Positions 1-64,000 of a DNA stretch of 64,000 nt are shown here, piece by piece (within the stretch, counting starts at the first letter, position 1; each line of letters starts with the position of its first letter). The position numbers were made by a program, and so were the translations under genes. Under the pieces are notes generated by a model. It was not told where the DNA came from. It searched no databases and saw nothing but the letters and a program-made list of their open reading frames with translations. The stretch spans positions 1 to 64,000 of the forward strand of contig JAKOSN010000181.1 in assembly GCA_029777335.1 (NCBI GenBank). The letters are read 5' to 3'. Source of the stretch: Planctomycetota bacterium (lineage in GTDB: Bacteria > Planctomycetota > Planctomycetia > Gemmatales > Gemmataceae).

Positions 1-311
1 ACCTTGCGCCGGACGGGGTGCGTTTGCTCGGCGACGAAGACCAGGCCAAACCCGCCTTCCCCGATCTGCTCCATCAGCCGGTACGAACCAATCACCGAGC
101 CCGGACGCTCGGTGATCGGCTCGTAGTCACCGGTCCGCGCCGGGCGTTGGGGGAGATCCTGCAGAATCCCGCCAGAGACCTCGTGCGCGCGGAGCAACGC
201 TTCGACCTCTCCACGCAACTCCGGATTGGTCCGACAGACCTGATCGAGATAGGCTGCTCGGTCCTCTGGGGATAACTTCAACGCGGCCTGGAAGATTTCG
301 CTTTCGGTCAT
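1..311 (-). CDS. Serine/threonine protein kinase, N-terminal part (runs off window start)
   Basis: The frame opens with ATG at 311 and stays open to the window edge, giving about 103 residues. It starts MTESEIFQAAL, continues with an acidic helical leader (SPEDRAAYLDQVC, then RGEVEALLRAHE) common at the N-terminus of planctomycete Hanks-type kinases, and reaches the first kinase strand with the glycine-rich loop IGEGGFGLVF near residue 85. The catalytic part lies outside the window. It sits 73 bp downstream of an ECF sigma factor on the same strand, a frequent pairing in this phylum, so the two are probably co-transcribed and act in one signalling chain (inference). Confidence 0.85.
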   Translation of the reverse strand, partial: MTESEIFQAALKLSPEDRAAYLDQVCRTNPELRGEVEALLRAHEVSGGILQDLPQRPARTGDYEPITERPGSVIGSYRLMEQIGEGGFGLVFVAEQTHPVRRK

Positions 312-384
312 GGTCGTTCTCCTGGCGTGGGAGGGGTGTGCACCTTCCCATGCGAGAACGGGGCAGAAACCCCCGGGACTTTTT

Positions 385-969
385 TCAGGTGGCGGCCTTG
401 GTTTCTTCCGCGCGTAGCCAGTAACGACGCAACCAGGCCCTGGCGTAGGTCCAGTCTTCCTCTGCGGTCGCTGCGGCGATCCCCAGGATTTGTGCTGCTT
501 CCGCCACAGTGCAGCCAAGAAAGTAGCGCAGTTTGGCCACTTCCGCCTTGCGCGGGGCGTGTTCAGCCAATCGATCCAGCGCCTCGTGAACCGCGAGCAC
601 CTCGGCAGGATCGAGCGCTTGCTCAACAGCGACTTCCCGGGCGACAACGTCGTGTCTGACCAGCCCGCCTCCCCGTTTGCTGCACTGTTTGTTCCGAGCC
701 GTCTCGACCAGGATGCGCCGCATGGCCTCGGCGGCTGCCGCAAAGAAGTGCCTCTGGTTGTCCCAGCACGGCTCGTCCCCCTTGTTCACCAGACGGAGAT
801 ACGCCTCATGAACCAGCGCCGTTGGCTGCAGCGTTTGCCCGGGCTTCTCCTGAGCCAGACGCTGAGCTGCCAGTCTGCGCAACTCGTCGTAGACCAGCGG
901 CAACAATTGTCCGGCCGCCTGTGGATCGCCCCGGCCGATTGATTCCAGGATACGGCTTACGTCACTCAT
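385..969 (-). CDS. ECF-type RNA polymerase sigma factor
   Basis: This 194-residue protein begins MSDVSRILES. The region-2 part contains LLPLVYDELRRLAAQRL, then TALVHEAYLRL and RRILVETARNK, as in the PF07638 group of ECF sigma factors abundant in planctomycetes. The region-4 helix-turn-helix contains FLGCTVAEAAQILGIA followed by a W-x-Y-A-R-A-W-L recognition part. The frame stays open upstream to 1308, but the family N-terminus matches the ATG at 969, so I use that start. The kinase gene follows on the same strand. A kinase-linked ECF factor is typically controlled by that kinase rather than by a classical anti-sigma factor (inference). Confidence 0.9.
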   Translation of the reverse strand: MSDVSRILESIGRGDPQAAGQLLPLVYDELRRLAAQRLAQEKPGQTLQPTALVHEAYLRLVNKGDEPCWDNQRHFFAAAAEAMRRILVETARNKQCSKRGGGLVRHDVVAREVAVEQALDPAEVLAVHEALDRLAEHAPRKAEVAKLRYFLGCTVAEAAQILGIAAATAEEDWTYARAWLRRYWLRAEETKAAT

Positions 970-1359
970 CGATGCCACCGAAACTCCCCTCGGCAGATCT
1001 GGGCACACGAGAGGTTTTCCCCGGATGATCTTTGCTACTGTCGAGCGATTGCTCCTGAGAGAACCACGATGAGTATACACCCGGGCGGGCGACAAATCCG
1101 CGCGTTCCGGGCAGTGGCTTCGTGCGCAGGCGATTGCAAGCAACCGTGGGACTTCGATTTTCGATCGGTCCTGGCACTCAGGAAAAAGTCCCTCGCAATC
1201 TTGCGATTCATTGCAGAATGGGTGACAATACCACCCTTGTAAGCACCTGAATCCTGAAGTCCGCCCCATCGCGTTGCCGAGACCGCCTCTGGTTCGGGAC
1301 GGCCACACGTCGCGGGGTCGCCTGGATTCCCCCCTGGCCCATCAACGGGAGAACCAACC
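970..1359. other. Divergent intergenic region between sigma factor and desaturase
   Basis: These 390 bases separate two divergent genes and must hold promoters for both directions. Apart from the plus-strand promoter candidate listed separately I see no convincing gene or structured RNA. Open frames here lack family features and a good ribosome binding site. Confidence 0.5.
1201..1229 (+). promoter_or_regulatory. Possible sigma-70 promoter for the desaturase gene
   Basis: TTGCGA at 1201-1206 and GACAAT at 1224-1229 are 17 bp apart, about 130 bp before the ATG at 1360. The match to consensus is only partial. Confidence 0.3.
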
Positions 1360-2556
1360 ATGACGGTGTTGCGACAGGAACTGGAATCAGCGGAACCCGA
1401 ACGTCGCTTTGGTTCAGGCTGGATCAGCGGGGTGCTGGCGTTGGTGCTGGCGGGGCTGGGCCTGGGCGCTGTTTTGTGCCTGCGCTATCCCGAGGTCCTC
1501 ACCGTTCCCGAGGCGCGCAATCTCTACAACGTTGCGCTCATCCGCCTGGCGGTGCAGGTGGTTCTGGTCGGCGGCTTTCTCCTGGGCATTTTGAGTATCG
1601 TTCTGCGTCGAAACAAAATTCTCGGCTTCACGGCGCTGGGGTGCATCCTGATCGCCACCGCTCTGGGAGGATCGGGCGCCCAGGATCGACTCCAACTGCA
1701 GAGCGATGTTTACCTCGGCTTGGACTGGTTTCTGTTGAATCTGATCTTCACCGGGATCGTGTTTATCCCCATCGAACGCCTCCTGGGGAAGAAGGAACAG
1801 CCCATCTTTCGCTACGAATGGCGCGAAGACCTTCTCTATTTCCTGATCAGCAGTTTGCTCGTCCAGGTGTTGACGTTCCTTTCCCTGGCGCCTTCGCTCA
1901 CCATCCTGAGTCATACCGACTGGGGTGGCCTGCGCCGCGCCGTGGGGAGTCAGCCGGTGATACTGCAATTCCTGGAAATCATGCTGTTGACCGACCTCGT
2001 CCAGTACTGGGTTCATCGGGCGTTTCACCGCGTCTCGTTTCTGTGGAAATTCCACGCCATCCACCATTCCGCGCAGTCGATGGACTGGCTGGCCAGCTCG
2101 CGCATGCATCTCTTTGAGATCGTCATTCTCCGGGGAAGTACGGTCATCCCCATGTATGTCCTGGGATTCACCGAATCGGCTCTGTATGCCTACATCGTGT
2201 TCGTCTACTTCCTGGCGGCGTTTGTGCATGCCAATTTGCGCGTTCCTCTGGGCTGGATCGATCGCTGGCTGGTAACGCCGCGGTTTCATCACTGGCATCA
2301 TGGGATCGAGCACGAGGCGATTGACGTCAACTTCGCGGTGCATTTCCCCTTCCTCGACTGGCTTTTCGGCACCTATCATCTGCCCGCTGATGGAAGATGG
2401 CCCAGTGGGTACGGGATCGAGGATCATCCGATCCCCCGCGGATTTTTGCGTCAATTCCTTTATCCGCTCACTCCAGCCAGGGAAGCCGTGCCCGTGGCGT
2501 TTCCCCCGAGCGAGGGAAACCCGGTGGCAGCCTCGCCGCCTGATCAGAACTCGTAG
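1360..2556 (+). CDS. Sterol desaturase / fatty acid hydroxylase family membrane protein
   Basis: A 398-residue integral membrane di-iron enzyme. Several hydrophobic segments fill the first 190 residues. The histidine boxes of the fatty acid hydroxylase superfamily follow: HRAFH near 219-223, KFHAIHH near 230-236 and RFHHWHH near 308-314. These histidines bind the two irons that activate oxygen to hydroxylate or desaturate a lipid chain or sterol; the substrate cannot be read from sequence. The N-terminal hydrophobic extension makes it longer than the roughly 270-residue bacterial members. The ATG follows GGGAG at modest spacing. It is followed by a DUF1501 gene 147 bp away, with no obvious functional link. 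Confidence 0.88.
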   Translation: MTVLRQELESAEPERRFGSGWISGVLALVLAGLGLGAVLCLRYPEVLTVPEARNLYNVALIRLAVQVVLVGGFLLGILSIVLRRNKILGFTALGCILIATALGGSGAQDRLQLQSDVYLGLDWFLLNLIFTGIVFIPIERLLGKKEQPIFRYEWREDLLYFLISSLLVQVLTFLSLAPSLTILSHTDWGGLRRAVGSQPVILQFLEIMLLTDLVQYWVHRAFHRVSFLWKFHAIHHSAQSMDWLASSRMHLFEIVILRGSTVIPMYVLGFTESALYAYIVFVYFLAAFVHANLRVPLGWIDRWLVTPRFHHWHHGIEHEAIDVNFAVHFPFLDWLFGTYHLPADGRWPSGYGIEDHPIPRGFLRQFLYPLTPAREAVPVAFPPSEGNPVAASPPDQNS

Positions 2557-2703
2557 GGAGACTCGGATCTCGGGGGGGAGCGGACGAGGGAGTTTCGTTT
2601 TGCACCAGGTCACTCTTTTTGTTGGCAAGTCTCGTGCCGGGTGATACCATGACGCGAAACGCTGCACCGGCCATTCTCAAAACCCGAGAGAGGAACTTGT
2701 CTC

Positions 2704-4017
2704 ATGTTGGAACTGCACAGCACCAGGGGCGTGGAGTTCTGCGACGGCCTGACGCGGCGCGATTTTCTCCGTGTTGGTGCCCTCTCGGCCGGGGCGGTCG
2801 GATTGTCGCTCACCGATCTGCTTCCCTCGGCGCAGGCGGCTCCGCGCGGCCAGGCGACCAGCTGTATCCTCCTCTTTCTCGTGGGCGGACCGAGCCATCT
2901 GGACACCTGGGATCTGAAACCACAAGCGCCTGATTCGGTGCGTGGGCCCTTCCGGCCGATGCACACCACCGTCCCAGGGATCACCATGAGCGAGCACTTT
3001 CCGCTCATGGCTCGCCAGGCCCAACGTTATGCCCTGGTGCGCTCCGTCCATCACGATGCCGCGCCGATCCACGAAACCGGCCATCAACTGATGCAAACCG
3101 GCCGCCTCGGCCACGCGGGGGTTGAGTATCCGCACTATGGCGCGGTGCTGTCGCACCTGCGCGGCCCCTCGGCTCCGGGAGTTCCGGCCTGGGCAGTCCT
3201 CCCGGCACCGATCCACAATACCGGCGTGAGCGTGGGGCATGGTCAGACCGCTGGCTATCTGGGACGGCAGCACGATCCCCTCTATATCCAGGGCGATCCG
3301 GCACAACCGCACGCGCATTATCAGTTCCTCGATGCGCTCGATGCGGCGCAACGGTCGGTGGAATCTGCCCCGGAGGCGAATGCGCAGGCGCGCGCACTCG
3401 ACCGTCTTTTTGCTCCTACCACCAAAAAGGCGCTGGATACCTCAGGCGAAAAAGAGATAACACGGAGTCGCTATGGGGTCAATACTTTTGGCCAGTCCTG
3501 CTTGCTGGCGCGCCGGCTTGTCGAGCGTGGCGTGGGGCTGGTCACCGTGAACATGTTCGACTCGGTCTTCAACGAGATCACCTGGGACTGTCACGCCGAT
3601 GGCGGCGCGCTCGCCACCGATCTGGACGATTACAAGGAGGTTCTGTGTCCGCTGTTCGATCGAGCCTACAGTGCGCTCCTGGAAGATCTCGCCGAACGCG
3701 GCATGCTCGATAGCACGCTGGTGGTGGCGATGGGCGAATTTGGTCGGACTCCGCAGATCAATCCACGCGGTGGTCGCGATCACTGGCCCGGCTGCTGGAG
3801 CATCGTTCTGGCGGGTGGAGGAATCAAGGGCGGGCAGGTGGTTGGCTCCTCCGACCGTACCGGCAGCGAGCCGAAGGATCGTCCGGTCACCCCGGCGGAT
3901 GTGGCCGCGACCATCTATCACGCGCTTGGCGTGCAGCCCGCGATCTCACTCCCTGGTCCCGATGGCACCCCGTTGCCGGTCAGCACCGGGAAGCCGATTG
4001 CGGAACTCTTCGCCTGA
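2704..4017 (+). CDS. DUF1501 domain protein, exported (sulfatase-like fold)
   Basis: The 437-residue protein starts near MLELHSTRG and carries RRDFLRVGALSAGAVGL, a twin-arginine-type signal, then a cleavable AQA site. The body shows the DUF1501 signature: FLVGGPSHLDTWDLK early, TWDCHADGG in the middle and VVAMGEFGRTPQIN followed by RDHWPGCWSIVLAGGG late. DUF1501 belongs to the alkaline phosphatase/sulfatase-like superfamily but has no experimentally proven reaction. In planctomycetes it usually sits beside a PSD1 (DUF1549/DUF1553) cytochrome-like gene; this copy stands alone, while the second copy at 48.8 kb has the usual partner. Confidence 0.92.
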   Translation: MLELHSTRGVEFCDGLTRRDFLRVGALSAGAVGLSLTDLLPSAQAAPRGQATSCILLFLVGGPSHLDTWDLKPQAPDSVRGPFRPMHTTVPGITMSEHFPLMARQAQRYALVRSVHHDAAPIHETGHQLMQTGRLGHAGVEYPHYGAVLSHLRGPSAPGVPAWAVLPAPIHNTGVSVGHGQTAGYLGRQHDPLYIQGDPAQPHAHYQFLDALDAAQRSVESAPEANAQARALDRLFAPTTKKALDTSGEKEITRSRYGVNTFGQSCLLARRLVERGVGLVTVNMFDSVFNEITWDCHADGGALATDLDDYKEVLCPLFDRAYSALLEDLAERGMLDSTLVVAMGEFGRTPQINPRGGRDHWPGCWSIVLAGGGIKGGQVVGSSDRTGSEPKDRPVTPADVAATIYHALGVQPAISLPGPDGTPLPVSTGKPIAELFA

Positions 4018-4125
4018 TACCCTCGTTCCCCTGTCCGCGTGAGTCGGAGCATCTAGAATAGGCCGGCAAGGGTGACCCGGAGAGCTTTTGAACTCTTCCG
4101 AACCCCTCGAACAGAGAGCCAGACC

Positions 4126-4161
4126 AGGAGCCGCGAGCGTGGTGGCACGCTGGCGGCTCCT
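4126..4161 (+). promoter_or_regulatory. Strong hairpin in the pyrB leader
   Basis: AGGAGCCGC pairs with GCGGCTCCT and, after a one-base bulge on each side, AGCGTG pairs with CACGCT around a 4-base loop. It ends 27 bases before the pyrB start. No U-run follows, so it is not a simple terminator. It may be an attenuator or leader structure for pyrB, or the 3' end of the preceding transcript. Confidence 0.55.
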
Positions 4162-4188
4162 TGCACAAGGATGGCCCGGGAGTGTGTG

Positions 4189-5154
4189 ATGAAGGTTGAT
4201 CTGCCAGCGCGGGAATCCGGCAAGATGATCTGGACCAGACGACATCTGCTCGGACTGGAAGAGTTACATCCGCAGGAGATCGTAACCATCCTCGACATGG
4301 CGGAGGAGTTTACCGATTCGGGGGGCAACCGACCGCGCAAGCGAACCAATCTCAGGGGCAAGGTGGTTGTCAATCTCTTCTTCGAGCCCTCCACGCGCAC
4401 TCGAACCAGCTTTGGCCTGGCGGCCCGGCAACTGGGTGCGGATACCATCGACTTCAGTTCCAGCGGTTCCAGTGTAAGCAAGGGCGAGACCTTCATCGAT
4501 ACCGCCAAGAACATTGAAGCGCTCGGCATCGACCTCGCCGTGGTGCGGCACTCGGTTCCCGGGGCGCCGCATCTGCTCAGCCAGCATCTGAACTGTGGCG
4601 TGGTGAATGCGGGCGACGGTGCCCACGAACATCCGACCCAGGGGTTGCTCGATATCTTCACCATCCGCCAGGTGAAGGGACACGTCGAAGGGCTCACCGT
4701 GGGGCTGGTTGGGGACATTGCTCATTCGCGCGTGGCGCGCAGCAATATCCACGGTCTGCTCAAGCTGGGCGCGCGTGTGATCGTCTGTGGCCCCTCGACG
4801 TTGATTCCTCCCACCGTGGAGCGCCTGGGGGTGGAGGTGGCGCACCGCCTGGATGATATTCTGCCGCTCTGCGATGTGGTGAATGTGCTCCGCATTCAGT
4901 TCGAGCGGCAGCGCTCGGGGCTGTTCCCCTCTATTCAGGAGTATTCCCGGCTCTTCGGGATGCACAGCGAACGGCTACGCCGGGCGAAACCCGATCTGCT
5001 GTTGCTCGCACCGGGACCGATCAATCGCGGGGTGGAGTTGACTCCCGAGGTGGCCGATGGTCCCAACAGCGCCATTCTGAAGCAGGTGAAGAACGGCCTG
5101 GCTGTTCGCATGGCGGTGCTGTATCTCCTTGCGGGCCAGCCTCCGGAAGCCTGA
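4189..5154 (+). CDS. pyrB: Aspartate carbamoyltransferase, catalytic chain
   Basis: This 321-residue enzyme joins carbamoyl phosphate and aspartate, the first committed step of pyrimidine synthesis in the cytosol. The carbamoyl-phosphate motif [12 protein letters not shown] lies near 63-74 and the HPTQ motif near 148-151, followed by [10 protein letters not shown]. The aspartate domain includes [12 protein letters not shown] and ends [11 protein letters not shown] and [13 protein letters not shown], as expected. I chose ATG 4189 because GGGAG lies 6 bases upstream; the frame is open further up and ATG 4225 is possible. The leader holds a strong hairpin. The 3' end overlaps the convergent MATE gene by 134 bp. 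pyrE is also in this window but 52 kb away; no pyrC or pyrI is adjacent. Confidence 0.97.
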
Positions 5155-6568
5155 TGTAGGCCTCTTCTTCCAACTCACGCAGCACCGGTGTCGATTCGAT
5201 CACCCGCATCGTGCGCCACTTTCCGCCGCGGAATCGCCAGCCGAGTACCACGGCTTGCACCACAATGTACAGGCTGGCGAACGTCCACGGCCAGGTGAGT
5301 GGCCAGCCACGACGGCTCGCCACCCAGGCCGGGAGCGCCATCAATGAAGCGGCGAGGATGACTGTCACCAGGCTGACAAAACGCGTATCCCCCGCTCCGC
5401 GCAGCGCATGGGAGAACACCAGACTCGTGGTGTCGAAGAGCGCATAGAGCGTGACAAAGCGCAGGAGCATTGGGACCAACGCCGCCACCTCGTTCCAGGG
5501 TGTTTCACCCTGTTGGCTGTGAAAGAGTTCTGCCAGCTCGGTTGGAATCAGCAGATAGAGCAACGCCAGGAGGGCGGTGAACAGCAGTGCCAGTTGGAGC
5601 CCATTCCAGACCGTCCGTGCTGCCAGATCGGAGCGCTCCTCGCCCTGGTGTTGCCCAACGAGCACGCCGATCGCCTGGCCAATCCCCATCGTTGGCAGAT
5701 AGACCAGGAGATTCAACGTCCAGGCGATGCTGGTGGCGTTCAGGTCGAGCGCGCCCAGACGGCCGACAAAGACCAGGAAGAGTGTGAACCCAAGCGCTTC
5801 GAGCGAGGCGAGCAAACCGTTGGGCACGCCAAAGCGAAGCAGACGCACAAACAGGCGTGGATCGGGACGCCAACCGGCGGCCGTGCCATGAACCTGGCGA
5901 TGCACTTTGCGCCAGAGCAAGCCGAGCCCGAGGATCGCTGACAGTGTGCTGCCACAGACCGTTGCCCAGCCCGCGCCAGCGATTCCCCAGGCGGGGAAGC
6001 CCCAGCGCCCATAAATCCAGGGATAGGCGAGGGCGATGTTGCAGAGCAGCCCGGAGGCGTTGATCAACATCACGGTGCGGCTGTGTCCCAGCCCGGTGAA
6101 AAAACTGGTGACGGCGGCAGTGATCAGCAGCGGCAAGGCCGAATAACACAGACAGCGCAGATAGATCGCTTCCAGCCGCTGAATGGGGGCAGCGTGTTCT
6201 CCGATGGCGACGATCGATTCCGCCCAGGGGATCACTGGTAAAAACGCCAGTCCGCCAAGGAGCGCGAGGTAGAGAGCCTGCCAGATGGTGGGCCCCACCC
6301 GGCGCGGGACGCCGGCTCCGCTGTACTGAGCGACAAAGGTGGTGGCGTAGTTGACGGTGAATTGCAACAGGGTAAGCGGGGTCCAGAACAGGAGCGAGGC
6401 GGTGATGGCGGCCCCGACAGCGTCGCTATCGGCGCGGCTAAGGAGAATACGGTCAATGGCGATCTGCAATGTCCAGAAGCTATTGCTCACCACCAGCGGC
6501 CACGCAATGCGCACCACGTCGCGCGTTCCGCCCGGTCCACGCCACCACTGCCGCCACGCTTGCCACAT
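5021..6568 (-). CDS. MATE family multidrug/toxin efflux transporter
   Basis: A 515-residue membrane protein with about 12 transmembrane segments, starting [11 protein letters not shown]. The first half has the MATE pattern ([33 protein letters not shown]) and the second half repeats it ([43 protein letters not shown]). MATE carriers export cationic drugs or metabolites using a Na+ or H+ gradient; the substrate is unknown. ATG 6568 follows GAGG at good spacing. The last about 44 residues are hydrophilic, proline-rich and encoded antisense to the end of pyrB, so the tail may be a by-product of stop-codon loss rather than functional. Confidence 0.9.
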
Positions 6569-6661
6569 GCAGAAGCCTCTTCTCGGGGGTGAGGGACCGC
6601 GCAGCCGACCGAGCGGCCTGACCAGCGCAGTGGGCGAAAGAGAAGAGGGCCGTCCGCCGCC

Positions 6662-7162
6662 TCACTTCTTGTTGCACGCCTGACAGCGCACGGCCAGGAT
6701 CAGGATTTCCTTGTTCTTGGTCTTGTAGCGGGTCATGATCGGGAAAAACTTGCCACACGCGGTGGTATAGGTAATCTCACCGAGGGTGGGCGGAGTGATC
6801 GTCAACTGCACGCGCCCCGCATCCTTTTCGCCATTGCGATGCACCGTCACGGTCGCCTTCTGATCCGCAAAGACCGCAAACGTTTCCGACCCCGACACCG
6901 GAATCGATTTGCAGGTCATCTTCGCCAGGCGAAAACCCTTGTATTGCGGATACACCTTCTGGATTTCCTTGGCGATGCATTCCAGTCGCGGGTCGATCTT
7001 GGTATCGGTTTCACTCGCCACGATCGTGACCACACACACCTTGACCTCGCGGCCCTCCGCCGACTGCTGCGGATCGCACGCAAGGGTCAGAGAAGAGGAC
7101 ACCAGCAACAGGGCGCAGGTGATCGCCCAACTGCGCGAAAAGGAGAGAAAACGCCAACACAT
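6662..7162 (-). CDS. Secreted protein of unknown function
   Basis: Of 166 residues, the first 28 form a signal peptide (MCWRFLSFSRS, then a hydrophobic stretch ending SLTLA before Cys). It is not a canonical lipobox. The mature part is about 135 residues with several cysteines, including a C-terminal C-Q-A-C-N-K-K end, and predicted beta-rich segments. The start ATG 7162 is preferred over the upstream ATG at 7201 because a G-run precedes it at proper spacing and the signal peptide then begins normally. It lies between the anti-sigma-like gene and the MATE gene on the same strand. I do not recognise the family. Confidence 0.75.
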   Translation of the reverse strand: MCWRFLSFSRSWAITCALLLVSSSLTLACDPQQSAEGREVKVCVVTIVASETDTKIDPRLECIAKEIQKVYPQYKGFRLAKMTCKSIPVSGSETFAVFADQKATVTVHRNGEKDAGRVQLTITPPTLGEITYTTACGKFFPIMTRYKTKNKEILILAVRCQACNKK

Positions 7163-7225
7163 GAGTGAACCCCCCAGGTACTCATGGCATACGAAAAGCA
7201 AGGTCCCAAATAGTCGTGGCGCGAG

Positions 7226-7795
7226 TCAGTTCCCGGACCAGGGTGGCAGCAGAGGACTGACAATCATCGGAGTGCCGTGCTCGGCCTGATGCAAATCAGG
7301 ACGTGCGCCATCGGCGTGCGGAACAACCCGTTCGACGCGAACATCGCCTGGATCGGCGAGGACAAGAGTGTTTTCCACTGGCGGTTCCCCAACCACCAGT
7401 GCCGGGGTATCTGCGCCATCAATGCTGATGATCACCACCTCATTGGCGCTCAACACTTCCAGCGGCTCGAAGGTTTCTGTGTGCGGTGACACCGCGAGCG
7501 GCGATGGTTCGCGCGGCGCGGTCCGCTGCGACAACATGCGCCAACCGACGAGGAGAGCGAGCAACAGCCCGGCCGCGGCCATCCCCCCCAGCAGGGGGCC
7601 ACGCCAGCGCTGACGGGGAGGTGGGGCGGACACGCCCTGCTCGATTCGTGCCAGCAAGGCTCTCCAGACAACGTCCTCGGGCTCCGACGGAGTGGTCTGG
7701 CGCAGAAGTTCGTCGAGAGGATCTCTCACGGTCTGCTCCGGGGAAGGGTGTGCCGGCAAGCGCTGGTCGGTGTTTTCGCTCTCTTCGTGCCACAT
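7226..7795 (-). CDS. Putative membrane anti-sigma factor
   Basis: A 189-residue protein with a soluble N-terminal part of about 75 residues (DELLRQTTPSEPEDVVWRALLARIEQ), one transmembrane helix (LLGGMAAAGLLLALLVGW) near 90-107 and an acidic C-terminal part of about 80 residues that would be outside the cytoplasm. It starts 46 bp downstream of an ECF sigma factor. The topology and position are those of an anti-sigma factor, but the N-terminal part shows no recognisable zinc-binding HxxxCxxC motif. The assignment rests on context. Confidence 0.65.
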   Translation of the reverse strand: MWHEESENTDQRLPAHPSPEQTVRDPLDELLRQTTPSEPEDVVWRALLARIEQGVSAPPPRQRWRGPLLGGMAAAGLLLALLVGWRMLSQRTAPREPSPLAVSPHTETFEPLEVLSANEVVIISIDGADTPALVVGEPPVENTLVLADPGDVRVERVVPHADGARPDLHQAEHGTPMIVSPLLPPWSGN

Positions 7796-7841
7796 GCTCC
7801 CATCCTACTTGATCCGTCCGTTCCCCGAAAGGGGAGCCCGC

Positions 7842-8441
7842 TCAGGCTTCTGGAGCCATCCGGTGGCCCAGGTACTGGCGCAGTTTCTGCCGTGCATAGA
7901 AAAGCCGACTCATGACGGTCCCGATGGAAATGCCCATCGCCTCCGCCACCTCGCGATAGCTCAGTTCGGCATCCACATGAAGCACAAAGGTTTGCCGTTG
8001 AACCTCGGAGAGGGTTTGCATCGCCTCATCGAGCAGGGTGCGCAGGTCGGCGCGATGCAGGCCCCGGTCCGATTGATCGGGGACAAGCAAGGTCGAGGTT
8101 TCGCTTTCGCGGACCTCCGCGGCATCGAGACTGACCGCTTCGCGCCGGCCCCGTTGGCGTCCCAGGTCGAGGGCGGCGTTGCTGACCACGCGGAGCAGCC
8201 ATGTTTTGAACGAACTGCGTCCCTGGAAACTGCTCAGGTGAGTCAGGGCCTTGACAAAGCCTTCCTGGACAGCATCGAGCGCGTCCGATTCGTTGCCGAG
8301 TAATCGGTAGGCCACGCGATAGGCGGGCGAACGATAGCGCTGAAAGAGTTCGTCCAGCGCCTCGCGATCTCCCTGCGCATAGCGAGCCAGCAGACACCCA
8401 TCGCTGGGCGTCGGTGGACAGGCGGCGGTGATGACAGCCAT
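7842..8441 (-). CDS. ECF sigma factor, RpoE-like
   Basis: A 199-residue protein with region 2 at about 15-85 (ELFQRYRSPAYRVAYRLLG, DALDAVQEGFVKAL, SFKTWLLRVVSNAALD) and region 4 at about 135-190 (LLDEAMQTLSEVQRQTFVLH, LSYREVAEAMGISIGTVMSRLFYARQKL). These are the promoter-binding parts of group 4 sigma factors. It directs RNA polymerase to a regulon that cannot be named here. The anti-sigma-like membrane gene follows in the same operon, suggesting release in response to an envelope signal (inference). It is more like classical RpoE than the kinase-linked sigma factor at 385-969. Confidence 0.93.
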   Translation of the reverse strand: MAVITAACPPTPSDGCLLARYAQGDREALDELFQRYRSPAYRVAYRLLGNESDALDAVQEGFVKALTHLSSFQGRSSFKTWLLRVVSNAALDLGRQRGRREAVSLDAAEVRESETSTLLVPDQSDRGLHRADLRTLLDEAMQTLSEVQRQTFVLHVDAELSYREVAEAMGISIGTVMSRLFYARQKLRQYLGHRMAPEA

Positions 8442-8635
8442 GGTGCGCTACTCTCTCCCGGATGCAGACGTCCGAGCGAACATCCTTATTCGTGCATGAT
8501 AGCGAGAACGCGGAACCGATGCGAGGAAAAGATGGGACGACCAGGTTCCTTTGGAGAGCGACCATGCGGACAGGGCAAACTCGTCCGCCTGCGCCGGCCA
8601 GACAAGGCTGTCCTCCGCTCAAGAGGGAAGGAGCC

Positions 8636-8809
8636 TCAGTCAGACCCTGCAAACAACGCACCAGCCATGTCGATAAGACAGCCAACAAAAGACACTGCCA
8701 GGATTACTAGCATGACGATGAGCAGCCATCGCGGAATAGGCTTGTTTGGTGGAGGGAGCCAACTTTCCTTCCTGCGAGTCGAATCGCTTGACTTTAATTC
8801 CGACCTCAT
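8636..8809 (-). CDS. Small single-pass membrane protein (57 residues)
   Basis: A short frame from ATG 8809 to TGA 8636. It encodes a hydrophilic start (MRSELKSSDSTRRKES), a proline-rich hinge (WLPPPNKPIPR) and one strong transmembrane helix (WLLIVMLVILAVSFVGCLI), then a short tail ending GALFAGSD. AAAGGA lies 8 bases before the ATG, an excellent ribosome binding site. The charge pattern suggests the N-terminus is in the cytoplasm. It lies 194 bp upstream of the ECF sigma factor gene on the same strand and could belong to that envelope-stress unit. No family is recognised. Confidence 0.65.
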   Translation of the reverse strand: MRSELKSSDSTRRKESWLPPPNKPIPRWLLIVMLVILAVSFVGCLIDMAGALFAGSD

Positions 8810-9362
8810 CGGACAGTCCTTTCAAAAGCGGTTGTCTCCGTTCAACCATCCTGCCTATTGCCAGATCCCTTGTCTCCCCATCGCCCGCTGCCACGGAGAC
8901 CAACGCCATTAACAAGGTTGCTTTGCTCACCTTGGGGCAGTTCGATTATACTTGTGGAACTTGAGCCCGCCGTCTTATCGGAACGTCTCAAAGGCTCACG
9001 GGGTGAGATTCGAGCTTGCAGAGGTAAATACCGATGAGCCCCTGTCGTCTTGCCCCAACGGCCGCGCAGGCCAGGCCAGCGAATCTCACCCGATCGCACG
9101 AGTGACGGTCCCCACGTCCACCAGAGTATGGCAGGTTAGCTTGTTGTGGGGGGAATATCCACCGAAGCATCCTCCAGGTTTGCCTCCTCGATTCGACCGC
9201 AGTGACACAGATCTGAAAGTCCTTGCTCCGCGTTCCCGGAGCGACTAGACTCGGAGTCTTGTGGTTCTCTTTTTCTCGATGGATTGCTCGGGAATTCATC
9301 ATCCCCCACGCTCCAACATCCTGCTCGGGAATCGATGGGTTCCTGAGCCGAAGGTCGATCCC
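8810..9362. other. Divergent intergenic region
   Basis: Between the small membrane gene (minus) and the DUF1592 gene (plus). It contains the promoter candidate at 9223-9251. Open frames within it have no family features; I see no structured RNA. Confidence 0.5.
9223..9251 (+). promoter_or_regulatory. Probable sigma-70 promoter for the DUF1592/DUF1552 operon
   Basis: TTGCTC at 9223-9228 and TAGACT at 9246-9251 are separated by exactly 17 bp, about 110 bp before the chosen start at 9363. This placement would put the alternative in-frame starts near 9261 at or just after the transcription start, supporting ATG 9363. Confidence 0.45.
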
Positions 9363-11777
9363 ATGCACGCGCCGTCGTTCCTGTTTTTCTGCGTTTGCTT
9401 GCTCTTGCTTCCCCGAACGGTTGCCGCTCAGGGATCCGCTATTCCTGCGTCACAGGCTGATTTAGCCGAAAAAATCCGGCCGATCCTGGTGACACACTGT
9501 TACGACTGCCATTCGCAAGCAGCGAAGAAGCCGGGAGGGAATTTTCGGCTGGACCAGCTGAGTTCCGATCTCGCCGAACGCACCACGCGGGAGCAGTGGG
9601 AGAAAGTCCTCAAGCGAATCCAGGCCGGAGAAATGCCTCCCAGGAACAAAACCCGCTTTACTGACCGTGAATCTCAGCTGATCACGAGTTGGATTGGACG
9701 TTCGCTGGCAGCGGCACGAAAAACTCAGGGGCGTGTGGTCCTGCGCCGACTGAATCGCAGCGAATACGAAAACACCGTGCGTGACCTGCTCGATGTGGTG
9801 GTGGATGTAAAAGATCTCTTACCTCAAGATACGTCCGCTCATGGGTTCGATAATATTGGCGAGGCTCTCCATACCTCGTCTTTTCTGATGGAACGATACC
9901 TGGAAGCTGCGGACAAGGCACTGTCGCTCGCGATTGCCAACCTTCCGCAACCTCCGTTGATCAAAAAACGCTACAGTCTCAAAAACGAGCGTCATGTTAA
10001 AACAACAACCGAACGCGTCTTTCGCCTTCAGGACGAGACGGTGATTTGCTTTAGTTCTTCGGAATGGCAGGCGATTACCCTGTGGCAGTTTTATCCACCT
10101 GATCGCGGTTTCTATCGTTTTCGCATCTCTGCCTCTGCGGTCCAGAGCGGTGGCAAGCCCGTGCCTCTTCGGGTGGAAGCGGGGAGCATGCTCATGGCTG
10201 GAAAATCGCATCTGGTCAATTACTATGATGTTCCGCCGGAGAAACCAATTGTCCTCGAATTTGTCGACTTTCTTGAAGCGCGGAGCACCATTCGCCTGCT
10301 GCCCTATGGATTGGCGTCGGCACAGGCCGTCCACAAGATTGGCGCGGACACCTATGCAGGGGCCGGGGTGGCTATCCACGCGATTGAAGTGGAAGGCCCC
10401 TTGCACGAAACCTGGCCGCCCGCCAGCCATCGCCGCATTTTTGGCGATCTCCCCCAGGCACCGGCCCCGGTCTACAACCACCGTGATCGCAAAGAGGTCG
10501 TTTCAAAGGATCCCGAGGCAGACGCACGACGCATCCTGCGTAACTTTGCCCGCCGTGCCTTCCGGCGCACGGTCACCGAGGACGATATCAAACCCTTCAT
10601 GGAACTGGTAAAGAGAAAACTGGAGGAAAAGCGCTCGTTTGAACAGGCCGTGCGCGTCGGTTTGCTGGCGATCCTGGTTTCGCCAGAATTCCTTTTTCTC
10701 CGTGAAAAACCCGGACAACTCGACGATTTTGCCCTTGCCAGCCGGCTGTCGTACTTTCTGTGGAGCACGATGCCGGACGACGAACTCCTGACGTTGGCGG
10801 AGGCGCGCAAGCTCAGCGATCCCGCGACCCTTCATCGCCAGGTTGAACGCCTGCTCAACCATCGCAAGTCCGCCGCTTTTACCGAAAACTTCGTGGGGCA
10901 GTGGCTCAACCTGCGCGATATCGACTTCACTTCTCCCGATTTTCGGCTCTATCCCGAGTTTGATCAGATGCTCAAGGCTGCCATGATTCAGGAAACCCAT
11001 CGGTTTTTTGAAGAAGTGCTGAAGAAGGATTTGAGCCTGACCAATTTTGTAGCGTCGGATTTCACCTTTCTCAATGAACGACTGGCGAAACACTACGGCA
11101 TTCCGGGAGTGACCGGACACGCGATGCGCAAGGTGAAACTCCCTGCGGACAGCCATCGCGGTGGGGTGCTGACAATGGCGAGCGTTTTGAAGGTGACCGC
11201 CAACGGCACCAACACCTCGCCCGTGGTTCGCGGAGCCTGGGTTCTGGATCGCATCCTTGGCACTCCGCCCAGTCCCCCTCCCTCCGGGGTACCCGCGGTC
11301 GAACCAGACATTCGCGGTGCAACCACGATTCGCGAACAGTTAGCGAAACATCGGCAACTCCCCTCGTGCGCCACCTGTCATACACAGATCGATCCGCCAG
11401 GTTTTGCTCTGGAAAGTTTCGATGTGATTGGGGGCTGGCGTGAGCATTACCGCAGTGTGGGAAAAGGCCAACCTGTAACGGTGGAGGGACGACGCATGCC
11501 TTATGCGCGTGGTCCCAAAGTAGACCCTGCCGATGTGCTCCCCGATGGCCGGCGTTTCCGCAATATCGATGAATTCAAGCAATTACTCCTCAAGGACAGG
11601 GATCAACTCGCCCGCGCCCTGACGCAACAATTGCTCACCTACGCCACAGGTGCCGCCCCATCCTCCGACGATAAACCTGCACTCGACGCCATCCTCAAAG
11701 AAAGCCGCGCCAAGGATCACGGCTTCCGCTCACTCATTCATGCGATCGTGCAGAGTGAACTGTTTAGGAGGAAGTAA
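9363..11777 (+). CDS. DUF1592/DUF1588 planctomycete cytochrome-type protein
   Basis: An 804-residue exported protein. ATG 9363 gives a clean signal peptide (MHAPSFLFFCVCLLLLP, cut after VAAQ); the frame is open to 9261. A CxxCH haem site (CYDCH) near residue 46 sits in a PSCyt1-like segment, followed by the usual chain of DUF1587, DUF1595, DUF1592, DUF1588 and DUF1585 regions. Recognisable pieces are RRLNRSEYENTVRDLL, YFLWSTMPDDELL, QWLNLRDID, FLNERLAKHYGIPGV and a second CxxCH (CATCH) near 668 before QIDPPGFALESFD. The biochemical role is unknown. It is normally paired with a DUF1552 protein, here at 12443, but the pair is split by the four-helix-bundle element that starts directly after this stop codon. 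Confidence 0.92.
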   Translation: MHAPSFLFFCVCLLLLPRTVAAQGSAIPASQADLAEKIRPILVTHCYDCHSQAAKKPGGNFRLDQLSSDLAERTTREQWEKVLKRIQAGEMPPRNKTRFTDRESQLITSWIGRSLAAARKTQGRVVLRRLNRSEYENTVRDLLDVVVDVKDLLPQDTSAHGFDNIGEALHTSSFLMERYLEAADKALSLAIANLPQPPLIKKRYSLKNERHVKTTTERVFRLQDETVICFSSSEWQAITLWQFYPPDRGFYRFRISASAVQSGGKPVPLRVEAGSMLMAGKSHLVNYYDVPPEKPIVLEFVDFLEARSTIRLLPYGLASAQAVHKIGADTYAGAGVAIHAIEVEGPLHETWPPASHRRIFGDLPQAPAPVYNHRDRKEVVSKDPEADARRILRNFARRAFRRTVTEDDIKPFMELVKRKLEEKRSFEQAVRVGLLAILVSPEFLFLREKPGQLDDFALASRLSYFLWSTMPDDELLTLAEARKLSDPATLHRQVERLLNHRKSAAFTENFVGQWLNLRDIDFTSPDFRLYPEFDQMLKAAMIQETHRFFEEVLKKDLSLTNFVASDFTFLNERLAKHYGIPGVTGHAMRKVKLPADSHRGGVLTMASVLKVTANGTNTSPVVRGAWVLDRILGTPPSPPPSGVPAVEPDIRGATTIREQLAKHRQLPSCATCHTQIDPPGFALESFDVIGGWREHYRSVGKGQPVTVEGRRMPYARGPKVDPADVLPDGRRFRNIDEFKQLLLKDRDQLARALTQQLLTYATGAAPSSDDKPALDAILKESRAKDHGFRSLIHAIVQSELFRRK

Positions 11778-11815
11778 GAGTTTTCAGTTTTCAGTTTACA
11801 GATTTCAGTTTTCGG
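11778..11815 (-). repeat. Left inverted array of 7-bp units
   Basis: Read on the minus strand the units are CCGAAAA, CTGAAAT, CTGTAAA, CTGAAAA, CTGAAAA, then CTC. It is the inverted counterpart of the array at 12339-12422; the outermost units are intact and the inner ones degenerate. Confidence 0.85.
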
Positions 11816-11848
11816 TTTGTCGATATTGGGGTTCACTTTTCTGGAGGC

Positions 11849-12235
11849 ATGGGAGGGAGAGCGGTGTATCGTTCGTTTGAAGATCTGGAAGTGTGGAAAC
11901 GCGCGTGTGCGCTCGCGGTCAAGGTGTATGATGTTCTGCGCGAGTGTCGTGAGTTTGGGCTCCGTGATCAGATGCAACGTGCGGCGGTCTCTATTGCCTC
12001 GAACATCGCTGAAGGCACAGAGCGCTCGGCGAAGGATTGTGCACGCTTCCTCACGATCGCTCGTGGATCCGCTGCCGAACTCCGCACTCAAACTTACATT
12101 GCTGCCAAAATTGGCCTGCTCGATCTGCAGACGATGACCTTTTTCGTCCAGGAAACGCGCGAACTCGCCAGAATGCTCTTCGCTCTCTCAAAATCTCTCG
12201 TGAAACAACAACCCCCCAACAAGCGCCCTCCCTGA
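11849..12235 (+). CDS. Four-helix-bundle protein (S23 / IVS-encoded family)
   Basis: A 128-residue, mostly helical protein. The family signature is clear: YRSFEDLEVWKRACALAVKVYD at the start, then LRDQMQRAAVSIASNIAEG and ARFLTIARGSAAELRTQ, and a C-terminal helix. Relatives are encoded in intervening sequences of bacterial 23S rRNA and are structurally related to the Avd accessory protein of diversity-generating retroelements; they form pentameric barrels and may bind nucleic acid. ATG 11849 has GGAGG close upstream; GTG 11864, which gives MYRSFEDLEVW, also has a G-rich site and may be the real start. No reverse transcriptase is nearby, so it is not part of a retroelement. Confidence 0.88.
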   Translation: MGGRAVYRSFEDLEVWKRACALAVKVYDVLRECREFGLRDQMQRAAVSIASNIAEGTERSAKDCARFLTIARGSAAELRTQTYIAAKIGLLDLQTMTFFVQETRELARMLFALSKSLVKQQPPNKRPP

Positions 12236-12338
12236 CCCCTCCCACGATCCCACCGTGCACGATCCCCCGAACCCTGCCCCCGGAAACCGACCCTGAACAC
12301 TGAACCCTGATCCCGAACCATGGCCCCGAACCTGAACA

Positions 12339-12422
12339 CTGTAAACTGAAAACTGAAAACTGTAAACTGAAAACTGTAAACTGAAAACTGTAAACTGAAA
12401 ACTGAAAACTGTAAACTGAAAA
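12339..12422 (+). repeat. Right array of twelve 7-bp units
   Basis: Twelve perfect tandem units, T = CTGTAAA and A = CTGAAAA, in the order TAATATATAATA. Before it, 12292-12338 contains decayed relatives (CTGAACA, CTGAACC, CTGATCC), so the array once reached further in. Confidence 0.95.
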
Positions 12423-12442
12423 CTCCTTCCCCGAGTCCTCCC

Positions 12443-13708
12443 ATGAACTTCACTCGTCGTCGTTTTCTCCGTGCTGCTGGGGTCGCGCTGGCGCTACCAT
12501 GGTTGGAAGGATTGGTTGCCCACGGCGGGCAGTCCGCTCGTGCCATCCCTCCGCGGCGCATGGTGTGCATCTGCACGCCTCTGGGGCTTTATCCCGGATC
12601 GTTCTTTCCGGAAAAACGCGGCAAGGATTACGAACTGACGCCCTACCTGGAGGTGCTCAGGGAGTTTCGGAACGATTTTACCGTCTGTTCAGGGTTGTCG
12701 CATCCGGGAGTGGAGATGGGTCATGATTCCATCTTCACTTTTTTGACTGCGGCTCCCCACCCGGAACGCCGTGTGGGATTTCGCAATTCCATCTCTCTCG
12801 ATCAATTCGCGGCGGAGAAGATTGGGACAGAGACCCGCTTTCCCAGCCTCGCTCTGTCGGGCGAAGGATTCAGTCTCTCCTGGACGCGCAGCGGAGCCCT
12901 GGTGCCTTCGAATTTTTCCCCCGCGCGCCTCTTTGCTCAACTGTTCATTGAGGGACGCCCTGACGAGGTGAAGGCCCAGGCGCAACGGCTTCGCGATGGC
13001 CAGAGTATTCTCGATGCGGTCGGGGGGCAGGCACGCCAGTTGAAACAGCAGGTTGGAAGCAGTGATCGCGAAAAACTCGATGAATACTTTTCCAGCGTGC
13101 GTGAACTTGAACAACGTCTCGTCAAGGCGGAGGCCTGGGCCAAGAAACCCAAGCCCAGAGTCGATGCCAAACAACCGCAGGATAATCCGAATCCCGCCGA
13201 TCTGATCGGGCGAACACAACTCCTCTTTGATCTCACGCACCTGGCCCTCCAAACGGATTCCACGCGGCTGATCACCATCCTGCTCAGTGGTGCTAGCCTG
13301 GTTCCGCCGATCAAGGGAGTGTCAATGGCCCATCACGATCTCTCCCACCACGGCCAGGATCCGGTGAAGCTGGCTCAACTCCAGATCGTGGAGATGGAAA
13401 AGCTCAAAGTGCTTCGGTCTCTACTCACTAAACTGAAGCAAACCAGGGAAGCCGATGCCAATCTGCTTGATCGAACGATGGTCTATTTTGGGAGCAACCT
13501 GGGGAACGCCAGCAATCACTCGTGCAAGAATCTCCCGGTGTTACTCGCAGGCGGGGGCTTTAAACATGGTCAACACCTTGCCTTTGATGTGAAAAAAGGC
13601 CCCCCGCTCTGTAACCTCTATGTCTCCCTGTTGCAACGCCTTGGACTTGAGGTTGACTCGTTCGGCTCCAGTACGGGCACTCTCACCGGGTTGGAGATGC
13701 GCGATTAG
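12443..13708 (+). CDS. DUF1552 domain protein, exported
   Basis: A 421-residue protein with a twin-arginine-like signal (TRRRFLRAAGVALALPWLEGL). The DUF1552 body shows RRMVCICTPLGLYPGSFFPE, the segment SGLSHPGVEMGHDS, LALSGEGFSLSWTRSG, KLDEYFSSVRELEQRL and the late MVYFGSNLGNASNHSCKNLPVLLAGGGFKHG. DUF1552 proteins are related to the sulfatase/alkaline phosphatase-like DUF1501 group and are encoded next to DUF1592 proteins across planctomycetes; the reaction is unknown. Here the usual close spacing to the partner gene is broken by a 665-base interval holding the repeat element. Confidence 0.92.
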   Translation: MNFTRRRFLRAAGVALALPWLEGLVAHGGQSARAIPPRRMVCICTPLGLYPGSFFPEKRGKDYELTPYLEVLREFRNDFTVCSGLSHPGVEMGHDSIFTFLTAAPHPERRVGFRNSISLDQFAAEKIGTETRFPSLALSGEGFSLSWTRSGALVPSNFSPARLFAQLFIEGRPDEVKAQAQRLRDGQSILDAVGGQARQLKQQVGSSDREKLDEYFSSVRELEQRLVKAEAWAKKPKPRVDAKQPQDNPNPADLIGRTQLLFDLTHLALQTDSTRLITILLSGASLVPPIKGVSMAHHDLSHHGQDPVKLAQLQIVEMEKLKVLRSLLTKLKQTREADANLLDRTMVYFGSNLGNASNHSCKNLPVLLAGGGFKHGQHLAFDVKKGPPLCNLYVSLLQRLGLEVDSFGSSTGTLTGLEMRD

Positions 13709-13740
13709 ACGGCCTCTCCCTTGGATCCGTGGAACAATCG

Positions 13741-13781
13741 GCGAGGGTGGAGTCTTCCCCACTCCTTGACTCCACTCTCGC
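13741..13781. terminator. Bidirectional hairpin terminator
   Basis: GCGAGGGTGGAGTC at 13741-13754 pairs with GACTCCACTCTCGC at 13768-13781 with one mismatch. It lies between two convergent genes. No long U-run is present. Confidence 0.65.
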
Positions 13782-13805
13782 TGTCGCTTCTCCAGCCACG
13801 CGCAA

Positions 13806-16800
13806 TCAAGCGGCAGAACCACGCTCAAGGTGGTTGCGGTTACGTTCCCACAGCCCAGCCAGCGTTCCGATCGCCAACCAACTCCAGGCCGCCTGATCGA
13901 GTGTGAGTTTTCCCACCTCGTGCGTTTCCATGAAGTAGGCATCCGCTGCCTCGTTCGTCGTCCACGGATGCACGCGCGCTCCCTGTTCGGAGGTGTCGTG
14001 ATCGGGTTCGGTGGACCGCACGGGCGGTTTCCCTTCGATTGGTCCAGGCGTTACCGGTTCGATCGGCATGACGGCGAAGTTGACCGCCTCAACCTTTTCA
14101 CCTGGAACAAGGTGAACGTTCCGTGTGGCACGATGACCCAGGGTTGTTGGCCGTTGCGTCTCACTTCCTGCCGGGATCACACGTCCTGGCTCGGTCATCT
14201 GGATGGGTGTGACCGCGCTCTTGCCTGGAGCGCTCTCCAACCGGGTAAGAACATACTCACCTGGCACCAACCCCAGAAACCGATACACTCCGTTTTCATC
14301 CGTGACTGCGGTTCGCTCCACTGGTCCCTGCACAAGGACGGTCACCCCAGGAACACCGGGTTCATCGCCCTCCTGCATCCCGTTGCCATTGTGATCCACG
14401 AACACCACACCTGCCAGATCCAGCGTTTCCGAACCAGTCACCACACCCAGTGCATGGGCAGGCAGTCCCGTCTCGGTACCAGTCACTCCTGGACCCGGCA
14501 CACCCGTGGCGAACAAGCCTCCTGTAATCCCTCCAGGCACAGGCGCCCCCACGGCTGTCGTGGGGAGACTGGTCAGTGCGATCGCAGCGGCAATCTCCAT
14601 GGGGTCGGTTGTTGTCGTTGGCGCCACGATTGGTATCGTCGTTTCACCTGGGATTGGAACCACTTCTTCGGGGATGAACACACTCGACCACAGCGGCGGA
14701 GTGCTGATTCCTCCATCCTCATCGCTCACCACCAGGCTGATCGAGTAGAGCCCCCCCTCCGCTGGGGTAAAAGTAAAGCTGCTCGCATCCGTTCCGGTTC
14801 TCCTTTCGTAGAGGGAGCCTTCGTGGTAGACCTCCCAGTGATAGGTGATGGTGTCTGCAGGAACATCGCTGGCGACCGCTTCCAGGGTGATCGGAGCACC
14901 GATCGGGCCTGGGGTGCTGATGTTCAAATCCACCACCACCGGGGCAACGTTCTGCACCCCGATCTCGACATGATCCCAGCCCGTATCACCATCCCCGCGA
15001 TCACGAACCCGCAGGCACAGGTTGTAGGAGCCATCATCCGGTGGAGTGAAGGCGAAGTCTGCGCCGTACCCCACTTTGAAGAAACTCGGACCAAGCACCA
15101 GCCAGCGATAGCCAAGCGGGCTGCCACCTGGTTCCACCGCCTCGGCATGAAAGACGAGCTCCTTTCCTTCGTCTCCTTCCTTCGGCCCCACGATGCTCAC
15201 CCTTGTGGGGTTCTCCTCGACCCACACCGACTGGACCATCTCATACTGGTCCTCGTCTCCCGTATCGTGAACGGTCAGACGAAGGAGATACTCTCCTTTA
15301 TCCGGCGGGGTAAAGGTGAGGGAAGGATCGCTCCCAGAGAGTATTTGCGTACTGTTATCCGGATCGGTGATCTCCCAGATATACATCAGTGGACTTCCGC
15401 CGGGATCCACGGCATTCACCGCGAACGTGAGTTCTTCTCCCTCGCGACCTTCTTGCGGCCAGGGCGGTTCTTGCCACACTTCGGGCAGACGCCCTTCCAC
15501 ATACACCTCATTCACCTGGGGCTCACTCTCAACGCCGTGGATATCCCGTGCCAGAACGGTGACCTGGTACACACCAGCATCCGCAGGAGTGAAGTCCAGA
15601 GTGCTTGGCGTGGTCTCGTCCAGGGTCTCCACGTGCGTGAGCAGTGTTGTGCCGTCTTTCGTCACCTCCCACAGGTAGGTCATTGGATAGTCCGCGCACA
15701 CGTCCTGCGTCCAGGCCGAGAAGGTGAGCGAATCTCCTTCGCTGGCAGATCCCAGAATATCCGTGTACAGGAACGGAGGCACATCGTTGACCGTGAACTG
15801 CCGGGTGGAGATGCTGGAATCGCCCTCGCTCACATCGGTCACCATCAGTGTGATGGTGTACTCTCCCTCGTCGGGTGGTTCGAAGACCAGTGGGTTGCCT
15901 CCTGTGGTGTAGTCATACCCTGGACCTGTCACTGTCCACTGGAAGTCGAGATCGCTGTGGCCTGGCTCGTAGGCATTGATGGCGGAGAAGATGGCGGATT
16001 GACCTTCGTCGCCCGTGTCCGGTCCCTCGATCTCTGCAGAGGGCGGAACGGAGACCACCGTTGTCTCCACGACGTCCTTACCCACCAGGCCGAGGCTATC
16101 GTAGGCGGAGAGTTCGATCCGGAAGCGACCACCATCGGAAGTGAACACGTAAAGCTGAGCCTCGGTCCCCGAGGCAACCTGGTTGTTGGTGGTGACCTCA
16201 TAAACCGCCCACTCATAGCTCACTGCTCCCCAGGTACCCATCACCGTGCTGGCGAGGATCACATCCTGTCCTTCGTAAACCTCCTCCCCGGGGAGAACGA
16301 TCTGCACGGTGCGCGCCTCGGTATCGAGCACGTGGGCCGTGGCGAGGGCGGTGGCGTCGCTAAAGGCCGTGCTGCCTCCGTGGACTGTGGTGTCGGCGGT
16401 GCCACCGAGTGTTCCTGTGTCCTGATCCCAGGCCCGGAACGTCAGGTTGGCATCTCCGGACCAGTCCGTGTTCGGGACAAAGCGCACCAGGCTGTCCGGT
16501 CCCAGCAGGCGCGCCGTGGTCGTCAGATCCACCATTCCCGTGTTGAGGGAGAAGGGGAGCCACGTCGCCCCGCTATCGAGCGAGTATTGCCACTGCCCAT
16601 GGCTGTTGTCCACTCCTACGACGGCGAGTGCCTCAACCGCTGGGCCATCCGGATCGGTGATTGCTCCGTCTGGAATGGCCTCGGCCACGGTCACCGCGGG
16701 AGGATCACCTGGATTCTCCAGCATGGCGAAGATCGGGTGCGTGGCCGGATCCAGAACGGGGGCCGCGTTCACCAGAACCAGGGTAAAGCCCATTCCAGCT

Positions 16801-18293
16801 GCGAGAGCTTTCACGGGCGGCAAACCAGCCGGCGGAGTGCATTGTCCGTAGTGGTTCCAGCCCCAGCCGACCACCGTCCCATCGGATTTCAGCGCCAGGC
16901 TATGGCCGTTGCCGGCAGCGAGATCCACCACGTTGGTAAGCCCGGCGGGGACGTTGCATTGACCGTCACCGTTGGCTCCCCAGGCCACCACCGTGCCGTC
17001 GGATTTTAGCGCCAGGCCATGGTAATCCCCCGCGGCGATATCCACCACATGGTTCAAGCTCGGAGGAGGAGCTGGCGCGCCTGAACCCCAGGATACCACC
17101 CGGCCGTTGGCCCGCAGAGCCAGGCTGTACTGCGTGCCTGCCGCAATCTGCACGACATTCGTCAGACCAGGAGGGGGAAGGTTGTCTGCGCCCCAGACGA
17201 CGATGCTTCCGTCCGCCTTCAGCGCCAGGCTGTGGTAGCCGCCCGCAGCGATCGCCACCACGCCGGACAGACCAGCTGGGACAGTGCTCTGAGACGATCC
17301 GTTCCATCCCCAGGCGACCACGGTTCCGTCGGCCTTCAAGGCGAGGCTGTGATAATCACCTGCCGCAATGGCGACCACATTGGTGAGATCGGCGGGGACT
17401 ACGCTCTGGCCGGCATAGACCCAGGATCCCCAGCTTCCTGGAGCGTAGTTGGAACCCCAGGCGACCACCGTGCCATCGGACCTCAGAGCCAGGCTGTGAA
17501 ACTCACCCGCAGCGATCGCAACCACATTGGTCAAACCAGCAGGCGCAGTACACTGGCCAAAGCTGTTGTCCCCCCACCCCACCACCTGCGCCAGAATTCC
17601 TTCATACTCGGCGAGCAAGGGGACGGCGGGCAACGTGGCCTCGATCGAACCGGTGGTGTATTCCAGCAGCCAGTCTCCGCCCAGGCGATTGCTTCCTGTC
17701 GCGTTGATCGAGGCGGCGACATCCGCTCCAGTCACCGTGGCCAGGCGATTCACAAACGCTTCGCCCCCTTCGCCAGCGGCCACATCGCAGCCATAGAGGA
17801 GGAGATCGGCGCCGGGAGCAAGCGCCGCGCGGATTGTGTTCCATTCAAGAGCGTAATTATCTATATTCTCTCTGGTGAGCACAGTCTGTCCCAGCATCAC
17901 CTGGCCGGCAGCCCCGTGAGTGAACAGGTGAATGGTTGTTATCCCCTGCCGACCGGAGAGGACCTCGGCGATCTGGGCAACCCCCTCGGCCTGGCTGTCC
18001 AAGCGATGCACCTCGGTCGGCAATCCGGAGAGCATTCGCTCCAGACCCGGCACGGACGAATCGACGAAGAGAATCTCGGTTCCCTGTTGCGAGCAGAACC
18101 AGGACTCCCGAGCCACGGGCGTGAGTGCATCGCACATCCCCTGACCAAGCACGGTGCCGAGAAGCGGATCACTCGAAGGGGTGGTTCGTTCCTCCAGTAA
18201 TTCACAATGCAAGGGAAACCGTCGTTGCGAAGGTGGAGCCTGGGCAAGGCACCGGAGCGATGGAAAATGGGCACCAGCGCCGTAAGCTGACAT
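13806..18293 (-). CDS. Giant secreted mosaic: DUF4347, seven-bladed RCC1 propeller, PKD repeats, SdrD-B domain
   Basis: A 1495-residue protein. The N-terminus has no normal signal peptide but carries ELLEERTTPSSD near 31-42, a motif I associate with large planctomycete surface proteins. A DUF4347 region (about 73-230: EILFVDSSVPGLE, IHLFTHGAAGQVMLG, LLLYGCDVAAGE) is followed by seven RCC1-like blades (about 235-510), each with a form of V-x-A-I-A-A-G-x-x-H-S-L-A-L. A cadherin-like segment and about six PKD/Ig-like repeats (about 660-1230, each starting near GDEGQ/GREGEE) come next, then an SdrD-B domain (about 1320-1390, VFVDHNGNGMQEGDEPGVPG). The C-terminus has a weakly hydrophobic stretch then Arg-rich tail (WSWLAIGTLAGLW, ERNRNH), possibly an anchor. 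Likely a cell-surface or extracellular adhesin. Confidence 0.88.
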   Translation of the reverse strand: MSAYGAGAHFPSLRCLAQAPPSQRRFPLHCELLEERTTPSSDPLLGTVLGQGMCDALTPVARESWFCSQQGTEILFVDSSVPGLERMLSGLPTEVHRLDSQAEGVAQIAEVLSGRQGITTIHLFTHGAAGQVMLGQTVLTRENIDNYALEWNTIRAALAPGADLLLYGCDVAAGEGGEAFVNRLATVTGADVAASINATGSNRLGGDWLLEYTTGSIEATLPAVPLLAEYEGILAQVVGWGDNSFGQCTAPAGLTNVVAIAAGEFHSLALRSDGTVVAWGSNYAPGSWGSWVYAGQSVVPADLTNVVAIAAGDYHSLALKADGTVVAWGWNGSSQSTVPAGLSGVVAIAAGGYHSLALKADGSIVVWGADNLPPPGLTNVVQIAAGTQYSLALRANGRVVSWGSGAPAPPPSLNHVVDIAAGDYHGLALKSDGTVVAWGANGDGQCNVPAGLTNVVDLAAGNGHSLALKSDGTVVGWGWNHYGQCTPPAGLPPVKALAAGMGFTLVLVNAAPVLDPATHPIFAMLENPGDPPAVTVAEAIPDGAITDPDGPAVEALAVVGVDNSHGQWQYSLDSGATWLPFSLNTGMVDLTTTARLLGPDSLVRFVPNTDWSGDANLTFRAWDQDTGTLGGTADTTVHGGSTAFSDATALATAHVLDTEARTVQIVLPGEEVYEGQDVILASTVMGTWGAVSYEWAVYEVTTNNQVASGTEAQLYVFTSDGGRFRIELSAYDSLGLVGKDVVETTVVSVPPSAEIEGPDTGDEGQSAIFSAINAYEPGHSDLDFQWTVTGPGYDYTTGGNPLVFEPPDEGEYTITLMVTDVSEGDSSISTRQFTVNDVPPFLYTDILGSASEGDSLTFSAWTQDVCADYPMTYLWEVTKDGTTLLTHVETLDETTPSTLDFTPADAGVYQVTVLARDIHGVESEPQVNEVYVEGRLPEVWQEPPWPQEGREGEELTFAVNAVDPGGSPLMYIWEITDPDNSTQILSGSDPSLTFTPPDKGEYLLRLTVHDTGDEDQYEMVQSVWVEENPTRVSIVGPKEGDEGKELVFHAEAVEPGGSPLGYRWLVLGPSFFKVGYGADFAFTPPDDGSYNLCLRVRDRGDGDTGWDHVEIGVQNVAPVVVDLNISTPGPIGAPITLEAVASDVPADTITYHWEVYHEGSLYERRTGTDASSFTFTPAEGGLYSISLVVSDEDGGISTPPLWSSVFIPEEVVPIPGETTIPIVAPTTTTDPMEIAAAIALTSLPTTAVGAPVPGGITGGLFATGVPGPGVTGTETGLPAHALGVVTGSETLDLAGVVFVDHNGNGMQEGDEPGVPGVTVLVQGPVERTAVTDENGVYRFLGLVPGEYVLTRLESAPGKSAVTPIQMTEPGRVIPAGSETQRPTTLGHRATRNVHLVPGEKVEAVNFAVMPIEPVTPGPIEGKPPVRSTEPDHDTSEQGARVHPWTTNEAADAYFMETHEVGKLTLDQAAWSWLAIGTLAGLWERNRNHLERGSAA

Positions 18294-18811
18294 GGCTTGG
18301 CCCCCCGAAATGGGCCCCTCTTCCCTGATCGTTATTGAATCCTGGCTCCGTGGGAACGTTGCAAAGGAGATGATTGGATCAACGGCCCCTCACTCCTGGC
18401 AACGGACCTCTCCGGAGCAGGAACCGAGGCGATATGCGCATCACAAGCACATACCCCCACTTAACTAAGAGCAATTTCTATACCGATTCAAACTTATCGT
18501 GCAATCAATAATCAGCGTGGTTATCAAGCAAGTTATCTTTCTATAAAGTATTTGTGGAAAACAGGTTAGAAGATCTTTTCTCACAATAAAGGAGACAGAA
18601 GGGCGTTCGTATTCGCAGGGTCACGGGGAGATGTGCGGATGTGATACAACTTTCCAGCAGGTGTGAATAATGGATTCAGGGAAAACCCTTCAAGAAGGAA
18701 CAAGAAGGTTAAAGAGAAAGGGATCGCAAGGAACGCTCCTCTGAAGATTGAAGAATGTTTGCAATCCTCAGAGGAGCGCTGGGGGACGGGGTTTTTCGAG
18801 GATAAAAGCCC
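18294..18811. other. Intergenic region with AT-rich patch
   Basis: 518 bases between the giant gene and the small lipoprotein gene. The stretch 18460-18600 is markedly AT-rich against a GC-rich background. On the minus strand TTGCAC (18504-18499) and TATAGA (18482-18477), 16 bp apart, could be the giant gene's promoter. A hairpin near 18734-18778 is listed separately. No gene seen. Confidence 0.5.
18734..18778 (-). terminator. Hairpin downstream of the lipoprotein gene
   Basis: CGCTCCTCTGA-A-GATTG pairs with CAATC-C-TCAGAGGAGCG, a stem of about 16 bp with one mismatch around an 11-base loop. It begins 33 bases after the stop of the minus-strand lipoprotein gene and probably ends the DUF1559 operon. 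Confidence 0.6.
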
Positions 18812-19006
18812 TCAAGCCCCTTTGGGGCGTGGGGGAATTCGCGGTGGCGGTTTTTTGCCCTGTGGTTGATTCTTGGTGGGCGCTTCCGGCGGTTTAATCC
18901 CGCCGTGAGTTCGGTCACTTCCAGTTCCGCGGCTGCCGTCGCTACTACAGCCAATCAAGGAAAAAAGGGCAAAAAACGCCAGGGCGCGGAAAGCATGTCT
19001 CGCCAT
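18812..19006 (-). CDS. Small lipoprotein, proline-rich
   Basis: A 64-residue protein starting MARHAFRALAFFALFSLIGC, a signal with a good lipobox (L-I-G-C), then Ser-rich and Pro-rich sequence ending RIPPRPKGA. It lies 63 bp downstream of a DUF1559 gene on the same strand. Small lipoproteins follow DUF1559 genes often in planctomycetes, where they may help anchor the pseudopilin product (inference). Confidence 0.75.
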   Translation of the reverse strand: MARHAFRALAFFALFSLIGCSSDGSRGTGSDRTHGGIKPPEAPTKNQPQGKKPPPRIPPRPKGA

Positions 19007-19069
19007 CGCGGAGCCTTTCCCGTGCAGGATCTCGTGGGGGTCCTTTCAAGTGGGCGCCGGACCAGAGGG

Positions 19070-19954
<885 letters not shown>

Positions 19955-20891
19955 GAATCACCTCTTTCCCCAAGAGTGAGTGACCGCTCCACTGGTTCCG
20001 TTGCCCGGTGCATCCCCGCAGTCCTGCTGACGGGGCATTCTGCAAACTGCCCGGTTGTCCTCAGCTTGCCTCCCCACAGCACTGGTTTGGCGCGCACCAC
20101 GGACACACAGTTTGCGCGATTGCGCAACAGGTCTTCAAGCGGAGAGTGTGGAGTAGTAATGAAGATGTGTTCTCAAGAGGGCACGCGTGAATCAGGCAGG
20201 GCGATCATCCCCACCCCAGCAGCCACGCAGGCGCATCATGGGGTCAGCACAAGGGGATAATCGCTTCACCTGACCTTCTTGAGAAACACATTTCAGAAGA
20301 AAGTATCCAGAGAGTCTCCAATTAGCAATCTTTTTCAGAATACTTTCAGAAAGTTGCCTGAAGGATCATTCCAGCAACCGAGCGTGCGATTCCCACTCCC
20401 CAGCCCGTGTTCATCCCCAATCGTGTGAAAGGGTTGAGCGGTTTTTATGAGAGGCACTTCGAGTCTTTCACCTTCCCTGGGGGCGAAAGGTGTTCGCGGC
20501 TGCGCTTCCTTCAGAGGCCTCCAGCTTGGGCCCTTCAGTCATTTCTCTGCCCAGCAGGGGAGGAGACAGAATAATTAAACTTTAAAGATCGTTATTATCA
20601 TTATTAGGTGGTCCTTCGTTACTCATGAGAACTTTCCCCTTCTTCTCCGGCAAGAGAATGCTTTGCCCTACCTTTCCCTGGTTTTCTGAACACCGAGCAA
20701 ACCTGGAGTCTTCTGCAGAGCAGCTTTCCTTGATCGAAGGTCCACGGAAGCGAGTCGGGGGAGGGTTACGATGAGAAAGTCTTTTCAGAGATGCTGGAAA
20801 TGTGAGAAGTGATACGGTACAACTAGACAGCACACCGAATCTTCATGGGTGGGACTCGCGATCACGCCCAAATGGTAGGAAGGGGAGCCCG
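19955..20891. other. Long divergent intergenic region
   Basis: 937 bases between the DUF1559 gene (minus) and the protease gene (plus). It has small inverted repeats, such as GAAAGTAT near 20303 against ATACTTTC near 20340 and CACCTT/AAGGTG near 20470-20490, but no gene or RNA I can support. It must contain promoters for both sides. Confidence 0.5.
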
Positions 20892-22406
20892 ATGTGCCGC
20901 ACCATATGGGCCATTGCTTTTTTCGGGGTTGTGTTCTTTTCTGGGTATGGCTCGGCCCAGGAAGGGAAGGTGCCTCCCAGCCTGGCCGCCCTGGAAGAGG
21001 CGATGCAGGAGGCGATCCGCAAGGCAGAACCGGGAGTCGCGTGCGTCCTCGTTTCGCGCAATGAGGCCTATCGTCGTTTTCGCCCCGCTACTCCCTCTGC
21101 TCCCCCCGGACATCTGGGCGGTTTCGACGTGGCCAAGGCCCTCCACTCCATCCCTCGCAGCGACGAAAAACGGATCCAACGCATCCGTGATCTGGACCTG
21201 AGCGATCCCGATACTGTTCCGGAAGCCTACGGAAGTGGGATCGTCCTCGACACCCAGGGGCTGATCCTCACCTGTGCCCATGTCGTTCAGGGAGCCACCA
21301 AGATTTATGTCCGCTTGCCTGGCGGAAAAGGGAGCTATGCCGATATCCACGCCCTGGATCCGCGCAGCGACCTGGCGGTTCTGCGTCTGATCACTCGCCT
21401 TCCCGGGCTGAAGCCCATCCCAATGGGACGGGGAGGGAAACTCCGCAAGGGCCAGTTTGTCCTGACGTTAACCAACCCCTATGCGAGTGGATTTCGTGAT
21501 GGCAGCCCGGGCGCTTCCTGGGGCATCATCAGCAATCTGCGTCGTCGCATCCCTGGGGCAACCAATGAGATCGAACGGAATCAACTGACGCTGGCTCATT
21601 TTGGCACGCTGCTCCAGCTCGATACCCGGTTGAACACGGGGTGCAGTGGCGGAGCGGTTCTCAATCTTCAGGGAGAGCTGGTTGGGATAACGACCGCCCA
21701 GGCGGCCCTCACGGGGCTGGACATGCCAGGCGGATTCGCCCTCCCCCTGGATGGCGGGGTGCGCCGGATTGTGGAGGTGCTCAAGCGCGGCGAGGAGGTG
21801 GAATACGGGTTTGTTGGAGTCCAGTTTGACAACCTGGCGCGCACGGGAGTTCGGATTCGCACGGTGATCCCCGGCTCGCCTGCCAAGCAGGGCGGATTGC
21901 AGGACCTGGATTACATCCTTGCCATTAACGGAACCCGGGTCCAGACCACCGACGACGTGTTTCTTCTGGTCGGGATGGAACTGGCCGGGACCACCGTGGA
22001 AATCGAACGTGCGCGGACGCCCACCGGACCAAGTTCCAAGATCCACGTCACCCTGGCGAAGTTCTACGTGCCCCGCCCCTTTCTGGCGTCCAAATGTCCG
22101 CCCGCACGCGGAGGATTGCGGGTCGACTATGCCAGTATCCTCTATCAGCGCAATCGAGGCGAACGCTGGGGCACCTATGAGGGGATCCCAGCCGGTGTGG
22201 TGGTCCGCGAGGTGATCCCGAATAGCAACGCCGACAAGGCCCAGCTTCAACCGGACAAGGTGATCATCCGTGTGAATGGGCAGAAGGTCACCACCCCGCA
22301 AGAGTTCTACAACATCATGGCGAAGGCGAGCAGCACGGTCGAACTGACCTTGCTCAACGCCGATGGTGGCGAGGACACCGTGCGTTTGAAGCTGGACGAG
22401 CCATGA
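20892..22406 (+). CDS. Trypsin-like serine protease with PDZ domains (HtrA-like)
   Basis: A 504-residue exported protein: signal peptide MCRTIWAIAFFGVVFFSGYGSA, an about 80-residue linker, an S1C-type protease domain and two PDZ domains. The catalytic residues are visible: His in LTCAHVVQG (about 129), Asp in RSDLAVLRL (about 159) and Ser in GCSGGAVL (about 251); GCSGG replaces the usual GNSGG but keeps the serine. The first PDZ spans about 295-390 (FVGVQFDNLARTGVRI), the second about 430-500 (AGVVVREVIPNSNADKAQL). It probably handles damaged proteins in the periplasm. The next gene overlaps its stop by 4 bp (ATGA), so the two are translationally coupled. Confidence 0.92.
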   Translation: MCRTIWAIAFFGVVFFSGYGSAQEGKVPPSLAALEEAMQEAIRKAEPGVACVLVSRNEAYRRFRPATPSAPPGHLGGFDVAKALHSIPRSDEKRIQRIRDLDLSDPDTVPEAYGSGIVLDTQGLILTCAHVVQGATKIYVRLPGGKGSYADIHALDPRSDLAVLRLITRLPGLKPIPMGRGGKLRKGQFVLTLTNPYASGFRDGSPGASWGIISNLRRRIPGATNEIERNQLTLAHFGTLLQLDTRLNTGCSGGAVLNLQGELVGITTAQAALTGLDMPGGFALPLDGGVRRIVEVLKRGEEVEYGFVGVQFDNLARTGVRIRTVIPGSPAKQGGLQDLDYILAINGTRVQTTDDVFLLVGMELAGTTVEIERARTPTGPSSKIHVTLAKFYVPRPFLASKCPPARGGLRVDYASILYQRNRGERWGTYEGIPAGVVVREVIPNSNADKAQLQPDKVIIRVNGQKVTTPQEFYNIMAKASSTVELTLLNADGGEDTVRLKLDEP

Positions 22407-23230
22407 TGAAATACGCGATCTGTAATGAAACCTTCGAGGGGTGGGATCATCAGCGGGTTTGCGCGTGTGTCGCTGCCCTCGGCTATCAGGGACTGGAGCT
22501 GGCCCCGTTCACCCTGGCCCCGCGCATCAACGAGGTGAGTCGCGAGCAGCGGCGCGAACTGCGCAAGCAGGCCGAGGAACAGGGACTCACCATCCTGGGG
22601 CTCCACTGGTTGCTGGCCAAAACGGAAGGGTTCCACCTGACCAGCGATGATCCTCACGTCCGTGCGCGCACCGCCAGTTATCTCCGTGAGTTGGCGTGCT
22701 GCTGTCAGGATCTTGGCGGAACCATTCTTGTCCTTGGCTCTCCCGCGCAGCGTCGCATCCCTGCGGGGGCGACGCGAGTCCAGGCGGTGGATTACGCCGT
22801 CGATACGCTCGATCAGATTCTGCCCACTCTCAGCGAGTGCAAGGTGCGCCTTTGCGTGGAACCGCTTTCGCCCCGCGAGGCGGACTTTATCAACACCTGT
22901 GCCGAGGGGATGGAGATTGTTCGGCGTCTGAATCATCCCCAGATTGGTCTGCACCTCGATGTCAAGGCGATGTCCTCGGAAACAACCCCTGTTCCCGAGC
23001 TGATTCGCGCTTATGCTGCGCACACGGGGCACTTCCACGCCAACGATAGCAACATGCGCGGGCCCGGATTTGGGGAGGTCGATTTTGTCCCCATCTTCCA
23101 GGCGCTGCACGACTCCGGCTATACTGGCTGGGTCTCGGTGGAGGTCTTCGACTACAAGCCTGACCCGGAGACCATCGCCCGCGAGAGCTTGCGCTACATG
23201 AAGGAATGCGAGGCCAGGATCCAGGCGTGA
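22403..23230 (+). CDS. Sugar phosphate isomerase/epimerase-like TIM barrel
   Basis: A 275-residue protein of the xylose isomerase-like TIM-barrel family. It starts MMKYAICNETFEGWDHQRVCACVAALGYQGLELAPF and contains the metal-ligand region VEPLSPREADF, LHLDVKAM, and FHANDSN then GWVSVEVFDYKPDPE near the end. Such enzymes isomerise or epimerise sugars and inositols in the cytosol; the substrate is not deducible. Its start overlaps the stop of the protease gene, and a ceramidase-like gene follows 13 bp later, giving a three-gene operon. Confidence 0.9.
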   Translation: MMKYAICNETFEGWDHQRVCACVAALGYQGLELAPFTLAPRINEVSREQRRELRKQAEEQGLTILGLHWLLAKTEGFHLTSDDPHVRARTASYLRELACCCQDLGGTILVLGSPAQRRIPAGATRVQAVDYAVDTLDQILPTLSECKVRLCVEPLSPREADFINTCAEGMEIVRRLNHPQIGLHLDVKAMSSETTPVPELIRAYAAHTGHFHANDSNMRGPGFGEVDFVPIFQALHDSGYTGWVSVEVFDYKPDPETIARESLRYMKECEARIQA

Positions 23231-23243
23231 AGAGGATGAGGCG

Positions 23244-24695
23244 ATGAAACGCATCGGGTTGCCGGGGTGGCTGCTCATCGGGGTGCTTGGGGTGGGAGGC
23301 TACCGGGCCCAACACGGCGCTTCGCTCAGTGAGGCGGCCGATCCCACCGAGGCGAAGCTTGAAGTGGGGTTGGCGGAAGTCGAGATCACCCCGGATGTCA
23401 AGAAGAAGCCAGTGTACCTGGCCGGCTTTGGGCAAAATCGGAAAGCGACCGGGGTCCACGATCCGCTCCAGGCCCGCGCCGTTGTGCTGCGCCAGGGCTC
23501 CAGGAAGATCGCCCTGGTCTCGCTCGATGTGGTGGGCTTCTTTTATCCCAGCGTGGTGCGAGTCCGAGAGAAACTCCCCGCGTTTCATCACGTGGTCGTG
23601 TCCAGCACACACAATCACGAAGGGCCGGACACGCTTGGTCTATGGGGGCCGCGGCCCTTCACCAGCGGTGCTGATCCGGAGTACCTCCAGTTTCTCGAGT
23701 CCCAGATCGTCAAGGCGGTCGAACTGGCCGACCGGAGGTGCCAGCCCGCGACCGCTCGCATTGGCACCGTGAAAGCTCCGGAACTCCTCGTCGATAGTCG
23801 CAAACCCGAGGTCAAACACGACGAACTGGTGGTCCTGGAGTTTCTCAAAGAAGGCAAGCCAAGGGAGCGAATCGGCTTGCTCGTTCAGTGGAACTGCCAT
23901 CCGGAAACGCTCAGTTCGAGGAACACGGAGGTGAGCGCGGATTATGTGGGCGTTACGGTGAAGCACCTCCAGGATCGTTATCGCTGTCCGGTTGCCTATT
24001 TCACCGGGACAGTGGGGGGATTGATGACCACCCTCCATGTGCCCATCAAGGACGAGAAGGGAAAGGAGCTGCAGGATGGCACCTGGGAGAAAACGGAGCG
24101 TTATGGACATCTGCTGGGAGAGGCCGCCGAGCGTGCTCTCAGGTCGGCGCGCCCGCTGCGGATGACTCCCTTGCAAGCTCGCACCCGCATTGTGTACCTT
24201 CCGCTGGAAAACAAGTTGTATTTGATTGGCTGGCAACTCGGGGTTTTCAAACGGGAGGCGTTCACCTGGACTGGAAAACCCGAGAGTGCCGCTCCTCTCG
24301 ATCCAAAGGACAAAAGCAAGCCGCTTTGTCTTAAAAGCGAGGTCGGTTGGCTTCAGCTGGGCGAGCTGAGCATCGCCTGTATTCCAGGCGAAATCTATCC
24401 CGAGTTGGTGCTGGACAGGGTCCAGGACCCGGCGGATCCAGGCGCGGACTTTCCAAAAGCGCCTGTCGAACCGGCGCTCTACAAACAGATGCCCGGACCG
24501 CACCGGATGCTGCTGGGGTTGGCCAACGACGAGGTTGGCTACATCATTCCCAAACGGCAATGGGATGAGAAAGCGCCGTTCTGCTACGGGCTCAAAAAGG
24601 CGCAGTATGGCGAGGCAAATAGCATCGGCCCGGAGGCGGCTCCCATCCTGTGCGAGGCGTTCCGCTCTGTGTGCAAGGAAAAGGGAGCGCGCTGA
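23244..24695 (+). CDS. Neutral/alkaline ceramidase-like exported protein
   Basis: A 483-residue protein with a signal sequence (MKRIGLPGWLLIGVLGVGG). The mature part matches the N-terminal domain of neutral ceramidase: VGLAEVEITPDV at the start, LQARAVVLRQG, KIALVSLDVVGF, VVSSTHNHEGPDTLG (zinc-ligand histidines) and LLVQWNCHPETLS. Planctomycetes have many such proteins without proven ceramidase activity, so hydrolysis of an amide-linked lipid or sugar is only a possibility. It lies third in an operon with a protease and a TIM-barrel isomerase. Confidence 0.85.
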   Translation: MKRIGLPGWLLIGVLGVGGYRAQHGASLSEAADPTEAKLEVGLAEVEITPDVKKKPVYLAGFGQNRKATGVHDPLQARAVVLRQGSRKIALVSLDVVGFFYPSVVRVREKLPAFHHVVVSSTHNHEGPDTLGLWGPRPFTSGADPEYLQFLESQIVKAVELADRRCQPATARIGTVKAPELLVDSRKPEVKHDELVVLEFLKEGKPRERIGLLVQWNCHPETLSSRNTEVSADYVGVTVKHLQDRYRCPVAYFTGTVGGLMTTLHVPIKDEKGKELQDGTWEKTERYGHLLGEAAERALRSARPLRMTPLQARTRIVYLPLENKLYLIGWQLGVFKREAFTWTGKPESAAPLDPKDKSKPLCLKSEVGWLQLGELSIACIPGEIYPELVLDRVQDPADPGADFPKAPVEPALYKQMPGPHRMLLGLANDEVGYIIPKRQWDEKAPFCYGLKKAQYGEANSIGPEAAPILCEAFRSVCKEKGAR

Positions 24696-24711
24696 GGCGA
24701 CCGCCAACGGC

Positions 24712-25332
24712 TCAGCGGCGGATCAGAATCTCCATTCCGGCATCGCGAGCGGCGATCTGCATCGTTTCAGAGCCACGCCCAACGATTTGCCAGACAAAGC
24801 TGCGCGGCAGGGAGAGAGTCACCGATTGCTTCGCCGCGACCACGCGCGTTTCGCTCCCCACGCGCAGGGTCAACGGACTGGGGGTCAGATTCCAGAAGGC
24901 CACGGAGCAGCGCTCGGTCGCCACAGTCGCTTCCGAACGCGGGGCAACGGGATACTGATCATAATAGCGATCGCTAATACGCTGGGAAACACTGGTTCCT
25001 CCGGGCGGAGGGGGTGGTTCCGGGGTGGCAGAGGGAGGCGCCGAGGAAGGCGGGGCATAGGGCATCACGGGAGATGGCGCGACGGAAGGCGGAGCCGGGG
25101 GCGGGACCACCGGAACCGGGACAGGTGGCGCGCTGGGATAGACGGGAGCCGGCACCACGGGGTATGTCGGCACCACCATGGGATAGTAGGTCGGCGCCAC
25201 ATAAACCGGCACGGGATAATAGTAGGAACGCGTGACCGTTGCCGGGCGGCGAAAGAGGCCGAAGTTGGCCTGCGCGGGCCAGGAACTCAGCAGGCAGAAG
25301 GTGCACGTCAGGAGCAGCACTCGCTTCATCAT
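24712..25332 (-). CDS. Secreted proline/tyrosine-rich protein
   Basis: A 206-residue protein with a signal peptide (MMKRVLLLTCTFCLLSSWPAQA), a low-complexity stretch rich in Tyr, Pro and Val (about 38-110, for example YYYPVPVYVAPTYYP), a second Pro/Ser segment, and a compact C-terminal domain of about 80 residues (VATERCSVAFWNLTPSPLTLRVG then SLPRSFVWQIVGRGSETMQIA). The C-terminal part looks like a small beta-sandwich. GGAGAAG precedes the start. The function is unknown; a cell-envelope role is likely from composition. It is divergent from the PLP enzyme gene. Confidence 0.75.
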   Translation of the reverse strand: MMKRVLLLTCTFCLLSSWPAQANFGLFRRPATVTRSYYYPVPVYVAPTYYPMVVPTYPVVPAPVYPSAPPVPVPVVPPPAPPSVAPSPVMPYAPPSSAPPSATPEPPPPPGGTSVSQRISDRYYDQYPVAPRSEATVATERCSVAFWNLTPSPLTLRVGSETRVVAAKQSVTLSLPRSFVWQIVGRGSETMQIAARDAGMEILIRR

Positions 25333-25463
25333 ATCTTCTCCGCTGCAACAGGAACCAGGCTGGTATTGTTATAGGGAAAAGCCGGGTGGGTGGGGCCTTG
25401 CCCTGCAGAGCACTCGGGGCTACCATGCGCGTATCTATCCACGTTCTCAGCGGCGAGGATCTC

Positions 25464-26501
25464 ATGAGCAAGTGGCACCTGTCTCCCGACGAACTGCGCC
25501 GGGCCGCTTCTCACCTGCCACGCGTTGATCTCGCGCATCTCCCCACTCCGCTGGAGGAAGTTCCTCGGTTCGCCGACTTCCTCGATGGGGGAGTGCGCAT
25601 CTTCGTCAAGCGCGATGATTGTACCGGGACTCTCTTTGGCGGAAATAAAACACGCCACAACGAGTTCATCCTGGGCGAGGTCCTCCGTCGGGATTGTGAT
25701 TGTGTCGTCTGGGGGGCGGGTATTCAATCGAATAACTGTCGGCAGACGGCGGCCGCCTGTGCCCATCTGGGGCTGGATTGCTATCTGTGCCTGTGTCCCA
25801 CGGGCCATGGTACCGAGGTGCAGGGGAATCTTCTGCTCGATTACCTGGTCGGAGCCCATGTGGAGATTGTCAACGCGCGTCTTGGCCCCGAGTTGGAACT
25901 GTTACTGCATGAACGAGGCGAACGATTGCGTGCCGAGGGCCGTCGCCCGTTCGTCTGGAACAAACGTGAGATCCGCCCTCTCGGGGCAATCAGCTATGCG
26001 CTCTGCCTGGCGGAGATCATCGAGCAAATGCGGCGACGGGAACTGGAACCTGATGCGATCTACGTCGCCACCACCGGGACCACCGCCGCCGGGTTAATTC
26101 TTGGCAAGGCGGTGCTGGGGCTCTCGGCGCACATTCGCGCCGTCTATCCTCTGCGCTGGGGATGGGATGTGCGCGCCGATCTCGCCGACGTTGCCAACGA
26201 GGCGGCTGCCCTCCTGCGTCTGCCGCATCGGTTCACGCCCCAGGAGGTTGATGCCACCGAGGCGTTTGTCGGTCCGGGATATGGCGTTCTCACCGAGCAG
26301 GCGCGGGAGGCATTCCGCCTCATGGCCACCTACGAAGGGATTCTCCTGGATCCGGTTTACACTGCCAAGGCTCTGGCAGCGCTGATCGATGATGTGCGCC
26401 AACATCATCGAAAACCAGGCAGCAACCTGGTTTTCATTCACACAGGGGGACAGCCTGCCGTCTTTGCCTATCGCGAAGATCTGTGGCCCGTTCGCTCCTG
26501 A
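25464..26501 (+). CDS. PLP-dependent D-cysteine desulfhydrase / ACC deaminase family enzyme
   Basis: A 345-residue cytosolic enzyme of the fold-type II PLP family. The start MSKWHLSPDELRRA has GGCGAGG upstream; an earlier in-frame start at 25239 is improbable. LPTPLEEVPRFA is the family opening, FVKRDDCTGTLFGGNKTRHNE carries the PLP lysine (K62) and SNNCRQTAAACAHLGL the phosphate-loop region; TTGTTAAGLILGKAVLGL binds the cofactor phosphate. Relatives split D-cysteine to pyruvate, sulfide and ammonia or open the aminocyclopropane ring; which substrate applies here is open. Confidence 0.9.
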   Translation: MSKWHLSPDELRRAASHLPRVDLAHLPTPLEEVPRFADFLDGGVRIFVKRDDCTGTLFGGNKTRHNEFILGEVLRRDCDCVVWGAGIQSNNCRQTAAACAHLGLDCYLCLCPTGHGTEVQGNLLLDYLVGAHVEIVNARLGPELELLLHERGERLRAEGRRPFVWNKREIRPLGAISYALCLAEIIEQMRRRELEPDAIYVATTGTTAAGLILGKAVLGLSAHIRAVYPLRWGWDVRADLADVANEAAALLRLPHRFTPQEVDATEAFVGPGYGVLTEQAREAFRLMATYEGILLDPVYTAKALAALIDDVRQHHRKPGSNLVFIHTGGQPAVFAYREDLWPVRS

Positions 26502-26533
26502 CTCCCTTTCTTTTCCGATCCGGTGAGTGCTTC

Positions 26534-27676
26534 ATGGCCCCACGCATTCTGGTTTTGTCAGCGTCGGTCGGTGCGGGACATCTCCGTGCAGCGCAGGCGG
26601 TGGAACGGGCGCTCCGGCAAACGGTGCCGCACGCCACGGTAGAGAATCACGATGTCCTGCAGTTGACCAACGCCGCCTTTCGTCGGCTCTATGGCAAGGC
26701 GTATCTCGATCTGGTCAATCGGGCGCCACATGTCCTCGGGTACTTCTACGACTTGCTCGATCAACCGAGTCGCTCGGGACGGAATCGCGGTGACCGGTTG
26801 CGCCTGCTCGTCGAGAAACTGAACCTCCGCAACTTCACGCGCCTGCTTGAAGAGCAATCCTGGGATCTGGCCATCAACACCCACTTTCTTCCAGCGGAAA
26901 TCATCGCTTCCATGCGAACCAGGGGGCGGCTGACTCTGCCTCAGGTCACGGTGACAACGGATTTTGAAACGCATCGGCTGTGGGTCAACCAGCCGTGTGA
27001 TCATTACTTCACCGCCACCCTGGAAGGTTCGCTCTACTTGCAATCATGGGGCGTGCCAGCGCAGGATACCACTCCCTCGGGGATTCCCATCGACCCGGTG
27101 TTCGCCACCCCCAAGGATCGCGCGACGTTGCTGGCCAAACACGATCTGGCAGACGATCGCCCCATTATTCTCCAGCTCGCCGGCGGATTTGGCGTGGGAC
27201 CGATCGAGAAGATCTTTCAAGCGCTCCTGACCATCAAGAAACCCCTGCAGCTTGTCCTGGTGGCGGGGAAGAACACCAAGGTAAAGGAAGATATTGAAAA
27301 GCTTTCACTTCCAGCGCGTCATCGGGTGAGGATTCTTGGCTACACCCACGACATGGATGAATTGTTAAGTCTGGCCACGCTGGTGGTCACCAAGCCCGGC
27401 GGTCTTACCACCTCGGAAACGCTGGCGTGCGGCGCGATCATGGTGATCGTTAATCCAATCCCGGGGCAGGAGAGCCGCAATAGCGATTTTCTCCTGGAGA
27501 ATGGCGCGGCGATGAAGGCCAATAATCTGGTGACCCTCAGTCACAAGGTGAGTGCACTGCTCGAAGATCCCGACCGCATGAAGCAAATGCGAAAGAACAT
27601 CGCCTGCCTCGCCCGCCCCAAATCCGCATTCAGCGTGGTCGAGAAAGCACTGACGTTTATTCGCCGACCAAAATAA
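26534..27676 (+). CDS. Diacylglycerol glycosyltransferase, MGDG synthase/UgtP type
   Basis: A 380-residue GT28-type transferase. It starts MAPRILVLSASVGAGHLRAAQAVERAL, the typical glycine-rich acceptor loop with the GxGH motif. The N-terminal MGDG-synthase region includes YFYDLLDQ, INTHFLPAEII and TTDFETHRLWVNQ; the C-terminal donor site has SGIPIDPVF, ILQLAGGFGVGPIE, ILGYTHDMDELLSLATLVVTKPGGLTTSE. It should add a sugar to diacylglycerol at the inner membrane face, making a glycolipid. ATG 26534 has GGTGAG upstream. The next gene downstream is an acyl-carrier fusion, so a lipid theme is possible. Confidence 0.9.
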   Translation: MAPRILVLSASVGAGHLRAAQAVERALRQTVPHATVENHDVLQLTNAAFRRLYGKAYLDLVNRAPHVLGYFYDLLDQPSRSGRNRGDRLRLLVEKLNLRNFTRLLEEQSWDLAINTHFLPAEIIASMRTRGRLTLPQVTVTTDFETHRLWVNQPCDHYFTATLEGSLYLQSWGVPAQDTTPSGIPIDPVFATPKDRATLLAKHDLADDRPIILQLAGGFGVGPIEKIFQALLTIKKPLQLVLVAGKNTKVKEDIEKLSLPARHRVRILGYTHDMDELLSLATLVVTKPGGLTTSETLACGAIMVIVNPIPGQESRNSDFLLENGAAMKANNLVTLSHKVSALLEDPDRMKQMRKNIACLARPKSAFSVVEKALTFIRRPK

Positions 27677-27824
27677 TCTCCAGGGCAAGCGAGTCGCACA
27701 GGTTTTCTGATCGGTCCGATATCTCATGGCAACTCCTTTTTTCCTTCGCGCGTGACAGGATGGCTCCATTCGGTGCCCAGACACTCTCGTAACCCACGGC
27801 GCCCCGAGAGCGGAGTGCACCTCC

Positions 27825-29138
27825 ATGCTGGCGAGCAAGCAACTGTCTTTTGCGGATATTCAAGAGCGCACATGTGATGTTGTGTCCACAGCGCTGGCAA
27901 TCCCCCGGGAGCGGGTTCAGCCGGGGTATTCGCTTGTTGAAGATCTGGGGGCGGACAGCCTTGATCTGATTGAGCTGGTGATGACCCTCGAGGAAACCTT
28001 CCAGGTCACTCTGCCGGAGGATCCTCCCAATGCGATCTACAAAACGGTTTTCACCCGCCACCCATTTCGCCTTTCGGACCTGGCCGAATTGGTCTACCTC
28101 CAACAGGGGAGTGGAACTCCGGTGCGAAGAGGGTGGCGCAGGGCGATTGCAAATCCGCTGTCGACACATGCGCTCCCCTTCACTCAACTCGGCGGGGTCT
28201 GGCAGCGCGACCAGCGCGGCTCTCAGTCCCTCCTTGAACGCGTTCGGACGGACGGGGCGGTCCCCCACTATCGCAGGCGATCCGATGGGATGCGGTGTGT
28301 GCTCCTTCCAGCCGCTACCGTTGAGATCGGTTGCCCCGCGCCCGAGTCGGATCCTGACGCACGCCCGAGACATTCCGTCTCGATCGACGCATTTCTGATC
28401 GATGCCGAGCCCGTCTCCACCACTGCCTATTGTCGCTTTCTCAACTCTGTAAAGGGTGTTTATCGGGCCACGCTACAGGAGTGGTTTCTCCTCGATCCCG
28501 AGGATGATCGCAATGCTCACGCGCTGGTGTTCTACACCGCAGCGGGATGGCAACCAGTGCGTGGCACGGAGCAGTGGCCAATGATCCTTGTCTCGTGGTA
28601 TGGAGCGAATGCCTACTCACTCTGGGCCAACAACAAGGATTGGCAAAACTATCGCGATGATCGTGATGCAACGGAGGGGAGTTACCTCCCGACCGAAGCG
28701 CAATGGGAATATGCCGCCCGCGGCGCGTGGTCCCAGGCCTTTCCCTGGGGAAACCAACCGGCGAACCACGAACTGGCACACTTTGGCCAGCATCAGCGCT
28801 CGGCGTCTTATTGTGCGGACACGCTTCCTCTGGTGGCGGTCCATGAACCGCTCGGCCTTTCTCCCTTTGGTCTGCATCACATGGCGGGGAATGTCTGGCA
28901 GTGGTGTCGTGACTGGTACCACCCCGCCTTTTATCAGACCGAGGCGGCCCGAGCACCGAATCCAGTGAATCGGCAACCTACGGGGATACGCAGCGAACGT
29001 GGGGGGAGCTGGGTGGGGCCTGCGCATCTGTGTCGCAGTTCGCATCGCCGCGGACGCCCCCCTCTGGTACGTGGACGATGTCTCGGTTTCCGGTGTGTCA
29101 GTTCCCTGAGCGATGCGCAGCGGTGCTCGCCTTGCTGA
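27825..29138 (+). CDS. Fusion of acyl carrier protein and SUMF1 (formylglycine-generating-enzyme-like) domain
   Basis: A 437-residue protein. Residues about 5-95 are an acyl carrier domain with the 4'-phosphopantetheine site GADSLDLIELVM (Ser 45), preceded by VQPGYSLVEDL. Residues about 165-430 are a SUMF1/FGE-like domain: AEPVSTTAYCRFLNSV, PMILVSWYGANAYSLWAN, YLPTEAQWEYAARGAW, PFGLHHMAGNVWQWCRDWY and RSERGGSWVGPAHLCRSSHR. Classical FGE has two active-site cysteines in the last motif; here one Cys fits and the second is missing, so true formylglycine synthesis is doubtful. It could modify a carrier-bound substrate (speculation). A 148-bp gap separates it from the glycosyltransferase. Confidence 0.85.
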   Translation: MLASKQLSFADIQERTCDVVSTALAIPRERVQPGYSLVEDLGADSLDLIELVMTLEETFQVTLPEDPPNAIYKTVFTRHPFRLSDLAELVYLQQGSGTPVRRGWRRAIANPLSTHALPFTQLGGVWQRDQRGSQSLLERVRTDGAVPHYRRRSDGMRCVLLPAATVEIGCPAPESDPDARPRHSVSIDAFLIDAEPVSTTAYCRFLNSVKGVYRATLQEWFLLDPEDDRNAHALVFYTAAGWQPVRGTEQWPMILVSWYGANAYSLWANNKDWQNYRDDRDATEGSYLPTEAQWEYAARGAWSQAFPWGNQPANHELAHFGQHQRSASYCADTLPLVAVHEPLGLSPFGLHHMAGNVWQWCRDWYHPAFYQTEAARAPNPVNRQPTGIRSERGGSWVGPAHLCRSSHRRGRPPLVRGRCLGFRCVSSLSDAQRCSPC

Positions 29139-29171
29139 ACCATCGGGAGCCCGTCTCGCTGCCGAGGTGCC

Positions 29172-29903
29172 CTATCCCCCGGCGCGCTTGACTCGGTAGC
29201 CGAGCGCTTCGAGTTCCACAATCAGTCGATCGCGCTGATCGCCCTGAATCTCGATGCGGCCCTCCTTGACCGTTCCACCCGTCCCGCAGCGATCCTTAAG
29301 TCGCGTGGCGAGGGCGAGTAGTTCTTGCTCGTTGAGGGGAAGGTCCGAGACAACCGTCACCCCCTTGCCGCGTCGCCCCTTTGTTTCCCGACCGACGCGC
29401 ACCACGGGAGCACTCTTCCCTCGATTATTCTGGAGCGAGCAGACGGCGGGGGGGACGGAAGGCTGCCGAGGAGTGCTCGCGCGGAGGGCAGTGATCAGCT
29501 GCCGCACTTCCGTGTCGATCAGAGGGAGAATGCCCGGGACATCGTCGATGTGCCAGTATTCGACCTTCTGCACAAAGGTGGGGTGCCGTTCCTGGACCAG
29601 GGGAAGATGTTCCTCGCGTTTGAGCGCGATTACACGATGGGCTCGCTCCAGATCGTCGCTGGTGACGGCAGCCGGGTAACGTGCAAAGTCGAGCAGCGCG
29701 CGAATCCCCTGGGCAAGGAGGGCGTCGATGGCGTCTGGCGCCATGGGACCCACATTGTTAACTCCCCGTTCCAGAGCGAGCGCACGCGAGGTTGCGCGCC
29801 AGGGCAACTCCTCGCGCAGGGCGAGTTCATTGAACAGGGTTTCGGCGAACCGACTGCGGTAGAAGTTCCCCGTGCAAAGGAACAGGATGGTCTGGTGGCT
29901 CAT
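29172..29903 (-). CDS. Fusion of LMW-phosphatase-like domain and SUI1/YciH translation factor domain
   Basis: From ATG 29903 (MSHQTILFLC) the protein has 243 residues. The first about 155 match low-molecular-weight protein tyrosine phosphatase/arsenate reductase-like proteins: FLCTGNFYRSRFAETLFNE contains the CX5R(S) catalytic P-loop, with HIDDVPG as a possible acid loop. After a linker, about 175-243 is a eIF1/SUI1 (YciH) domain with RRGKGVTVVSDLP, KDRCGTGGTVKEGRIEIQGDQ and a GYRVKRAGG end. Free-standing bacterial YciH proteins influence initiation-codon choice. ATG 29912 (MGTMSHQ) is an alternative start. A cyclic-di-GMP-I riboswitch lies about 275 bp upstream on the same strand. Confidence 0.88.
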   Translation of the reverse strand: MSHQTILFLCTGNFYRSRFAETLFNELALREELPWRATSRALALERGVNNVGPMAPDAIDALLAQGIRALLDFARYPAAVTSDDLERAHRVIALKREEHLPLVQERHPTFVQKVEYWHIDDVPGILPLIDTEVRQLITALRASTPRQPSVPPAVCSLQNNRGKSAPVVRVGRETKGRRGKGVTVVSDLPLNEQELLALATRLKDRCGTGGTVKEGRIEIQGDQRDRLIVELEALGYRVKRAGG

Positions 29904-30499
29904 GGTTCCCATCGTCGGCCATTTTCCGTCGAGCAGAACAGATCGGGACCGTCTCCCGTCGTCCCATGGGGTAGATCTTAGCAAGCGCAGGAAGGTAAGG
30001 GAGAGAAAAGGGGGTGGCGCGGAACTGGAGAGACGGAGGAGAGAAGGCGCAAAGAGAAAAAAGCAGAGCAAGTCTCACTGTAACCAGTCACCTGGTCCCT
30101 GGATCCAAGGCGAGCAGCAGCAGCCTTCTTGCCACTGGGATTGCTCGGGGACGGACGGGCTCTTCGCCTGAGTCCATCCCTTCGGCAGCCTGGCAACCAC
30201 CGGTCACAGCCAAGGCTGAAGGACCGAAGGCCCGATGGCTTTGCGCCCCCGTCTTTCGAGCGGGTTTGCCCTTTCGAGGAGGAAAGGCGTTGTGATCCAG
30301 GCACGACAGCGAGACTTGCTCCCGAGGATGCCACCAAAGCTGGCAGACTCGTTCGCTGACCAACTCTAGATCTTTTTCTGACCCGGAGCAAGCCAGCGCC
30401 CGTTCCTCTCCTGGATTTTGTCGCACTTCAGGTAAGATCGTCAAACTTTTACGCCGATAAGAAAAGGGGAGGGTCCGTGGTCCTATCAGGAGGACGTCG
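29904..30499. other. Divergent intergenic region holding the riboswitch
   Basis: 596 bases between the phosphatase-SUI1 gene (minus) and the four-repeat gene (plus). The minus strand holds the riboswitch at 30178-30287 and a pyrimidine-rich stretch near 29995-30065 with a T6 run. I could not find a convincing terminator stem as expression platform. Confidence 0.6.
30178..30287 (-). promoter_or_regulatory. Cyclic-di-GMP-I (GEMM) riboswitch aptamer
   Basis: Read on the minus strand the consensus blocks are in order: GGGCAAACC, a short stem with GAAA tetraloop (CTCGAAAGA), GGGGCGCAAAGCC, ATCGGGCCT, a P3 stem of variable sequence, then GACCGGTGGTTGCCAGG and CTGCCG. An outer stem CCTTTC (30287-30282) with GAAGGG (30183-30178) closes it. 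This is the GEMM-I arrangement that binds cyclic di-GMP, or in some variants cGAMP. The first minus-strand gene below it is the phosphatase-SUI1 fusion starting at 29903. Confidence 0.85.
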
Positions 30500-31855
30500 A
30501 TGAAAACCCTGCTTGGTGGCCTGCTGCTGATGTTCGCGGGCACGCTGCTCTCGACAACGCTCCTGGCCCAGATTCCCCAGTCGCCTGGCGTCCATACGCT
30601 GGAAGCGAGCCCGACCCGTGAACGGACCGCGCCGGTGGTGCCTGCGGTCGATCCCTCCTCCAGGCAGGTGGAGTCGGTGCGCACCTTCAATCCCTATCTG
30701 GTGAAGATGCAATGGCATGAAGGGCACTGGTTGATCATGGCGGAGAACGAGGTGCTCAAGGATTTCGGCAGCCGGAGCGAGGAAGCGCGTCAGGCGCTGA
30801 TGCTGATTCGCGATCTGCGTTTGAATCAGGTTACCACCATTGGCTGGCCGCGCCCCGTGATGGAATACTGGTTGAGCAACAACGAGGCGCCTCAGGGGCG
30901 GGCGTGGGGGATGCCGGCGCTCACCCTGGAAACCGGGGCACTCCAGGTCGATCAACTCGAAGGACAGTGGTATGTCCGTGAACCGGGGCGGTTGCTCCTG
31001 TGTTTTGGTCCTCACCAGGAGCAGGCGGAACGGGCGAAATCGATTCTGCAACAGTACCGCTTCAACCAGGTGGTCCTGATTGGTTCTCCCACCCCGTCGA
31101 TGATGGTGTTTCTGAAGCAAACCCTCCCCGGGTCGACACTGACAACCCATCGACCGCAACCCCTCCCTGTGCCGGTTCGTCCGCAGTGGTCGCAACCCAC
31201 GATCCCAGGGCAGGTGACTCGTGGGAGCAAGGGGCCCATGAGTTCGGCCCAGGTGGCGGCTCATGTGCCCACGCCGATCATCCCCCCGTTGCACGGCGGA
31301 CCTGGTTCCTGGGTGGAGGCAATGCCGATTCAGCGGACCTCGTATCAGCCACAATCCGCCCAGGATCCCAATGGGCGTGTGCTAACCCATGTCCAGACAG
31401 AGACGATTCCGCTCGACTGGCGCCAGGCCCGTGTGGTGCGCGATCGGGGCGAATGGAAGCTGATGTGCAACAATTATCAGGTGGCGAACTTTGCCGGCAA
31501 CGAGCAGGAGGCGCGTCAGGCCTTGGCGGCGATGCAGTTTTATCGCCTTACGGAACATCGTCGACTGGGCCAGGGAACGACGGGCCCCTCGTACTTCCTT
31601 TCTGCCGGTCAGGCGCCGCGCGGCACGATGATTGGTCTTCGTGGCGAATCGTTCCAACCCGAGGAACTGACCATTCGGGCCCAGGGAACGCACCACGTTC
31701 TGGCCCAGGGCGAACGTGTGATTCTTGATTGTGGTGCCAATGTCGAAAATGCACGGTTGATGCTACAAATCGTTCAGCAACAGCGTTTCGACACCCTCTG
31801 CCGAATCGGCTCGAATGAAGCCGGTTCCATGTTGCTGCTGGTGCGAGGCCACTAA
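30500..31855 (+). CDS. Secreted protein with four copies of an unnamed ~75-residue repeat
   Basis: A 451-residue protein with signal peptide MKTLLGGLLLMFAGTLLSTTLLA. It has four related segments at about 68-145, 146-215, 295-378 and 379-451. Each holds a W or V strand pair, a loop ending F-G or C-G, a helix such as EEARQALMLIRDLRLNQ or EQEARQALAAMQFYRL, and a final strand with IG or LG. Segments 2 and 3 are joined by a proline-rich linker (about 215-295). AGGAGG lies 7 bases before the ATG. I do not recognise the repeat; a periplasmic or surface structural role is plausible. Confidence 0.75.
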   Translation: MKTLLGGLLLMFAGTLLSTTLLAQIPQSPGVHTLEASPTRERTAPVVPAVDPSSRQVESVRTFNPYLVKMQWHEGHWLIMAENEVLKDFGSRSEEARQALMLIRDLRLNQVTTIGWPRPVMEYWLSNNEAPQGRAWGMPALTLETGALQVDQLEGQWYVREPGRLLLCFGPHQEQAERAKSILQQYRFNQVVLIGSPTPSMMVFLKQTLPGSTLTTHRPQPLPVPVRPQWSQPTIPGQVTRGSKGPMSSAQVAAHVPTPIIPPLHGGPGSWVEAMPIQRTSYQPQSAQDPNGRVLTHVQTETIPLDWRQARVVRDRGEWKLMCNNYQVANFAGNEQEARQALAAMQFYRLTEHRRLGQGTTGPSYFLSAGQAPRGTMIGLRGESFQPEELTIRAQGTHHVLAQGERVILDCGANVENARLMLQIVQQQRFDTLCRIGSNEAGSMLLLVRGH

Positions 31856-31922
31856 ACCCACACCCAGGCTGATTGCCTTCAACGGTCGGAAGCACGCTGG
31901 GGGCGTCCGGCAGAGACGCGTC

Positions 31923-32420
31923 TCAGATTGGATTGGCCTCGTTGTCCATGCCGAGCAAGTGCCGAGGAAATCCATTGCGGGAGGCGGTCACTCCGGCAAG
32001 CGCGGCCAGTTCACGGAAGAAAGCGTGTATCCCGGCGCGGTCCATCTCTGCAAGTTCTCCCCCCTCGAGCGAAAGCACCCCTGTTTGTCCATCGAGCCGG
32101 ATGGTGCAAAGCACGCTGTGCCAGGTGGTGTTGACAATAGGTTGACACTCAAGGCGGGGAGGACGACCCTCCTTCCAGAGCAAACGAATGGTTTCAACCA
32201 ACCTCTGTGTTGCAGCGAGTGACACCTCGCTGACAGTTTCACGCCAGACGGGCACCGATTCACTCTCCGATTCGCGCCAGTGTTTTTGCAGCAGTTGCAG
32301 TCGTCCTGGACGACCGGAGAGCCCGAGCGCTTCCAGGTGCATAACAAGCCGCAAATCTCCTTGCTCAAGTTCGTGATGCCAGGAGAGGGCGACCATCAGT
32401 TCCAGGTACTGAAACTCCAT
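31923..32420 (-). CDS. Uncharacterised protein
   Basis: A protein of 165 residues starting MEFQYLELMVALSWHHELEQGDLRL; the tandem ATG at 32423 is an alternative and GGAGGGG lies just upstream. No signal peptide or membrane helix is seen. The N-terminal half is helical (LGLSGRPGRLQLLQKHWRE, VSLAATQRLVETIRLLWKEG), the C-terminal half beta-rich (VLCTIRLDGQTGVLSLEGGELAEMDRAGIHAFFREL). It may be cytosolic. The gene is convergent with the four-repeat protein and divergent from the transporter. Confidence 0.65.
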   Translation of the reverse strand: MEFQYLELMVALSWHHELEQGDLRLVMHLEALGLSGRPGRLQLLQKHWRESESESVPVWRETVSEVSLAATQRLVETIRLLWKEGRPPRLECQPIVNTTWHSVLCTIRLDGQTGVLSLEGGELAEMDRAGIHAFFRELAALAGVTASRNGFPRHLLGMDNEANPI

Positions 32421-32685
32421 CATCCCCTCCGAGGATTTTCCTCTCGCCGAGCGTTGGAGCAACCCAGTCGATCGATTCTCCTGAGCAGATCCCCGCTACC
32501 ATTCTCTTATTGGCGCGGAAGACAAACAAGAGCGAGCCAGGGCATTTTGAAACTCGTTCTGCACTCCCAGACGGGGGATCACGGGTGCAGGTCTCCCGAG
32601 GCGTCATCCCCGCCCTTGACCATGGCCCACTCTCCAGGTATCCAGAGCAAGGTGTCTTTGCGAAGGAGTGATGAAAGGATGTCGC

Positions 32686-34053
32686 ATGCGTTGGCACTCG
32701 ATTGCAGGGAGTCTTGCGCTCCTGATGATGATTCCTGCAGCGGCTCAGGCCAATGAGGGAGGGGCGATTCCGGACATCAGCATCTGGCTCGCGTTTCCCT
32801 TTATCCTCCTGTTGCTGTGTATCGCCGTTCTCCCTCTTCTGGCCGATCATTTCTGGCATCGCAATCGGAACAAGGGGCTGGTTGCGGTGGGACTCTCGCT
32901 CCCGGTGATTCTCGCGCTCCTGGTGGCGGGCTCAGCAACGGCGCAGGCACTTCTTCATGGCCTGATCGAATATGTGCAGTTCATCGTTCTGCTGGCGGCG
33001 CTCTACACCATTTCGGGCGGAATCGTCCTGGAGGGGTCTCTGGCGGGACGCCCAGTCATTAATGGTCTGTTTCTGGTGTGCGGGGCAATCCTGGCCAATT
33101 TCATCGGCACCACGGGCGCCAGCATGCTCCTCATCCGCCCCTTTCTCCGCATCAACCTGAGTCGAACGTATAAACGTCATTTGCCGATCTTTTTTATCTT
33201 TATTGTGAGTAATCTCTCGGGCCTCCTCACTCCACTCGGCGATCCCCCGCTCTTTCTCGGCTATCTGCACAAGGTCGATTTTTTCTGGACGTTGCGTGAA
33301 TTGTGGCCGCAATGGCTGCTTGCCAACGGCATGGTGCTGGGGATTTTCCTGGTCTGGGACCGGCGGGCTTTGAAACGCGAACTCCCCCTCGCTGACGCTC
33401 CCCCTGCGGAACGGACGCCACTGCGCTTGAGGGGAGCGATCAACTTTCTCTTTCTGGGGGGAGTGATCCTGGCGGTGCTCCTCAAGGCACAACTGCCGGA
33501 CTGGGCCAATCACCTCTTTCTGGGCGAAGTGTTGATGGCCGCCATGTGTGCCCTGTCGTTGCGGTACACGGCGAAATCCCTCCGTGTCGCCAACAGCTTT
33601 AGCTGGGCCCCCATCGTGGAGGTTGCTGTCCTCTTCCTGGGGATCTTTGTTACCATGGTGCCGGCATTGTTGCTGCTGCAGAAGCATGGTCAGCATGCCG
33701 GGATTAGCCATCCCGCGCAGTATTTCTGGCTGACCGGGTTTCTCTCCTCGTTCCTGGATAATGCGCCAACCTACCTCACCTTCGGCACGCTGGCATCGTC
33801 CGGGGCGCCGGCGGGAACCGAGTGGCCCTTTGTCTGGCTGATGAACGCGCGGCCGGAATTGCTGGCGGCGGTCAGTTGCGGAGCAGTCTTCATGGGCGCC
33901 AATACCTATATCGGCAATGGCCCGAATTTCATGGTCAAGGCGATCACCGACGAAATGGGAGTACCCACTCCATCCTTCTTTGGCTACATGGTATACTCAG
34001 GGATGATTTTACTCCCCGTGTTTGGTCTGCTCACCTTGATCTTCTTCCGTTAG
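32686..34053 (+). CDS. Ion transporter-superfamily membrane protein, NhaD/CitT-like (putative Na+/H+ antiporter)
   Basis: A 455-residue protein with about 11-12 membrane segments. ATG 32686 with AAAGGA 6 bases upstream is preferred; earlier GTG 32668 and ATG 32671 are in frame. A short signal-like start (LLMMIPAAAQANEGG) is followed by hydrophobic segments. Motifs of the IT superfamily are visible in ILANFIGTTGASMLLIRPFL and NLSGLLTPLGDPPLFLGYL in the first half and FLSSFLDNAPTYLTFG and CGAVFMGANTYIGNGPNFMVKAI in the second, i.e. the two inverted re-entrant loops. Relatives exchange Na+ and H+ or carry carboxylates. A LarA-like gene follows 11 bp later, so lactate or another hydroxy acid could be the cargo (inference). 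Confidence 0.85.
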   Translation: MRWHSIAGSLALLMMIPAAAQANEGGAIPDISIWLAFPFILLLLCIAVLPLLADHFWHRNRNKGLVAVGLSLPVILALLVAGSATAQALLHGLIEYVQFIVLLAALYTISGGIVLEGSLAGRPVINGLFLVCGAILANFIGTTGASMLLIRPFLRINLSRTYKRHLPIFFIFIVSNLSGLLTPLGDPPLFLGYLHKVDFFWTLRELWPQWLLANGMVLGIFLVWDRRALKRELPLADAPPAERTPLRLRGAINFLFLGGVILAVLLKAQLPDWANHLFLGEVLMAAMCALSLRYTAKSLRVANSFSWAPIVEVAVLFLGIFVTMVPALLLLQKHGQHAGISHPAQYFWLTGFLSSFLDNAPTYLTFGTLASSGAPAGTEWPFVWLMNARPELLAAVSCGAVFMGANTYIGNGPNFMVKAITDEMGVPTPSFFGYMVYSGMILLPVFGLLTLIFFR

Positions 34054-34064
34054 AGATCCCTCTC

Positions 34065-35363
34065 ATGGTTACTCTCCCGGTGACGTTGGTTCGACAAACC
34101 CTCACTCAGCCTGTGGTCCACGATGTGGCGGGCGAGGTGCGCCGGCAGTGGCACAATGCCCATCTTGAACAACGCATCAAACCCGGTCAGCGGGTCGCCA
34201 TCGGGGTGGGAAGCCGGGGGATCGCCCATCTCGCTGAGATGGTCCGGGCCACCCTGGATCATGTCCGCAGCCTTGGCGCGCAACCGTTTGTGGTGGCGGC
34301 CATGGGCAGCCATGGTGGGGCCACTGCCGAAGGACAACGGGAACTGCTGGCTTCCTACGGAGTGAGCGAGGAAGCCCTCGGCGTGCCGGTCAAGACGGAC
34401 ATGACCGCCGTGCAGATTGGGGTCAACTCCTGGAATGAGCCCGTGTGGTGGGATCGCAACGCCCTGCAGGCCGATGCGGTCCTGACCCTCTCGCGCGTCA
34501 AACCGCACACCGACTTCCGCGGGCGGATCGAGAGCGGCATTGTCAAGATGCTGGTGATTGGCCTGGGCAAACGGGACGGAGCGGCTCAGCATCATCGCTG
34601 GGGCTTTCGCGGACTGCGCGACATGATTCCTGAGACGGCGAAGGTGATCCTCGAAAAGACCCCCTTCGTCGCCGGGTTGGCGATCCTTGAAAATGCTCAC
34701 GAACAGACGGCGGTCCTGGAGGTTGTTCCCAGAGAGACCCTCCTCGACCGCGAGCCCGTTCTGCTCGAACAGGCACGCGCACTCATGGGGCGGCTGCCTT
34801 TCGACAGGCTCGATCTGCTGGTGATTGGGGAGATTGGCAAAAATTATAGCGGCGCGGGGATTGACCCCAACGTCGTTGGCCGGCTGCTGATCGAGGGCGA
34901 GCCGGAATTCGAGGCGCCGCGGATCACGCGCATCTGTGCCCTCGATCTCTCCCCCGAGAGCCACGGCAACGGGACGGGAGTTGGCATTGCCGACCTGACC
35001 ACCGAGCGCTTGCTGGCCGCCATCGATCCGATTCCCTTCCGTATGAACAACTTGACCGCCTGCTTCCTGTGGCGCTCCAAGTTGCCCTTCGCCTTCCCGA
35101 GCGACCAGGAGTGCATCGAGGCAGGGCTGGCGACCTGCTGGCAGCCCAACACGCAGGCAGTGCGCATGGCTATCATTCCCAACACGTTAGAACTCGCCGA
35201 ACTGTGGATCTCCCCGGCGCTTGTGGAGGAGGCACGCCAGCATCCGCACCTGGAAGTCAGGGGCAAACCCTGTGCGCTTCCCTTCGAGGGGAACGGAACA
35301 CTTGATCAGGAAGTCCTGTTCCCACACAGCGTTCGGGGACGTCGGGCGGTCCTGCACCGCTGA
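34065..35363 (+). CDS. LarA-like (DUF2088, lactate racemase N-terminal) protein
   Basis: A 432-residue cytosolic protein. It opens MVTLPVTLVRQTLTQP; the Rossmann-like core includes RVAIGVGSRGIAHLAEMVRATLDHV and FVVAAMGSHGGATAEGQRELLASYG, with VLTLSRVKPHTDFRGRIESGIVKMLVIGLGKRDGA further on. These match the DUF2088/LarA N-terminal family, of which lactate racemase uses a nickel-pincer cofactor. Many family members act on other 2-hydroxy acids or are uncharacterised, and I see no lar maturation genes nearby. It is probably co-transcribed with the upstream transporter. Confidence 0.82.
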   Translation: MVTLPVTLVRQTLTQPVVHDVAGEVRRQWHNAHLEQRIKPGQRVAIGVGSRGIAHLAEMVRATLDHVRSLGAQPFVVAAMGSHGGATAEGQRELLASYGVSEEALGVPVKTDMTAVQIGVNSWNEPVWWDRNALQADAVLTLSRVKPHTDFRGRIESGIVKMLVIGLGKRDGAAQHHRWGFRGLRDMIPETAKVILEKTPFVAGLAILENAHEQTAVLEVVPRETLLDREPVLLEQARALMGRLPFDRLDLLVIGEIGKNYSGAGIDPNVVGRLLIEGEPEFEAPRITRICALDLSPESHGNGTGVGIADLTTERLLAAIDPIPFRMNNLTACFLWRSKLPFAFPSDQECIEAGLATCWQPNTQAVRMAIIPNTLELAELWISPALVEEARQHPHLEVRGKPCALPFEGNGTLDQEVLFPHSVRGRRAVLHR

Positions 35364-35621
35364 GCAGGGAACAAATGAGGTACAACCCTGGAATTCCCTC
35401 AATCTTGCCACCGCCCCCGGACGATATTTGCTCTAGAACGCGAGAGGTGACCACCTGACCAGCCAGTTCAGGTTGCTCGTGTTTACCACACCGAGCGGAT
35501 TGTGTCTGCCGGTCTGGTTCTCCAGTTCAAGGATTTGACGGGATCTCTCGATCCCAGGTCGCACGATCCTCTCTGAGCGACCAGATGTGGGTTGAATCTG
35601 CAGACCCAGCATAGGTACGAG

Positions 35622-35921
35622 ATGACTGCCGTGGTAAGCAGAACGGATCACATCTCCACTATCACGGCGGCGGGAGTAGCAAACATGATTTTGCATGGTG
35701 CCAGCTGTCTGGAAGGGCCAATCACGCGTCAACGGACCTGGTGGCAGGAAGCGAACATCGAGCCAGTGAACCCGGCTGCTCATCAGGAAGAGCACAACGA
35801 GGAGGGGATTCGCCCCGCCCTGGTCGCGCGGGTGCGTAAGGCCATCGCCGAGGGCACTTACGATACCCCCGAAAAATGGGAAGCCGCCCTGGACCGTCTT
35901 CTGGACGAGGTGATGGGCTAA
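35622..35921 (+). CDS. Small protein with FlgM-like C-terminus
   Basis: About 99 residues from ATG 35622; TTG 35592 and later ATGs are alternatives, so the N-terminus is uncertain. The C-terminal 35 residues (RPALVARVRKAIAEGTYDTPEKWEAALDRLLDEVMG) match the pattern of the anti-sigma-28 factor FlgM: R-x-x-x-V-x-x-[IV]-[RK]-x-x-I-x-x-G-T-Y followed by an amphipathic helix. The N-terminal part is not recognisable. No flagellar gene is near. Planctomycetes encode several such small FlgM-like proteins whose partner sigma factor is unclear. Confidence 0.55.
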   Translation: MTAVVSRTDHISTITAAGVANMILHGASCLEGPITRQRTWWQEANIEPVNPAAHQEEHNEEGIRPALVARVRKAIAEGTYDTPEKWEAALDRLLDEVMG

Positions 35922-35939
35922 CGAGTCAAGCTGAGCAAT

Positions 35940-36004
35940 AAGACGAGGGCGTTTTCGCTCCAGCCCTTTTCGGAAGGGCCGGCCGCGGAAATGCCCTCGT
36001 TCTT
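35940..36004 (+). terminator. Branched hairpin between FlgM-like gene and selC
   Basis: AAGACGAGGGC at 35940-35950 pairs with GCCCTCGTTCTT at 35993-36004, with one extra T, enclosing an inner CCCTTTTCGGAAGGG hairpin. It ends 25 bases before the selC -35 box. It could be a terminator for the preceding gene or a small structured RNA. Confidence 0.55.
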
Positions 36005-36028
36005 CCTTGCGCGAGCCCGCGCCGCGCT

Positions 36029-36057
36029 TGACCGCTGCGCCCCACCTCGCTATGATT
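36029..36057 (+). promoter_or_regulatory. selC promoter
   Basis: TTGACC at 36029-36034 and TATGAT at 36052-36057 are exactly 17 bp apart. The predicted start lies about 18 bases before the tRNA. This is the best match to the housekeeping promoter consensus in the window. Confidence 0.75.
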
Positions 36058-36081
36058 CATCCAGCAACAAGTATCGCCCCT

Positions 36082-36176
36082 GGAAGTGTTTGCACCGCTG
36101 GTGCGGGCCCTGGTCTTCAAAACCAGTGGAGGGCTTGAAAAAAGTCTTCAGTGGGTTCGATTCCCATACACTTCCG
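36082..36176 (+). tRNA. selC: tRNA-Sec (UCA anticodon)
   Basis: A 95-nt tRNA. The acceptor stem GGAAGTGT/ACACTTCC has 8 bp, as in bacterial selenocysteine tRNAs. The D stem is extended (GCACC/GGTGC), the anticodon arm is CTGGT-CTTCAAA-ACCAG with anticodon TCA, the variable arm is long (AGGGCTT paired with AAGTCTT, allowing G-U pairs), and the T arm is TGGG-TTCGATT-CCCA. No encoded CCA follows. It decodes UGA as selenocysteine, needing SelA, SelB and SelD encoded elsewhere; none is in the window. The minus-strand haem gene ends 8 bases away. Confidence 0.95.
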
Positions 36177-36183
36177 CTCTCCC

Positions 36184-39100
36184 CTACTCCTTTCGCTTTT
36201 CCCCACTCGTCGGGATCTCATTGAGGGTATAAGCACCCGTTGGGTGAACCAGGGCCTCGCCCTGAGCCGATCGCACTCCCGACGCCTGGATCATGTACAC
36301 GCGGTCCTTGACCAGCGCCGCGGTGTGCAACTCCACGCTCCGGCCATCGGTGGACACCTCCACCCGCTCGATCGGTAACCGCGTGCGCTCCAGTTCCGCC
36401 GAGCCATAGGCCCCGGTGTACTCATAACGGTGATAATCGATCCGATAAGACGCCAACTCCCGGGCTGTGGCCGCCGATACCGGCCGGGTGAACACCAACC
36501 GAAATCCGCGGGGGAGCACATGAATCGACCTGATCTCAAAGGGGTGCACTCCGGTGAAATCGAGACGGAAGAGCGCCCCGCGATCGGGCTGGGCCATCCA
36601 GCCGGGCTCGGTGATGCCTCCCACCCACAGCCGTCCTCGTGGATCGAAGGCCATCGTCACCGGGCCCAGCAAGCCGCGTCCCCAGAATGGGAAACATGCG
36701 CCCTGATACTGGCCGTTCACCTTCTCCACGTTGGCACGGATGATCGCGCCGCCAAACATCAGCTCGGCGAGGAAAATCTGCCCGTCAAAGGGCCCGAACT
36801 TCCCGCCGGTGTTGTCGTAGGCCATGCCATTGATCGACTTCGCCCAGCCGTACGGAATCCAGACCGTCGTTTTGGCCCTTGGCTTTCTGGCATGGTCGCG
36901 TTGAGCGGGGTTGGGAAAGCCGTGGAAGTGCCCTTCCACCAGATGGCAGAGCTTGTTGGTCGCCACCCATTCCCCCTGGTTATCGGTGAAGAAGATCTCG
37001 CCATCCGGCCCACTGCACCAACCCAGCGGGTTGCGGAAGCCATACCCGATCTCCTGCGGTTTCTTCCCGGGCACCAGCCGTAACGCGCTCCCGGACCCGG
37101 GGAGATGGGTGTTGGCATACGGAGCAAAGGTGTAGATGAACGCTCCGGTCCGATCGCGCGCCAGCCCGTAGGCGTAGTCGTAGGTGTCGGCGATCCCGTG
37201 TGGCAGGGTCGCCACGCGCTCAAAGCGATCGGCGCGGCCATCGTGATCGGTGTCGAGCACGCGGGTCAGATTGCGCCGATGGAGCACATACAACCCCTCG
37301 CGATCGGCGAGCATGGAGTAACACTCCTGAAAGAGCCCGCCCGTGTAATTCTCAAAGCGCGCTTGCTTGCCATCATCCGAGGGATCGCGCACCGCCAGAA
37401 TCTCCCCGGTTTTCATCGAGGCGACAAACACACGTCCCTGGCGCGGATCGACCGCAATCGCTCCCGGCATGACACGATCCTCGCCGGAGGCCGTCTTTGG
37501 GCGCGGGTAGGCAAGCGCTCGATAGCCTGGGCGCACAAGACTTCCCTCAATGCTGCCCGTATCGAGCAGCCGGGGTTGTGGCACCATTGCCGGGGCCGTT
37601 TCTGCCGGAAGATCGAGCGTAAGAGTGATCGCCACCTCTCCCTTGTCGTCGGGGAGGAGCGTGGTCTGTAGCGCCTCGCCCTTGCGCATCTGCTTCACCG
37701 CTCCGCTCGTGGCTTTTGCGGAGACAGAGAGTTTCACCGGCGAGCGGCCAAGGAGCACCAGGGCGGACGGAGCCTTGCTGACAGTGAGATGTCGCACCAG
37801 GCGCCGCTGGCTCCCCTCGCGCTGCAGACGCACGGTTTCCACCAATTCGATCTTGGCAGAGGGAAATTGAAGCTGAAAGCGTAGGCGCGCTCCATCGGCA
37901 AGGCGCTCGTAGCCATGAAAGACAATCGTCTGAGGGGTTTCCAGGCGATCCCTGCCCTGGAGTTGCCAGGGGGGCGCTTCACGCAGGCCGGTGCCGAGGG
38001 GCGTTCCGGCCAGGAGAAAACGCCGTAAGCGGCCCTGCACTTCGCGCTGAATCTGTGCCCCGGTCCAGCCACTGTGCAGCGCTGCGGTCCCCAGATCATA
38101 GACAAAGAGATCGTGACTACCGTGGAGCAGACAGAGGCTCTCCAGCACCTCGCCGTCGGGGAGATGCATGGGAATCTGCGCGACCAGGGGAGGCTCCTCC
38201 CGACCCGGGCCTTCGATCGGCATGGGGGGAGGCGGTTTCGGGGTCGGGGCTCGGTCGCCCAGCGCGAAATAACTCCACAATGCCTCTTTCTGTTTGGCGG
38301 CATCCGCGTCGAGCACGGCGCGGAGCAGGGCGGGCTTTCCCTTCTCGAAGATGGCAGGCATTGGCGTGTTGGGATGGAAGCGCGCCGGTCCTTCGAGAAA
38401 GCGGTCAAACCAGGCGCGCCGAATGCGCCCCGGGATGCGCGTCAGGTCCGTCCCAATCGCGCCTGGATCGGGGTCGGCGAGAGTCTGGCCCTTCCACACA
38501 TGGCACGACACACAGGCATAGCCCTGAAAGCCCACCAGATTCGGCCCGGTGAGTGAGCCCAGCGTCGGATCCGCGGGTTTCGCTGGCGCCGTTTCTTCTG
38601 CTTCGAGAAGCTCCCCGTCGCCTTCGGCCAGCGCCTGGACAATCCACTCTGCCTCGCGACCAAACGAGGGCATGCGATAGGAATAGCGCGCATGGCGTAG
38701 TCCGCTCACTCCCTCGCGCACCGCTGAACGCAGATAGTCGGCGCTGTACTTCTGATGGGGAAAGCTCAGTCTGGGAGTTCGTTGATAAGGGATGTTCTGC
38801 AACCAGGCTCCGCCCAGAGTGCTGCCGATCGTCTCCAGGGGCGGAGGTCGATCGCTATCGCGTTGGTGGCACCGGACACAACCCAGAAAAGCCAGCTGGC
38901 GTTGCCGATTGGCGAACGGCGAATGGTATTTCTCCAGAGCCGCCCCTTCCTGGTAAGCAAGGATCGCCGCGCGCGTGCTGGCATCGAGCGGAAAACGCGG
39001 GAGCGAGTTGCCCGCCAGACAGCCCCGCTTGTCACTCTTTCCGGTGAAGGGAAGATCTGGCGAAAGTCCCTGGCCCAGACCTGTGTGGCAATCGGCACAT

Positions 39101-40350
39101 CCTTTCTCGCGCACCAACTTCGCCCCAATCTCGCGCGGTCCGCGTGCATGGAGACGTTGTCCCACTGCCTGAATCTCTGCTGGGGAGGGGGCCTTGAGCG
39201 TCCCGGGAACCGGCGCGGGTTTGGACCATTCGAGGAGAAACGCTGCCAGATCACGCGCCACATCCGGGGTGATGGGCAAACGCGGCATGCGGCCATCGGG
39301 GTAGCGCTGGTGGGGATTCCCCAGAAACGTGGCGAGGTCATTGGCCGAAAAGCGATCTTTGAGACCCACAAAGGAGGTTCGATCGATCCCACGCGACTCT
39401 CCCGGCTCGGCATCGGGGAGATGATGACAGGCCGCACACCCCAGACTGACAAAGGCGCGTCGTCCCAGACGATGATCGCCAGCCGGGGATGTGCTCGGCT
39501 CTGCTGCGGAATTCTTCCCGGCCAGCAGATAATCCACGAGCAGCCAGCGTTCGACCTCCCCCTGGCGATCGCCCTGGAAAAGCACGGGCATATGAGCCTG
39601 GGGGCGGAGTTTGGCAGGGTTTTCGAGCCAGGCCAGGAGCCAATCGCGGTGAATGCGCTGGTTGACATCGGCGAGCGAGGGACCGGGCGGAGGGGCGATC
39701 ACATCAGGGAAGACTCGATGATGACAGCGGGCACACCCTCTCTGCTCGACCGCCTTCCGGCCGAGTTCGGCGCGTTGCTGGCTGGCCACGGCCGCGGGGA
39801 CCTCGCCCGGGAGATGCTTGAGATACCAGGCGGACAGCGGTTCGTGGGCGAACTTCGTTCCCTCCCACCACAACTGAAGTCTTGCCGGCAGCCCGTCCAG
39901 CGAACGATAGTGCACGGTGAGTCGATAGAACCCCGGATCGCGCACCAGCTTTTTCCCCGGTCCCACGTGGGCAGTTTCGCTCGCGCCTCGTCCCTGCACT
40001 GCCACCACGCCGTCCACTTCGACCGTCACCTCTCCGCACACGAGGGCGTCGAAGGTGAATGGCCCGGTCCCCGTGAGGTGGATCACCCCGGTCCAGGTGA
40101 CCTCAAAGGGTCCGTTGGGAAGACGCGGATGCGGAGTGGATCGGCCCAGCGAAAAGGCCGGTTTTGCCTCCAGGCGACTGAGGGTCGCGGTTTTGTCCTT
40201 GCGGGAACGATACTGCGCCACCAAACCCGGACGAAGGTCAGCCGTGTCGACTTCCAGCGGTCCGTCCGCTCGCGCCGAGGCGGCGACCAGTGTGCTCAGC
40301 AGCAACGCCAGAGTCGTCCACACTCCGTGCCGAGTGCTCCTCCCCATCAT
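36184..40350 (-). CDS. Large multi-haem protein: PA14-like domain, five CxxCH sites, beta-propeller
   Basis: A 1388-residue exported protein from ATG 40350 (MMGRSTRHG; GGGGGAT upstream), with a signal peptide ending ASARA. A PA14-like sensor domain (about 35-185, HLTGTGPFTFDALVCGEVTVEVDG) is followed by five CxxCH haem sites: CARCH, CAACH, CADCH, CVRCH and CVSCH, roughly from 205 to 650. The second half is a beta-propeller resembling sugar dehydrogenases (IAVDPRQGRVFVASMKTGEILAV, VLHRRNLTRVLDTDHDGRADRF, GYGFRNPLGWCSGPDGEIFFTDNQGEWV). It resembles PVC-type haem-binding proteins proposed to oxidise carbohydrates in the periplasm and pass electrons along the haems. It stands alone, divergent from a TIM-barrel gene. 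Confidence 0.9.
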   Translation of the reverse strand: MMGRSTRHGVWTTLALLLSTLVAASARADGPLEVDTADLRPGLVAQYRSRKDKTATLSRLEAKPAFSLGRSTPHPRLPNGPFEVTWTGVIHLTGTGPFTFDALVCGEVTVEVDGVVAVQGRGASETAHVGPGKKLVRDPGFYRLTVHYRSLDGLPARLQLWWEGTKFAHEPLSAWYLKHLPGEVPAAVASQQRAELGRKAVEQRGCARCHHRVFPDVIAPPPGPSLADVNQRIHRDWLLAWLENPAKLRPQAHMPVLFQGDRQGEVERWLLVDYLLAGKNSAAEPSTSPAGDHRLGRRAFVSLGCAACHHLPDAEPGESRGIDRTSFVGLKDRFSANDLATFLGNPHQRYPDGRMPRLPITPDVARDLAAFLLEWSKPAPVPGTLKAPSPAEIQAVGQRLHARGPREIGAKLVREKGCADCHTGLGQGLSPDLPFTGKSDKRGCLAGNSLPRFPLDASTRAAILAYQEGAALEKYHSPFANRQRQLAFLGCVRCHQRDSDRPPPLETIGSTLGGAWLQNIPYQRTPRLSFPHQKYSADYLRSAVREGVSGLRHARYSYRMPSFGREAEWIVQALAEGDGELLEAEETAPAKPADPTLGSLTGPNLVGFQGYACVSCHVWKGQTLADPDPGAIGTDLTRIPGRIRRAWFDRFLEGPARFHPNTPMPAIFEKGKPALLRAVLDADAAKQKEALWSYFALGDRAPTPKPPPPMPIEGPGREEPPLVAQIPMHLPDGEVLESLCLLHGSHDLFVYDLGTAALHSGWTGAQIQREVQGRLRRFLLAGTPLGTGLREAPPWQLQGRDRLETPQTIVFHGYERLADGARLRFQLQFPSAKIELVETVRLQREGSQRRLVRHLTVSKAPSALVLLGRSPVKLSVSAKATSGAVKQMRKGEALQTTLLPDDKGEVAITLTLDLPAETAPAMVPQPRLLDTGSIEGSLVRPGYRALAYPRPKTASGEDRVMPGAIAVDPRQGRVFVASMKTGEILAVRDPSDDGKQARFENYTGGLFQECYSMLADREGLYVLHRRNLTRVLDTDHDGRADRFERVATLPHGIADTYDYAYGLARDRTGAFIYTFAPYANTHLPGSGSALRLVPGKKPQEIGYGFRNPLGWCSGPDGEIFFTDNQGEWVATNKLCHLVEGHFHGFPNPAQRDHARKPRAKTTVWIPYGWAKSINGMAYDNTGGKFGPFDGQIFLAELMFGGAIIRANVEKVNGQYQGACFPFWGRGLLGPVTMAFDPRGRLWVGGITEPGWMAQPDRGALFRLDFTGVHPFEIRSIHVLPRGFRLVFTRPVSAATARELASYRIDYHRYEYTGAYGSAELERTRLPIERVEVSTDGRSVELHTAALVKDRVYMIQASGVRSAQGEALVHPTGAYTLNEIPTSGEKRKE

Positions 40351-40496
40351 GCGCACATCCCCCCTGTGTGGCGGATTCGCCGGCGCTCCCCGACGCACGA
40401 TTGCATCTCTTGCCCGTGCTGGCTATCTTGGGGCAGAACGGGCGCCGACGCAAGAACTTCCCCGCGCGAAGTTGCCGCGGGATCCGAGGAACAACG

Positions 40497-41411
40497 ATGC
40501 AACTGGGGCTGTTCTCGATCAGTTACGCGGGACTGTGGGGACAGACGGCGCTGAACCTGCACGCCTTTGTTCGCCATGCCGCCGAGCTGGGATTCGGTAC
40601 GGTCATGCTGGCGGGCAAGCGTCCCCATCTCTCTCCCCTGGACACCACGCCAGAGGTCCTCGCCTCGCTGCGCCAGGAGATGCAGAGCCAGGGAATACGC
40701 TGTCCGGTGATCGCTGCCTATCTCGACCTGGGCGCCACGGGAGCCGCGGAGGTGCCCTGGCTGGAGATGCAACTGCTCTATTGTGAGTCGCTCTGTCGCA
40801 TGGGTGCCCAGCTCGGAGCGCAAATCGTCCGCGTTTTTACTGCCTACGAGTCGCCGGGACAGGATGGGAACGCCCTGTGGCAACGGGTGGTGCTGGCGCT
40901 GCGGGAGATGTCGTTGCGGGCCGCGAGTCATGGGTTGACGGTGGCTATTCAGAACCATCACGATCTGGCCGTCCACACGTCTGCCTTGCTGGAACTGTTG
41001 CAGGATATCGATCAACCCAACTGCAAGCTCGGGTTCGATGCCTGGTCGCCGGCGCTGCGGGGGGAGAATCTCCACGAGGCGGCTCGCCTGGCGGCTCCGC
41101 ACACCGTTCTCACCACCAACGCCGATTATGTGCGCCTGCCACGCTATCACTATCAGCCCGGGTACATCAATTATCTGCCCATGCGCCCCGACCTGGTGCG
41201 CGCGGTTCCCTTTGGCACCGGCTTCATCGAGTATCCGGCCTTCTTCGAGGGATTACGCGCGGGCGGCTTCGAGGGCCTGGCGATCTATGAGATGTGTTCC
41301 CCGATTCGTGGCGGCGGATCCCTCGAGAATCTGGATCGTTATGCACGTACCTATCGGCGCTGGATGGAGGAGCAGGGGCTGGCCTCAGGAGCGGCCTCCT
41401 CAGGGGGTTGA
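40497..41411 (+). CDS. Sugar phosphate isomerase/epimerase-like TIM barrel
   Basis: A 304-residue protein from ATG 40497 (GAGGA 7 bases upstream), starting MQLGLFSISYAGLWGQTALNLHAFVRHAAELGFGTVMLAG. Later blocks VAIQNHHDLAVHTSALLELLQDI, LGFDAWSPALRGENLHEAARL and EGLAIYEMCSPIRGGG give the metal-binding pattern of xylose isomerase-like TIM barrels (E/N, D, H, E). The substrate is unknown. It is divergent from the multi-haem propeller gene, and both could act on the same sugar, one in each compartment (inference). The 3' end overlaps the convergent haem/toroid gene by 12 bp. Confidence 0.88.
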   Translation: MQLGLFSISYAGLWGQTALNLHAFVRHAAELGFGTVMLAGKRPHLSPLDTTPEVLASLRQEMQSQGIRCPVIAAYLDLGATGAAEVPWLEMQLLYCESLCRMGAQLGAQIVRVFTAYESPGQDGNALWQRVVLALREMSLRAASHGLTVAIQNHHDLAVHTSALLELLQDIDQPNCKLGFDAWSPALRGENLHEAARLAAPHTVLTTNADYVRLPRYHYQPGYINYLPMRPDLVRAVPFGTGFIEYPAFFEGLRAGGFEGLAIYEMCSPIRGGGSLENLDRYARTYRRWMEEQGLASGAASSGG

Positions 41412-42425
41412 GGGCGAACAGCCGAGGGCCAGGGCGGTGGTGGCCCAGGCGCTTGCCGTGATCGAGATAAACTGATTTTTCCCGTGCGGAAATCCGCTTT
41501 CGTAGTACGGCTGGAACGGTTTGCTTCGGGATTGAATCAGCCAGGAGCCATCGTTGCGTTGTTCCCGCAGAAGAAAGGCGAGCCCGCGTTGATAGGCGCG
41601 GTCGGTGCTCCGGAGCACTCCGGTCTGCTGGAGCACGACCAGAACGGACCCCGTGGCGTAGGCATCGCTGGCGAGTTTCTCGGTCTGCGCCCACCCTCCG
41701 TCCTTCCCCTGAGTCCGCAGAAGATCCTGCGCAGCCGCCTGAACCGCGGCGCTGCTGGCGTCGGCGAGGGAAAGGGCCCACAGGCGAAAGACGCGATCCT
41801 CGGTATCCTTCGGTTTGGCGCGGAGCAACCATTCGCGCGCCGACTCGATGCGTTTGCTGATGCGTGCGCGTTGCGGCGGGGTGCCCCAGCGAACCAGGGC
41901 CCGAAGCGCCAGGTAGGTGACGGTGAAATCGCTCGCCTCCGAGGGCGGCCGATTGCTCGTGGTCCGCCAGTGATCCAGATTTTTGTCACGCAGCAACAGG
42001 TACTCCACGACGGCCTCCGTGGTGGCATCCGCTTGCCACCCTGCGAGTTCGAGGGTGAGCAAGGCATACCCCGCCGTGTCGGCCTGGCCCCCCTGTCCCT
42101 TCCCTTCACGATAGTTGTCGCGATTTTGCTCCAGAAAGGCGGCGATATGCTCGCGCTGTGCCCGGAGCACCTCGTCCTGAATGGCAAAACCATGAGCGCG
42201 GGCGGTGGTGAACGCCAGCATGGGAAAGATCTGGTTGTGGCAGGCGAAACACGACTTCTGCGCCGTGTGGCCGGTTGCTCCCTTGAGGAGAAGCGGCAAC
42301 GCATGCGCAACAGCGGATTCCACCTCCTGGGGAGAGAGCGCCACGGGTTCCGCCGCCGGTCCCAACGGAGTCAGGGTCAAGACGAGCATGGCAGACACAA
42401 CGGTGGCTGAGAGTAGCGTACGCAT
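41400..42425 (-). CDS. Exported protein with one CxxCH site and alpha/alpha-toroid (squalene-cyclase-like) repeats
   Basis: A 341-residue protein with a signal peptide (MRTLLSATVVSAMLVLTLTPLGPA). A single haem-type motif CFACH lies near 59-63, before NQIFPMLAFTTARAHGF. The rest is helical with repeats such as GYALLTLELAGW, TVTYLALRALVRWG, RTQGKDGGWAQ and LREQRNDGSWLIQ; the last two are the QxxDGGW/NDGSW type seen in terpene cyclases and prenyltransferases. The catalytic DxDD motif is not evident, so cyclase activity is unlikely. A periplasmic binding or electron-transfer role is possible. Confidence 0.78.
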   Translation of the reverse strand: MRTLLSATVVSAMLVLTLTPLGPAAEPVALSPQEVESAVAHALPLLLKGATGHTAQKSCFACHNQIFPMLAFTTARAHGFAIQDEVLRAQREHIAAFLEQNRDNYREGKGQGGQADTAGYALLTLELAGWQADATTEAVVEYLLLRDKNLDHWRTTSNRPPSEASDFTVTYLALRALVRWGTPPQRARISKRIESAREWLLRAKPKDTEDRVFRLWALSLADASSAAVQAAAQDLLRTQGKDGGWAQTEKLASDAYATGSVLVVLQQTGVLRSTDRAYQRGLAFLLREQRNDGSWLIQSRSKPFQPYYESGFPHGKNQFISITASAWATTALALGCSPSTP

Positions 42426-42687
42426 GCCGACGCTCCGTGATCCGAGTCAAGGCTTCCACTGCATTGAACCATCCCTCAGGGGGAAAGTAGCGGGGCGGGG
42501 CACCGTTGGCATCTCTTCTGGGTGGGTTGCTATTTTGTGGGCAGGCGCAATGGGGTCTGGTATCATCCCGCCAGAGTCCTGAAAGTCCAGGGAACAGAAC
42601 GAGGGGCTGACAGCGACGCACCAGGATACCCAGAGCCACCCGCGGCTGGGTTGCATCATCCTTCGCACTCCGTGGAGAAGATCGGCC

Positions 42688-44145
42688 GTGACTCGTACTT
42701 CCACCCTTGCCTGTCTGCTAGCGTTTGGCTGCCTGGTCCCTTCCCTTGGCGCTCAGGAAACGAGGAAGATGAATGTTCTCTTTCTTGTCTCCGATGATCT
42801 GACCAACAACGCATTGAGTTGTTATGGCAGCCCGGGGTGCAAATCACCGAACATCGATCGCCTGGCGTCTCGGGGCGTGCGCTTCGAGCGTGCCTATTGC
42901 CAGTTTCCGCTCTGCAATCCCAGCCGAACCTCGTTTCTCACCGGGTTGCGGCCAGATACCACGCGTGTCTACGAGAACAGTACCCAGTTCCGCAAAACGG
43001 TGCCCGATGCACAGTCCTTGCCCCAGACATTCCGCAAGGGGGGCTACTATGTGGCGCGTGTGGGGAAACTTTATCACTATGGCGTGCCGGCGCAGATTGG
43101 CACGGATGGGTTGGATGATCCTGCGTCGTGGGAGAAGGTGACCAACCCGCGCGGTCGGGACAAGGACGACGAGGACATGATCTTCACACTGAATCCGATG
43201 GCGAAGGGCTCGGCGCGCTTTGGCGGCACGCTGAGCTGGTTGGCGGCGGAAGGAACCGATGCCGAGCAGACCGATGGGAAGATAGCCGCCGAGGTGGTCC
43301 GCTTGCTGGAGGCGAACAGAGATCGCCCCTTCTTTCTGGCGTGCGGTTTTTTCCGTCCCCACACGCCCTATGTGGCGCCGAAGAAATACTTCGCGATGTA
43401 TCCGCCGGAGAAGTTGCCTCTTGCCAAGGTGCCCGCCAAACACTGGGAATCGGCACCCGCCCCGGCGTTCGCCAGCCACAAGAAGGAGCAGGAGAAACTG
43501 ACCGATCCGCTCCGCCGTCAAGCGCTCCAGGCGTACTACGCTTCCACGACCTTCATGGATGCCCAGGTGGGGAAAGTGCTGGAGACCCTGGAAAAGCTCA
43601 AGCTCGAGGATCACACCATTGTGGTTTTTATTAGCGATCATGGCTATCACCTGGGGGAACATGGATTGTGGCAAAAGATGAGCCTGTTTGAGAACTCCAC
43701 CCGTGTGCCATTGATCATCTGTGATCCGCGTGCCCGAGGGAACGGCAAGGTAAGCAAGCGCACCGTGGAGCTGGTCGATCTTCATGCCACCCTCGCGGAT
43801 CTGTGTGGATTACCAGCCCCGAAGAATCTGGAAGGGACGAGTTTGAAGCGATTGCTCAATGACCCATCTGCCCGATGGGACAAACCGGCACTGACCCAGG
43901 TAAGCCGGGGAACGCCCACCGCCACGGGAGATCCTCTGCCAGAGCGGAAAAAATGGTTCATGGGCTACAGCATTCGCAACGAGCGCTATCGCTACACCGA
44001 ATGGGACGATGGCAAGAAGGGTGCCCAGCTGTACGACTACGACAGGGATCCTCAGGAATTGCATAATCTGGTCGATGATCCGGCCCAGGCACCAGTGTTG
44101 AAACAAATGAAAGCACTGCTGGAGCAAACAAAGAAAAAGAAATAA
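42688..44145 (+). CDS. Sulfatase, iduronate-2-sulfatase-like
   Basis: A 485-residue exported enzyme with GTG start 42688 (GGAGAAG upstream) and signal MTRTSTLACLLAFGCLVPSLGA. It hydrolyses sulfate esters, probably on polysaccharides. The metal site begins VLFLVSDDL; the formylglycine motif is LCNPSRTSFLTG (C-x-P-S-R), requiring conversion of Cys to formylglycine. HTPY and ISDHGYHLGEHGLWQK are further active-site blocks and RYTEWDDGKKGAQLYDYDRDPQELHNL the standard C-terminal end of iduronate sulfatase-like proteins. Two SUMF1-domain proteins are in the window, but neither looks like a classical maturation enzyme. An esterase gene follows 82 bp later. Confidence 0.95.
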   Translation: MTRTSTLACLLAFGCLVPSLGAQETRKMNVLFLVSDDLTNNALSCYGSPGCKSPNIDRLASRGVRFERAYCQFPLCNPSRTSFLTGLRPDTTRVYENSTQFRKTVPDAQSLPQTFRKGGYYVARVGKLYHYGVPAQIGTDGLDDPASWEKVTNPRGRDKDDEDMIFTLNPMAKGSARFGGTLSWLAAEGTDAEQTDGKIAAEVVRLLEANRDRPFFLACGFFRPHTPYVAPKKYFAMYPPEKLPLAKVPAKHWESAPAPAFASHKKEQEKLTDPLRRQALQAYYASTTFMDAQVGKVLETLEKLKLEDHTIVVFISDHGYHLGEHGLWQKMSLFENSTRVPLIICDPRARGNGKVSKRTVELVDLHATLADLCGLPAPKNLEGTSLKRLLNDPSARWDKPALTQVSRGTPTATGDPLPERKKWFMGYSIRNERYRYTEWDDGKKGAQLYDYDRDPQELHNLVDDPAQAPVLKQMKALLEQTKKKK

Positions 44146-44227
44146 AACTCAGCGATCCCTGGCGATTGAAAAAACGATCTCGCCATCAGCGAGGTTTCCT
44201 GTACTCCCAAAGACGAGGATTGCCAAC

Positions 44228-45163
44228 ATGCGCTATCTGCACGCGGTTTTATTGCTCGGTGTGTTCGCCGCTGTAACACCCGCACAGGAACCAGAATCTC
44301 CGCTTTTCAAGCGCACCACGGATGTGATTTATGGGCGCAAACACGGCACGGCACTCACAATGGATGTTTTTACACCCAGTAAGAATTCCAGGGGTGTGGG
44401 GATTATCTGGGTAGTGAGCGGAGGCTGGTTCTCCTCGCACGATGGAGTGAACCCTGGCTTTCCCACGCCATTTCTGAAGCGAGGCTACACGGTTTTTGCC
44501 GTGGTTCATGGCAGTCAGCCGAAGTTTACCATTCCGGAGATCCTTGAGGATATGCATCGGGCGACACGGTTTATCCGGGCGCATGCGAAGGAATACGGCA
44601 TCGATCCCAACCGGATCGGCATCATGGGGGGATCGGCGGGGGGACATCTTTCGCTCATGCAGGGGATGGCAGGCAAGGCGGGGGATCCCAGGGCGAAGGA
44701 TCCGGTCGATCGTGAATCGAGTCGTGTGCAGGCGGTTGCGTGTTTCTTTCCACCCACGGATTTCCTGAATTATGGAGAACCAGGGAAGGATGCGCTGGGG
44801 CGAGGGGTGCTCAAGGATTTCAAGGCGCCGTTTGTGTTTCAGGAATTCGATCCCAGGACGCGGGCGTATGTGCCGATCACGGATGAAGAAAAATTCCTGG
44901 CAATCGGCCGTGCCATTTCACCCGTGACGCATGTAAGTGCCGATGATCCCCCCACACTCATCATCCACGGCGACGCGGATAAATTGGTCCCGATTCAGCA
45001 GGCGGAGTTGATCATCGACAAGTTGAAGAAGGCAAAAGTGCCGGCGGAACTGGTGGTGAAGAAGGGCGCTGCCCACGGCTGGCCGACGATCGGGAAGGAT
45101 CTGGAACGATTCGCCGATTGGTTTGATCGCTATCTCCAAACACCTCCGACGAAGGAGAAATAA
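44228..45163 (+). CDS. Exported alpha/beta hydrolase (esterase/peptidase-like)
   Basis: A 311-residue protein with signal peptide MRYLHAVLLLGVFAAVTPAQ. The nucleophile elbow is GGSAGGH, preceded by YGIDPNRIGIMG; the acid is probably Asp in LIIHGDADKLVP and the His is in KKGAAHGWPT. WVVSGGWFSSHDG likely forms the oxyanion hole, a variant of HGGGW. Relatives include carboxyl esterases that remove acetyl or feruloyl groups from polysaccharides. Its place after a sulfatase suggests joint degradation of a decorated polysaccharide (inference). Confidence 0.88.
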   Translation: MRYLHAVLLLGVFAAVTPAQEPESPLFKRTTDVIYGRKHGTALTMDVFTPSKNSRGVGIIWVVSGGWFSSHDGVNPGFPTPFLKRGYTVFAVVHGSQPKFTIPEILEDMHRATRFIRAHAKEYGIDPNRIGIMGGSAGGHLSLMQGMAGKAGDPRAKDPVDRESSRVQAVACFFPPTDFLNYGEPGKDALGRGVLKDFKAPFVFQEFDPRTRAYVPITDEEKFLAIGRAISPVTHVSADDPPTLIIHGDADKLVPIQQAELIIDKLKKAKVPAELVVKKGAAHGWPTIGKDLERFADWFDRYLQTPPTKEK

Positions 45164-45200
45164 CGGTAGATTGAGGGAACCGGGTCTCTTGAATCACGCG

Positions 45201-45272
45201 CGCGACACCAGAAGGGAGGGGAGTGATCTCAAGGCTCCTCCAACCTCCCTGGCGAGATGATCTGGTGTCGCG
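45201..45272. terminator. Long imperfect hairpin after the esterase gene
   Basis: CGCGACACCAGA at 45201-45212 is perfectly complementary to TCTGGTGTCGCG at 45261-45272. The 48 bases between contain nested GGGAGG/CCTCCC and GGAG/CTCC pairs. It may be a terminator of the sulfatase-esterase unit or a regulatory structure ahead of the PSD1 operon. Confidence 0.5.
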
Positions 45273-45364
45273 AGTAAAACCATCCAGGACAGAACGAGTG
45301 CACCTGCTCGCACGAGTGACCTTTCAGCAGGAAAGTCTGGTACCTCGCCCAAAACGAGTGTAGG

Positions 45365-45493
45365 ATGAGGGAGTTCAAGCGTTTTGTGGAACAACGCTTT
45401 GCGCGCTTTGTGATCGTGAGCGACCACAAGCCGTGGTTTCTGGTTCGCGATCCTGGAGAAACGTTTCGCATTGGTGCTGCAGGGGATGACTGA
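45365..45493 (+). CDS. Possible 42-codon peptide coupled to the PSD1 gene
   Basis: ATG 45365 to TGA 45491-45493 encodes a basic, aromatic peptide (MREFKRFVEQRFARFVIVSD, then HKPWFLVRDPGETFRIG and an acidic end). The stop overlaps the start of the PSD1 gene in a TGATG, a translational-coupling arrangement. There is no strong ribosome binding site. It may be a small protein or just a leader; no family recognised. Confidence 0.35.
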   Translation: MREFKRFVEQRFARFVIVSDHKPWFLVRDPGETFRIGAAGDD

Positions 45494-48400
45494 TGAGGTG
45501 GAATGTGCTCAGACGCTTTCTGCTCCTGGTGATTGCGTCTGCTGGGTGGCAGCTGGCAACACGTACAAGCCACGCAGAGGATTCGAGTTTTTTTGAGGCG
45601 AAGATTCGTCCCTTGCTCGTTGAGCATTGCTTGAAATGTCACGGAGAGAAAAAACAGAAGGGTGGGCTGCGCCTGGATTCTCGCGCGGCGTGGCAAAAAG
45701 GAGGCGATTCCGGCGCGGTCATTGTGCCAGGCGATCCAGAGAAAAGTTTGGTGATCAAGGCGGTGCGGTGGAAGGATCCGGATTTGCGCATGCCGCCCGA
45801 TGCAAAACTCACCAACTCTCAGCTCGCCGCGCTGGAGCAGTGGATCCGATCGGGGGCGCAGGATCCACGCACGGAAGTAAGAAAGGTTCCGACTGAGAAA
45901 CCATGGGGAGAAATCTTTGAAGAACGACGCAAATGGTGGAGTCTCCAACCGGTCAAGCTGCCTGCGATCCCGCCTCCAACCAACCCCCAGTGGAATTCTC
46001 CCGTGGATCGCTTTCTCCAGCACAGGATGCGGCAGGAGAAGATCGCTCCGGCTGCCCTTGCCACACCGGAAATCCTGATTCGTCGGGTAACCCTGGTGCT
46101 CACAGGATTGCCACCCACACCGGACGAAATCACAGCCTTTGTCACGGCCTATCGACGTGATCCTGAGGCCGCGTACAGCGCTCTGGTGGATCGATTGATG
46201 GCTTCTCCTCATTTTGGAGAGCGATTTGCACGGCACTGGATGGATGTGGTGCGCTTTACCGAAACGCACGGAAACGAATGGAATTATGACGTTCCCTATG
46301 CCTGGCGTTATCGCGATTACCTGATTCGTGCTTTTAACAATAATGTACCTTACGATCAACTGATCCGGGAGCACCTGGCAGGCGATCTGCTCACTCAGCC
46401 TCGGTGGAATGCCGCCGGGAAATACAACGAATCAGCGATCGGCACCGCCTTCTATCGCTTTGGCGAGGTCAATCACGATAGTTGTGTGGAGTTTGGAGTC
46501 ATCGGGTACGATATCGTTGATAATCAGCTCGACACCTTGACCAAGGCATTCCAGGCGACCACCGTTGCCTGTGCCCGCTGCCACGATCATAAACTGGATG
46601 CCGTTTCCTCAAGAGACTACTACGCGCTACTCGGCATTTTGCGCAGCAGTCGATCGGTGCAAAGAACGCTCGACAAGCCGGAAGTCAACCAGGAGATAAT
46701 CACCAAACTGAAGACGCTGAAGGGCGAAATGCGCGCCGCTCTGGCGGAGGTCTGGCAGGATGATCTGCGCTCGCTCGACGCCGCAAAGCTGCAGGCACTG
46801 ATCGGGATGAAGAAAGAGAAAGCGCTCCCCGAGAGTGATCCGTTGCAGACATGGATTGCCGCTTGCAAACCAGGAACAAACAACGTGGCAGAACTCTGGG
46901 AACGGCAGGCTGCAAATCACTCCAAACGCCTGAACGAGCGCCTGGAGTTCAATCGTACGCTCGCCAATACAGTGGTGGACTTTCGCAAGGGGATCCCCAC
47001 GGGTTGGACACACGAGGGGATGGGACTTCGTGAAGGGGCTGGTCGGAGTGGGGACTTTGAGATTGGACCCGAGGGGGAAAACGCGATCAAACGGTTTCTC
47101 CCCGCGGGACTCTATACCTTCGCTCTATCCGAAAAACTCAACGGAGCGCTGCGCTCGCCGACGCTCCGACGAACCCATGCGAAGGTGAGTTTCGAGGTGA
47201 TTGGTGCTCAGCACAGTCTGACACGGCTGGTTTTCAACAACTGTCAGCTGAACTACACGCATCAGCAATCGTTACATCACGACGACTGGTCCTGGGTCAC
47301 CATTGATTTCCCCAAAGAAACAGACCGATTGCATCCCTACGCCGAGGTGTTGACATTCTGGGATAATCCCAAATTCCCCGATCCACTTGGAACACTGGGG
47401 AAGGACACGGAGAATCAACGCGGTCCCTTTGACGAGCACGCCAGGAATCCGCGGACCTGGTGGGGTGTGCGCCGAATTGTCATGCACGAGGGCGCCAGCA
47501 TTCCAGGGGACGAGCCGACCCACCTGACCCGGCTCTACAAGGGAAATGCGCCGCGCACCGTTCCCGAGGCGGCTGCCCGCTATGCCAGGATCTGCAAGGA
47601 AGTGGTGGATGCATTCGCCGCCTATCAAGCCACCGATGACGACGTGGTGTGGTTGGAGTGGATGCGGAAAAATAACCTGATCCGCACCAGGGCGAATGCC
47701 TCGACTCGGCTGGCCACGTTGATTACTCGGTATCGGACCCTCGAGAGTCAGCTGACATTGCCAACCGTGATGCCTGGAGTTGCCGATGAAGGTGAAGGGT
47801 TTGGGCAACCGATCCTGTTGCGAGGCGATCACACCAAACCGGGGGAGGTGGTCCCCCGTGGGTACCTCCAGGTGCTCACGCCCAAAAACTTCGTTTGGAG
47901 CAGCAAGGGAAGTGGGCGACGCGAGCTTGCCGAATTGATCGCCAATCCCGAGAACCCACTCACAGCTCGTGTGATGGTGAATCGAATCTGGTTGTGGGTG
48001 TTCGGGAAGGGGCTGGTGGCCACTCCGGATGACTTTGGTCATCTGGGAGACACACCGACACATCCCGAACTGCTTGATTACCTCGCGGAGCGCTTCATTG
48101 CCGAGGGCTGGTCGGTGAAAAAACTGGTGCGGACGCTTGTGATGAGCCACGCATTTCGGTTGGACAGCGCCCCGACAGAGACCGCGAAGCGCCAGGATCC
48201 GCACAATCGGCTCTTGTCGCATTATCCTGCCCGGCGCGTGGAGGCCGAGGTCATTCGCGATAGTATCCTGGCGGTTGCGGGACGACTCGATGCACGACTG
48301 TTTGGTCCCAGTATTCATCCCTATCGTGAAACTGCCGATCGCGAGAAGCGGTTGTTCACGGGACCCCTCGATGGCGAGGGGCGACGTAGCATCTACCTGA

Positions 48401-48789
48401 AGTTCCAGTTGATGGAAGCTCCGCATTTTCTGAGCGCTTTCAACCTTCCCGGAGGAAAGGTCACACAGGGACGCCGTGATACCACCAACACCCCCGCGCA
48501 AAGTCTCGCCTTGCTGAATGATCCTTTTGTGCTGGCGATGGCCGATCACTGGGCGGGGCGTGTAATCCGCGATGGTGCACGTTCCGTTGAACAACGAATC
48601 GACGCCATGGGATACGCGGCCCTTGGCCGGCACCTCACCCCTGGGGAACGCGGCCGCTTTCTCAAGGCGGTTCAACTCTTCGCCCAGGCCCACCAGGTCG
48701 CACAGAAGGACATCCTCTCCAATCGCACTATTTGGAAAGATGTTGCCCACACCCTGTTCAACCTCAAGGAATTCATCTTCCTCCCATGA
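45493..48789 (+). CDS. PSD1 / planctomycete cytochrome C protein (PSCyt1-PSCyt2-PSD1)
   Basis: A 1098-residue exported protein; the signal region reads MRWNVLRRFLLLVIASAGWQLA. A PSCyt1 segment with haem motif CLKCH (about 46-50) and GGLRLDSR is followed by PSCyt2/DUF1549 (about 165-370: VDRFLQHRM, PTPDEITAFV, RFARHWMDVVRFTETHGNE, CARCHDHKLDAV with a second CxxCH) and, after an about 400-residue insert, PSD1/DUF1553 (about 800-1090: ELAELIANPENPLTARVMVNRIWLWVFGKGLV, ARRVEAEVIRDSILAVAGRLD). The function is unproven; a periplasmic redox role is likely. It is coupled by ATGA overlap to the DUF1501 gene, its standard partner. Confidence 0.95.
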   Translation: MRWNVLRRFLLLVIASAGWQLATRTSHAEDSSFFEAKIRPLLVEHCLKCHGEKKQKGGLRLDSRAAWQKGGDSGAVIVPGDPEKSLVIKAVRWKDPDLRMPPDAKLTNSQLAALEQWIRSGAQDPRTEVRKVPTEKPWGEIFEERRKWWSLQPVKLPAIPPPTNPQWNSPVDRFLQHRMRQEKIAPAALATPEILIRRVTLVLTGLPPTPDEITAFVTAYRRDPEAAYSALVDRLMASPHFGERFARHWMDVVRFTETHGNEWNYDVPYAWRYRDYLIRAFNNNVPYDQLIREHLAGDLLTQPRWNAAGKYNESAIGTAFYRFGEVNHDSCVEFGVIGYDIVDNQLDTLTKAFQATTVACARCHDHKLDAVSSRDYYALLGILRSSRSVQRTLDKPEVNQEIITKLKTLKGEMRAALAEVWQDDLRSLDAAKLQALIGMKKEKALPESDPLQTWIAACKPGTNNVAELWERQAANHSKRLNERLEFNRTLANTVVDFRKGIPTGWTHEGMGLREGAGRSGDFEIGPEGENAIKRFLPAGLYTFALSEKLNGALRSPTLRRTHAKVSFEVIGAQHSLTRLVFNNCQLNYTHQQSLHHDDWSWVTIDFPKETDRLHPYAEVLTFWDNPKFPDPLGTLGKDTENQRGPFDEHARNPRTWWGVRRIVMHEGASIPGDEPTHLTRLYKGNAPRTVPEAAARYARICKEVVDAFAAYQATDDDVVWLEWMRKNNLIRTRANASTRLATLITRYRTLESQLTLPTVMPGVADEGEGFGQPILLRGDHTKPGEVVPRGYLQVLTPKNFVWSSKGSGRRELAELIANPENPLTARVMVNRIWLWVFGKGLVATPDDFGHLGDTPTHPELLDYLAERFIAEGWSVKKLVRTLVMSHAFRLDSAPTETAKRQDPHNRLLSHYPARRVEAEVIRDSILAVAGRLDARLFGPSIHPYRETADREKRLFTGPLDGEGRRSIYLKFQLMEAPHFLSAFNLPGGKVTQGRRDTTNTPAQSLALLNDPFVLAMADHWAGRVIRDGARSVEQRIDAMGYAALGRHLTPGERGRFLKAVQLFAQAHQVAQKDILSNRTIWKDVAHTLFNLKEFIFLP

Positions 48790-50210
48790 ACACCAAATCT
48801 CTTCCAGTTGATTGTCCAGGAGCGTTGTTCCCCCGTGGTTGCCCGGGGCGCGGAGAACCGCCGGTCACGCGGCGTGAACTGCTGAAAAGGACAGCGGCGG
48901 GATTTGGTTATCTGGCATTTTCGGCCTTGAACCAGGCGTTTGCCGTCCCGGTGCAACGTCCCCATTTCCAGCCGAAAGCGAAGAGTATCATCTTTCTCTT
49001 CATGGATGGCGGGGTGTCGCATGTGGATACCTTCGATCCCAAACCGGCGCTGGAAAAACATGCGGGCAAGCCATGGAGCGGCGATCCCACCCGCAAATGG
49101 GTGAAAAGTCCCTGGAAATTCAAGCAACACGGCAAAAGTGGCATCTGGGTCAGTGAGCTTTTTCCACATCTCTCTACCTGTGTGGATGAGATCGCTGTGA
49201 TTCGATCGCTGAAAGCGGATCTCCCAATCCATTCCACCAGTGTGTTGCTCTTGCACACGGGGCACAACCTGGCGGGCCGGCCAAGTCTGGGTTCATGGAT
49301 GAGTTATGGACTTGGGAGCGAGAACCAGAACCTTCCAGGGTATGTGGTGCTCAGCTTTGGTCATGTCCCTGTTGGAGGGTTGGAAGCATTTGGAAGTGGT
49401 TTTCTTCCGGCGAGCCATGAAGCAACGATCCTGCGTGCTGATGGACCGCCGATTGAGAATATCAAACCAGCCATCTCAGCGGACCGGCAACGCGTGATGT
49501 TGGAGTTGCTAGGGCAACAGGACAGGGCGTTCTCGTCCCGCCTTGGTGGTAATGACGCGATCGAGAGCGCCGTGCGCAATTATGAACTCGCGGCACGGAT
49601 GCAAACACTGGTTCCGGATGTGCTTGATGTCAGCCGTGAAACCAAGGTGATCCGGGCTCTGTATGGAGTGGACGATCCAGATCGCAATACTCGGCTTTAT
49701 GCTCAGCAATGCCTCCGGGCTCGACGCCTGGTGGAACAGGGGGTGCGCTTCATCCAGGTGAACTGTCCGTATGGGCAATCCAACGGGACCTGGGATCAGC
49801 ACGGCGGACTCAAGGCCGGTCATGAGAGGAACGCACGCCAGACTGAGCGAGCGATTACTGCTCTCATCAAGGATTTGAAACAGCGCGGTTTGTTGGAGAG
49901 TACCCTGATTGTTTGGGCAGGTGAATTTGGTCGCACTCCTCATGCGCCGGGACCTGATGGCCGCGACCATCACACCGGGTGTTTTAGCGTTTTTCTCGCG
50001 GGGGGCGGAATCAAGGGTGGGACAGTTCATGGTCAGTCGGATGAATGGGGAATGCACCCCGCGGAACATCCCTGCGATATGCACGACTTTCACGCCACCA
50101 TCCTGCACCTGGCAGGAATCGACCACACCCGGTTGACCTTCCGTCACGGAGGACGGGATTTTCGCCTGACGGACGTGCACGGCCATGTGATCAAGGGGGT
50201 GGTGGCTTAA
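48786..50210 (+). CDS. DUF1501 domain protein, exported
   Basis: A 474-residue protein starting MNTKSLPVDCPG at ATG 48786, overlapping the PSD1 stop by 4 bp. A twin-arginine-like signal TRRELLKRTAAGFGYLAFSAL follows. DUF1501 blocks are SIIFLFMDGGVSHVDTFDPK, VSELFPHLSTCVDEIAVIRSL, NGTWDQHGGLKAGH, LIVWAGEFGRTPHAPGPDGRDHHTGCFSVFLAGGGIKGG and FHATILHLAGIDHTRLTFRHGGRDFRLTDV. It differs clearly in sequence from the DUF1501 protein at 2.7 kb. It probably forms a complex or pathway with the PSD1 protein. Confidence 0.95.
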   Translation: MNTKSLPVDCPGALFPRGCPGRGEPPVTRRELLKRTAAGFGYLAFSALNQAFAVPVQRPHFQPKAKSIIFLFMDGGVSHVDTFDPKPALEKHAGKPWSGDPTRKWVKSPWKFKQHGKSGIWVSELFPHLSTCVDEIAVIRSLKADLPIHSTSVLLLHTGHNLAGRPSLGSWMSYGLGSENQNLPGYVVLSFGHVPVGGLEAFGSGFLPASHEATILRADGPPIENIKPAISADRQRVMLELLGQQDRAFSSRLGGNDAIESAVRNYELAARMQTLVPDVLDVSRETKVIRALYGVDDPDRNTRLYAQQCLRARRLVEQGVRFIQVNCPYGQSNGTWDQHGGLKAGHERNARQTERAITALIKDLKQRGLLESTLIVWAGEFGRTPHAPGPDGRDHHTGCFSVFLAGGGIKGGTVHGQSDEWGMHPAEHPCDMHDFHATILHLAGIDHTRLTFRHGGRDFRLTDVHGHVIKGVVA

Positions 50211-50512
50211 TAGCAATCACCCCTCCTGGTGAGTTCAGGGAGCGTCCTCCAACTCCCCCTGAGTGTCCGGATCATTAACTCTCTGGACTCCCTGTTTCAC
50301 GCGGTGCAGGACCGTGTTCTCGGTACGCCCCCTTCTTTTGGATGAGAACTCCGTTGGTCGCATTCCCTATCACTGAAGCAGGGGGGTAGTTGATCGCTGC
50401 TCGCATGGACTCCCAGCACGACGGCGGCCTGAGTCATCCCTTCGAGATGGCAAAATCCCAGAGGAAGGATCAGACCAGGAGATCAAGGGAGATTTCATTG
50501 CCGAAAGAGTAT
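50211..50512. other. Convergent intergenic region
   Basis: 302 bases between the DUF1501 gene (plus) and the four-helix membrane protein (minus). An imperfect stem (TTCAGGGAG near 50232 with CTCCCCCTGA near 50255) could be a weak terminator. Nothing else seen. Confidence 0.4.
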
Positions 50513-51622
50513 TCACGTTGGTTTTTTATTCACGCCAGTGATCAGGTCGACCAAGGATAGGAAAACGTGCAGGTTGGGTATCTCGCTGGCCGGAGTTGTT
50601 GACCAGCTGAGCCATTTGTTCGCCCTGCGGATGGTAATGACTCCTTTTGCGATCTGGATTGCCTCCACTTCCCTCCAGGGGATCGTTTCGTCCTCATTGC
50701 TTATTCCTTGGCGATTCAGTCTGAGCGGGCCGAAAACGAGAGTTTCTCCTGCCTTGAATTGCCTCTTGACCTGCGGTAACCGGTGCTCCGCGATCTTTCC
50801 CTGGAGGATGTCAGACAGGGGGCCGATGTCCCGGATGTTGACACCCTCGACGATCTTCAGGGGTTCGCCATCGCAGCGAAAGAGCGTAAAACCGTATTCG
50901 CGTGCGGTGTGAATCAATCCATACTGGTACACATCCACGATGATCTGATACAGCTCCAGGATATCATCCCAGAGGAAAACGAGAAATCGACCGCCTTCAA
51001 CGCGTACCAGGCCCCTGGTGTAAATCAGGGTACGCATGTCTTTTGGTTTCAAAGACACAGCGAAGCCCACTCCTCCCACGGCAGCTAACAGCGCCCCCAG
51101 GGGAAGAAGGATAAAGGGAAGCAGAGCGAGTGCCTTTTGGGTTGCCAGGACGAAGCATCCAACCGCCAACAGGACCACCCCACCGACGCCGCAGAACGCG
51201 AAGTTGAAGAGGGCGTTGCTGTCCCGATCGGTGTAGAGGAATTTCGCTTCCTGGCGACCAAGGTGTGCGACAGCATCCTCCAACTCAGCGACCGGAGCCC
51301 ATGAAGTTGGGACCTGTGGATTGTCCCCATCCTGAGGTGGTGAAAGGGGCCGCTGGAGCGATTCCAGATGACGTTGGTGGCGTTCCTGTCGCTGCTTCGC
51401 CTTGACCTCGGGACGATATCCAAGCAAGTGGGCGATGAAGAGAGCGCCGACGGCAAGGGTCGGGACCAGAATCATCCCCACGCCGGCGATTATTTGCGGA
51501 AGATAGACCGACTTGCCCCCACCTCCCAGATCGAGCCCGGTACCGATACAGCAACCTCCAAGCAGATAGAAACCAAGAAGAGCGATTCCCGCCGTGAGTG
51601 CTGCCTGGGTTTGTGGTTTCAT
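50513..51622 (-). CDS. Membrane protein with four helices and PH-like C-terminus (DUF6585-like)
   Basis: 369 residues from ATG 51622 (MKPQTQAALTAG); the frame is open to 51781 and the ribosome binding site is weak. Transmembrane segments lie at about 8-27, 42-68, 142-165 and 168-196, with a Lys/Arg/Gln-rich loop between helices 2 and 3. The C-terminal about 170 residues are soluble and beta-rich (LIYTRGLVRVEGGRFLVFLWDDILELYQ, RCDGEPLKIVEGVNIRDIGPL, ETIPWREVEAIQIAKGVITIRR), like the PH-like DUF6585 group. The role is unknown. Confidence 0.7.
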   Translation of the reverse strand: MKPQTQAALTAGIALLGFYLLGGCCIGTGLDLGGGGKSVYLPQIIAGVGMILVPTLAVGALFIAHLLGYRPEVKAKQRQERHQRHLESLQRPLSPPQDGDNPQVPTSWAPVAELEDAVAHLGRQEAKFLYTDRDSNALFNFAFCGVGGVVLLAVGCFVLATQKALALLPFILLPLGALLAAVGGVGFAVSLKPKDMRTLIYTRGLVRVEGGRFLVFLWDDILELYQIIVDVYQYGLIHTAREYGFTLFRCDGEPLKIVEGVNIRDIGPLSDILQGKIAEHRLPQVKRQFKAGETLVFGPLRLNRQGISNEDETIPWREVEAIQIAKGVITIRRANKWLSWSTTPASEIPNLHVFLSLVDLITGVNKKPT

Positions 51623-52201
51623 GATTCTCAGGTGTCGTTTGGGAGAGCGCAGAACTGATACAGAAGGATGGCATCGCTTCTCGTCAGGCAGCTTGCGAGC
51701 AGCGGTGCTGGTGCACGAAGAGCGGGAGCACTTGACCAGGTGCCACGCGTTACTGCTTCCTCCTGTATCCCCTGGGGTCAAGGCCTTCTACTGGGGTCGT
51801 ACGGAGCCCTGAATGCAAGCTCCGCTCATCCGCTCACCATATCTGTATCCATTCCAAAATCCGTTCACTGAGCAAAACACACGATCGCCCTCGCGTCAAG
51901 CATTTCCTGGCATCCGCGAGCGTTCGAGTGCCCCTGATGATGGGAGAATCTCCCTCGCGAAGCAGGGGGATGGCACGAAATGGCGTTTGATCCTGTATGA
52001 TTCGGTTGGTGATGCAGACGGGAGAGATGGTGGGGGACTGTGGACGCGAGTAATTGGAAAGTTGGTTCGTGGCACAAGGAGGGCTGAATGTCATCGAGGT
52101 GTCACAGCAATGCACAACAACCAGGAAAGGGCAGCAGAGGTCTGCTGTCCTTTTCCTGGTTGTCGGTGGTCTGGGCGGTCCCTGTCCTGGTCGTGAGGGG
52201 C
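51623..52201. other. Intergenic region
   Basis: 579 bases upstream of the membrane protein gene and downstream of the barrel gene (both minus). It contains the terminator hairpin at 52117-52163. Frames here look like non-coding sequence. Confidence 0.5.
52117..52163 (-). terminator. Strong hairpin after the BBP7-like gene
   Basis: ACAACCAGGAAA-G-GGCAGCAGA and TCTGCTG-TCC-TTTTCCTGGTTGT form a stem of about 20 bp around a very short loop, 38 bases past the stop of the barrel gene. No long U-run follows on the minus strand. Confidence 0.75.
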
Positions 52202-53107
52202 TCAGAAGCGGATGCCGAGAGTCAGGAGGAGGTTGATATCCTGCACATCGGAATCCACCAGCGGGCCAGCGACGTTGGAGAAGGTGTAATCCCACTCGCC
52301 ACGCACACCAGCGACAAAGCTCCAGTAGCCGCAGGGAATCTCCAGATCGGAGTGAATCGCCACGTAAAAGCCGCTCGTCACATCGTTGGCGTGGACCAGA
52401 TTGAATTCGTTGAAGAGGAGTTTCTCGGTGCCATAACGCCCACCCGCATCAAAACCGACGCGCCAGCGATTTTCCCCCGTGTTCTGGAACCCATTCCCCA
52501 TCAGGTAGTGCTCCATACCAAGACCCACGTTGACGTAGGTGCGATTCAGGCTCCGAACGGTCCCTGGCACCAGAACCTGAGCACCCGTCTGCGGGTTGAT
52601 GAGCGGATAGGGGATGGTTTGCGAGTTGGTGGAAACCGAGTGGGTGTTCAGACCACTCAGTTCAATCGTGAAGGCATTCTTCCCTGGTTGATCAAAGCAG
52701 AGGACTCGTCCACCCGCGGAGATCGCCCACCCGGTCTTGAGGGCATCCGCGACGGGTCCGTTGCCATACGGGAGGGAAACACCACTCCGCATGAACAACT
52801 CGGACACAATGGCGGGGTTGCCACCAATGGGTCCACAGCAGTTCGGGGACCCTCCAACAATCCAGTTGGAGAGCATGGAGGTTTGGGTTTCCTGCCCGAC
52901 GGGGACACCGCCAGGAGGTCCCACGCCGTAAACCGGGGCAGCTCCTACTTCCCCATTCACTCCCACTCCATAACCGAGCGGGGCAGCTCCCCCGGGTGCG
53001 AAGGACGACCCTCCACGATAACCGGGTTCAGGAGTTTGTCCATGGACGGCGCCCAGGCCAAGAAGAGACACGACCAGGGCGCCCAGGCAGATGTTCTTCA
53101 CTCTCAT
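52202..53107 (-). CDS. BBP7-like outer-membrane beta-barrel protein
   Basis: 301 residues from ATG 53107 (GAGGA upstream) with signal peptide MRVKNICLGALVVSLLGLGAVHG. A Gly/Pro-rich linker (about 25-75) precedes alternating beta-strand sequence (WAISAGGRVLCF, FTIELSGLNTHSV, TYVNVGLGMEHYLMG, RWRVGFDAGGRYG, GFYVAIHSDLEIPCGYWSFVAGVRGEWDYTFS) ending LLLTLGIRF, with C-terminal Phe as in outer-membrane proteins. This matches the planctomycete BBP7 family of barrels. It is followed by a strong terminator and is probably monocistronic. Confidence 0.82.
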   Translation of the reverse strand: MRVKNICLGALVVSLLGLGAVHGQTPEPGYRGGSSFAPGGAAPLGYGVGVNGEVGAAPVYGVGPPGGVPVGQETQTSMLSNWIVGGSPNCCGPIGGNPAIVSELFMRSGVSLPYGNGPVADALKTGWAISAGGRVLCFDQPGKNAFTIELSGLNTHSVSTNSQTIPYPLINPQTGAQVLVPGTVRSLNRTYVNVGLGMEHYLMGNGFQNTGENRWRVGFDAGGRYGTEKLLFNEFNLVHANDVTSGFYVAIHSDLEIPCGYWSFVAGVRGEWDYTFSNVAGPLVDSDVQDINLLLTLGIRF

Positions 53108-53349
53108 GCCGTCCTCGCCTTCCCAGATACCGGCTGTTATCGGAACAGCGCGGCAACACCGGAATACGCCGGAACACATGTCTGGCGCTTGCACGCGGTC
53201 GCGCATCCCCAGAGCCCTGCGACCACGAGTAAAATTGGCCCGATGGGATCAATGTTATCATCGGCGTTCGCGCTTTCCGGATTGAGGAAAAGTGACGGTC
53301 GGTTGGAATGTACCGAATGCATCGATGTCGCGGTCGTGCCAGAGGTCTA

Positions 53350-53886
53350 TCAGATGTAATAGCCAAAGGGATCCTGTGGGTCCTCACGGGGAAGGCGGAG
53401 ATACTCGGCCAGCTGCGGACGTTTGGCAAGGCGTCGCCCCAGCGCCCGCAGGGCCAGAAATCCTCCCCAGGCGATGCCAACGGCCAGCACACCCCAGAAT
53501 GTCGCGGTTGCCTGGCGATCGGTGCTCAGGATCAGGCGGGTTGCCACAAAGATCATCAACAGACCAAACCCGAGACGGAGCCAGGCCACGCTCACCGCTG
53601 GCTGCAACCATGCTCCAATATAGGTCCCCACCGCCAGGGCGCTACCAATACACAGGGCCAGGACAATATCCTCCTTGCGGAGGTGTCCTTGCACATAGTA
53701 TTGCCAGGCCCCGGGGAGTGTCACCGGAGCGACCATGGCGGCCAGCGACAGGGCAGCCGCCCGACGGGGATCATACCTGTAGAGTTCGGTCAACGCGGGA
53801 ACGAGGAGAACGCCCCCACCAATCCCCAGCATCGCCCCCACGCATCCGATCATCACCCCGATTACCAACGCGCCCACGATTTTCAT
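53350..53886 (-). CDS. Half-length TSUP (TauE/SafE) family membrane protein
   Basis: 178 residues from ATG 53886 (GGAG 8 bases upstream). It contains one TSUP repeat: IVGALVIGVMIGCVGAMLGIGGGVLLVPAL, the typical G-x-x-G-x-G-G-G first helix, then three more helices (AAALSLAAMVAPVTLPG, IVLALCIGSALAVGTYIGAWL, LRLGFGLLMIFVATRLIL) plus a C-terminal helix. Full-length family members of about 250 residues have two repeats; this one probably works as a dimer or with a partner. TSUP proteins move sulfite, sulfoacetate or other organosulfur anions; the cargo here is unknown. Confidence 0.8.
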   Translation of the reverse strand: MKIVGALVIGVMIGCVGAMLGIGGGVLLVPALTELYRYDPRRAAALSLAAMVAPVTLPGAWQYYVQGHLRKEDIVLALCIGSALAVGTYIGAWLQPAVSVAWLRLGFGLLMIFVATRLILSTDRQATATFWGVLAVGIAWGGFLALRALGRRLAKRPQLAEYLRLPREDPQDPFGYYI

Positions 53887-53917
53887 TAGCTGACTCCAAA
53901 AAACAATCACAGGGAAC

Positions 53918-53955
53918 GCAAAACGGCTCCTGGAAATTTCCGGGAGCCGTTTTGC
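53918..53955 (-). terminator. Hairpin terminator upstream of the TSUP gene
   Basis: GCAAAACGGCTCC at 53918-53930 is perfectly complementary to GGAGCCGTTTTGC at 53943-53955, with an inner GGAAATTTCC. It separates the preceding large gene (ending 53983) from the TSUP gene. Confidence 0.8.
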
Positions 53956-53982
53956 TCATTCCTTTTTGTTCACGATCCCCCA

Positions 53983-56900
53983 TCACGGCACTCGTTGCAT
54001 CCGATGGCCGGGAGTGGCAACGGTGGCCGATTGGGGATCCTGGGTGAAGAGGAGCAAACCCATCCCTTCCGGTCGTGGATCGATTTCCGGCACTCCGGCG
54101 GGGATCGAAAAGCCCTGCACCCCCTTGCCAGGGAGAACCCGCGTCACGTTGCATGCCCAGGCCTTGCCCACCGTGACAGTGTCTCCCGTCATCGCCGTGA
54201 AGGGAATGGCGGCTTCCACCTGCCACGCCCCCGCTTCCTGATGGCGTGCCACAAACCAACGCGGATTCCAACGTGGATCGCCCCAGCAATCCTCGTGCAA
54301 ACACCCGCGTTCATCGATGCTGAAGCGGAAGTAGGTGGCGTAATCGCGATCGAGGTCGAGCATCAGGCTCACGCGATCGAACCCGCGGAGATCCGCATCG
54401 CGTTTACGCACCTTCACCGGCGCGACCGCCGTATGCGTGGCCCGTTCACACCGAATGGCGACATACAGATATTCTCGATCATACGTCAGCATGACTTTGG
54501 TCTGGCTATCCCGGGTGGTCTTGCCAGTCGCGTCCTGGAGAACGATCGGTTTCACCCCTTGCCAGCAAGGATCATCGAACTTGCCATCGAGGTACGGACG
54601 ACGGCTGGTCAGCTGGCAAGTGGCGACTGGACGTGGCGCTGTCCCCTGGCGATTGGCCAGCCACAGTTCCGCAGCGGCGGCATCCCGCCACGGTCCGTTC
54701 GGCTGGCGCGCCACAAAATCCGAACACCACTGCCTGGGGGTATCAAAATCGCCCATGTTACGACGGGCAGCATTGAGACAGAACTGCAAGGAAGGATCGT
54801 TGGCGAACAATGGTCCAAATGCTGCCAGGCGTGGTTCCAGGTCCAGGCTTCCCTGATGCCACTGACGAATGCTCTTGGCAGAGAGCTCAGCCACTCCCAC
54901 CTGTTGCGCCCGCTGGGTTTTGGCGAGGTCGAACCGTTTTTCCTGCTGACCTGTTCCCATGCGTGGTTCGGGGAGTTCGCGTTCCTCTGTCTTGTTTTTG
55001 GGGTTTCGCGAATTCCTGTCTGGCTTCTCCTGCTTGCCGGGCTTCTCCACGTGGGGGGCGCCTGTTGGGGGGGAGGCAGGTCCACCGGGGGCTGGGCCGT
55101 TCCTGTCGACGTGATAACTGACCTGGGTTGTCACCAGGAACTGACCCAGTTCGTGGCGACGGCGTGTCTCGCTGCTGGCGTTATGGGCGATCAGCCAGCG
55201 ATACCCGTCGGCGGCCAGGGGGTGGGCCGGGTAGCGTTCCACCAGGAGCATGAATGCTTCGCGCGCCAGGTGCCACTCTCCCAGGCGCACAAATTGACAC
55301 GCCAGGGCGTGGGCCGCCTGGGCGCCGTGGGAATCAGGGAGTTGATCAAGCATCGGAGCGATACTCGCTAGCAAGCGATCGGGATCGGTCAGCCCCTTGA
55401 TCGGCTGTTCGGACAGCGCCTGGAGACTGGCACGCGTGCGAATCGCCTTGAGCACCTCCGCCGAGGCTGGTTCGAGCGCTCCAAGGCGCCGTCGACAATC
55501 GCCCACCCCCGTGTCGTTGATTCCCTGCATCAGCGATTGATGCGTCGCGGCTCCCTGGATACGGCTGGCGAGCAAGGTGAGGATCTCTTCGCGCGGTTGG
55601 ATCACTGCTTTCTCGGCCAGGAGAGCGGCGGGGGCCGTGGTGAAATCACGCAGGGTTTCTTCCAGACGCGGACTGACCTCGGTGAGATCGATCACCATTG
55701 AACCAGATTTGGCTCTGGGAGTGGTGGCGTAAACCTTGCTCACCTGCCACGGCTGCAGTCCCAGCTGGGTGATCTGCTCAGGGAAAGCATCCTTGTCGGC
55801 CGCTTTCTTGCACGCCTCGCTCATCGCCTCGCCGAGGAGCTGTTCCAGGGTGCCAGCTGGGGTGGATTCCCCAGGGGCATCCGTAACAACCACCTCGGGT
55901 CGCCAGATGCGCAGGGCAAGCACCAGCTGACGGAGCAGCTGCTCACTGGCGCGACCTCCATGGAGGGTATCCCAGGCACGCAGAACATCCGCGCGGGGAC
56001 TATCGGTCAGATAGGTCGCCAGGGGGAATTGCCAGAGGGATTCGGCGGCCGCACCCCCCGCCTGGCGATGGGCCTGGTTCCAGCGTGCTCCCTCAGAGGC
56101 GCCGCGAAAGGCCGCCGAGCCCGAATCGGAGCTTAACACGCGAAGGGCAGTCGTCAGATATCCCTGTTCGCCACCGACCTGAGCGACCACTCCCAACGGA
56201 AGTCCCGTGGCATGGGCATGGGCGAGGAGGAGTGCGGCGCGTTTACCGCCCTCGTGCTGCGCTTTCCAGGTTTTGCCTCCGTCCGTGGTGGCCAGGATGG
56301 TTCCCAGTTCACCCACCGCCCAACCGCGTTTTGCATCATGGAAATAAAGGCCGTTCAGTGGCAGTGGGTGACCCGTGGTCTGGAGTTCCCAGGTACGGCC
56401 ATCATCGCCGCTGTGAAGCAAGAGTGAACCGGGGCGTCCAGCGGCCCAGAGATGCCCGCCAGCGCCGTGGACGGTGTGCAGATCCCAGCAGGCGAGCACC
56501 TCGGGGCGAAGTCGCAGTTCGGGATAACTCCACTTGGAGCCGGCATTGTCGGTCAGGAGCACCAGGCCGCCCTGACCCACTGCCACACCGCGCTGCGTTT
56601 TTCCCTGCGAATTGCGGCTCAGGAACACTCCGCGAAGACTTCTCCCGCCCAGGGTATCCACATTGGCTGGAAGGACATTGCCATCGCGAACCGTTCCCAG
56701 ACGATTCCAACTGCCCACCAGGGTTCCGTTCTGGGCGTCGAGGAAGTCGGCGGCGAACCAGCCGGGACAACGGGGGCCGGGCACAGGCTCCCACGTGCGC
56801 CCGGCGTCACGGGTGACAAACGCCCCGGTCGAATACTGATCGGCGCCATCGCCAACGACGTACCCCACCTTGGGAGTGGGAAAACAGACATGATTGAGAC

Positions 56901-57261
56901 CGGGCATGGCGTTCATGGTCACGCGTTGCCACTTGCACCCCCCGTCGCGCGTGAATAACAGAACCCCGGTACTGCCAGCGCCGTTGGGGAGTTCCTCGCG
57001 TCCAACGACCCAGCCCACAAAGGGATTGAGAAAATGGAGAGAGCGGAGCGACGCACGCACTCCCGAGGGTTGGCGTTCCCAGGTTCGCCCTCCGTCCAGG
57101 GTGTGCCAGATAACCCCTTCATCCCCCACCGCCCAGCCTTCGCGGTCGTCGCAGAATTGCACGGCGTGCAGGGCCGCATCCTCGAAGTTACGGAGATCGG
57201 CTGCTCGCAACCCCGTGGTCAGCAAGGCGCTGCCGCATAATGCCAGCAGAAGAGATCGCAT
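53983..57261 (-). CDS. Large exported protein: Ycf48-like propeller and C-terminal CBM9-like domain
   Basis: 1092 residues from ATG 57261 (GAGGAG upstream), with signal MRSLLLALCGSALLTTGLRA. Residues about 25-370 are repeats of the Ycf48/Hcf136 photosystem-assembly type: EGWAVGDEGVIWHTLDGGRTWERQ, FVGWVVGREE, VTRDAGRTWEPV, RGWAVGELGTILATTDGGKTWKAQ. The middle (about 400-830) is helical with a TPR-like section (LREAFMLLVERYPAHPLAADGYRWL). The last about 220 residues resemble a CBM9-like sandwich (YLDGKFDDPCWQGVKPIVL, YDREYLYVAIRCE, VSLMLDLDRDYATYFRFSIDERG). Likely a periplasmic or outer-surface protein binding glycans; no enzyme motif seen. Confidence 0.82.
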   Translation of the reverse strand: MRSLLLALCGSALLTTGLRAADLRNFEDAALHAVQFCDDREGWAVGDEGVIWHTLDGGRTWERQPSGVRASLRSLHFLNPFVGWVVGREELPNGAGSTGVLLFTRDGGCKWQRVTMNAMPGLNHVCFPTPKVGYVVGDGADQYSTGAFVTRDAGRTWEPVPGPRCPGWFAADFLDAQNGTLVGSWNRLGTVRDGNVLPANVDTLGGRSLRGVFLSRNSQGKTQRGVAVGQGGLVLLTDNAGSKWSYPELRLRPEVLACWDLHTVHGAGGHLWAAGRPGSLLLHSGDDGRTWELQTTGHPLPLNGLYFHDAKRGWAVGELGTILATTDGGKTWKAQHEGGKRAALLLAHAHATGLPLGVVAQVGGEQGYLTTALRVLSSDSGSAAFRGASEGARWNQAHRQAGGAAAESLWQFPLATYLTDSPRADVLRAWDTLHGGRASEQLLRQLVLALRIWRPEVVVTDAPGESTPAGTLEQLLGEAMSEACKKAADKDAFPEQITQLGLQPWQVSKVYATTPRAKSGSMVIDLTEVSPRLEETLRDFTTAPAALLAEKAVIQPREEILTLLASRIQGAATHQSLMQGINDTGVGDCRRRLGALEPASAEVLKAIRTRASLQALSEQPIKGLTDPDRLLASIAPMLDQLPDSHGAQAAHALACQFVRLGEWHLAREAFMLLVERYPAHPLAADGYRWLIAHNASSETRRRHELGQFLVTTQVSYHVDRNGPAPGGPASPPTGAPHVEKPGKQEKPDRNSRNPKNKTEERELPEPRMGTGQQEKRFDLAKTQRAQQVGVAELSAKSIRQWHQGSLDLEPRLAAFGPLFANDPSLQFCLNAARRNMGDFDTPRQWCSDFVARQPNGPWRDAAAAELWLANRQGTAPRPVATCQLTSRRPYLDGKFDDPCWQGVKPIVLQDATGKTTRDSQTKVMLTYDREYLYVAIRCERATHTAVAPVKVRKRDADLRGFDRVSLMLDLDRDYATYFRFSIDERGCLHEDCWGDPRWNPRWFVARHQEAGAWQVEAAIPFTAMTGDTVTVGKAWACNVTRVLPGKGVQGFSIPAGVPEIDPRPEGMGLLLFTQDPQSATVATPGHRMQRVP

Positions 57262-57397
57262 GATCACTCCTCGGTTCCGGTTGACTCGCCTACGCACCGC
57301 TCCCGTTGCGGCGAGCACTCGCGCCGAGGTGACTACTCGGAATGGCCTGGTGAATCAAGCCCGTTTGGTTCAAGTTTCTCGTTCGCTTTGCCGAGGG

Positions 57398-57958
57398 TCA
57401 GGCTTTCTCCGGCGGTTCGATGCCAAAATCGCGGATGGTGAAGAGAGGACGATACAGATAGCGGGATGAGAAGAGTTCGCGGGCGCCCTGAAGTCGATCG
57501 ACGATGCACACCACGGCGAGCACCTGGGCACCAAACCGTTCCACCTCGGTGATCGCCTGCTGCGCCGAGCCGCCGGTTGTGAGGACATCATCCACAATAA
57601 TCACGCGCCAGCCGGGTTGGAGCACTCCCTCCAGGCGTTCCTGGCTGCCGTGGGCCTTGGCCTGTTTGCGAACAAAGAAGCCCTCCATGGCGCGTCCCTG
57701 ACGGTGATAGGCCAGGACGGCGGCTGTCGTGAGCGGTAGCGCCCCGACCTCCAGGCCGCCAATCGCCTGGGCTTCCAGATCGTGGGTTTGTTCCCAGATT
57801 GCCTCCCCCAGCAAGGCGACTGCTTCGGAGTAAAAGAGGATCTTTTTACTGTTAATATAATACGTGCTCTTCTGACCTGAAGCGAGCGTGAAGTCGCCAA
57901 AGGCAAAGGCGCGGGTGCGGATCAGTTCCCGCAATCGTTCGCGAGCTTGGGGGGTCAT
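57398..57958 (-). CDS. pyrE: Orotate phosphoribosyltransferase
   Basis: 186 residues from ATG 57958 (MTPQARERLRELIRTRAFAFG). It transfers ribose phosphate from PRPP to orotate, the fifth step of pyrimidine synthesis. Visible motifs are FTLASGQKSTYYINSKK (substrate loop), EVGALPLTTAAVLAY, FFVRKQAKAHGSQERLEG (flexible catalytic loop) and the PRPP motif VIIVDDVLTTGGSA. Length and motif order are standard. It lies 32 bp behind an SDR gene and further behind a kinase gene on the same strand. Confidence 0.96.
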   Translation of the reverse strand: MTPQARERLRELIRTRAFAFGDFTLASGQKSTYYINSKKILFYSEAVALLGEAIWEQTHDLEAQAIGGLEVGALPLTTAAVLAYHRQGRAMEGFFVRKQAKAHGSQERLEGVLQPGWRVIIVDDVLTTGGSAQQAITEVERFGAQVLAVVCIVDRLQGARELFSSRYLYRPLFTIRDFGIEPPEKA

Positions 57959-57990
57959 CGTGCTGTCTCGTTTCCCAAAAGAGCCTGCGC

Positions 57991-58770
57991 TTACCAGAGG
58001 GTGTAACCGCCATCGATCACCAGGAGGGCTCCGGTCATGTAGGCGGACGCTGGGCTGGCCAGATAGACGGCCAACGGTCCCAGTTCGTCGGGTTCGCCCA
58101 GTCGGCCCATGGGGATCAGATGCTCGATCTCGTGCTGGAACTCGGGGCGTTCCTGAAACCAGCGCCGGTTGGCGTCGGTGAGGAATCCGCCGGGAGCGAT
58201 GGCATTGACGGTGACCCCACGGGGCGCCCAGTCGGCCGCCACGGCGCGGGTAAAACCGACGAGCGCAGCCTTGGCGGTCTCGTAGTGGCGGCCGTGGATG
58301 TTGCGCGTGGCGATCTGGCCACAAATCGAGGCAATATTGATGATCCGCCCCCACCCGCGCTGGAGCATCGGTTCGCCCAGCATGCGCGTGCAGACGTAGG
58401 CAGAGGTGAGATTGAGATCAATCAGGCGACGCCAGGTTTCCAGCGGCATCGCTTCCGTGGCGAGGTTTTCACGCCGTCCTCCCACATTGTTCACCAGGAT
58501 ATCAATGGGACCGTGCTGAGCGAGCACCTGGCGGCAAAGGTGTTCGGCTTCCTCGCCGGTGGTGAGGTCGGCACAGAGGCTGTCCACCCGTCGCCCCAGG
58601 GGATTCAACTCGTGCACTGCCTTCACCAGGCTCGGCTCGTCACGCCCCACCAGAACCAGGTCGGCGCCTGCCTCGGCCAGTGCCTGGGCCATGGCGCGTC
58701 CCAGCCCTCGACTGCCGCCGGTGATCAGCGCCCGACGGCCATCCAGACGAAAGCGCTCCCACACGTTCAT
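57991..58770 (-). CDS. SDR family NAD(P)-dependent oxidoreductase
   Basis: 259 residues from ATG 58770 with AAAGGA 6 bases upstream. The cofactor loop is TGGSRGLG, the adenine-side VGRDE and CADLTTGEE, the NNVGG motif (a variant of NNAG), catalytic Ser in INIASICG and YETAK as YxxxK, then PGGFLTDANRRWF. The late part VYLASPASAYMTGALLVIDGGYTLW is classical. It resembles gluconate 5-dehydrogenase or 3-oxoacyl-ACP reductase-like enzymes, with the substrate open. It starts 10 bp after the kinase-SUMF1 gene. Confidence 0.93.
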   Translation of the reverse strand: MNVWERFRLDGRRALITGGSRGLGRAMAQALAEAGADLVLVGRDEPSLVKAVHELNPLGRRVDSLCADLTTGEEAEHLCRQVLAQHGPIDILVNNVGGRRENLATEAMPLETWRRLIDLNLTSAYVCTRMLGEPMLQRGWGRIINIASICGQIATRNIHGRHYETAKAALVGFTRAVAADWAPRGVTVNAIAPGGFLTDANRRWFQERPEFQHEIEHLIPMGRLGEPDELGPLAVYLASPASAYMTGALLVIDGGYTLW

Positions 58771-58780
58771 GATCGTCCTT

Positions 58781-60757
58781 TCAACGTCCCGCCCGCACTG
58801 CCACCACACGGAAGCCAATAAAGTGATCGCGCACGGCAGGCGAATCGCTGAAACGCCTTCGTGGCAGACATTCAGTAGCACTGCTATTCCACCCGCCCCC
58901 GCGCAACACGCGCGCCTCGCCTGAGGAAGGACCCTCGGGATCCTGTCGCGGAGAATGACGATAGTAATCCTCCTGAAAACGATCTCCGCACCATTCCCAG
59001 ACATTGCCTCCCATATCAAACAGACCCCAGCGATTCGCCTTTTTCTGGCCCACGGGGTGACTCCGATCTCCTGCATTGGCCAGATACCAGGCGTGCTCGC
59101 CCAGTGCGTGCGGATCGTCGCCCCAGGGGTAGGTGGTGGTACTCCCGGCGCGGCAGGCGTATTCCCACTCCGCCTCGGTGGGGAGGCGATAAAGGCGTCC
59201 TACCTGTTGCTCTGCTGGCAGGGCGGAGAGTTTGGCACAGAACGCCTTCGCCTCGTCCCAGGTCACACTATCGACTGGATGATCGAGACCGCCGCCGTTG
59301 CTCCGGTGAAACGCAGAGGGATTGCCGCCCGTGAGCAAACGAAATTGTTGCTGGGTGACCTCGCACACGCTCATGTAAAAGTCGGAGGTGATTTCCACCT
59401 CGTGAGCCAATCCGCCTTCCTCGGCCGCCCCTGAGCCCATGGTGAACTTGCCGCGCGGAATGCGCACCAGCGACATCCCAAGGGAGTTGACCACTCGGTC
59501 GCCCCAGGGATCGCCCACCAGAGGCTGTTTCCCCGGCGGTTCGGTGGGCTCCTCTTCCTTCCCTGTCTGGCCAAAGGGGTGAGCGACGCTTGCGGAGTCA
59601 GGCCCATACCCGAGCGACCAGCTCCAGAGTAACGCGGTCAGCAGGAGAATCCCTCCCATCACGAACAACAGAAAGGGACTGGTGACAACCGGCATGTTCA
59701 GAGGAGGAGGCGCCACGGGTGCAGGGGAGGCCGGCAGGGTGGGGGCATCGGGAATCGTGGCGGACTGGGTGCCGAGCGGCGCGTGGGGGGGGGCTCCGGC
59801 GGAGGACCCGGCCACGGTTTGCATGGTGGTCCGCAATGCTGGCTCAGGATTGCCCATCACGGTGACGGCGCGGCGGGCGTCGTCGTTGACGATTGTTGGC
59901 GTGCCGCGGGGAGCATTTGCCTCCCCGCGCGGATCCAGAAACGGCATCAATGCGGTGGCAAAGGCATCGGCTGAGGCGAACCGATCTTCAGGATTCTTGG
60001 CCAGTGCTTTGAGACAAACGAGATCGAAGTCGGTCGGTAACTCGCGGTTGAATGTGGAGGGAGGGGGGGCATCCTCGCTCACGACCTTGACCAGCAGCGA
60101 AACGCCGTCTCCGGTGAAGGGAAGACGTCCGGTCGTCAGTTCGTAGAGAATCACTCCCAGACTGTAAATATCGGTGGCAGGGCCGATGAGATCATTGCGT
60201 GCATTCGCCTGCTCCGGCGACATGTAAGCCGGGGTGCCCATGAATTCGCCGGTCGAGGTCAAGCGCACAAACTGACCCTGGAACGAACGCGCCAGACCGA
60301 AGTCCATCAGGACCGGTTCCCCCTGGGGACGGAGGACAATATTGGCTGGCTTGAGGTCGCGATGAACGACGTCGTGCTGATGCAGAACATGCACGGCCAG
60401 GGCGACCTTGCGGATCAGTTGCGCCGCGTTGTACAGAGGCCAGGGGTGGTCGGGGCTGATCATGCGAGAGAGGGGCGTTCCCTCGATGTATTCCATCGTC
60501 AGGTAAGAACGTCCCTCGAATTCGCCGACATCATAGACCCGGCAAATGTTGGGATGCTCGATCTGTGCAGCGATCCGGGCTTCGCGCAGAAAGCGTTCCA
60601 GCAAGATCGGCTCGATCTCTTCCTTGCGCGGCACCTTGAGAGCGACCCGGCGCCCCAGCTTTTGATCCTGCGCCAGATAGACCGCCCCCATTCCTCCCTG
60701 CCCGAGAACGGAAAGGAGTCGATAGCGGCCAAAATCGGATGGCACCGTGAGAGCCAT
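58781..60757 (-). CDS. Serine/threonine kinase with C-terminal SUMF1 domain
   Basis: 658 residues. Kinase domain at about 10-275: GQGGMGAVYLA loop, Lys 41 in VALK, HRDLKPANIVL catalytic loop, DFGLARSF, then GTPAYMSPEQA and DIYSLGVILYELTTGRLPF. A Pro/Ala-rich linker and one membrane helix (SPFLLFVMGGILLLTALLWSW, about 360-380) follow. The outer part is a SUMF1 domain (about 425-655: MVRIPRGKFTMGS-type segment, EVTQQQFRLLTGGNPSAF, RLPTEAEWEYACRAG, MGGNVWEWCGDRF, VLRGGGWNSSATECLPRRRF). The final motif lacks the FGE cysteine pair, so it is probably a binding module for a sensor kinase (inference). Confidence 0.93.
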   Translation of the reverse strand: MALTVPSDFGRYRLLSVLGQGGMGAVYLAQDQKLGRRVALKVPRKEEIEPILLERFLREARIAAQIEHPNICRVYDVGEFEGRSYLTMEYIEGTPLSRMISPDHPWPLYNAAQLIRKVALAVHVLHQHDVVHRDLKPANIVLRPQGEPVLMDFGLARSFQGQFVRLTSTGEFMGTPAYMSPEQANARNDLIGPATDIYSLGVILYELTTGRLPFTGDGVSLLVKVVSEDAPPPSTFNRELPTDFDLVCLKALAKNPEDRFASADAFATALMPFLDPRGEANAPRGTPTIVNDDARRAVTVMGNPEPALRTTMQTVAGSSAGAPPHAPLGTQSATIPDAPTLPASPAPVAPPPLNMPVVTSPFLLFVMGGILLLTALLWSWSLGYGPDSASVAHPFGQTGKEEEPTEPPGKQPLVGDPWGDRVVNSLGMSLVRIPRGKFTMGSGAAEEGGLAHEVEITSDFYMSVCEVTQQQFRLLTGGNPSAFHRSNGGGLDHPVDSVTWDEAKAFCAKLSALPAEQQVGRLYRLPTEAEWEYACRAGSTTTYPWGDDPHALGEHAWYLANAGDRSHPVGQKKANRWGLFDMGGNVWEWCGDRFQEDYYRHSPRQDPEGPSSGEARVLRGGGWNSSATECLPRRRFSDSPAVRDHFIGFRVVAVRAGR

Positions 60758-60864
60758 GGGTCTACGCTCCGCCCCGTCCCGAAAACCATCGCGGCATCTC
60801 TTCTGTCACTCTACCCAGGGAATGCCCACGGGGCCATGGCTCGTTGTGCAGCGCTGGGGCAGAT

Positions 60865-61293
60865 TCAGTGAGTGGGACTCCCTGGGCTGGTTTTGCGGAG
60901 TGGTTCGGCAGGGGAAGGCGCTGCAACTTCGAGCTTGCGCGCCACAAACGGACGCAGGTGCCGAACGAGGGCAAGAAAGGCATCGTGCGAATCATAGTCG
61001 CCCAGGCGGATGCGTTCACAAAGCTGCTGGTTGCCCGCCAGGACCGACTCACGCAGGGTATCGCGCGTGGCCGGGGCTGCGCCCTTCCAGTCGAGCAGCG
61101 CCGCCAACTGATGCCACTCCTCGACCAGATGGCGCTCCTCCAGAGCTTGCTGCCGTTCCACAATCCACAGCACATGCGCGGCGACCAGGGCCCGGTAGCG
61201 CAGGCGCGGATCTTCCACGTGCGCAGGGAGTTCTTTTTCCAGAAAATGCCGCACCGCGCCGAGCAACTCCGTCGCCGTCGGTCGATCATGCAT
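60865..61293 (-). CDS. DUF6285 protein linked to acyl-CoA dehydrogenase/phosphotransferase genes
   Basis: 142 residues, mostly helical: MHDRPTATELLGAVRHFLEKELPAHV, LRYRALVAAHVLWIVERQQAL, LCERIRLGDYDSHDAFLALVRHLRPFVARKLEV. The opening D-R-P-T-A-x-E-L-L fits DUF6285, which I recall as a small partner of ACAD10/11-like phosphotransferases. Its start overlaps the stop of the phosphotransferase gene by 8 bp, so it is co-translated with it. The biochemical role is unknown; it might be an accessory subunit. Confidence 0.82.
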   Translation of the reverse strand: MHDRPTATELLGAVRHFLEKELPAHVEDPRLRYRALVAAHVLWIVERQQALEERHLVEEWHQLAALLDWKGAAPATRDTLRESVLAGNQQLCERIRLGDYDSHDAFLALVRHLRPFVARKLEVAAPSPAEPLRKTSPGSPTH

Positions 61294-62332
61294 GGGATCC
61301 CCTTCTCCTCTCGGCGACCTCGATCAGATCGAGAAGTTCCTGTTCAATTTCGGCAGTGCGACGACCGAGACTGGCCAGCTCCACGCTCGGTTCCTGGCCG
61401 GACAGATGACGTTGAGCCTGGGCAATGCAGCCGACGGCCCAGCGAAAATTGCCTAGAATCTCCCAGTAGGCAAGTCGATGACGATCCACAGTCACCCCGG
61501 CAGTTTCCTCGTACGCCGCGAGAAACAATTCCGGTGAGCCAATTCCGCCGAGTTGCTGCTGATCCTGACCAAAGCGCCAGGAACGCACGGTGGGCCAGGC
61601 GAGGTCCTCGACAGGATCGCCGAGGTGGACGAATTCCCAGTCCAGAATGGCGCGCAACCCCTCCTCGCCCACGATCAGGTTACCAACGCGAAAGTCGCCA
61701 TGACACAACACCCGACGTGGACAGGAAGGGGCGTTATCCCACAACCAGCGTCGCGCCAGTTCCAGCACTGGATGCGGCTCGCCGACCTTTTCCAGCTGCC
61801 GATAGGCGAGCGAGAGCAACCCACGCACCGGGGCCAGCGCCACCGGGGAGAACAGGAATTCCAGCCCGGGCTGAGTGAAGTCGAGCGCGTGAATCCGCGC
61901 GAGTTGTTCCCCCAGTTGACGAGGGAGGAGTTGCCGGGCCCTTGCCAGCGAGGGTTCGCGAACAATGCGCCGTCCGATCGATTCCCCCTCGATCCGATCC
62001 ATCACAAAGAAGGGGGTGCCGAGGACCGCGGGGTCGGGACAGAGCCAGCGCGGCCGTGGGACCTTGATTCCGGCGCGATGAGCGACTTCGAGCACCCGGA
62101 ATTCCTCGGCACGACTGAGAGCGTTTTCGTGAATAACCCCGCCCAGATCCATGCGCACCACCAGCGCATGCAGTCCCTTCTCGGGGCCGGAAGCGACTTC
62201 CAGCTCAATGCTGAGGGAGGCACGACTGGCGCCGCCCGCGAGTCTTCGCGGGCGCAATACCTGGACCGGCGCCTGGACGATCTCGGCGAGATAGCTTTCC
62301 AGCCGAGTGGAAAGATCGTTCAATGTTCTCAT
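61286..62332 (-). CDS. Phosphotransferase (APH-fold), ACAD10/11-like
   Basis: 348 residues with aminoglycoside-phosphotransferase fold: LAGGASRASLSIELEV, ALVVRMDLGG (ATP lysine replaced by Arg within VVRMD), PFFVMDRIEGESIG (hinge), CHGDFRVGNLIVGEEGLRAILDWEFVHLGDPVEDLAW (catalytic HGDFRxGN and metal-binding IxDWE). Mammalian ACAD10/11 carry this kinase fused to an acyl-CoA dehydrogenase and phosphorylate 4-hydroxyacyl-CoA for catabolism; here the two would be separate proteins. DUF6285 overlaps its end, and an acyl-CoA dehydrogenase is encoded one gene away. Confidence 0.9.
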   Translation of the reverse strand: MRTLNDLSTRLESYLAEIVQAPVQVLRPRRLAGGASRASLSIELEVASGPEKGLHALVVRMDLGGVIHENALSRAEEFRVLEVAHRAGIKVPRPRWLCPDPAVLGTPFFVMDRIEGESIGRRIVREPSLARARQLLPRQLGEQLARIHALDFTQPGLEFLFSPVALAPVRGLLSLAYRQLEKVGEPHPVLELARRWLWDNAPSCPRRVLCHGDFRVGNLIVGEEGLRAILDWEFVHLGDPVEDLAWPTVRSWRFGQDQQQLGGIGSPELFLAAYEETAGVTVDRHRLAYWEILGNFRWAVGCIAQAQRHLSGQEPSVELASLGRRTAEIEQELLDLIEVAERRRGSHA

Positions 62333-62382
62333 GTTGGTGCCCCACGGGCCCGTTTCTGATTATCGTGCAGGAATTGGTTGCG

Positions 62383-63102
62383 ATGGCAATGGCAAATGAC
62401 CTTCCGAGCCGACGGCGCCTGTATCTGTTGCGCCATGGCGATGTCAGTTACTTCGATGAGCAGGGGCGGCCCTATCAACCCAACACGGTTCCGCTCAATG
62501 AGGCCGGACGTGCCCAGGCGGATGCGGCGGGCCAGATTCTGCAGACCATTCCGTTTGATCGCGTGCTCACCAGTGATCTGCCGCGCACCATCGAAACGGC
62601 CCAGCGTATCCTGGCGCTGCGCTCCGCCGCAGAGAATACCTTGACGGTGGAGCCTGTCACCCAGCTGCGCGAGATTCAGCCGGGGAAGCTCAGTGGAATC
62701 GAGCCCGAGCGGCAACGCGACTATTTTCTGAATGCCCTGGGGCGCAGTCTCACCCGGGAATCGCTCTTTCTGGGTGGCGAATCCCTGGGGACGTTCCTCG
62801 ATCGCGTGCTCCCCTTTCTCGCCGCGCTGGTGGCCGATTCGTCGTGGCGGCATCTCCTGATTGTCGCTCACGGCGGAGTGAATCGCGCCATTCTCACCCA
62901 TGCCCTGGGCGTTGGCCTGGCGGGGTTTTCTGTCCTGGAACAGGATCCGTGTTGTATCAATATCCTTGATCTCGACGAAGCGGGGCACTGGCTGGTGCGG
63001 CTGGTCAACCACACACCCTATGATGCGAGCAAAGAGGGATTACGATTGACCACCATGGAGCGAATCTACCTCGATTTTTTACGCGGATCTCCCAGCAGAT
63101 GA
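62383..63102 (+). CDS. Histidine phosphatase family protein
   Basis: 239 residues from ATG 62383 (MAMANDLPSRRRLYLLRHGDV); the frame is open to 62323. RHG carries the phospho-accepting His. LNEAGRAQADAAGQIL, TSDLPRTIETAQRI and LREIQPGKLSGIEP follow, and LLIVAHGGVNRAIL holds the second catalytic His. It belongs to the phosphoglycerate mutase-like phosphatases. It sits on the opposite strand between the phosphotransferase and acyl-CoA dehydrogenase genes; it could dephosphorylate a product of that pathway (speculation). Its 3' end overlaps the dehydrogenase gene by 37 bp. Confidence 0.9.
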   Translation: MAMANDLPSRRRLYLLRHGDVSYFDEQGRPYQPNTVPLNEAGRAQADAAGQILQTIPFDRVLTSDLPRTIETAQRILALRSAAENTLTVEPVTQLREIQPGKLSGIEPERQRDYFLNALGRSLTRESLFLGGESLGTFLDRVLPFLAALVADSSWRHLLIVAHGGVNRAILTHALGVGLAGFSVLEQDPCCINILDLDEAGHWLVRLVNHTPYDASKEGLRLTTMERIYLDFLRGSPSR

Positions 63103-64000
63103 CGGGCGATCACCATGCGATGAACCTCCGAAGGACCATCGTAAATCCGGAAGGCGCGCACATCCCGATAGAGCCGTTCGAGGATCAGGTCGCGTGAGAT
63201 CCCCAGCGCGCCACAGATCTGAATTGCCCGATCGATTACACGGCTCACCGTTTCGCTCACAAAGACCTTGCACATAGAGGTTTCCTGGCGTGCCTGGTCG
63301 CCCTGCTCCAGTTTCCATGCGGCGTGCAGCACCATCAACCGTGAAGCGTGCATCTCGGTGAGCGAGTCGGCCAGCATCCACTGGACCGCCTGGTGTTCGG
63401 CGAGTGTCTTGCCAAAGGCAGAGCGTTCGCGCGCGTGCGCACAGGCGATGTCCACGGCGCGTTGAGCAGCACCGAGCCAGCGCATGCAATGCGTCAGACG
63501 CGCGGGACCGAGGCGCGTCTGCATCAACGCAAACCCTTCCCCCACGGCGCCAAGGATCTGCTCCTCCCGCACGATGCAGTCCTGCAGCCGGATTTCGCAG
63601 TGTCCTCCCTGGCCGCCTCCGCCCATCGTCGGAATGGCGCGGAGGATCTCGAAGCCCGGGGTGGCGCAGTCGACCAGGAAGAGGGTGGTCCCTTGACGGG
63701 GCGAAACCGCGGGATCGGTGACGGCGGCCACAATGGCAAAGCGGGCGCCGATGGCTCCACTCGTGAACCATTTCTGCCCATTGATCACCCAGCGCTCGCC
63801 GTCCTTGACTGCCCGCGTTTGCAACATGGTGGGATCAGAGCCTGCTCCCGGCGCTGGTTCGGTCATCGCGAAGCAGGAACGACATTCGCCCCGGGCGAGC
63901 GGTTCAAGATAGAGTTGCTTCTGGGCGGGAGTGGCGGCTCGTAGCAACAGATGCATGTTCCCCTCGTCGGGGGCGGCACAATGCAGCGCGAGCGGACCGA
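63066..64000 (-). CDS. Acyl-CoA dehydrogenase, C-terminal part (runs off window end)
   Basis: The frame is open to the window edge; about 311 residues are visible. Family blocks: LHCAAPDEGNMHLLLR, CFAMTEPAPGAGSDPTMLQTRAV (FAD/substrate region), WVINGQKWFTSGAIGARFAIVAAVT, EEQILGAVGEGFALMQTRLGPARLTHCMRWLGAAQRA, ARERSAFGKTLAEHQAVQW and RIYDGPSEVHRMVIARHLLG. At the position of the usual catalytic Glu of the MCAD motif YEGT there is Asp (YDGP), as I recall for ACAD10/11-like members. It probably works with the phosphotransferase and DUF6285 protein. Confidence 0.93.
   Translation of the reverse strand, partial: GPLALHCAAPDEGNMHLLLRAATPAQKQLYLEPLARGECRSCFAMTEPAPGAGSDPTMLQTRAVKDGERWVINGQKWFTSGAIGARFAIVAAVTDPAVSPRQGTTLFLVDCATPGFEILRAIPTMGGGGQGGHCEIRLQDCIVREEQILGAVGEGFALMQTRLGPARLTHCMRWLGAAQRAVDIACAHARERSAFGKTLAEHQAVQWMLADSLTEMHASRLMVLHAAWKLEQGDQARQETSMCKVFVSETVSRVIDRAIQICGALGISRDLILERLYRDVRAFRIYDGPSEVHRMVIARHLLGDPRKKSR

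Follow-up and report, generated by a model that had tools for sequence, protein, structure and literature searches.

In the window, the whole 64,000-nt stretch of DNA that was analysed, a c-di-GMP-I aptamer on the minus strand has a gene on either side. The downstream gene, 29903–29172 (−), was proposed in a sequence-only reading of this DNA to be a fusion of a phosphatase and a SUI1 domain, and the ATG at 29903 and both Pfam domains were confirmed (LMWPc 29.7 bits, SUI1 56.5 bits, both above cut-off). Many relatives have LMWPc-SUI1 fusions, and in about ten other genomes of the family and order (loci L036–L046, L062, L063) this one is conserved over its whole length, with differing surroundings. 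Beyond it, a single ORF at 27825–29138 (+) combines a phosphopantetheine carrier domain with an FGE-sulfatase domain and has a low codon-usage score. The gene upstream of the aptamer, 30500–31855 (+), is divergent and belongs to a protein family without a Pfam match and with an internal repeat; in five relatives its homologues adjoin the RNA described below on the downstream side, with another orientation than here. The window of this planctomycete genome also carries a selenocysteine tRNA gene (36082–36175, +, 71.9 bits).

A cmscan of the whole window matched the full RF01051 (c-di-GMP-I) model at 30280–30181 (−) with 55.3 bits (E = 4.4e-8), the gathering cut-off being 35 bits. The GEMM-I aptamer that the sequence-only reading had put at 30178–30287 on the minus strand was thereby upheld. 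No c-di-GMP-I matches were obtained from the 14 control genomes. The ligand-contact segments of the window aptamer were GAAAGGGCAAACC at 30275–30263, CGCAAAGCC at 30245–30237 and CTGCCGAA from 30188 onward (−). The contact positions G20, A47 and C92, in Vc2 numbering, were occupied by G, A and C, and these were kept in 24 relatives. Inspection of the GNRA tetraloop and the 11-nt receptor in P3 showed a GAAA loop and, from mismatches in the RF01051 alignment, a receptor region departing from the consensus. The variant model RF03167 (c-di-GMP-I-GGC) gave 56.9 bits against its own cut-off of 59, and the apparent hallmark of that variant is missing, since the window has CGCAAAG where the variant consensus CGCGAAG replaces A47 by G; a variant aptamer with another ligand was ruled out by this A and by the score. 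The residues at the contact positions match those of a c-di-GMP receptor. The genome of the window encodes GGDEF proteins.

The aptamer is flanked on both sides by the arms of a 16-nt inverted repeat, with six U directly 3' of the second arm, and the fold of the RNA strand is more stable than those of its shuffles by 4 standard deviations. The same layout, with other arm sequences, recurred among the 103 aptamer matches found in the window's genome and the related genomes searched. Aligning 24 such loci gave a common order of elements (P0, P1, P1b, aptamer, P5, P6 and P7), according to which the aptamer is one domain of a predicted RNA of about 300 nt, unannotated, conserved, structured and self-contained:

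30057–30357 (−): complete predicted stand-alone RNA; covariance-model match at 30354–30058, 256 bits
30323–30351 (−): P0, 5' hairpin with conserved loop consensus GUUUUGG; two-sided changes in 11/11 pairs, 92.8% of cells paired
30306–30322 (−): P1 closing stem, 5' arm, from the inverted repeat; two-sided changes in 16/17 pairs
30294–30301 (−): P1b, 5' arm (CCTGGATC); two-sided changes in 7/8 pairs
30269–30289 (−): near-invariant CGCCTTTCNTCCTCGAAAGGG, a possible ligand-free hairpin over the aptamer 5' edge that includes G20, from conservation and the hairpin in the folded full RNA
30181–30280 (−): c-di-GMP-I (GEMM-I) aptamer; RF01051, 55.3 bits
30148–30180 (−): P5 hairpin GGGATGGAC...GTCCGTCCC, whose 5' strand is able to pair with aptamer P1; 91% of cells paired, in most members part of the minimum-energy fold
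30111–30147 (−): P6 hairpin CGAGCA...TGCTCG; two-sided changes in 6/6 pairs, 73.6% of cells paired
30098–30105 (−): P1b, 3' arm (GATCCAGG), from the alignment pairing test
30083–30096 (−): P7 hairpin ACCAG-GTGA-CTGGT; two-sided changes in 5/5 pairs
30065–30081 (−): P1 closing stem, 3' arm, from the inverted repeat and the alignment pairing test
30057–30062 (−): U6 run, a terminator-like end beyond the closing stem; at least 5 T in 7 nt in 27/49 relatives, control 5%
29172–29903 (−): LMWPc-SUI1 fusion gene, probably no cis target; Pfam domains, not beside the RNA in relatives

The whole aptamer-bearing domain is enclosed by the 17-bp closing stem P1. The 24 loci were aligned by sequence, and the structure was drawn with the window sequence as a guide before it was tested. 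Taken without the aptamer, the extended fold includes 57 pairs, for which 84.9% of the cells were paired, compared with 68.5% in shuffles and 36–46% when the arms were slid. Two-sided substitutions were present in 47 of these pairs, and none of the 500 shuffles matched any of the measures. Unprompted, RNAalifold recovered P0, the outer part of P1, P5, P7 and the aptamer, and did not recover P1b, P6 and the inner part of P1. Searches of the extension for another known RNA family gave chance-level Rfam scores only (L20 leader 19.2 vs 58.7 bits, Streptomyces-metK 12.4 vs 44.2 bits). A group I catalytic core was not matched in Rfam at gathering score, nor in a permissive scan of 29900–30500. A CsrA-type decoy seemed unlikely, the GGA motifs seen being within stems. 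The 275-nt spacer which the earlier reading had counted between aptamer and gene is arithmetically right; it is not an empty leader, being made up largely of the 3' part of this larger folded RNA.

Upstream of the RNA lies a predicted promoter of its own:

30386–30391 (−): −35 element TTGCTC, from the TTGCNN-N17-TANNNT pattern in relatives
30363–30368 (−): −10 element TAGAGT after a 17-nt spacer; predicted start at about 30357/30356

The TTGCNN-N17-TANNNT pattern was present upstream of the RNA in 39 of the 46 non-redundant loci, 36 with exactly 17 nt, against 0.29 expected in shuffles. A conserved AGCRAACG follows the promoter at the predicted transcription start. At the 3' end, a U-rich tail was found in 27 of 49 loci and in 5% of nearby control positions. 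The U-run was weak or absent in the remaining 22, which include notably one genus, and the 3' end is therefore less certain in these. A simple terminator scan made no call at the end of the RNA because it was restricted to loops of 3–8 nt. From comparison of the genomes, the conserved promoter and the U-rich end point to the RNA locus being an independent transcription unit.

The covariance model of the RNA, 294 positions long, found 50 full-length copies in 50 of the 95 Gemmataceae genomes, one per genome, with scores of 113–272 bits (256 in the window), and one partial second copy. The next matches in these genomes, at most 78 bits, were essentially lone aptamers. One genome of the sister family carried a copy, and outside Gemmataceae and the sister family nothing exceeded 82 bits when 249 genomes of the class were searched with the model, which leaves a gap between full copies (at least 113 bits) and lone aptamers (at most 82 bits). 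The matching contigs were labelled Gemmataceae and Gemmata, a few with other genus names. The inverted repeat around the aptamer would also suit an element, mobile or derived from a repeat, that is bounded by terminal inverted repeats and carries the aptamer by chance. Such an element would hardly be expected to have a single copy per genome, compensatory changes across the arms, a structured interior and a fixed promoter; phages gave no match, and one plasmid matched over a 50-nt stretch only. The probability of this explanation is close to nil, and copy number and covariation rule out an inverted-repeat artefact for practical purposes.

The genes next to the RNA were compared with strands assigned by a home-made codon-usage caller. 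The downstream gene was on the same strand in 33 loci and convergent in 15, with no strand called in three, so that the caller made about 70% of them co-directional, where one half would be expected in the absence of any link. The convergent genes confirmed by protein families encode uracil phosphoribosyltransferase (UPRTase), DAHP synthase, glycosyltransferase 9, PemK-like and DUF1501 proteins. The co-directional genes are equally unrelated to one another, and MFS is found among the downstream genes. With ordinary aptamers of the same genomes and the same caller, a co-directional gene came next in 46 of 52 cases, many of the aptamers lying 5–14 nt before the start, and the difference in co-directionality from the new RNA had a Fisher P of 0.026.

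These counts bear on whether the RNA could be a cis riboswitch with a very long expression platform, in which the closing stem and U-run would form a c-di-GMP-controlled terminator and read-through would feed whichever gene lies downstream, here LMWPc-SUI1. The 33-to-15 excess of co-directional genes, to which the window itself belongs, is the main remaining point for it, and the c-di-GMP-I riboswitch Bc1 of Bacillus thuringiensis, with its long expression platform and two terminators, offers a precedent (PMC11218506). It is nevertheless unlikely, as the downstream genes are unrelated among genomes and convergent in 15 of the 48 called loci, the terminator stem would need to enclose about 220 nt, and LMWPc-SUI1 never adjoins the RNA elsewhere. 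The conserved co-directional target expected of a cis riboswitch thus appears to be absent.

The narrower model of the sequence-only reading was a species-specific switch by which c-di-GMP would set the level of LMWPc-SUI1 and so be linked to phospho-signalling and start-codon choice. The gene is indeed on the same strand, and no other gene was called between its ATG and the end of the closing stem and U6 at 30057, 154 nt ahead. This arrangement was found only in the window's genome among those examined, and the RNA is conserved without the gene: in relatives with both, the two are on separate contigs or lie over 1.5 Mb from each other, and none of twelve other LMWPc-SUI1 loci had the RNA in front. 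LMWPc-SUI1 was therefore ruled out as a conserved cis target, and with the RNA ending before the ATG, the gene lying apart elsewhere and the neighbours varying, the model is very improbable; what stands of the earlier interpretation is the aptamer call, and c-di-GMP control of the phosphatase-SUI1 level is not supported, though read-through into the gene may still take place in this one genome. Even less probable is antisense-type regulation, in which the RNA or its read-through would disturb a convergent or neighbouring gene. In a genome survey c-di-GMP riboswitches were the most antisense-prone (PMC9943018), and 15 of the 48 called downstream genes are convergent, but these are mutually unrelated and the mechanism is inapplicable in the window, where the downstream gene is co-directional.

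The genome of the window has four further c-di-GMP-I matches. Two of them lie near Flp-type pilin genes (L001 1501–1581 and L002 1501–1575), which are the expected kind of c-di-GMP target, and that in L001 is followed by a run of Flp-type pilin genes and a prepilin-peptidase-like gene. Of the other two, one is followed immediately by a terminator and one lies a few bases ahead of an ATG. Another conserved aptamer type, type B, was observed at L066 6552–6720 (contig G000:C322) and in about 17 relatives; its c-di-GMP-I aptamer is succeeded by GGGATGGACGGGACCCGTAAGTA...TTGG and this by a terminator-like hairpin, which usually lies no more than about 60 nt away. As the genes that follow it show no relation to one another and are convergent in 10 of the 17 called loci, type B may be a second stand-alone c-di-GMP RNA, composed of aptamer and terminator. 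A large set of aptamers in relatives, type C (e.g. L109, L110 and L117), ends 5–14 nt before a co-directional start codon, which suggests direct translational control in this group.

The new RNA resembles RF01051 riboswitches in having the same aptamer, above the gathering score and with the G20, A47 and C92 residues, and ordinary RF01051 expression platforms in that its P1 strand is shared with a competing downstream hairpin. Unlike RF01051 riboswitches, it has a closed multibranch fold, its own promoter, a terminator-like end and no fixed downstream gene, and the RF01051 model spans only about 100 of its approximately 300 nt. Riboswitch-bearing trans RNAs are known in Listeria, namely Rli55 and SreA/SreB; Rli55 carries a distinct ANTAR decoy, the synthesis of which its riboswitch terminates, SreA is a terminated leader but continues to control the operon it belongs to, and the Rli55 and SreA types sense vitamin B12 or SAM (PMC8079631). 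With these the new RNA would share a ligand aptamer in an RNA working away from its own locus, whereas, unlike in Rli55 and SreA, its aptamer lies within a single closed fold and there is no conserved cis operon. A c-di-GMP-II aptamer occurs together with a group I ribozyme (PMC10043782), likewise a c-di-GMP aptamer joined to further structured RNA, but of another aptamer class, and the new RNA has no group I intron match. ModT (the raiA motif) is a conserved structured RNA that was first read as a cis riboswitch and then shown to act in trans; it has no known aptamer, c-di-GMP binding being merely suggested (PMC11706538), and the new RNA differs from it in phyla and structure. In the open-licence literature, no account was found of a stand-alone RNA that contains a c-di-GMP aptamer, nor of such a planctomycete RNA. 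The RNA thus appears to be a known aptamer in a new architecture, for which the following function is proposed.

Being self-contained, with its own promoter and present once per genome in about half of the family, the RNA is probably a free c-di-GMP-sensing RNA and not the switch of the next gene. The best explanation, with a probability of about 0.7, is that the locus encodes a stand-alone noncoding RNA, about 300 nt long, which is transcribed from a promoter of its own and ends in a stem followed by a U-run; its pairings would be switched by the ligand, and it would act in trans. The comparative evidence supports the conservation of the RNA as a unit, together with its structure, promoter and copy number and the lack of a fixed cis gene; c-di-GMP binding, the pairing switch, trans action and its targets are what we infer.

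In the proposed switch, the long stem would close a multibranched structure in which the aptamer forms one arm. Without ligand, P5 (GGGAUGGAC:GUCCGUCCC) would be held, together with a CCUUUC:GAAAGG hairpin over the aptamer 5' edge. If c-di-GMP is caught during transcription, GGAU would pair with AUCC of aptamer P1 instead of P5, and this pairing would free the near-invariant C/U-rich strand (C)GUCCGUCCCC. By deciding which of the C/U-rich segments becomes accessible, the ligand would gate a trans action, either pairing with G-rich mRNA sites or protein binding. The proposal derives from complementarity, GGAU being common to P5 and aptamer P1 and able to pair with AUCC upstream or (G/A)UCC downstream, with one mismatched pair in the window P1 (CCUCC against GGAUG). 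In most members the lowest-energy fold contains P5, and the P1-paired form lies 11–16 kcal/mol above ground in most, so that switching would have to be kinetic, the ligand acting co-transcriptionally before the P5 3' strand exists. This strand, GUCCGUCCC, is better conserved than the P5 5' strand, and the CGCCUUUCAUCCUC segment ahead of the aptamer is also near-invariant. An alternative pairing of GUCCC with a downstream GGGAC was dropped as an output because the downstream strand is unconserved except for P1b pairing.

A riboswitch is nearly always interpreted as the leader of the gene that follows it. If the stand-alone reading is true, riboswitches without a sensible downstream gene, some of them called antisense-acting, may belong to unrecognised noncoding RNAs, and with the 294-position model and the boundaries the reading is directly testable. 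The broader view, for which the odds seem slightly better than even, is that the family-wide single-copy RNA of Gemmataceae would be a c-di-GMP receptor with gated trans activity, accompanied by a second, shorter stand-alone type of aptamer plus terminator. c-di-GMP would then control a trans-acting RNA directly, across a bacterial family, and its signalling would have an RNA-to-RNA (or RNA-to-protein) branch in which no cis gene takes part.

Follow-up and report, generated by a model that had tools for sequence, protein, structure and literature searches.

A free-standing selenocysteine tRNA gene with a predicted promoter of its own in a Gemmataceae-like planctomycete

Introduction

A reading of the sequence alone had reported an isolated selenocysteine tRNA (tRNA-Sec) gene, selC, in a 64,000-nucleotide stretch of planctomycete DNA (hereafter, the window). 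Does this gene serve the decoding of UGA as selenocysteine (Sec), with its partner genes elsewhere in the genome, or is it a relic of a lost trait? Passages of an earlier study describe complete sets of Sec genes for Gemmata obscuriglobus and Isosphaera pallida, and sel genes that are not co-localised in the planctomycete strain P1 (PMC4807772). The canonical tRNA-Sec fold is treated in sections of PMC7609411 and PMC5330540, and general background in parts of PMC1794560, PMC5029168 and PMC8124441. We found no paper devoted to planctomycete tRNA-Sec in the open-licence literature, which is little guide to all print. Here, we analysed the window, the draft assembly from which it comes and a relatives' set of 41 genomes (its own and 40 others).

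Results

The locus encodes a bacterial-type tRNA-Sec

The single tRNA that ARAGORN called in the window is a forward-strand tRNA-SeC (tca) spanning 36082-36177, and Rfam placed a match to the bacterial tRNA-Sec model RF01852 at 36082-36175 (71.9 bits; gathering cut-off, 47). Counting the discriminator G at 36176, the gene is 95 nt long (Table 1); the sequence GCTC follows directly, and the 3' CCA is therefore absent from the gene. The predicted fold has an MFE of -40.1 kcal/mol (z, -3.97), and only 1 of 200 shuffled sequences folded equally well. It comprises an acceptor of 8 bp, an anticodon stem of 5 bp, a variable arm of 8 bp and a T stem of 5 bp. The acceptor and T stems form a 13-bp branch in the 8/5 arrangement of bacterial tRNA-Sec, to which the UCA anticodon and the score above the gathering cut-off likewise assign the gene. 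The D stem, of 6 bp with a 4-nt loop (UGGU), also agrees with the bacterial form and carries one bulged A. The full 95-nt tRNA-Sec with UCA anticodon, 8-bp acceptor and long variable arm of the sequence-only reading was thus found again by ARAGORN, by Rfam and in the fold.

Table 1. Positions of selC and its 5' elements in the window.
Feature	Position	Strand	Basis
selC (tRNA-Sec), including the discriminator G but no CCA	36082..36176	+	ARAGORN, RF01852, fold, covariation (n = 28)
Anticodon UCA	36117..36119	+	ARAGORN; position 36 of the tRNA
Single bulged A, 5' strand of the 6-bp D stem	36094..36094	+	Fold; insertion in the Rfam alignment
Predicted selC promoter: TTGACC (36028-36033), 17-bp spacer, TATGAT (36051-36056)	36028..36056	+	Site scan and comparison of 28 selC loci
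5' flank: probable transcription start, short leader for RNase P removal	36057..36081	+	Inferred from promoter and tRNA positions

When tRNA-Sec sequences from 28 genomes of the relatives' set were aligned (98 columns), 99.2% of the 896 cells at paired positions were paired. Changes on both sides occurred in 19 of the 32 pairs, including 3 of the 6 D-stem pairs, and the covariation score was 0.428, compared with a mean of 0.141 after shuffling. Pairing and covariation in these 28 sequences therefore support the tRNA-Sec structure. We conclude that the locus is a real selenocysteine tRNA gene.

The gene shares with the known bacterial tRNA-Sec (RF01852) the 8/5 fold, the 6-bp D stem, the 4-nt loop, the long variable arm, the UCA anticodon and the discriminator G, but differs from it by the one extra nucleotide bulged from the 5' strand of the D stem. 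Of the 28 sequences in the alignment, only L027 lacks this base; in the other 27 it separates the second D-stem pair from the third. A pattern requiring the bulge matched at least 117 stretches; most of the 80 loci listed among them bear planctomycete titles, and among the matches listed the pattern also appeared in some KSB1, Verrucomicrobiales, Myxococcota and Calditrichaeota. Judged by eye, 30 loci from across the phylum included D stems both with and without the extra base. A section of PMC5330540 notes that the stems of some tRNA-Sec contain bulged nucleotides, with the D stem of Clostridiales among the examples. The bulge is a structural variant and not a new class of tRNA.

The promoter is shared by some relatives

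The box TTGACC-17-TATGAT matches the consensus at 10 of 12 positions and is the sole promoter-like site within 35900-36400; one such site was found where 0.1 was expected in shuffled sequence. Its first base is 36028, one position upstream of the start given by the sequence-only reading, whose promoter was otherwise upheld. We scanned the 70 bases upstream of each of the 28 selC genes for a strict box, TTGACN-(16 to 18)-TANNNT. Six carried it, against an expectation of about 0.07 (derived from 9 strict boxes on both strands of 160,592 bases of loci, the 6 counted in); in each the spacer was 17 and the box stopped 25-26 nt short of the tRNA. The strict box was missing from the other 22. Under looser scoring, the mean best value was 7.6 of 12 in the selC upstream regions, compared with 6.0 in stretches drawn at random from these loci. 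The occurrence of the strict box at a like distance in 6 of 28 loci, far above expectation, supports the promoter reading. A scan for intrinsic-terminator-like sites found none at selC. Transcription of selC alone from a predicted sigma-70-type promoter would best explain this arrangement.

selC stands apart from its partner genes

The sequence-only reading had noted no selA, selB, selD or evident selenoprotein in the window. Searches of the window by tblastn with the SelA and SelB proteins of this genome gave no match, and all three sel genes were located on other contigs. A scan of the window for in-frame TGA with codon scores yielded no convincing selenoprotein gene (top margins, only 1.9), although the method is weak for a UGA near the N terminus, SelD itself ranking only 85th of 3414 sites. 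The two best candidates were rejected as not gene-like: that at 29107 lies in another frame of a gene for a formylglycine-generating-enzyme (FGE)-like protein, and that at 30090 lies upstream of a phosphatase-like gene.

Some other features of the window were recorded in passing. The FGE-like domain belongs to a predicted protein (27825-29138, +) in which it is fused to an N-terminal phosphopantetheine (acyl-carrier) domain. The gene at 29172-30071 (-) encodes a low-molecular-weight phosphotyrosine phosphatase domain together with a SUI1 domain in one protein, and just upstream of it is a c-di-GMP-I riboswitch (30181-30280, -; RF01051, 55.3 bits).

Among the 28 selC loci, whose flanks were searched with this genome's queries up to 1.5 kb (some being ended by contig ends), SelA was beside selC in one (L024) and SelB in none. 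Thus selC is free-standing here, and in the relatives' set, too, it is mostly isolated. That the machinery is scattered was confirmed at the contig level, selA, selB and selD being on three other contigs; the distances between the genes lie beyond a draft of 356 contigs in which the window's own contig has 64,459 bases.

The assembly (91.13% complete, 4.81% contaminated) is treated here on the assumption that all contigs come from one organism. The contig with selC could instead be a contaminant, mis-binned from another planctomycete, with the organism's own selC missing from the bin. The level of contamination would allow this, and tblastn of the flanks of the 27 other selC loci detected none of four proteins that the window encodes near selC. 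However, the contig is 64 kb long, its tRNA resembles those of its family, no other locus in the assembly matches tRNA-Sec strongly (46.6 bits for the runner-up), and we consider a foreign origin very improbable.

The Sec machinery is complete in the assembly

Profile searches of the assembly detected selA (569.2 bits, contig C39), selB (386.6 bits, C49) and selD (369.4 bits, C356), each above its curated cut-off. With selC, the gene set of the Sec-decoding trait is complete. The selD gene itself contains one in-frame TGA, in the motif CAG-U-AGK.

These results bear on the possibility that selC is a relic that outlived the Sec trait, as the sequence-only reading would have concluded had selA, selB and selD been absent from the genome. 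The solitary position of selC and the lack of selA and selB in the window would fit a relic. Nevertheless, all three genes are in the assembly above cut-off, and the relic reading is therefore rejected as extremely improbable; the assembly also holds UGA-containing genes, all stems of the tRNA are paired in its predicted structure and the promoter is kept. Judging from these sequence features, selC is probably functional.

A second SelD domain was found behind an oxidoreductase domain in an open frame of 756 aa on C217 (L011:1387-3657, -). This fusion scored over the cut-off with TIGR03169 (316.4 bits) and TIGR00476 (287.6 bits) and below it with TIGR04369 (382.6 bits). Selenouridine synthase, considered as the user of its selenophosphate, was not found in the assembly (best score, 24.6 bits; cut-off, 219.75).

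At least four genes of selenoprotein families contain UGA

We scanned 611,633 bases of the assembly directly and searched two redox families and the deiodinase family assembly-wide. At least four UGA-containing genes of selenoprotein families were present, namely selD, a pair of deiodinase-like genes and a single peroxiredoxin-like gene. With selA, selB and selD, these four suggest that the organism decodes some UGA codons as Sec, as had been proposed. Deiodinase-like, Prx-like and SelD-type selenoproteins of bacteria are described in parts of PMC1088965 and PMC13188914.

The two deiodinase-like genes are adjacent (L074:7954 and 8689, on C18), and in both an in-frame TGA occupies the active-site position. 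Read through, the first encodes a deiodinase-family protein with EF hands (NF038285, 419.7 bits against a cut-off of 250; PF00837, 105.8 bits), similar to the known bacterial deiodinase-like selenoproteins (PMC1088965, in part). The second is a divergent relative that falls below the cut-off of NF038285 (66.8 bits) and scores 26.6 bits with PF00837 (cut-off, 27). It differs in its C-terminal part, which has an EF hand; its motif is FGCLT-U-PPF, and its TGA is present in G036 too. It seems unlikely, if conceivable, that the bulged D stem (GC-A-NNNC-UGGU) is clade-wide in planctomycete tRNA-Sec and has co-evolved with the D-arm-reading domain of SelA and that this second gene represents a selenoprotein subfamily yet to be described in its own right.

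The AhpC-TSA family had 22 matches in the assembly, three of them with one TGA: the peroxiredoxin-like gene on C231 (PF00578, 70.9 bits) and the two neighbours on C18. Formate dehydrogenase was rejected as a selenoprotein, since none of the seven TIGR01591 matches in the assembly was over the cut-off; a weak match on C114 (30.9 bits) contains a TGA. At L078:5538, on C114, an in-frame TGA is flanked by coding-like sequence on both sides, which could be a broken gene or a new selenoprotein.

When the 42-50 nt downstream of the four UGAs were folded, clear extra stability was seen at one site only, that of the first deiodinase-like gene (z between about -3.0 and -3.4 under single-base shuffling; at the remaining sites, -1.6 to 0.0). 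Of the UGA genes with SECIS elements that the sequence-only reading had proposed to look for, the genes were thus found, and SECIS hairpins were not established, downstream stability clearly exceeding that of shuffles at only 1 of 4 sites.

tRNA-Sec tracks selA among relatives

tRNA-Sec loci were detected by Rfam in 28 of the 41 genomes and were likewise called SeC, anticodon tca, by ARAGORN. Two further loci that we retrieved (G025 and G026) were tRNA-Ser, and the remaining 11 genomes were judged by Rfam scores alone (at most 51.7 bits). All 28 genomes with tRNA-Sec had selA (27 over the cut-off; in G032 as two partial pieces), compared with 3 of the 13 without (G002, G003 and G035). Thus, the presence of tRNA-Sec tracks that of selA in the relatives' set. 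A model built from the 28 sequences revealed no hidden tRNA-Sec in G002, G003, G017 or G035 (at most 53.5 bits, compared with 109.8 for the window). Second matches to the tRNA-Sec model occurred in G023 and G030 (54.8 and 56.1 bits). Across the phylum, 132 of 199 genomes had a tRNA-Sec match at E <= 1e-9, the weakest of which may be tRNA-Ser.

In the relatives' set, PF00837 gave 27 matches, spread over 20 genomes: 17 with one TGA, one with a TGA and a TAG, and nine free of stops. Across the 41 genomes, Cys occupied the TGA position in eight of the nine stop-free matches; the ninth, in G017, gave no residue call. Sec and Cys forms of bacterial deiodinase-like proteins are known from the Sargasso Sea set (PMC1088965, in part). 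Ten of the 12 genomes with one-TGA matches had both tRNA-Sec and selA. In G003, which has such a match, selA and selB were present and tRNA-Sec was not found. G017 has a deiodinase-like gene with TGA (G017:C49:20471-20965) and selB, and neither selA nor tRNA-Sec was found; this, the sole case to run against the general pattern, probably reflects an assembly gap.

Discussion

The locus is almost certainly the selC of a Gemmataceae-like planctomycete, with a predicted sigma-70-type promoter of its own, and would serve UGA decoding by selA, selB and selD. The tRNA, its fold, the promoter, the three sel genes and the UGA genes are read from the DNA; for the transcription start, the biochemical steps and Sec insertion, established knowledge suggests the following course. 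RNase P and a CCA-adding enzyme would mature the selC transcript, and SerRS would attach serine to the tRNA. SelA would then convert the charged tRNA to Sec-tRNA, using selenophosphate supplied by SelD, and SelB would deliver the product to the UGA of selD, the two deiodinase-like genes and the peroxiredoxin-like gene.

The Sec set is full, as in Gemmata obscuriglobus and Isosphaera pallida, and the sel genes lie apart, as in strain P1 (PMC4807772). In the present assembly, selD also contains a UGA, and the deiodinase-like UGA genes form a side-by-side pair. The selC gene is ordinary and expected for its lineage, and adds a member to an already known type. To a lineage already reported to have the trait, the present results add a free-standing selC, a promoter that comparison supports and a full complement of Sec genes. 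For annotation, a redox gene of this group that contains a TGA should first be checked for Sec at that codon, and only then be declared broken.
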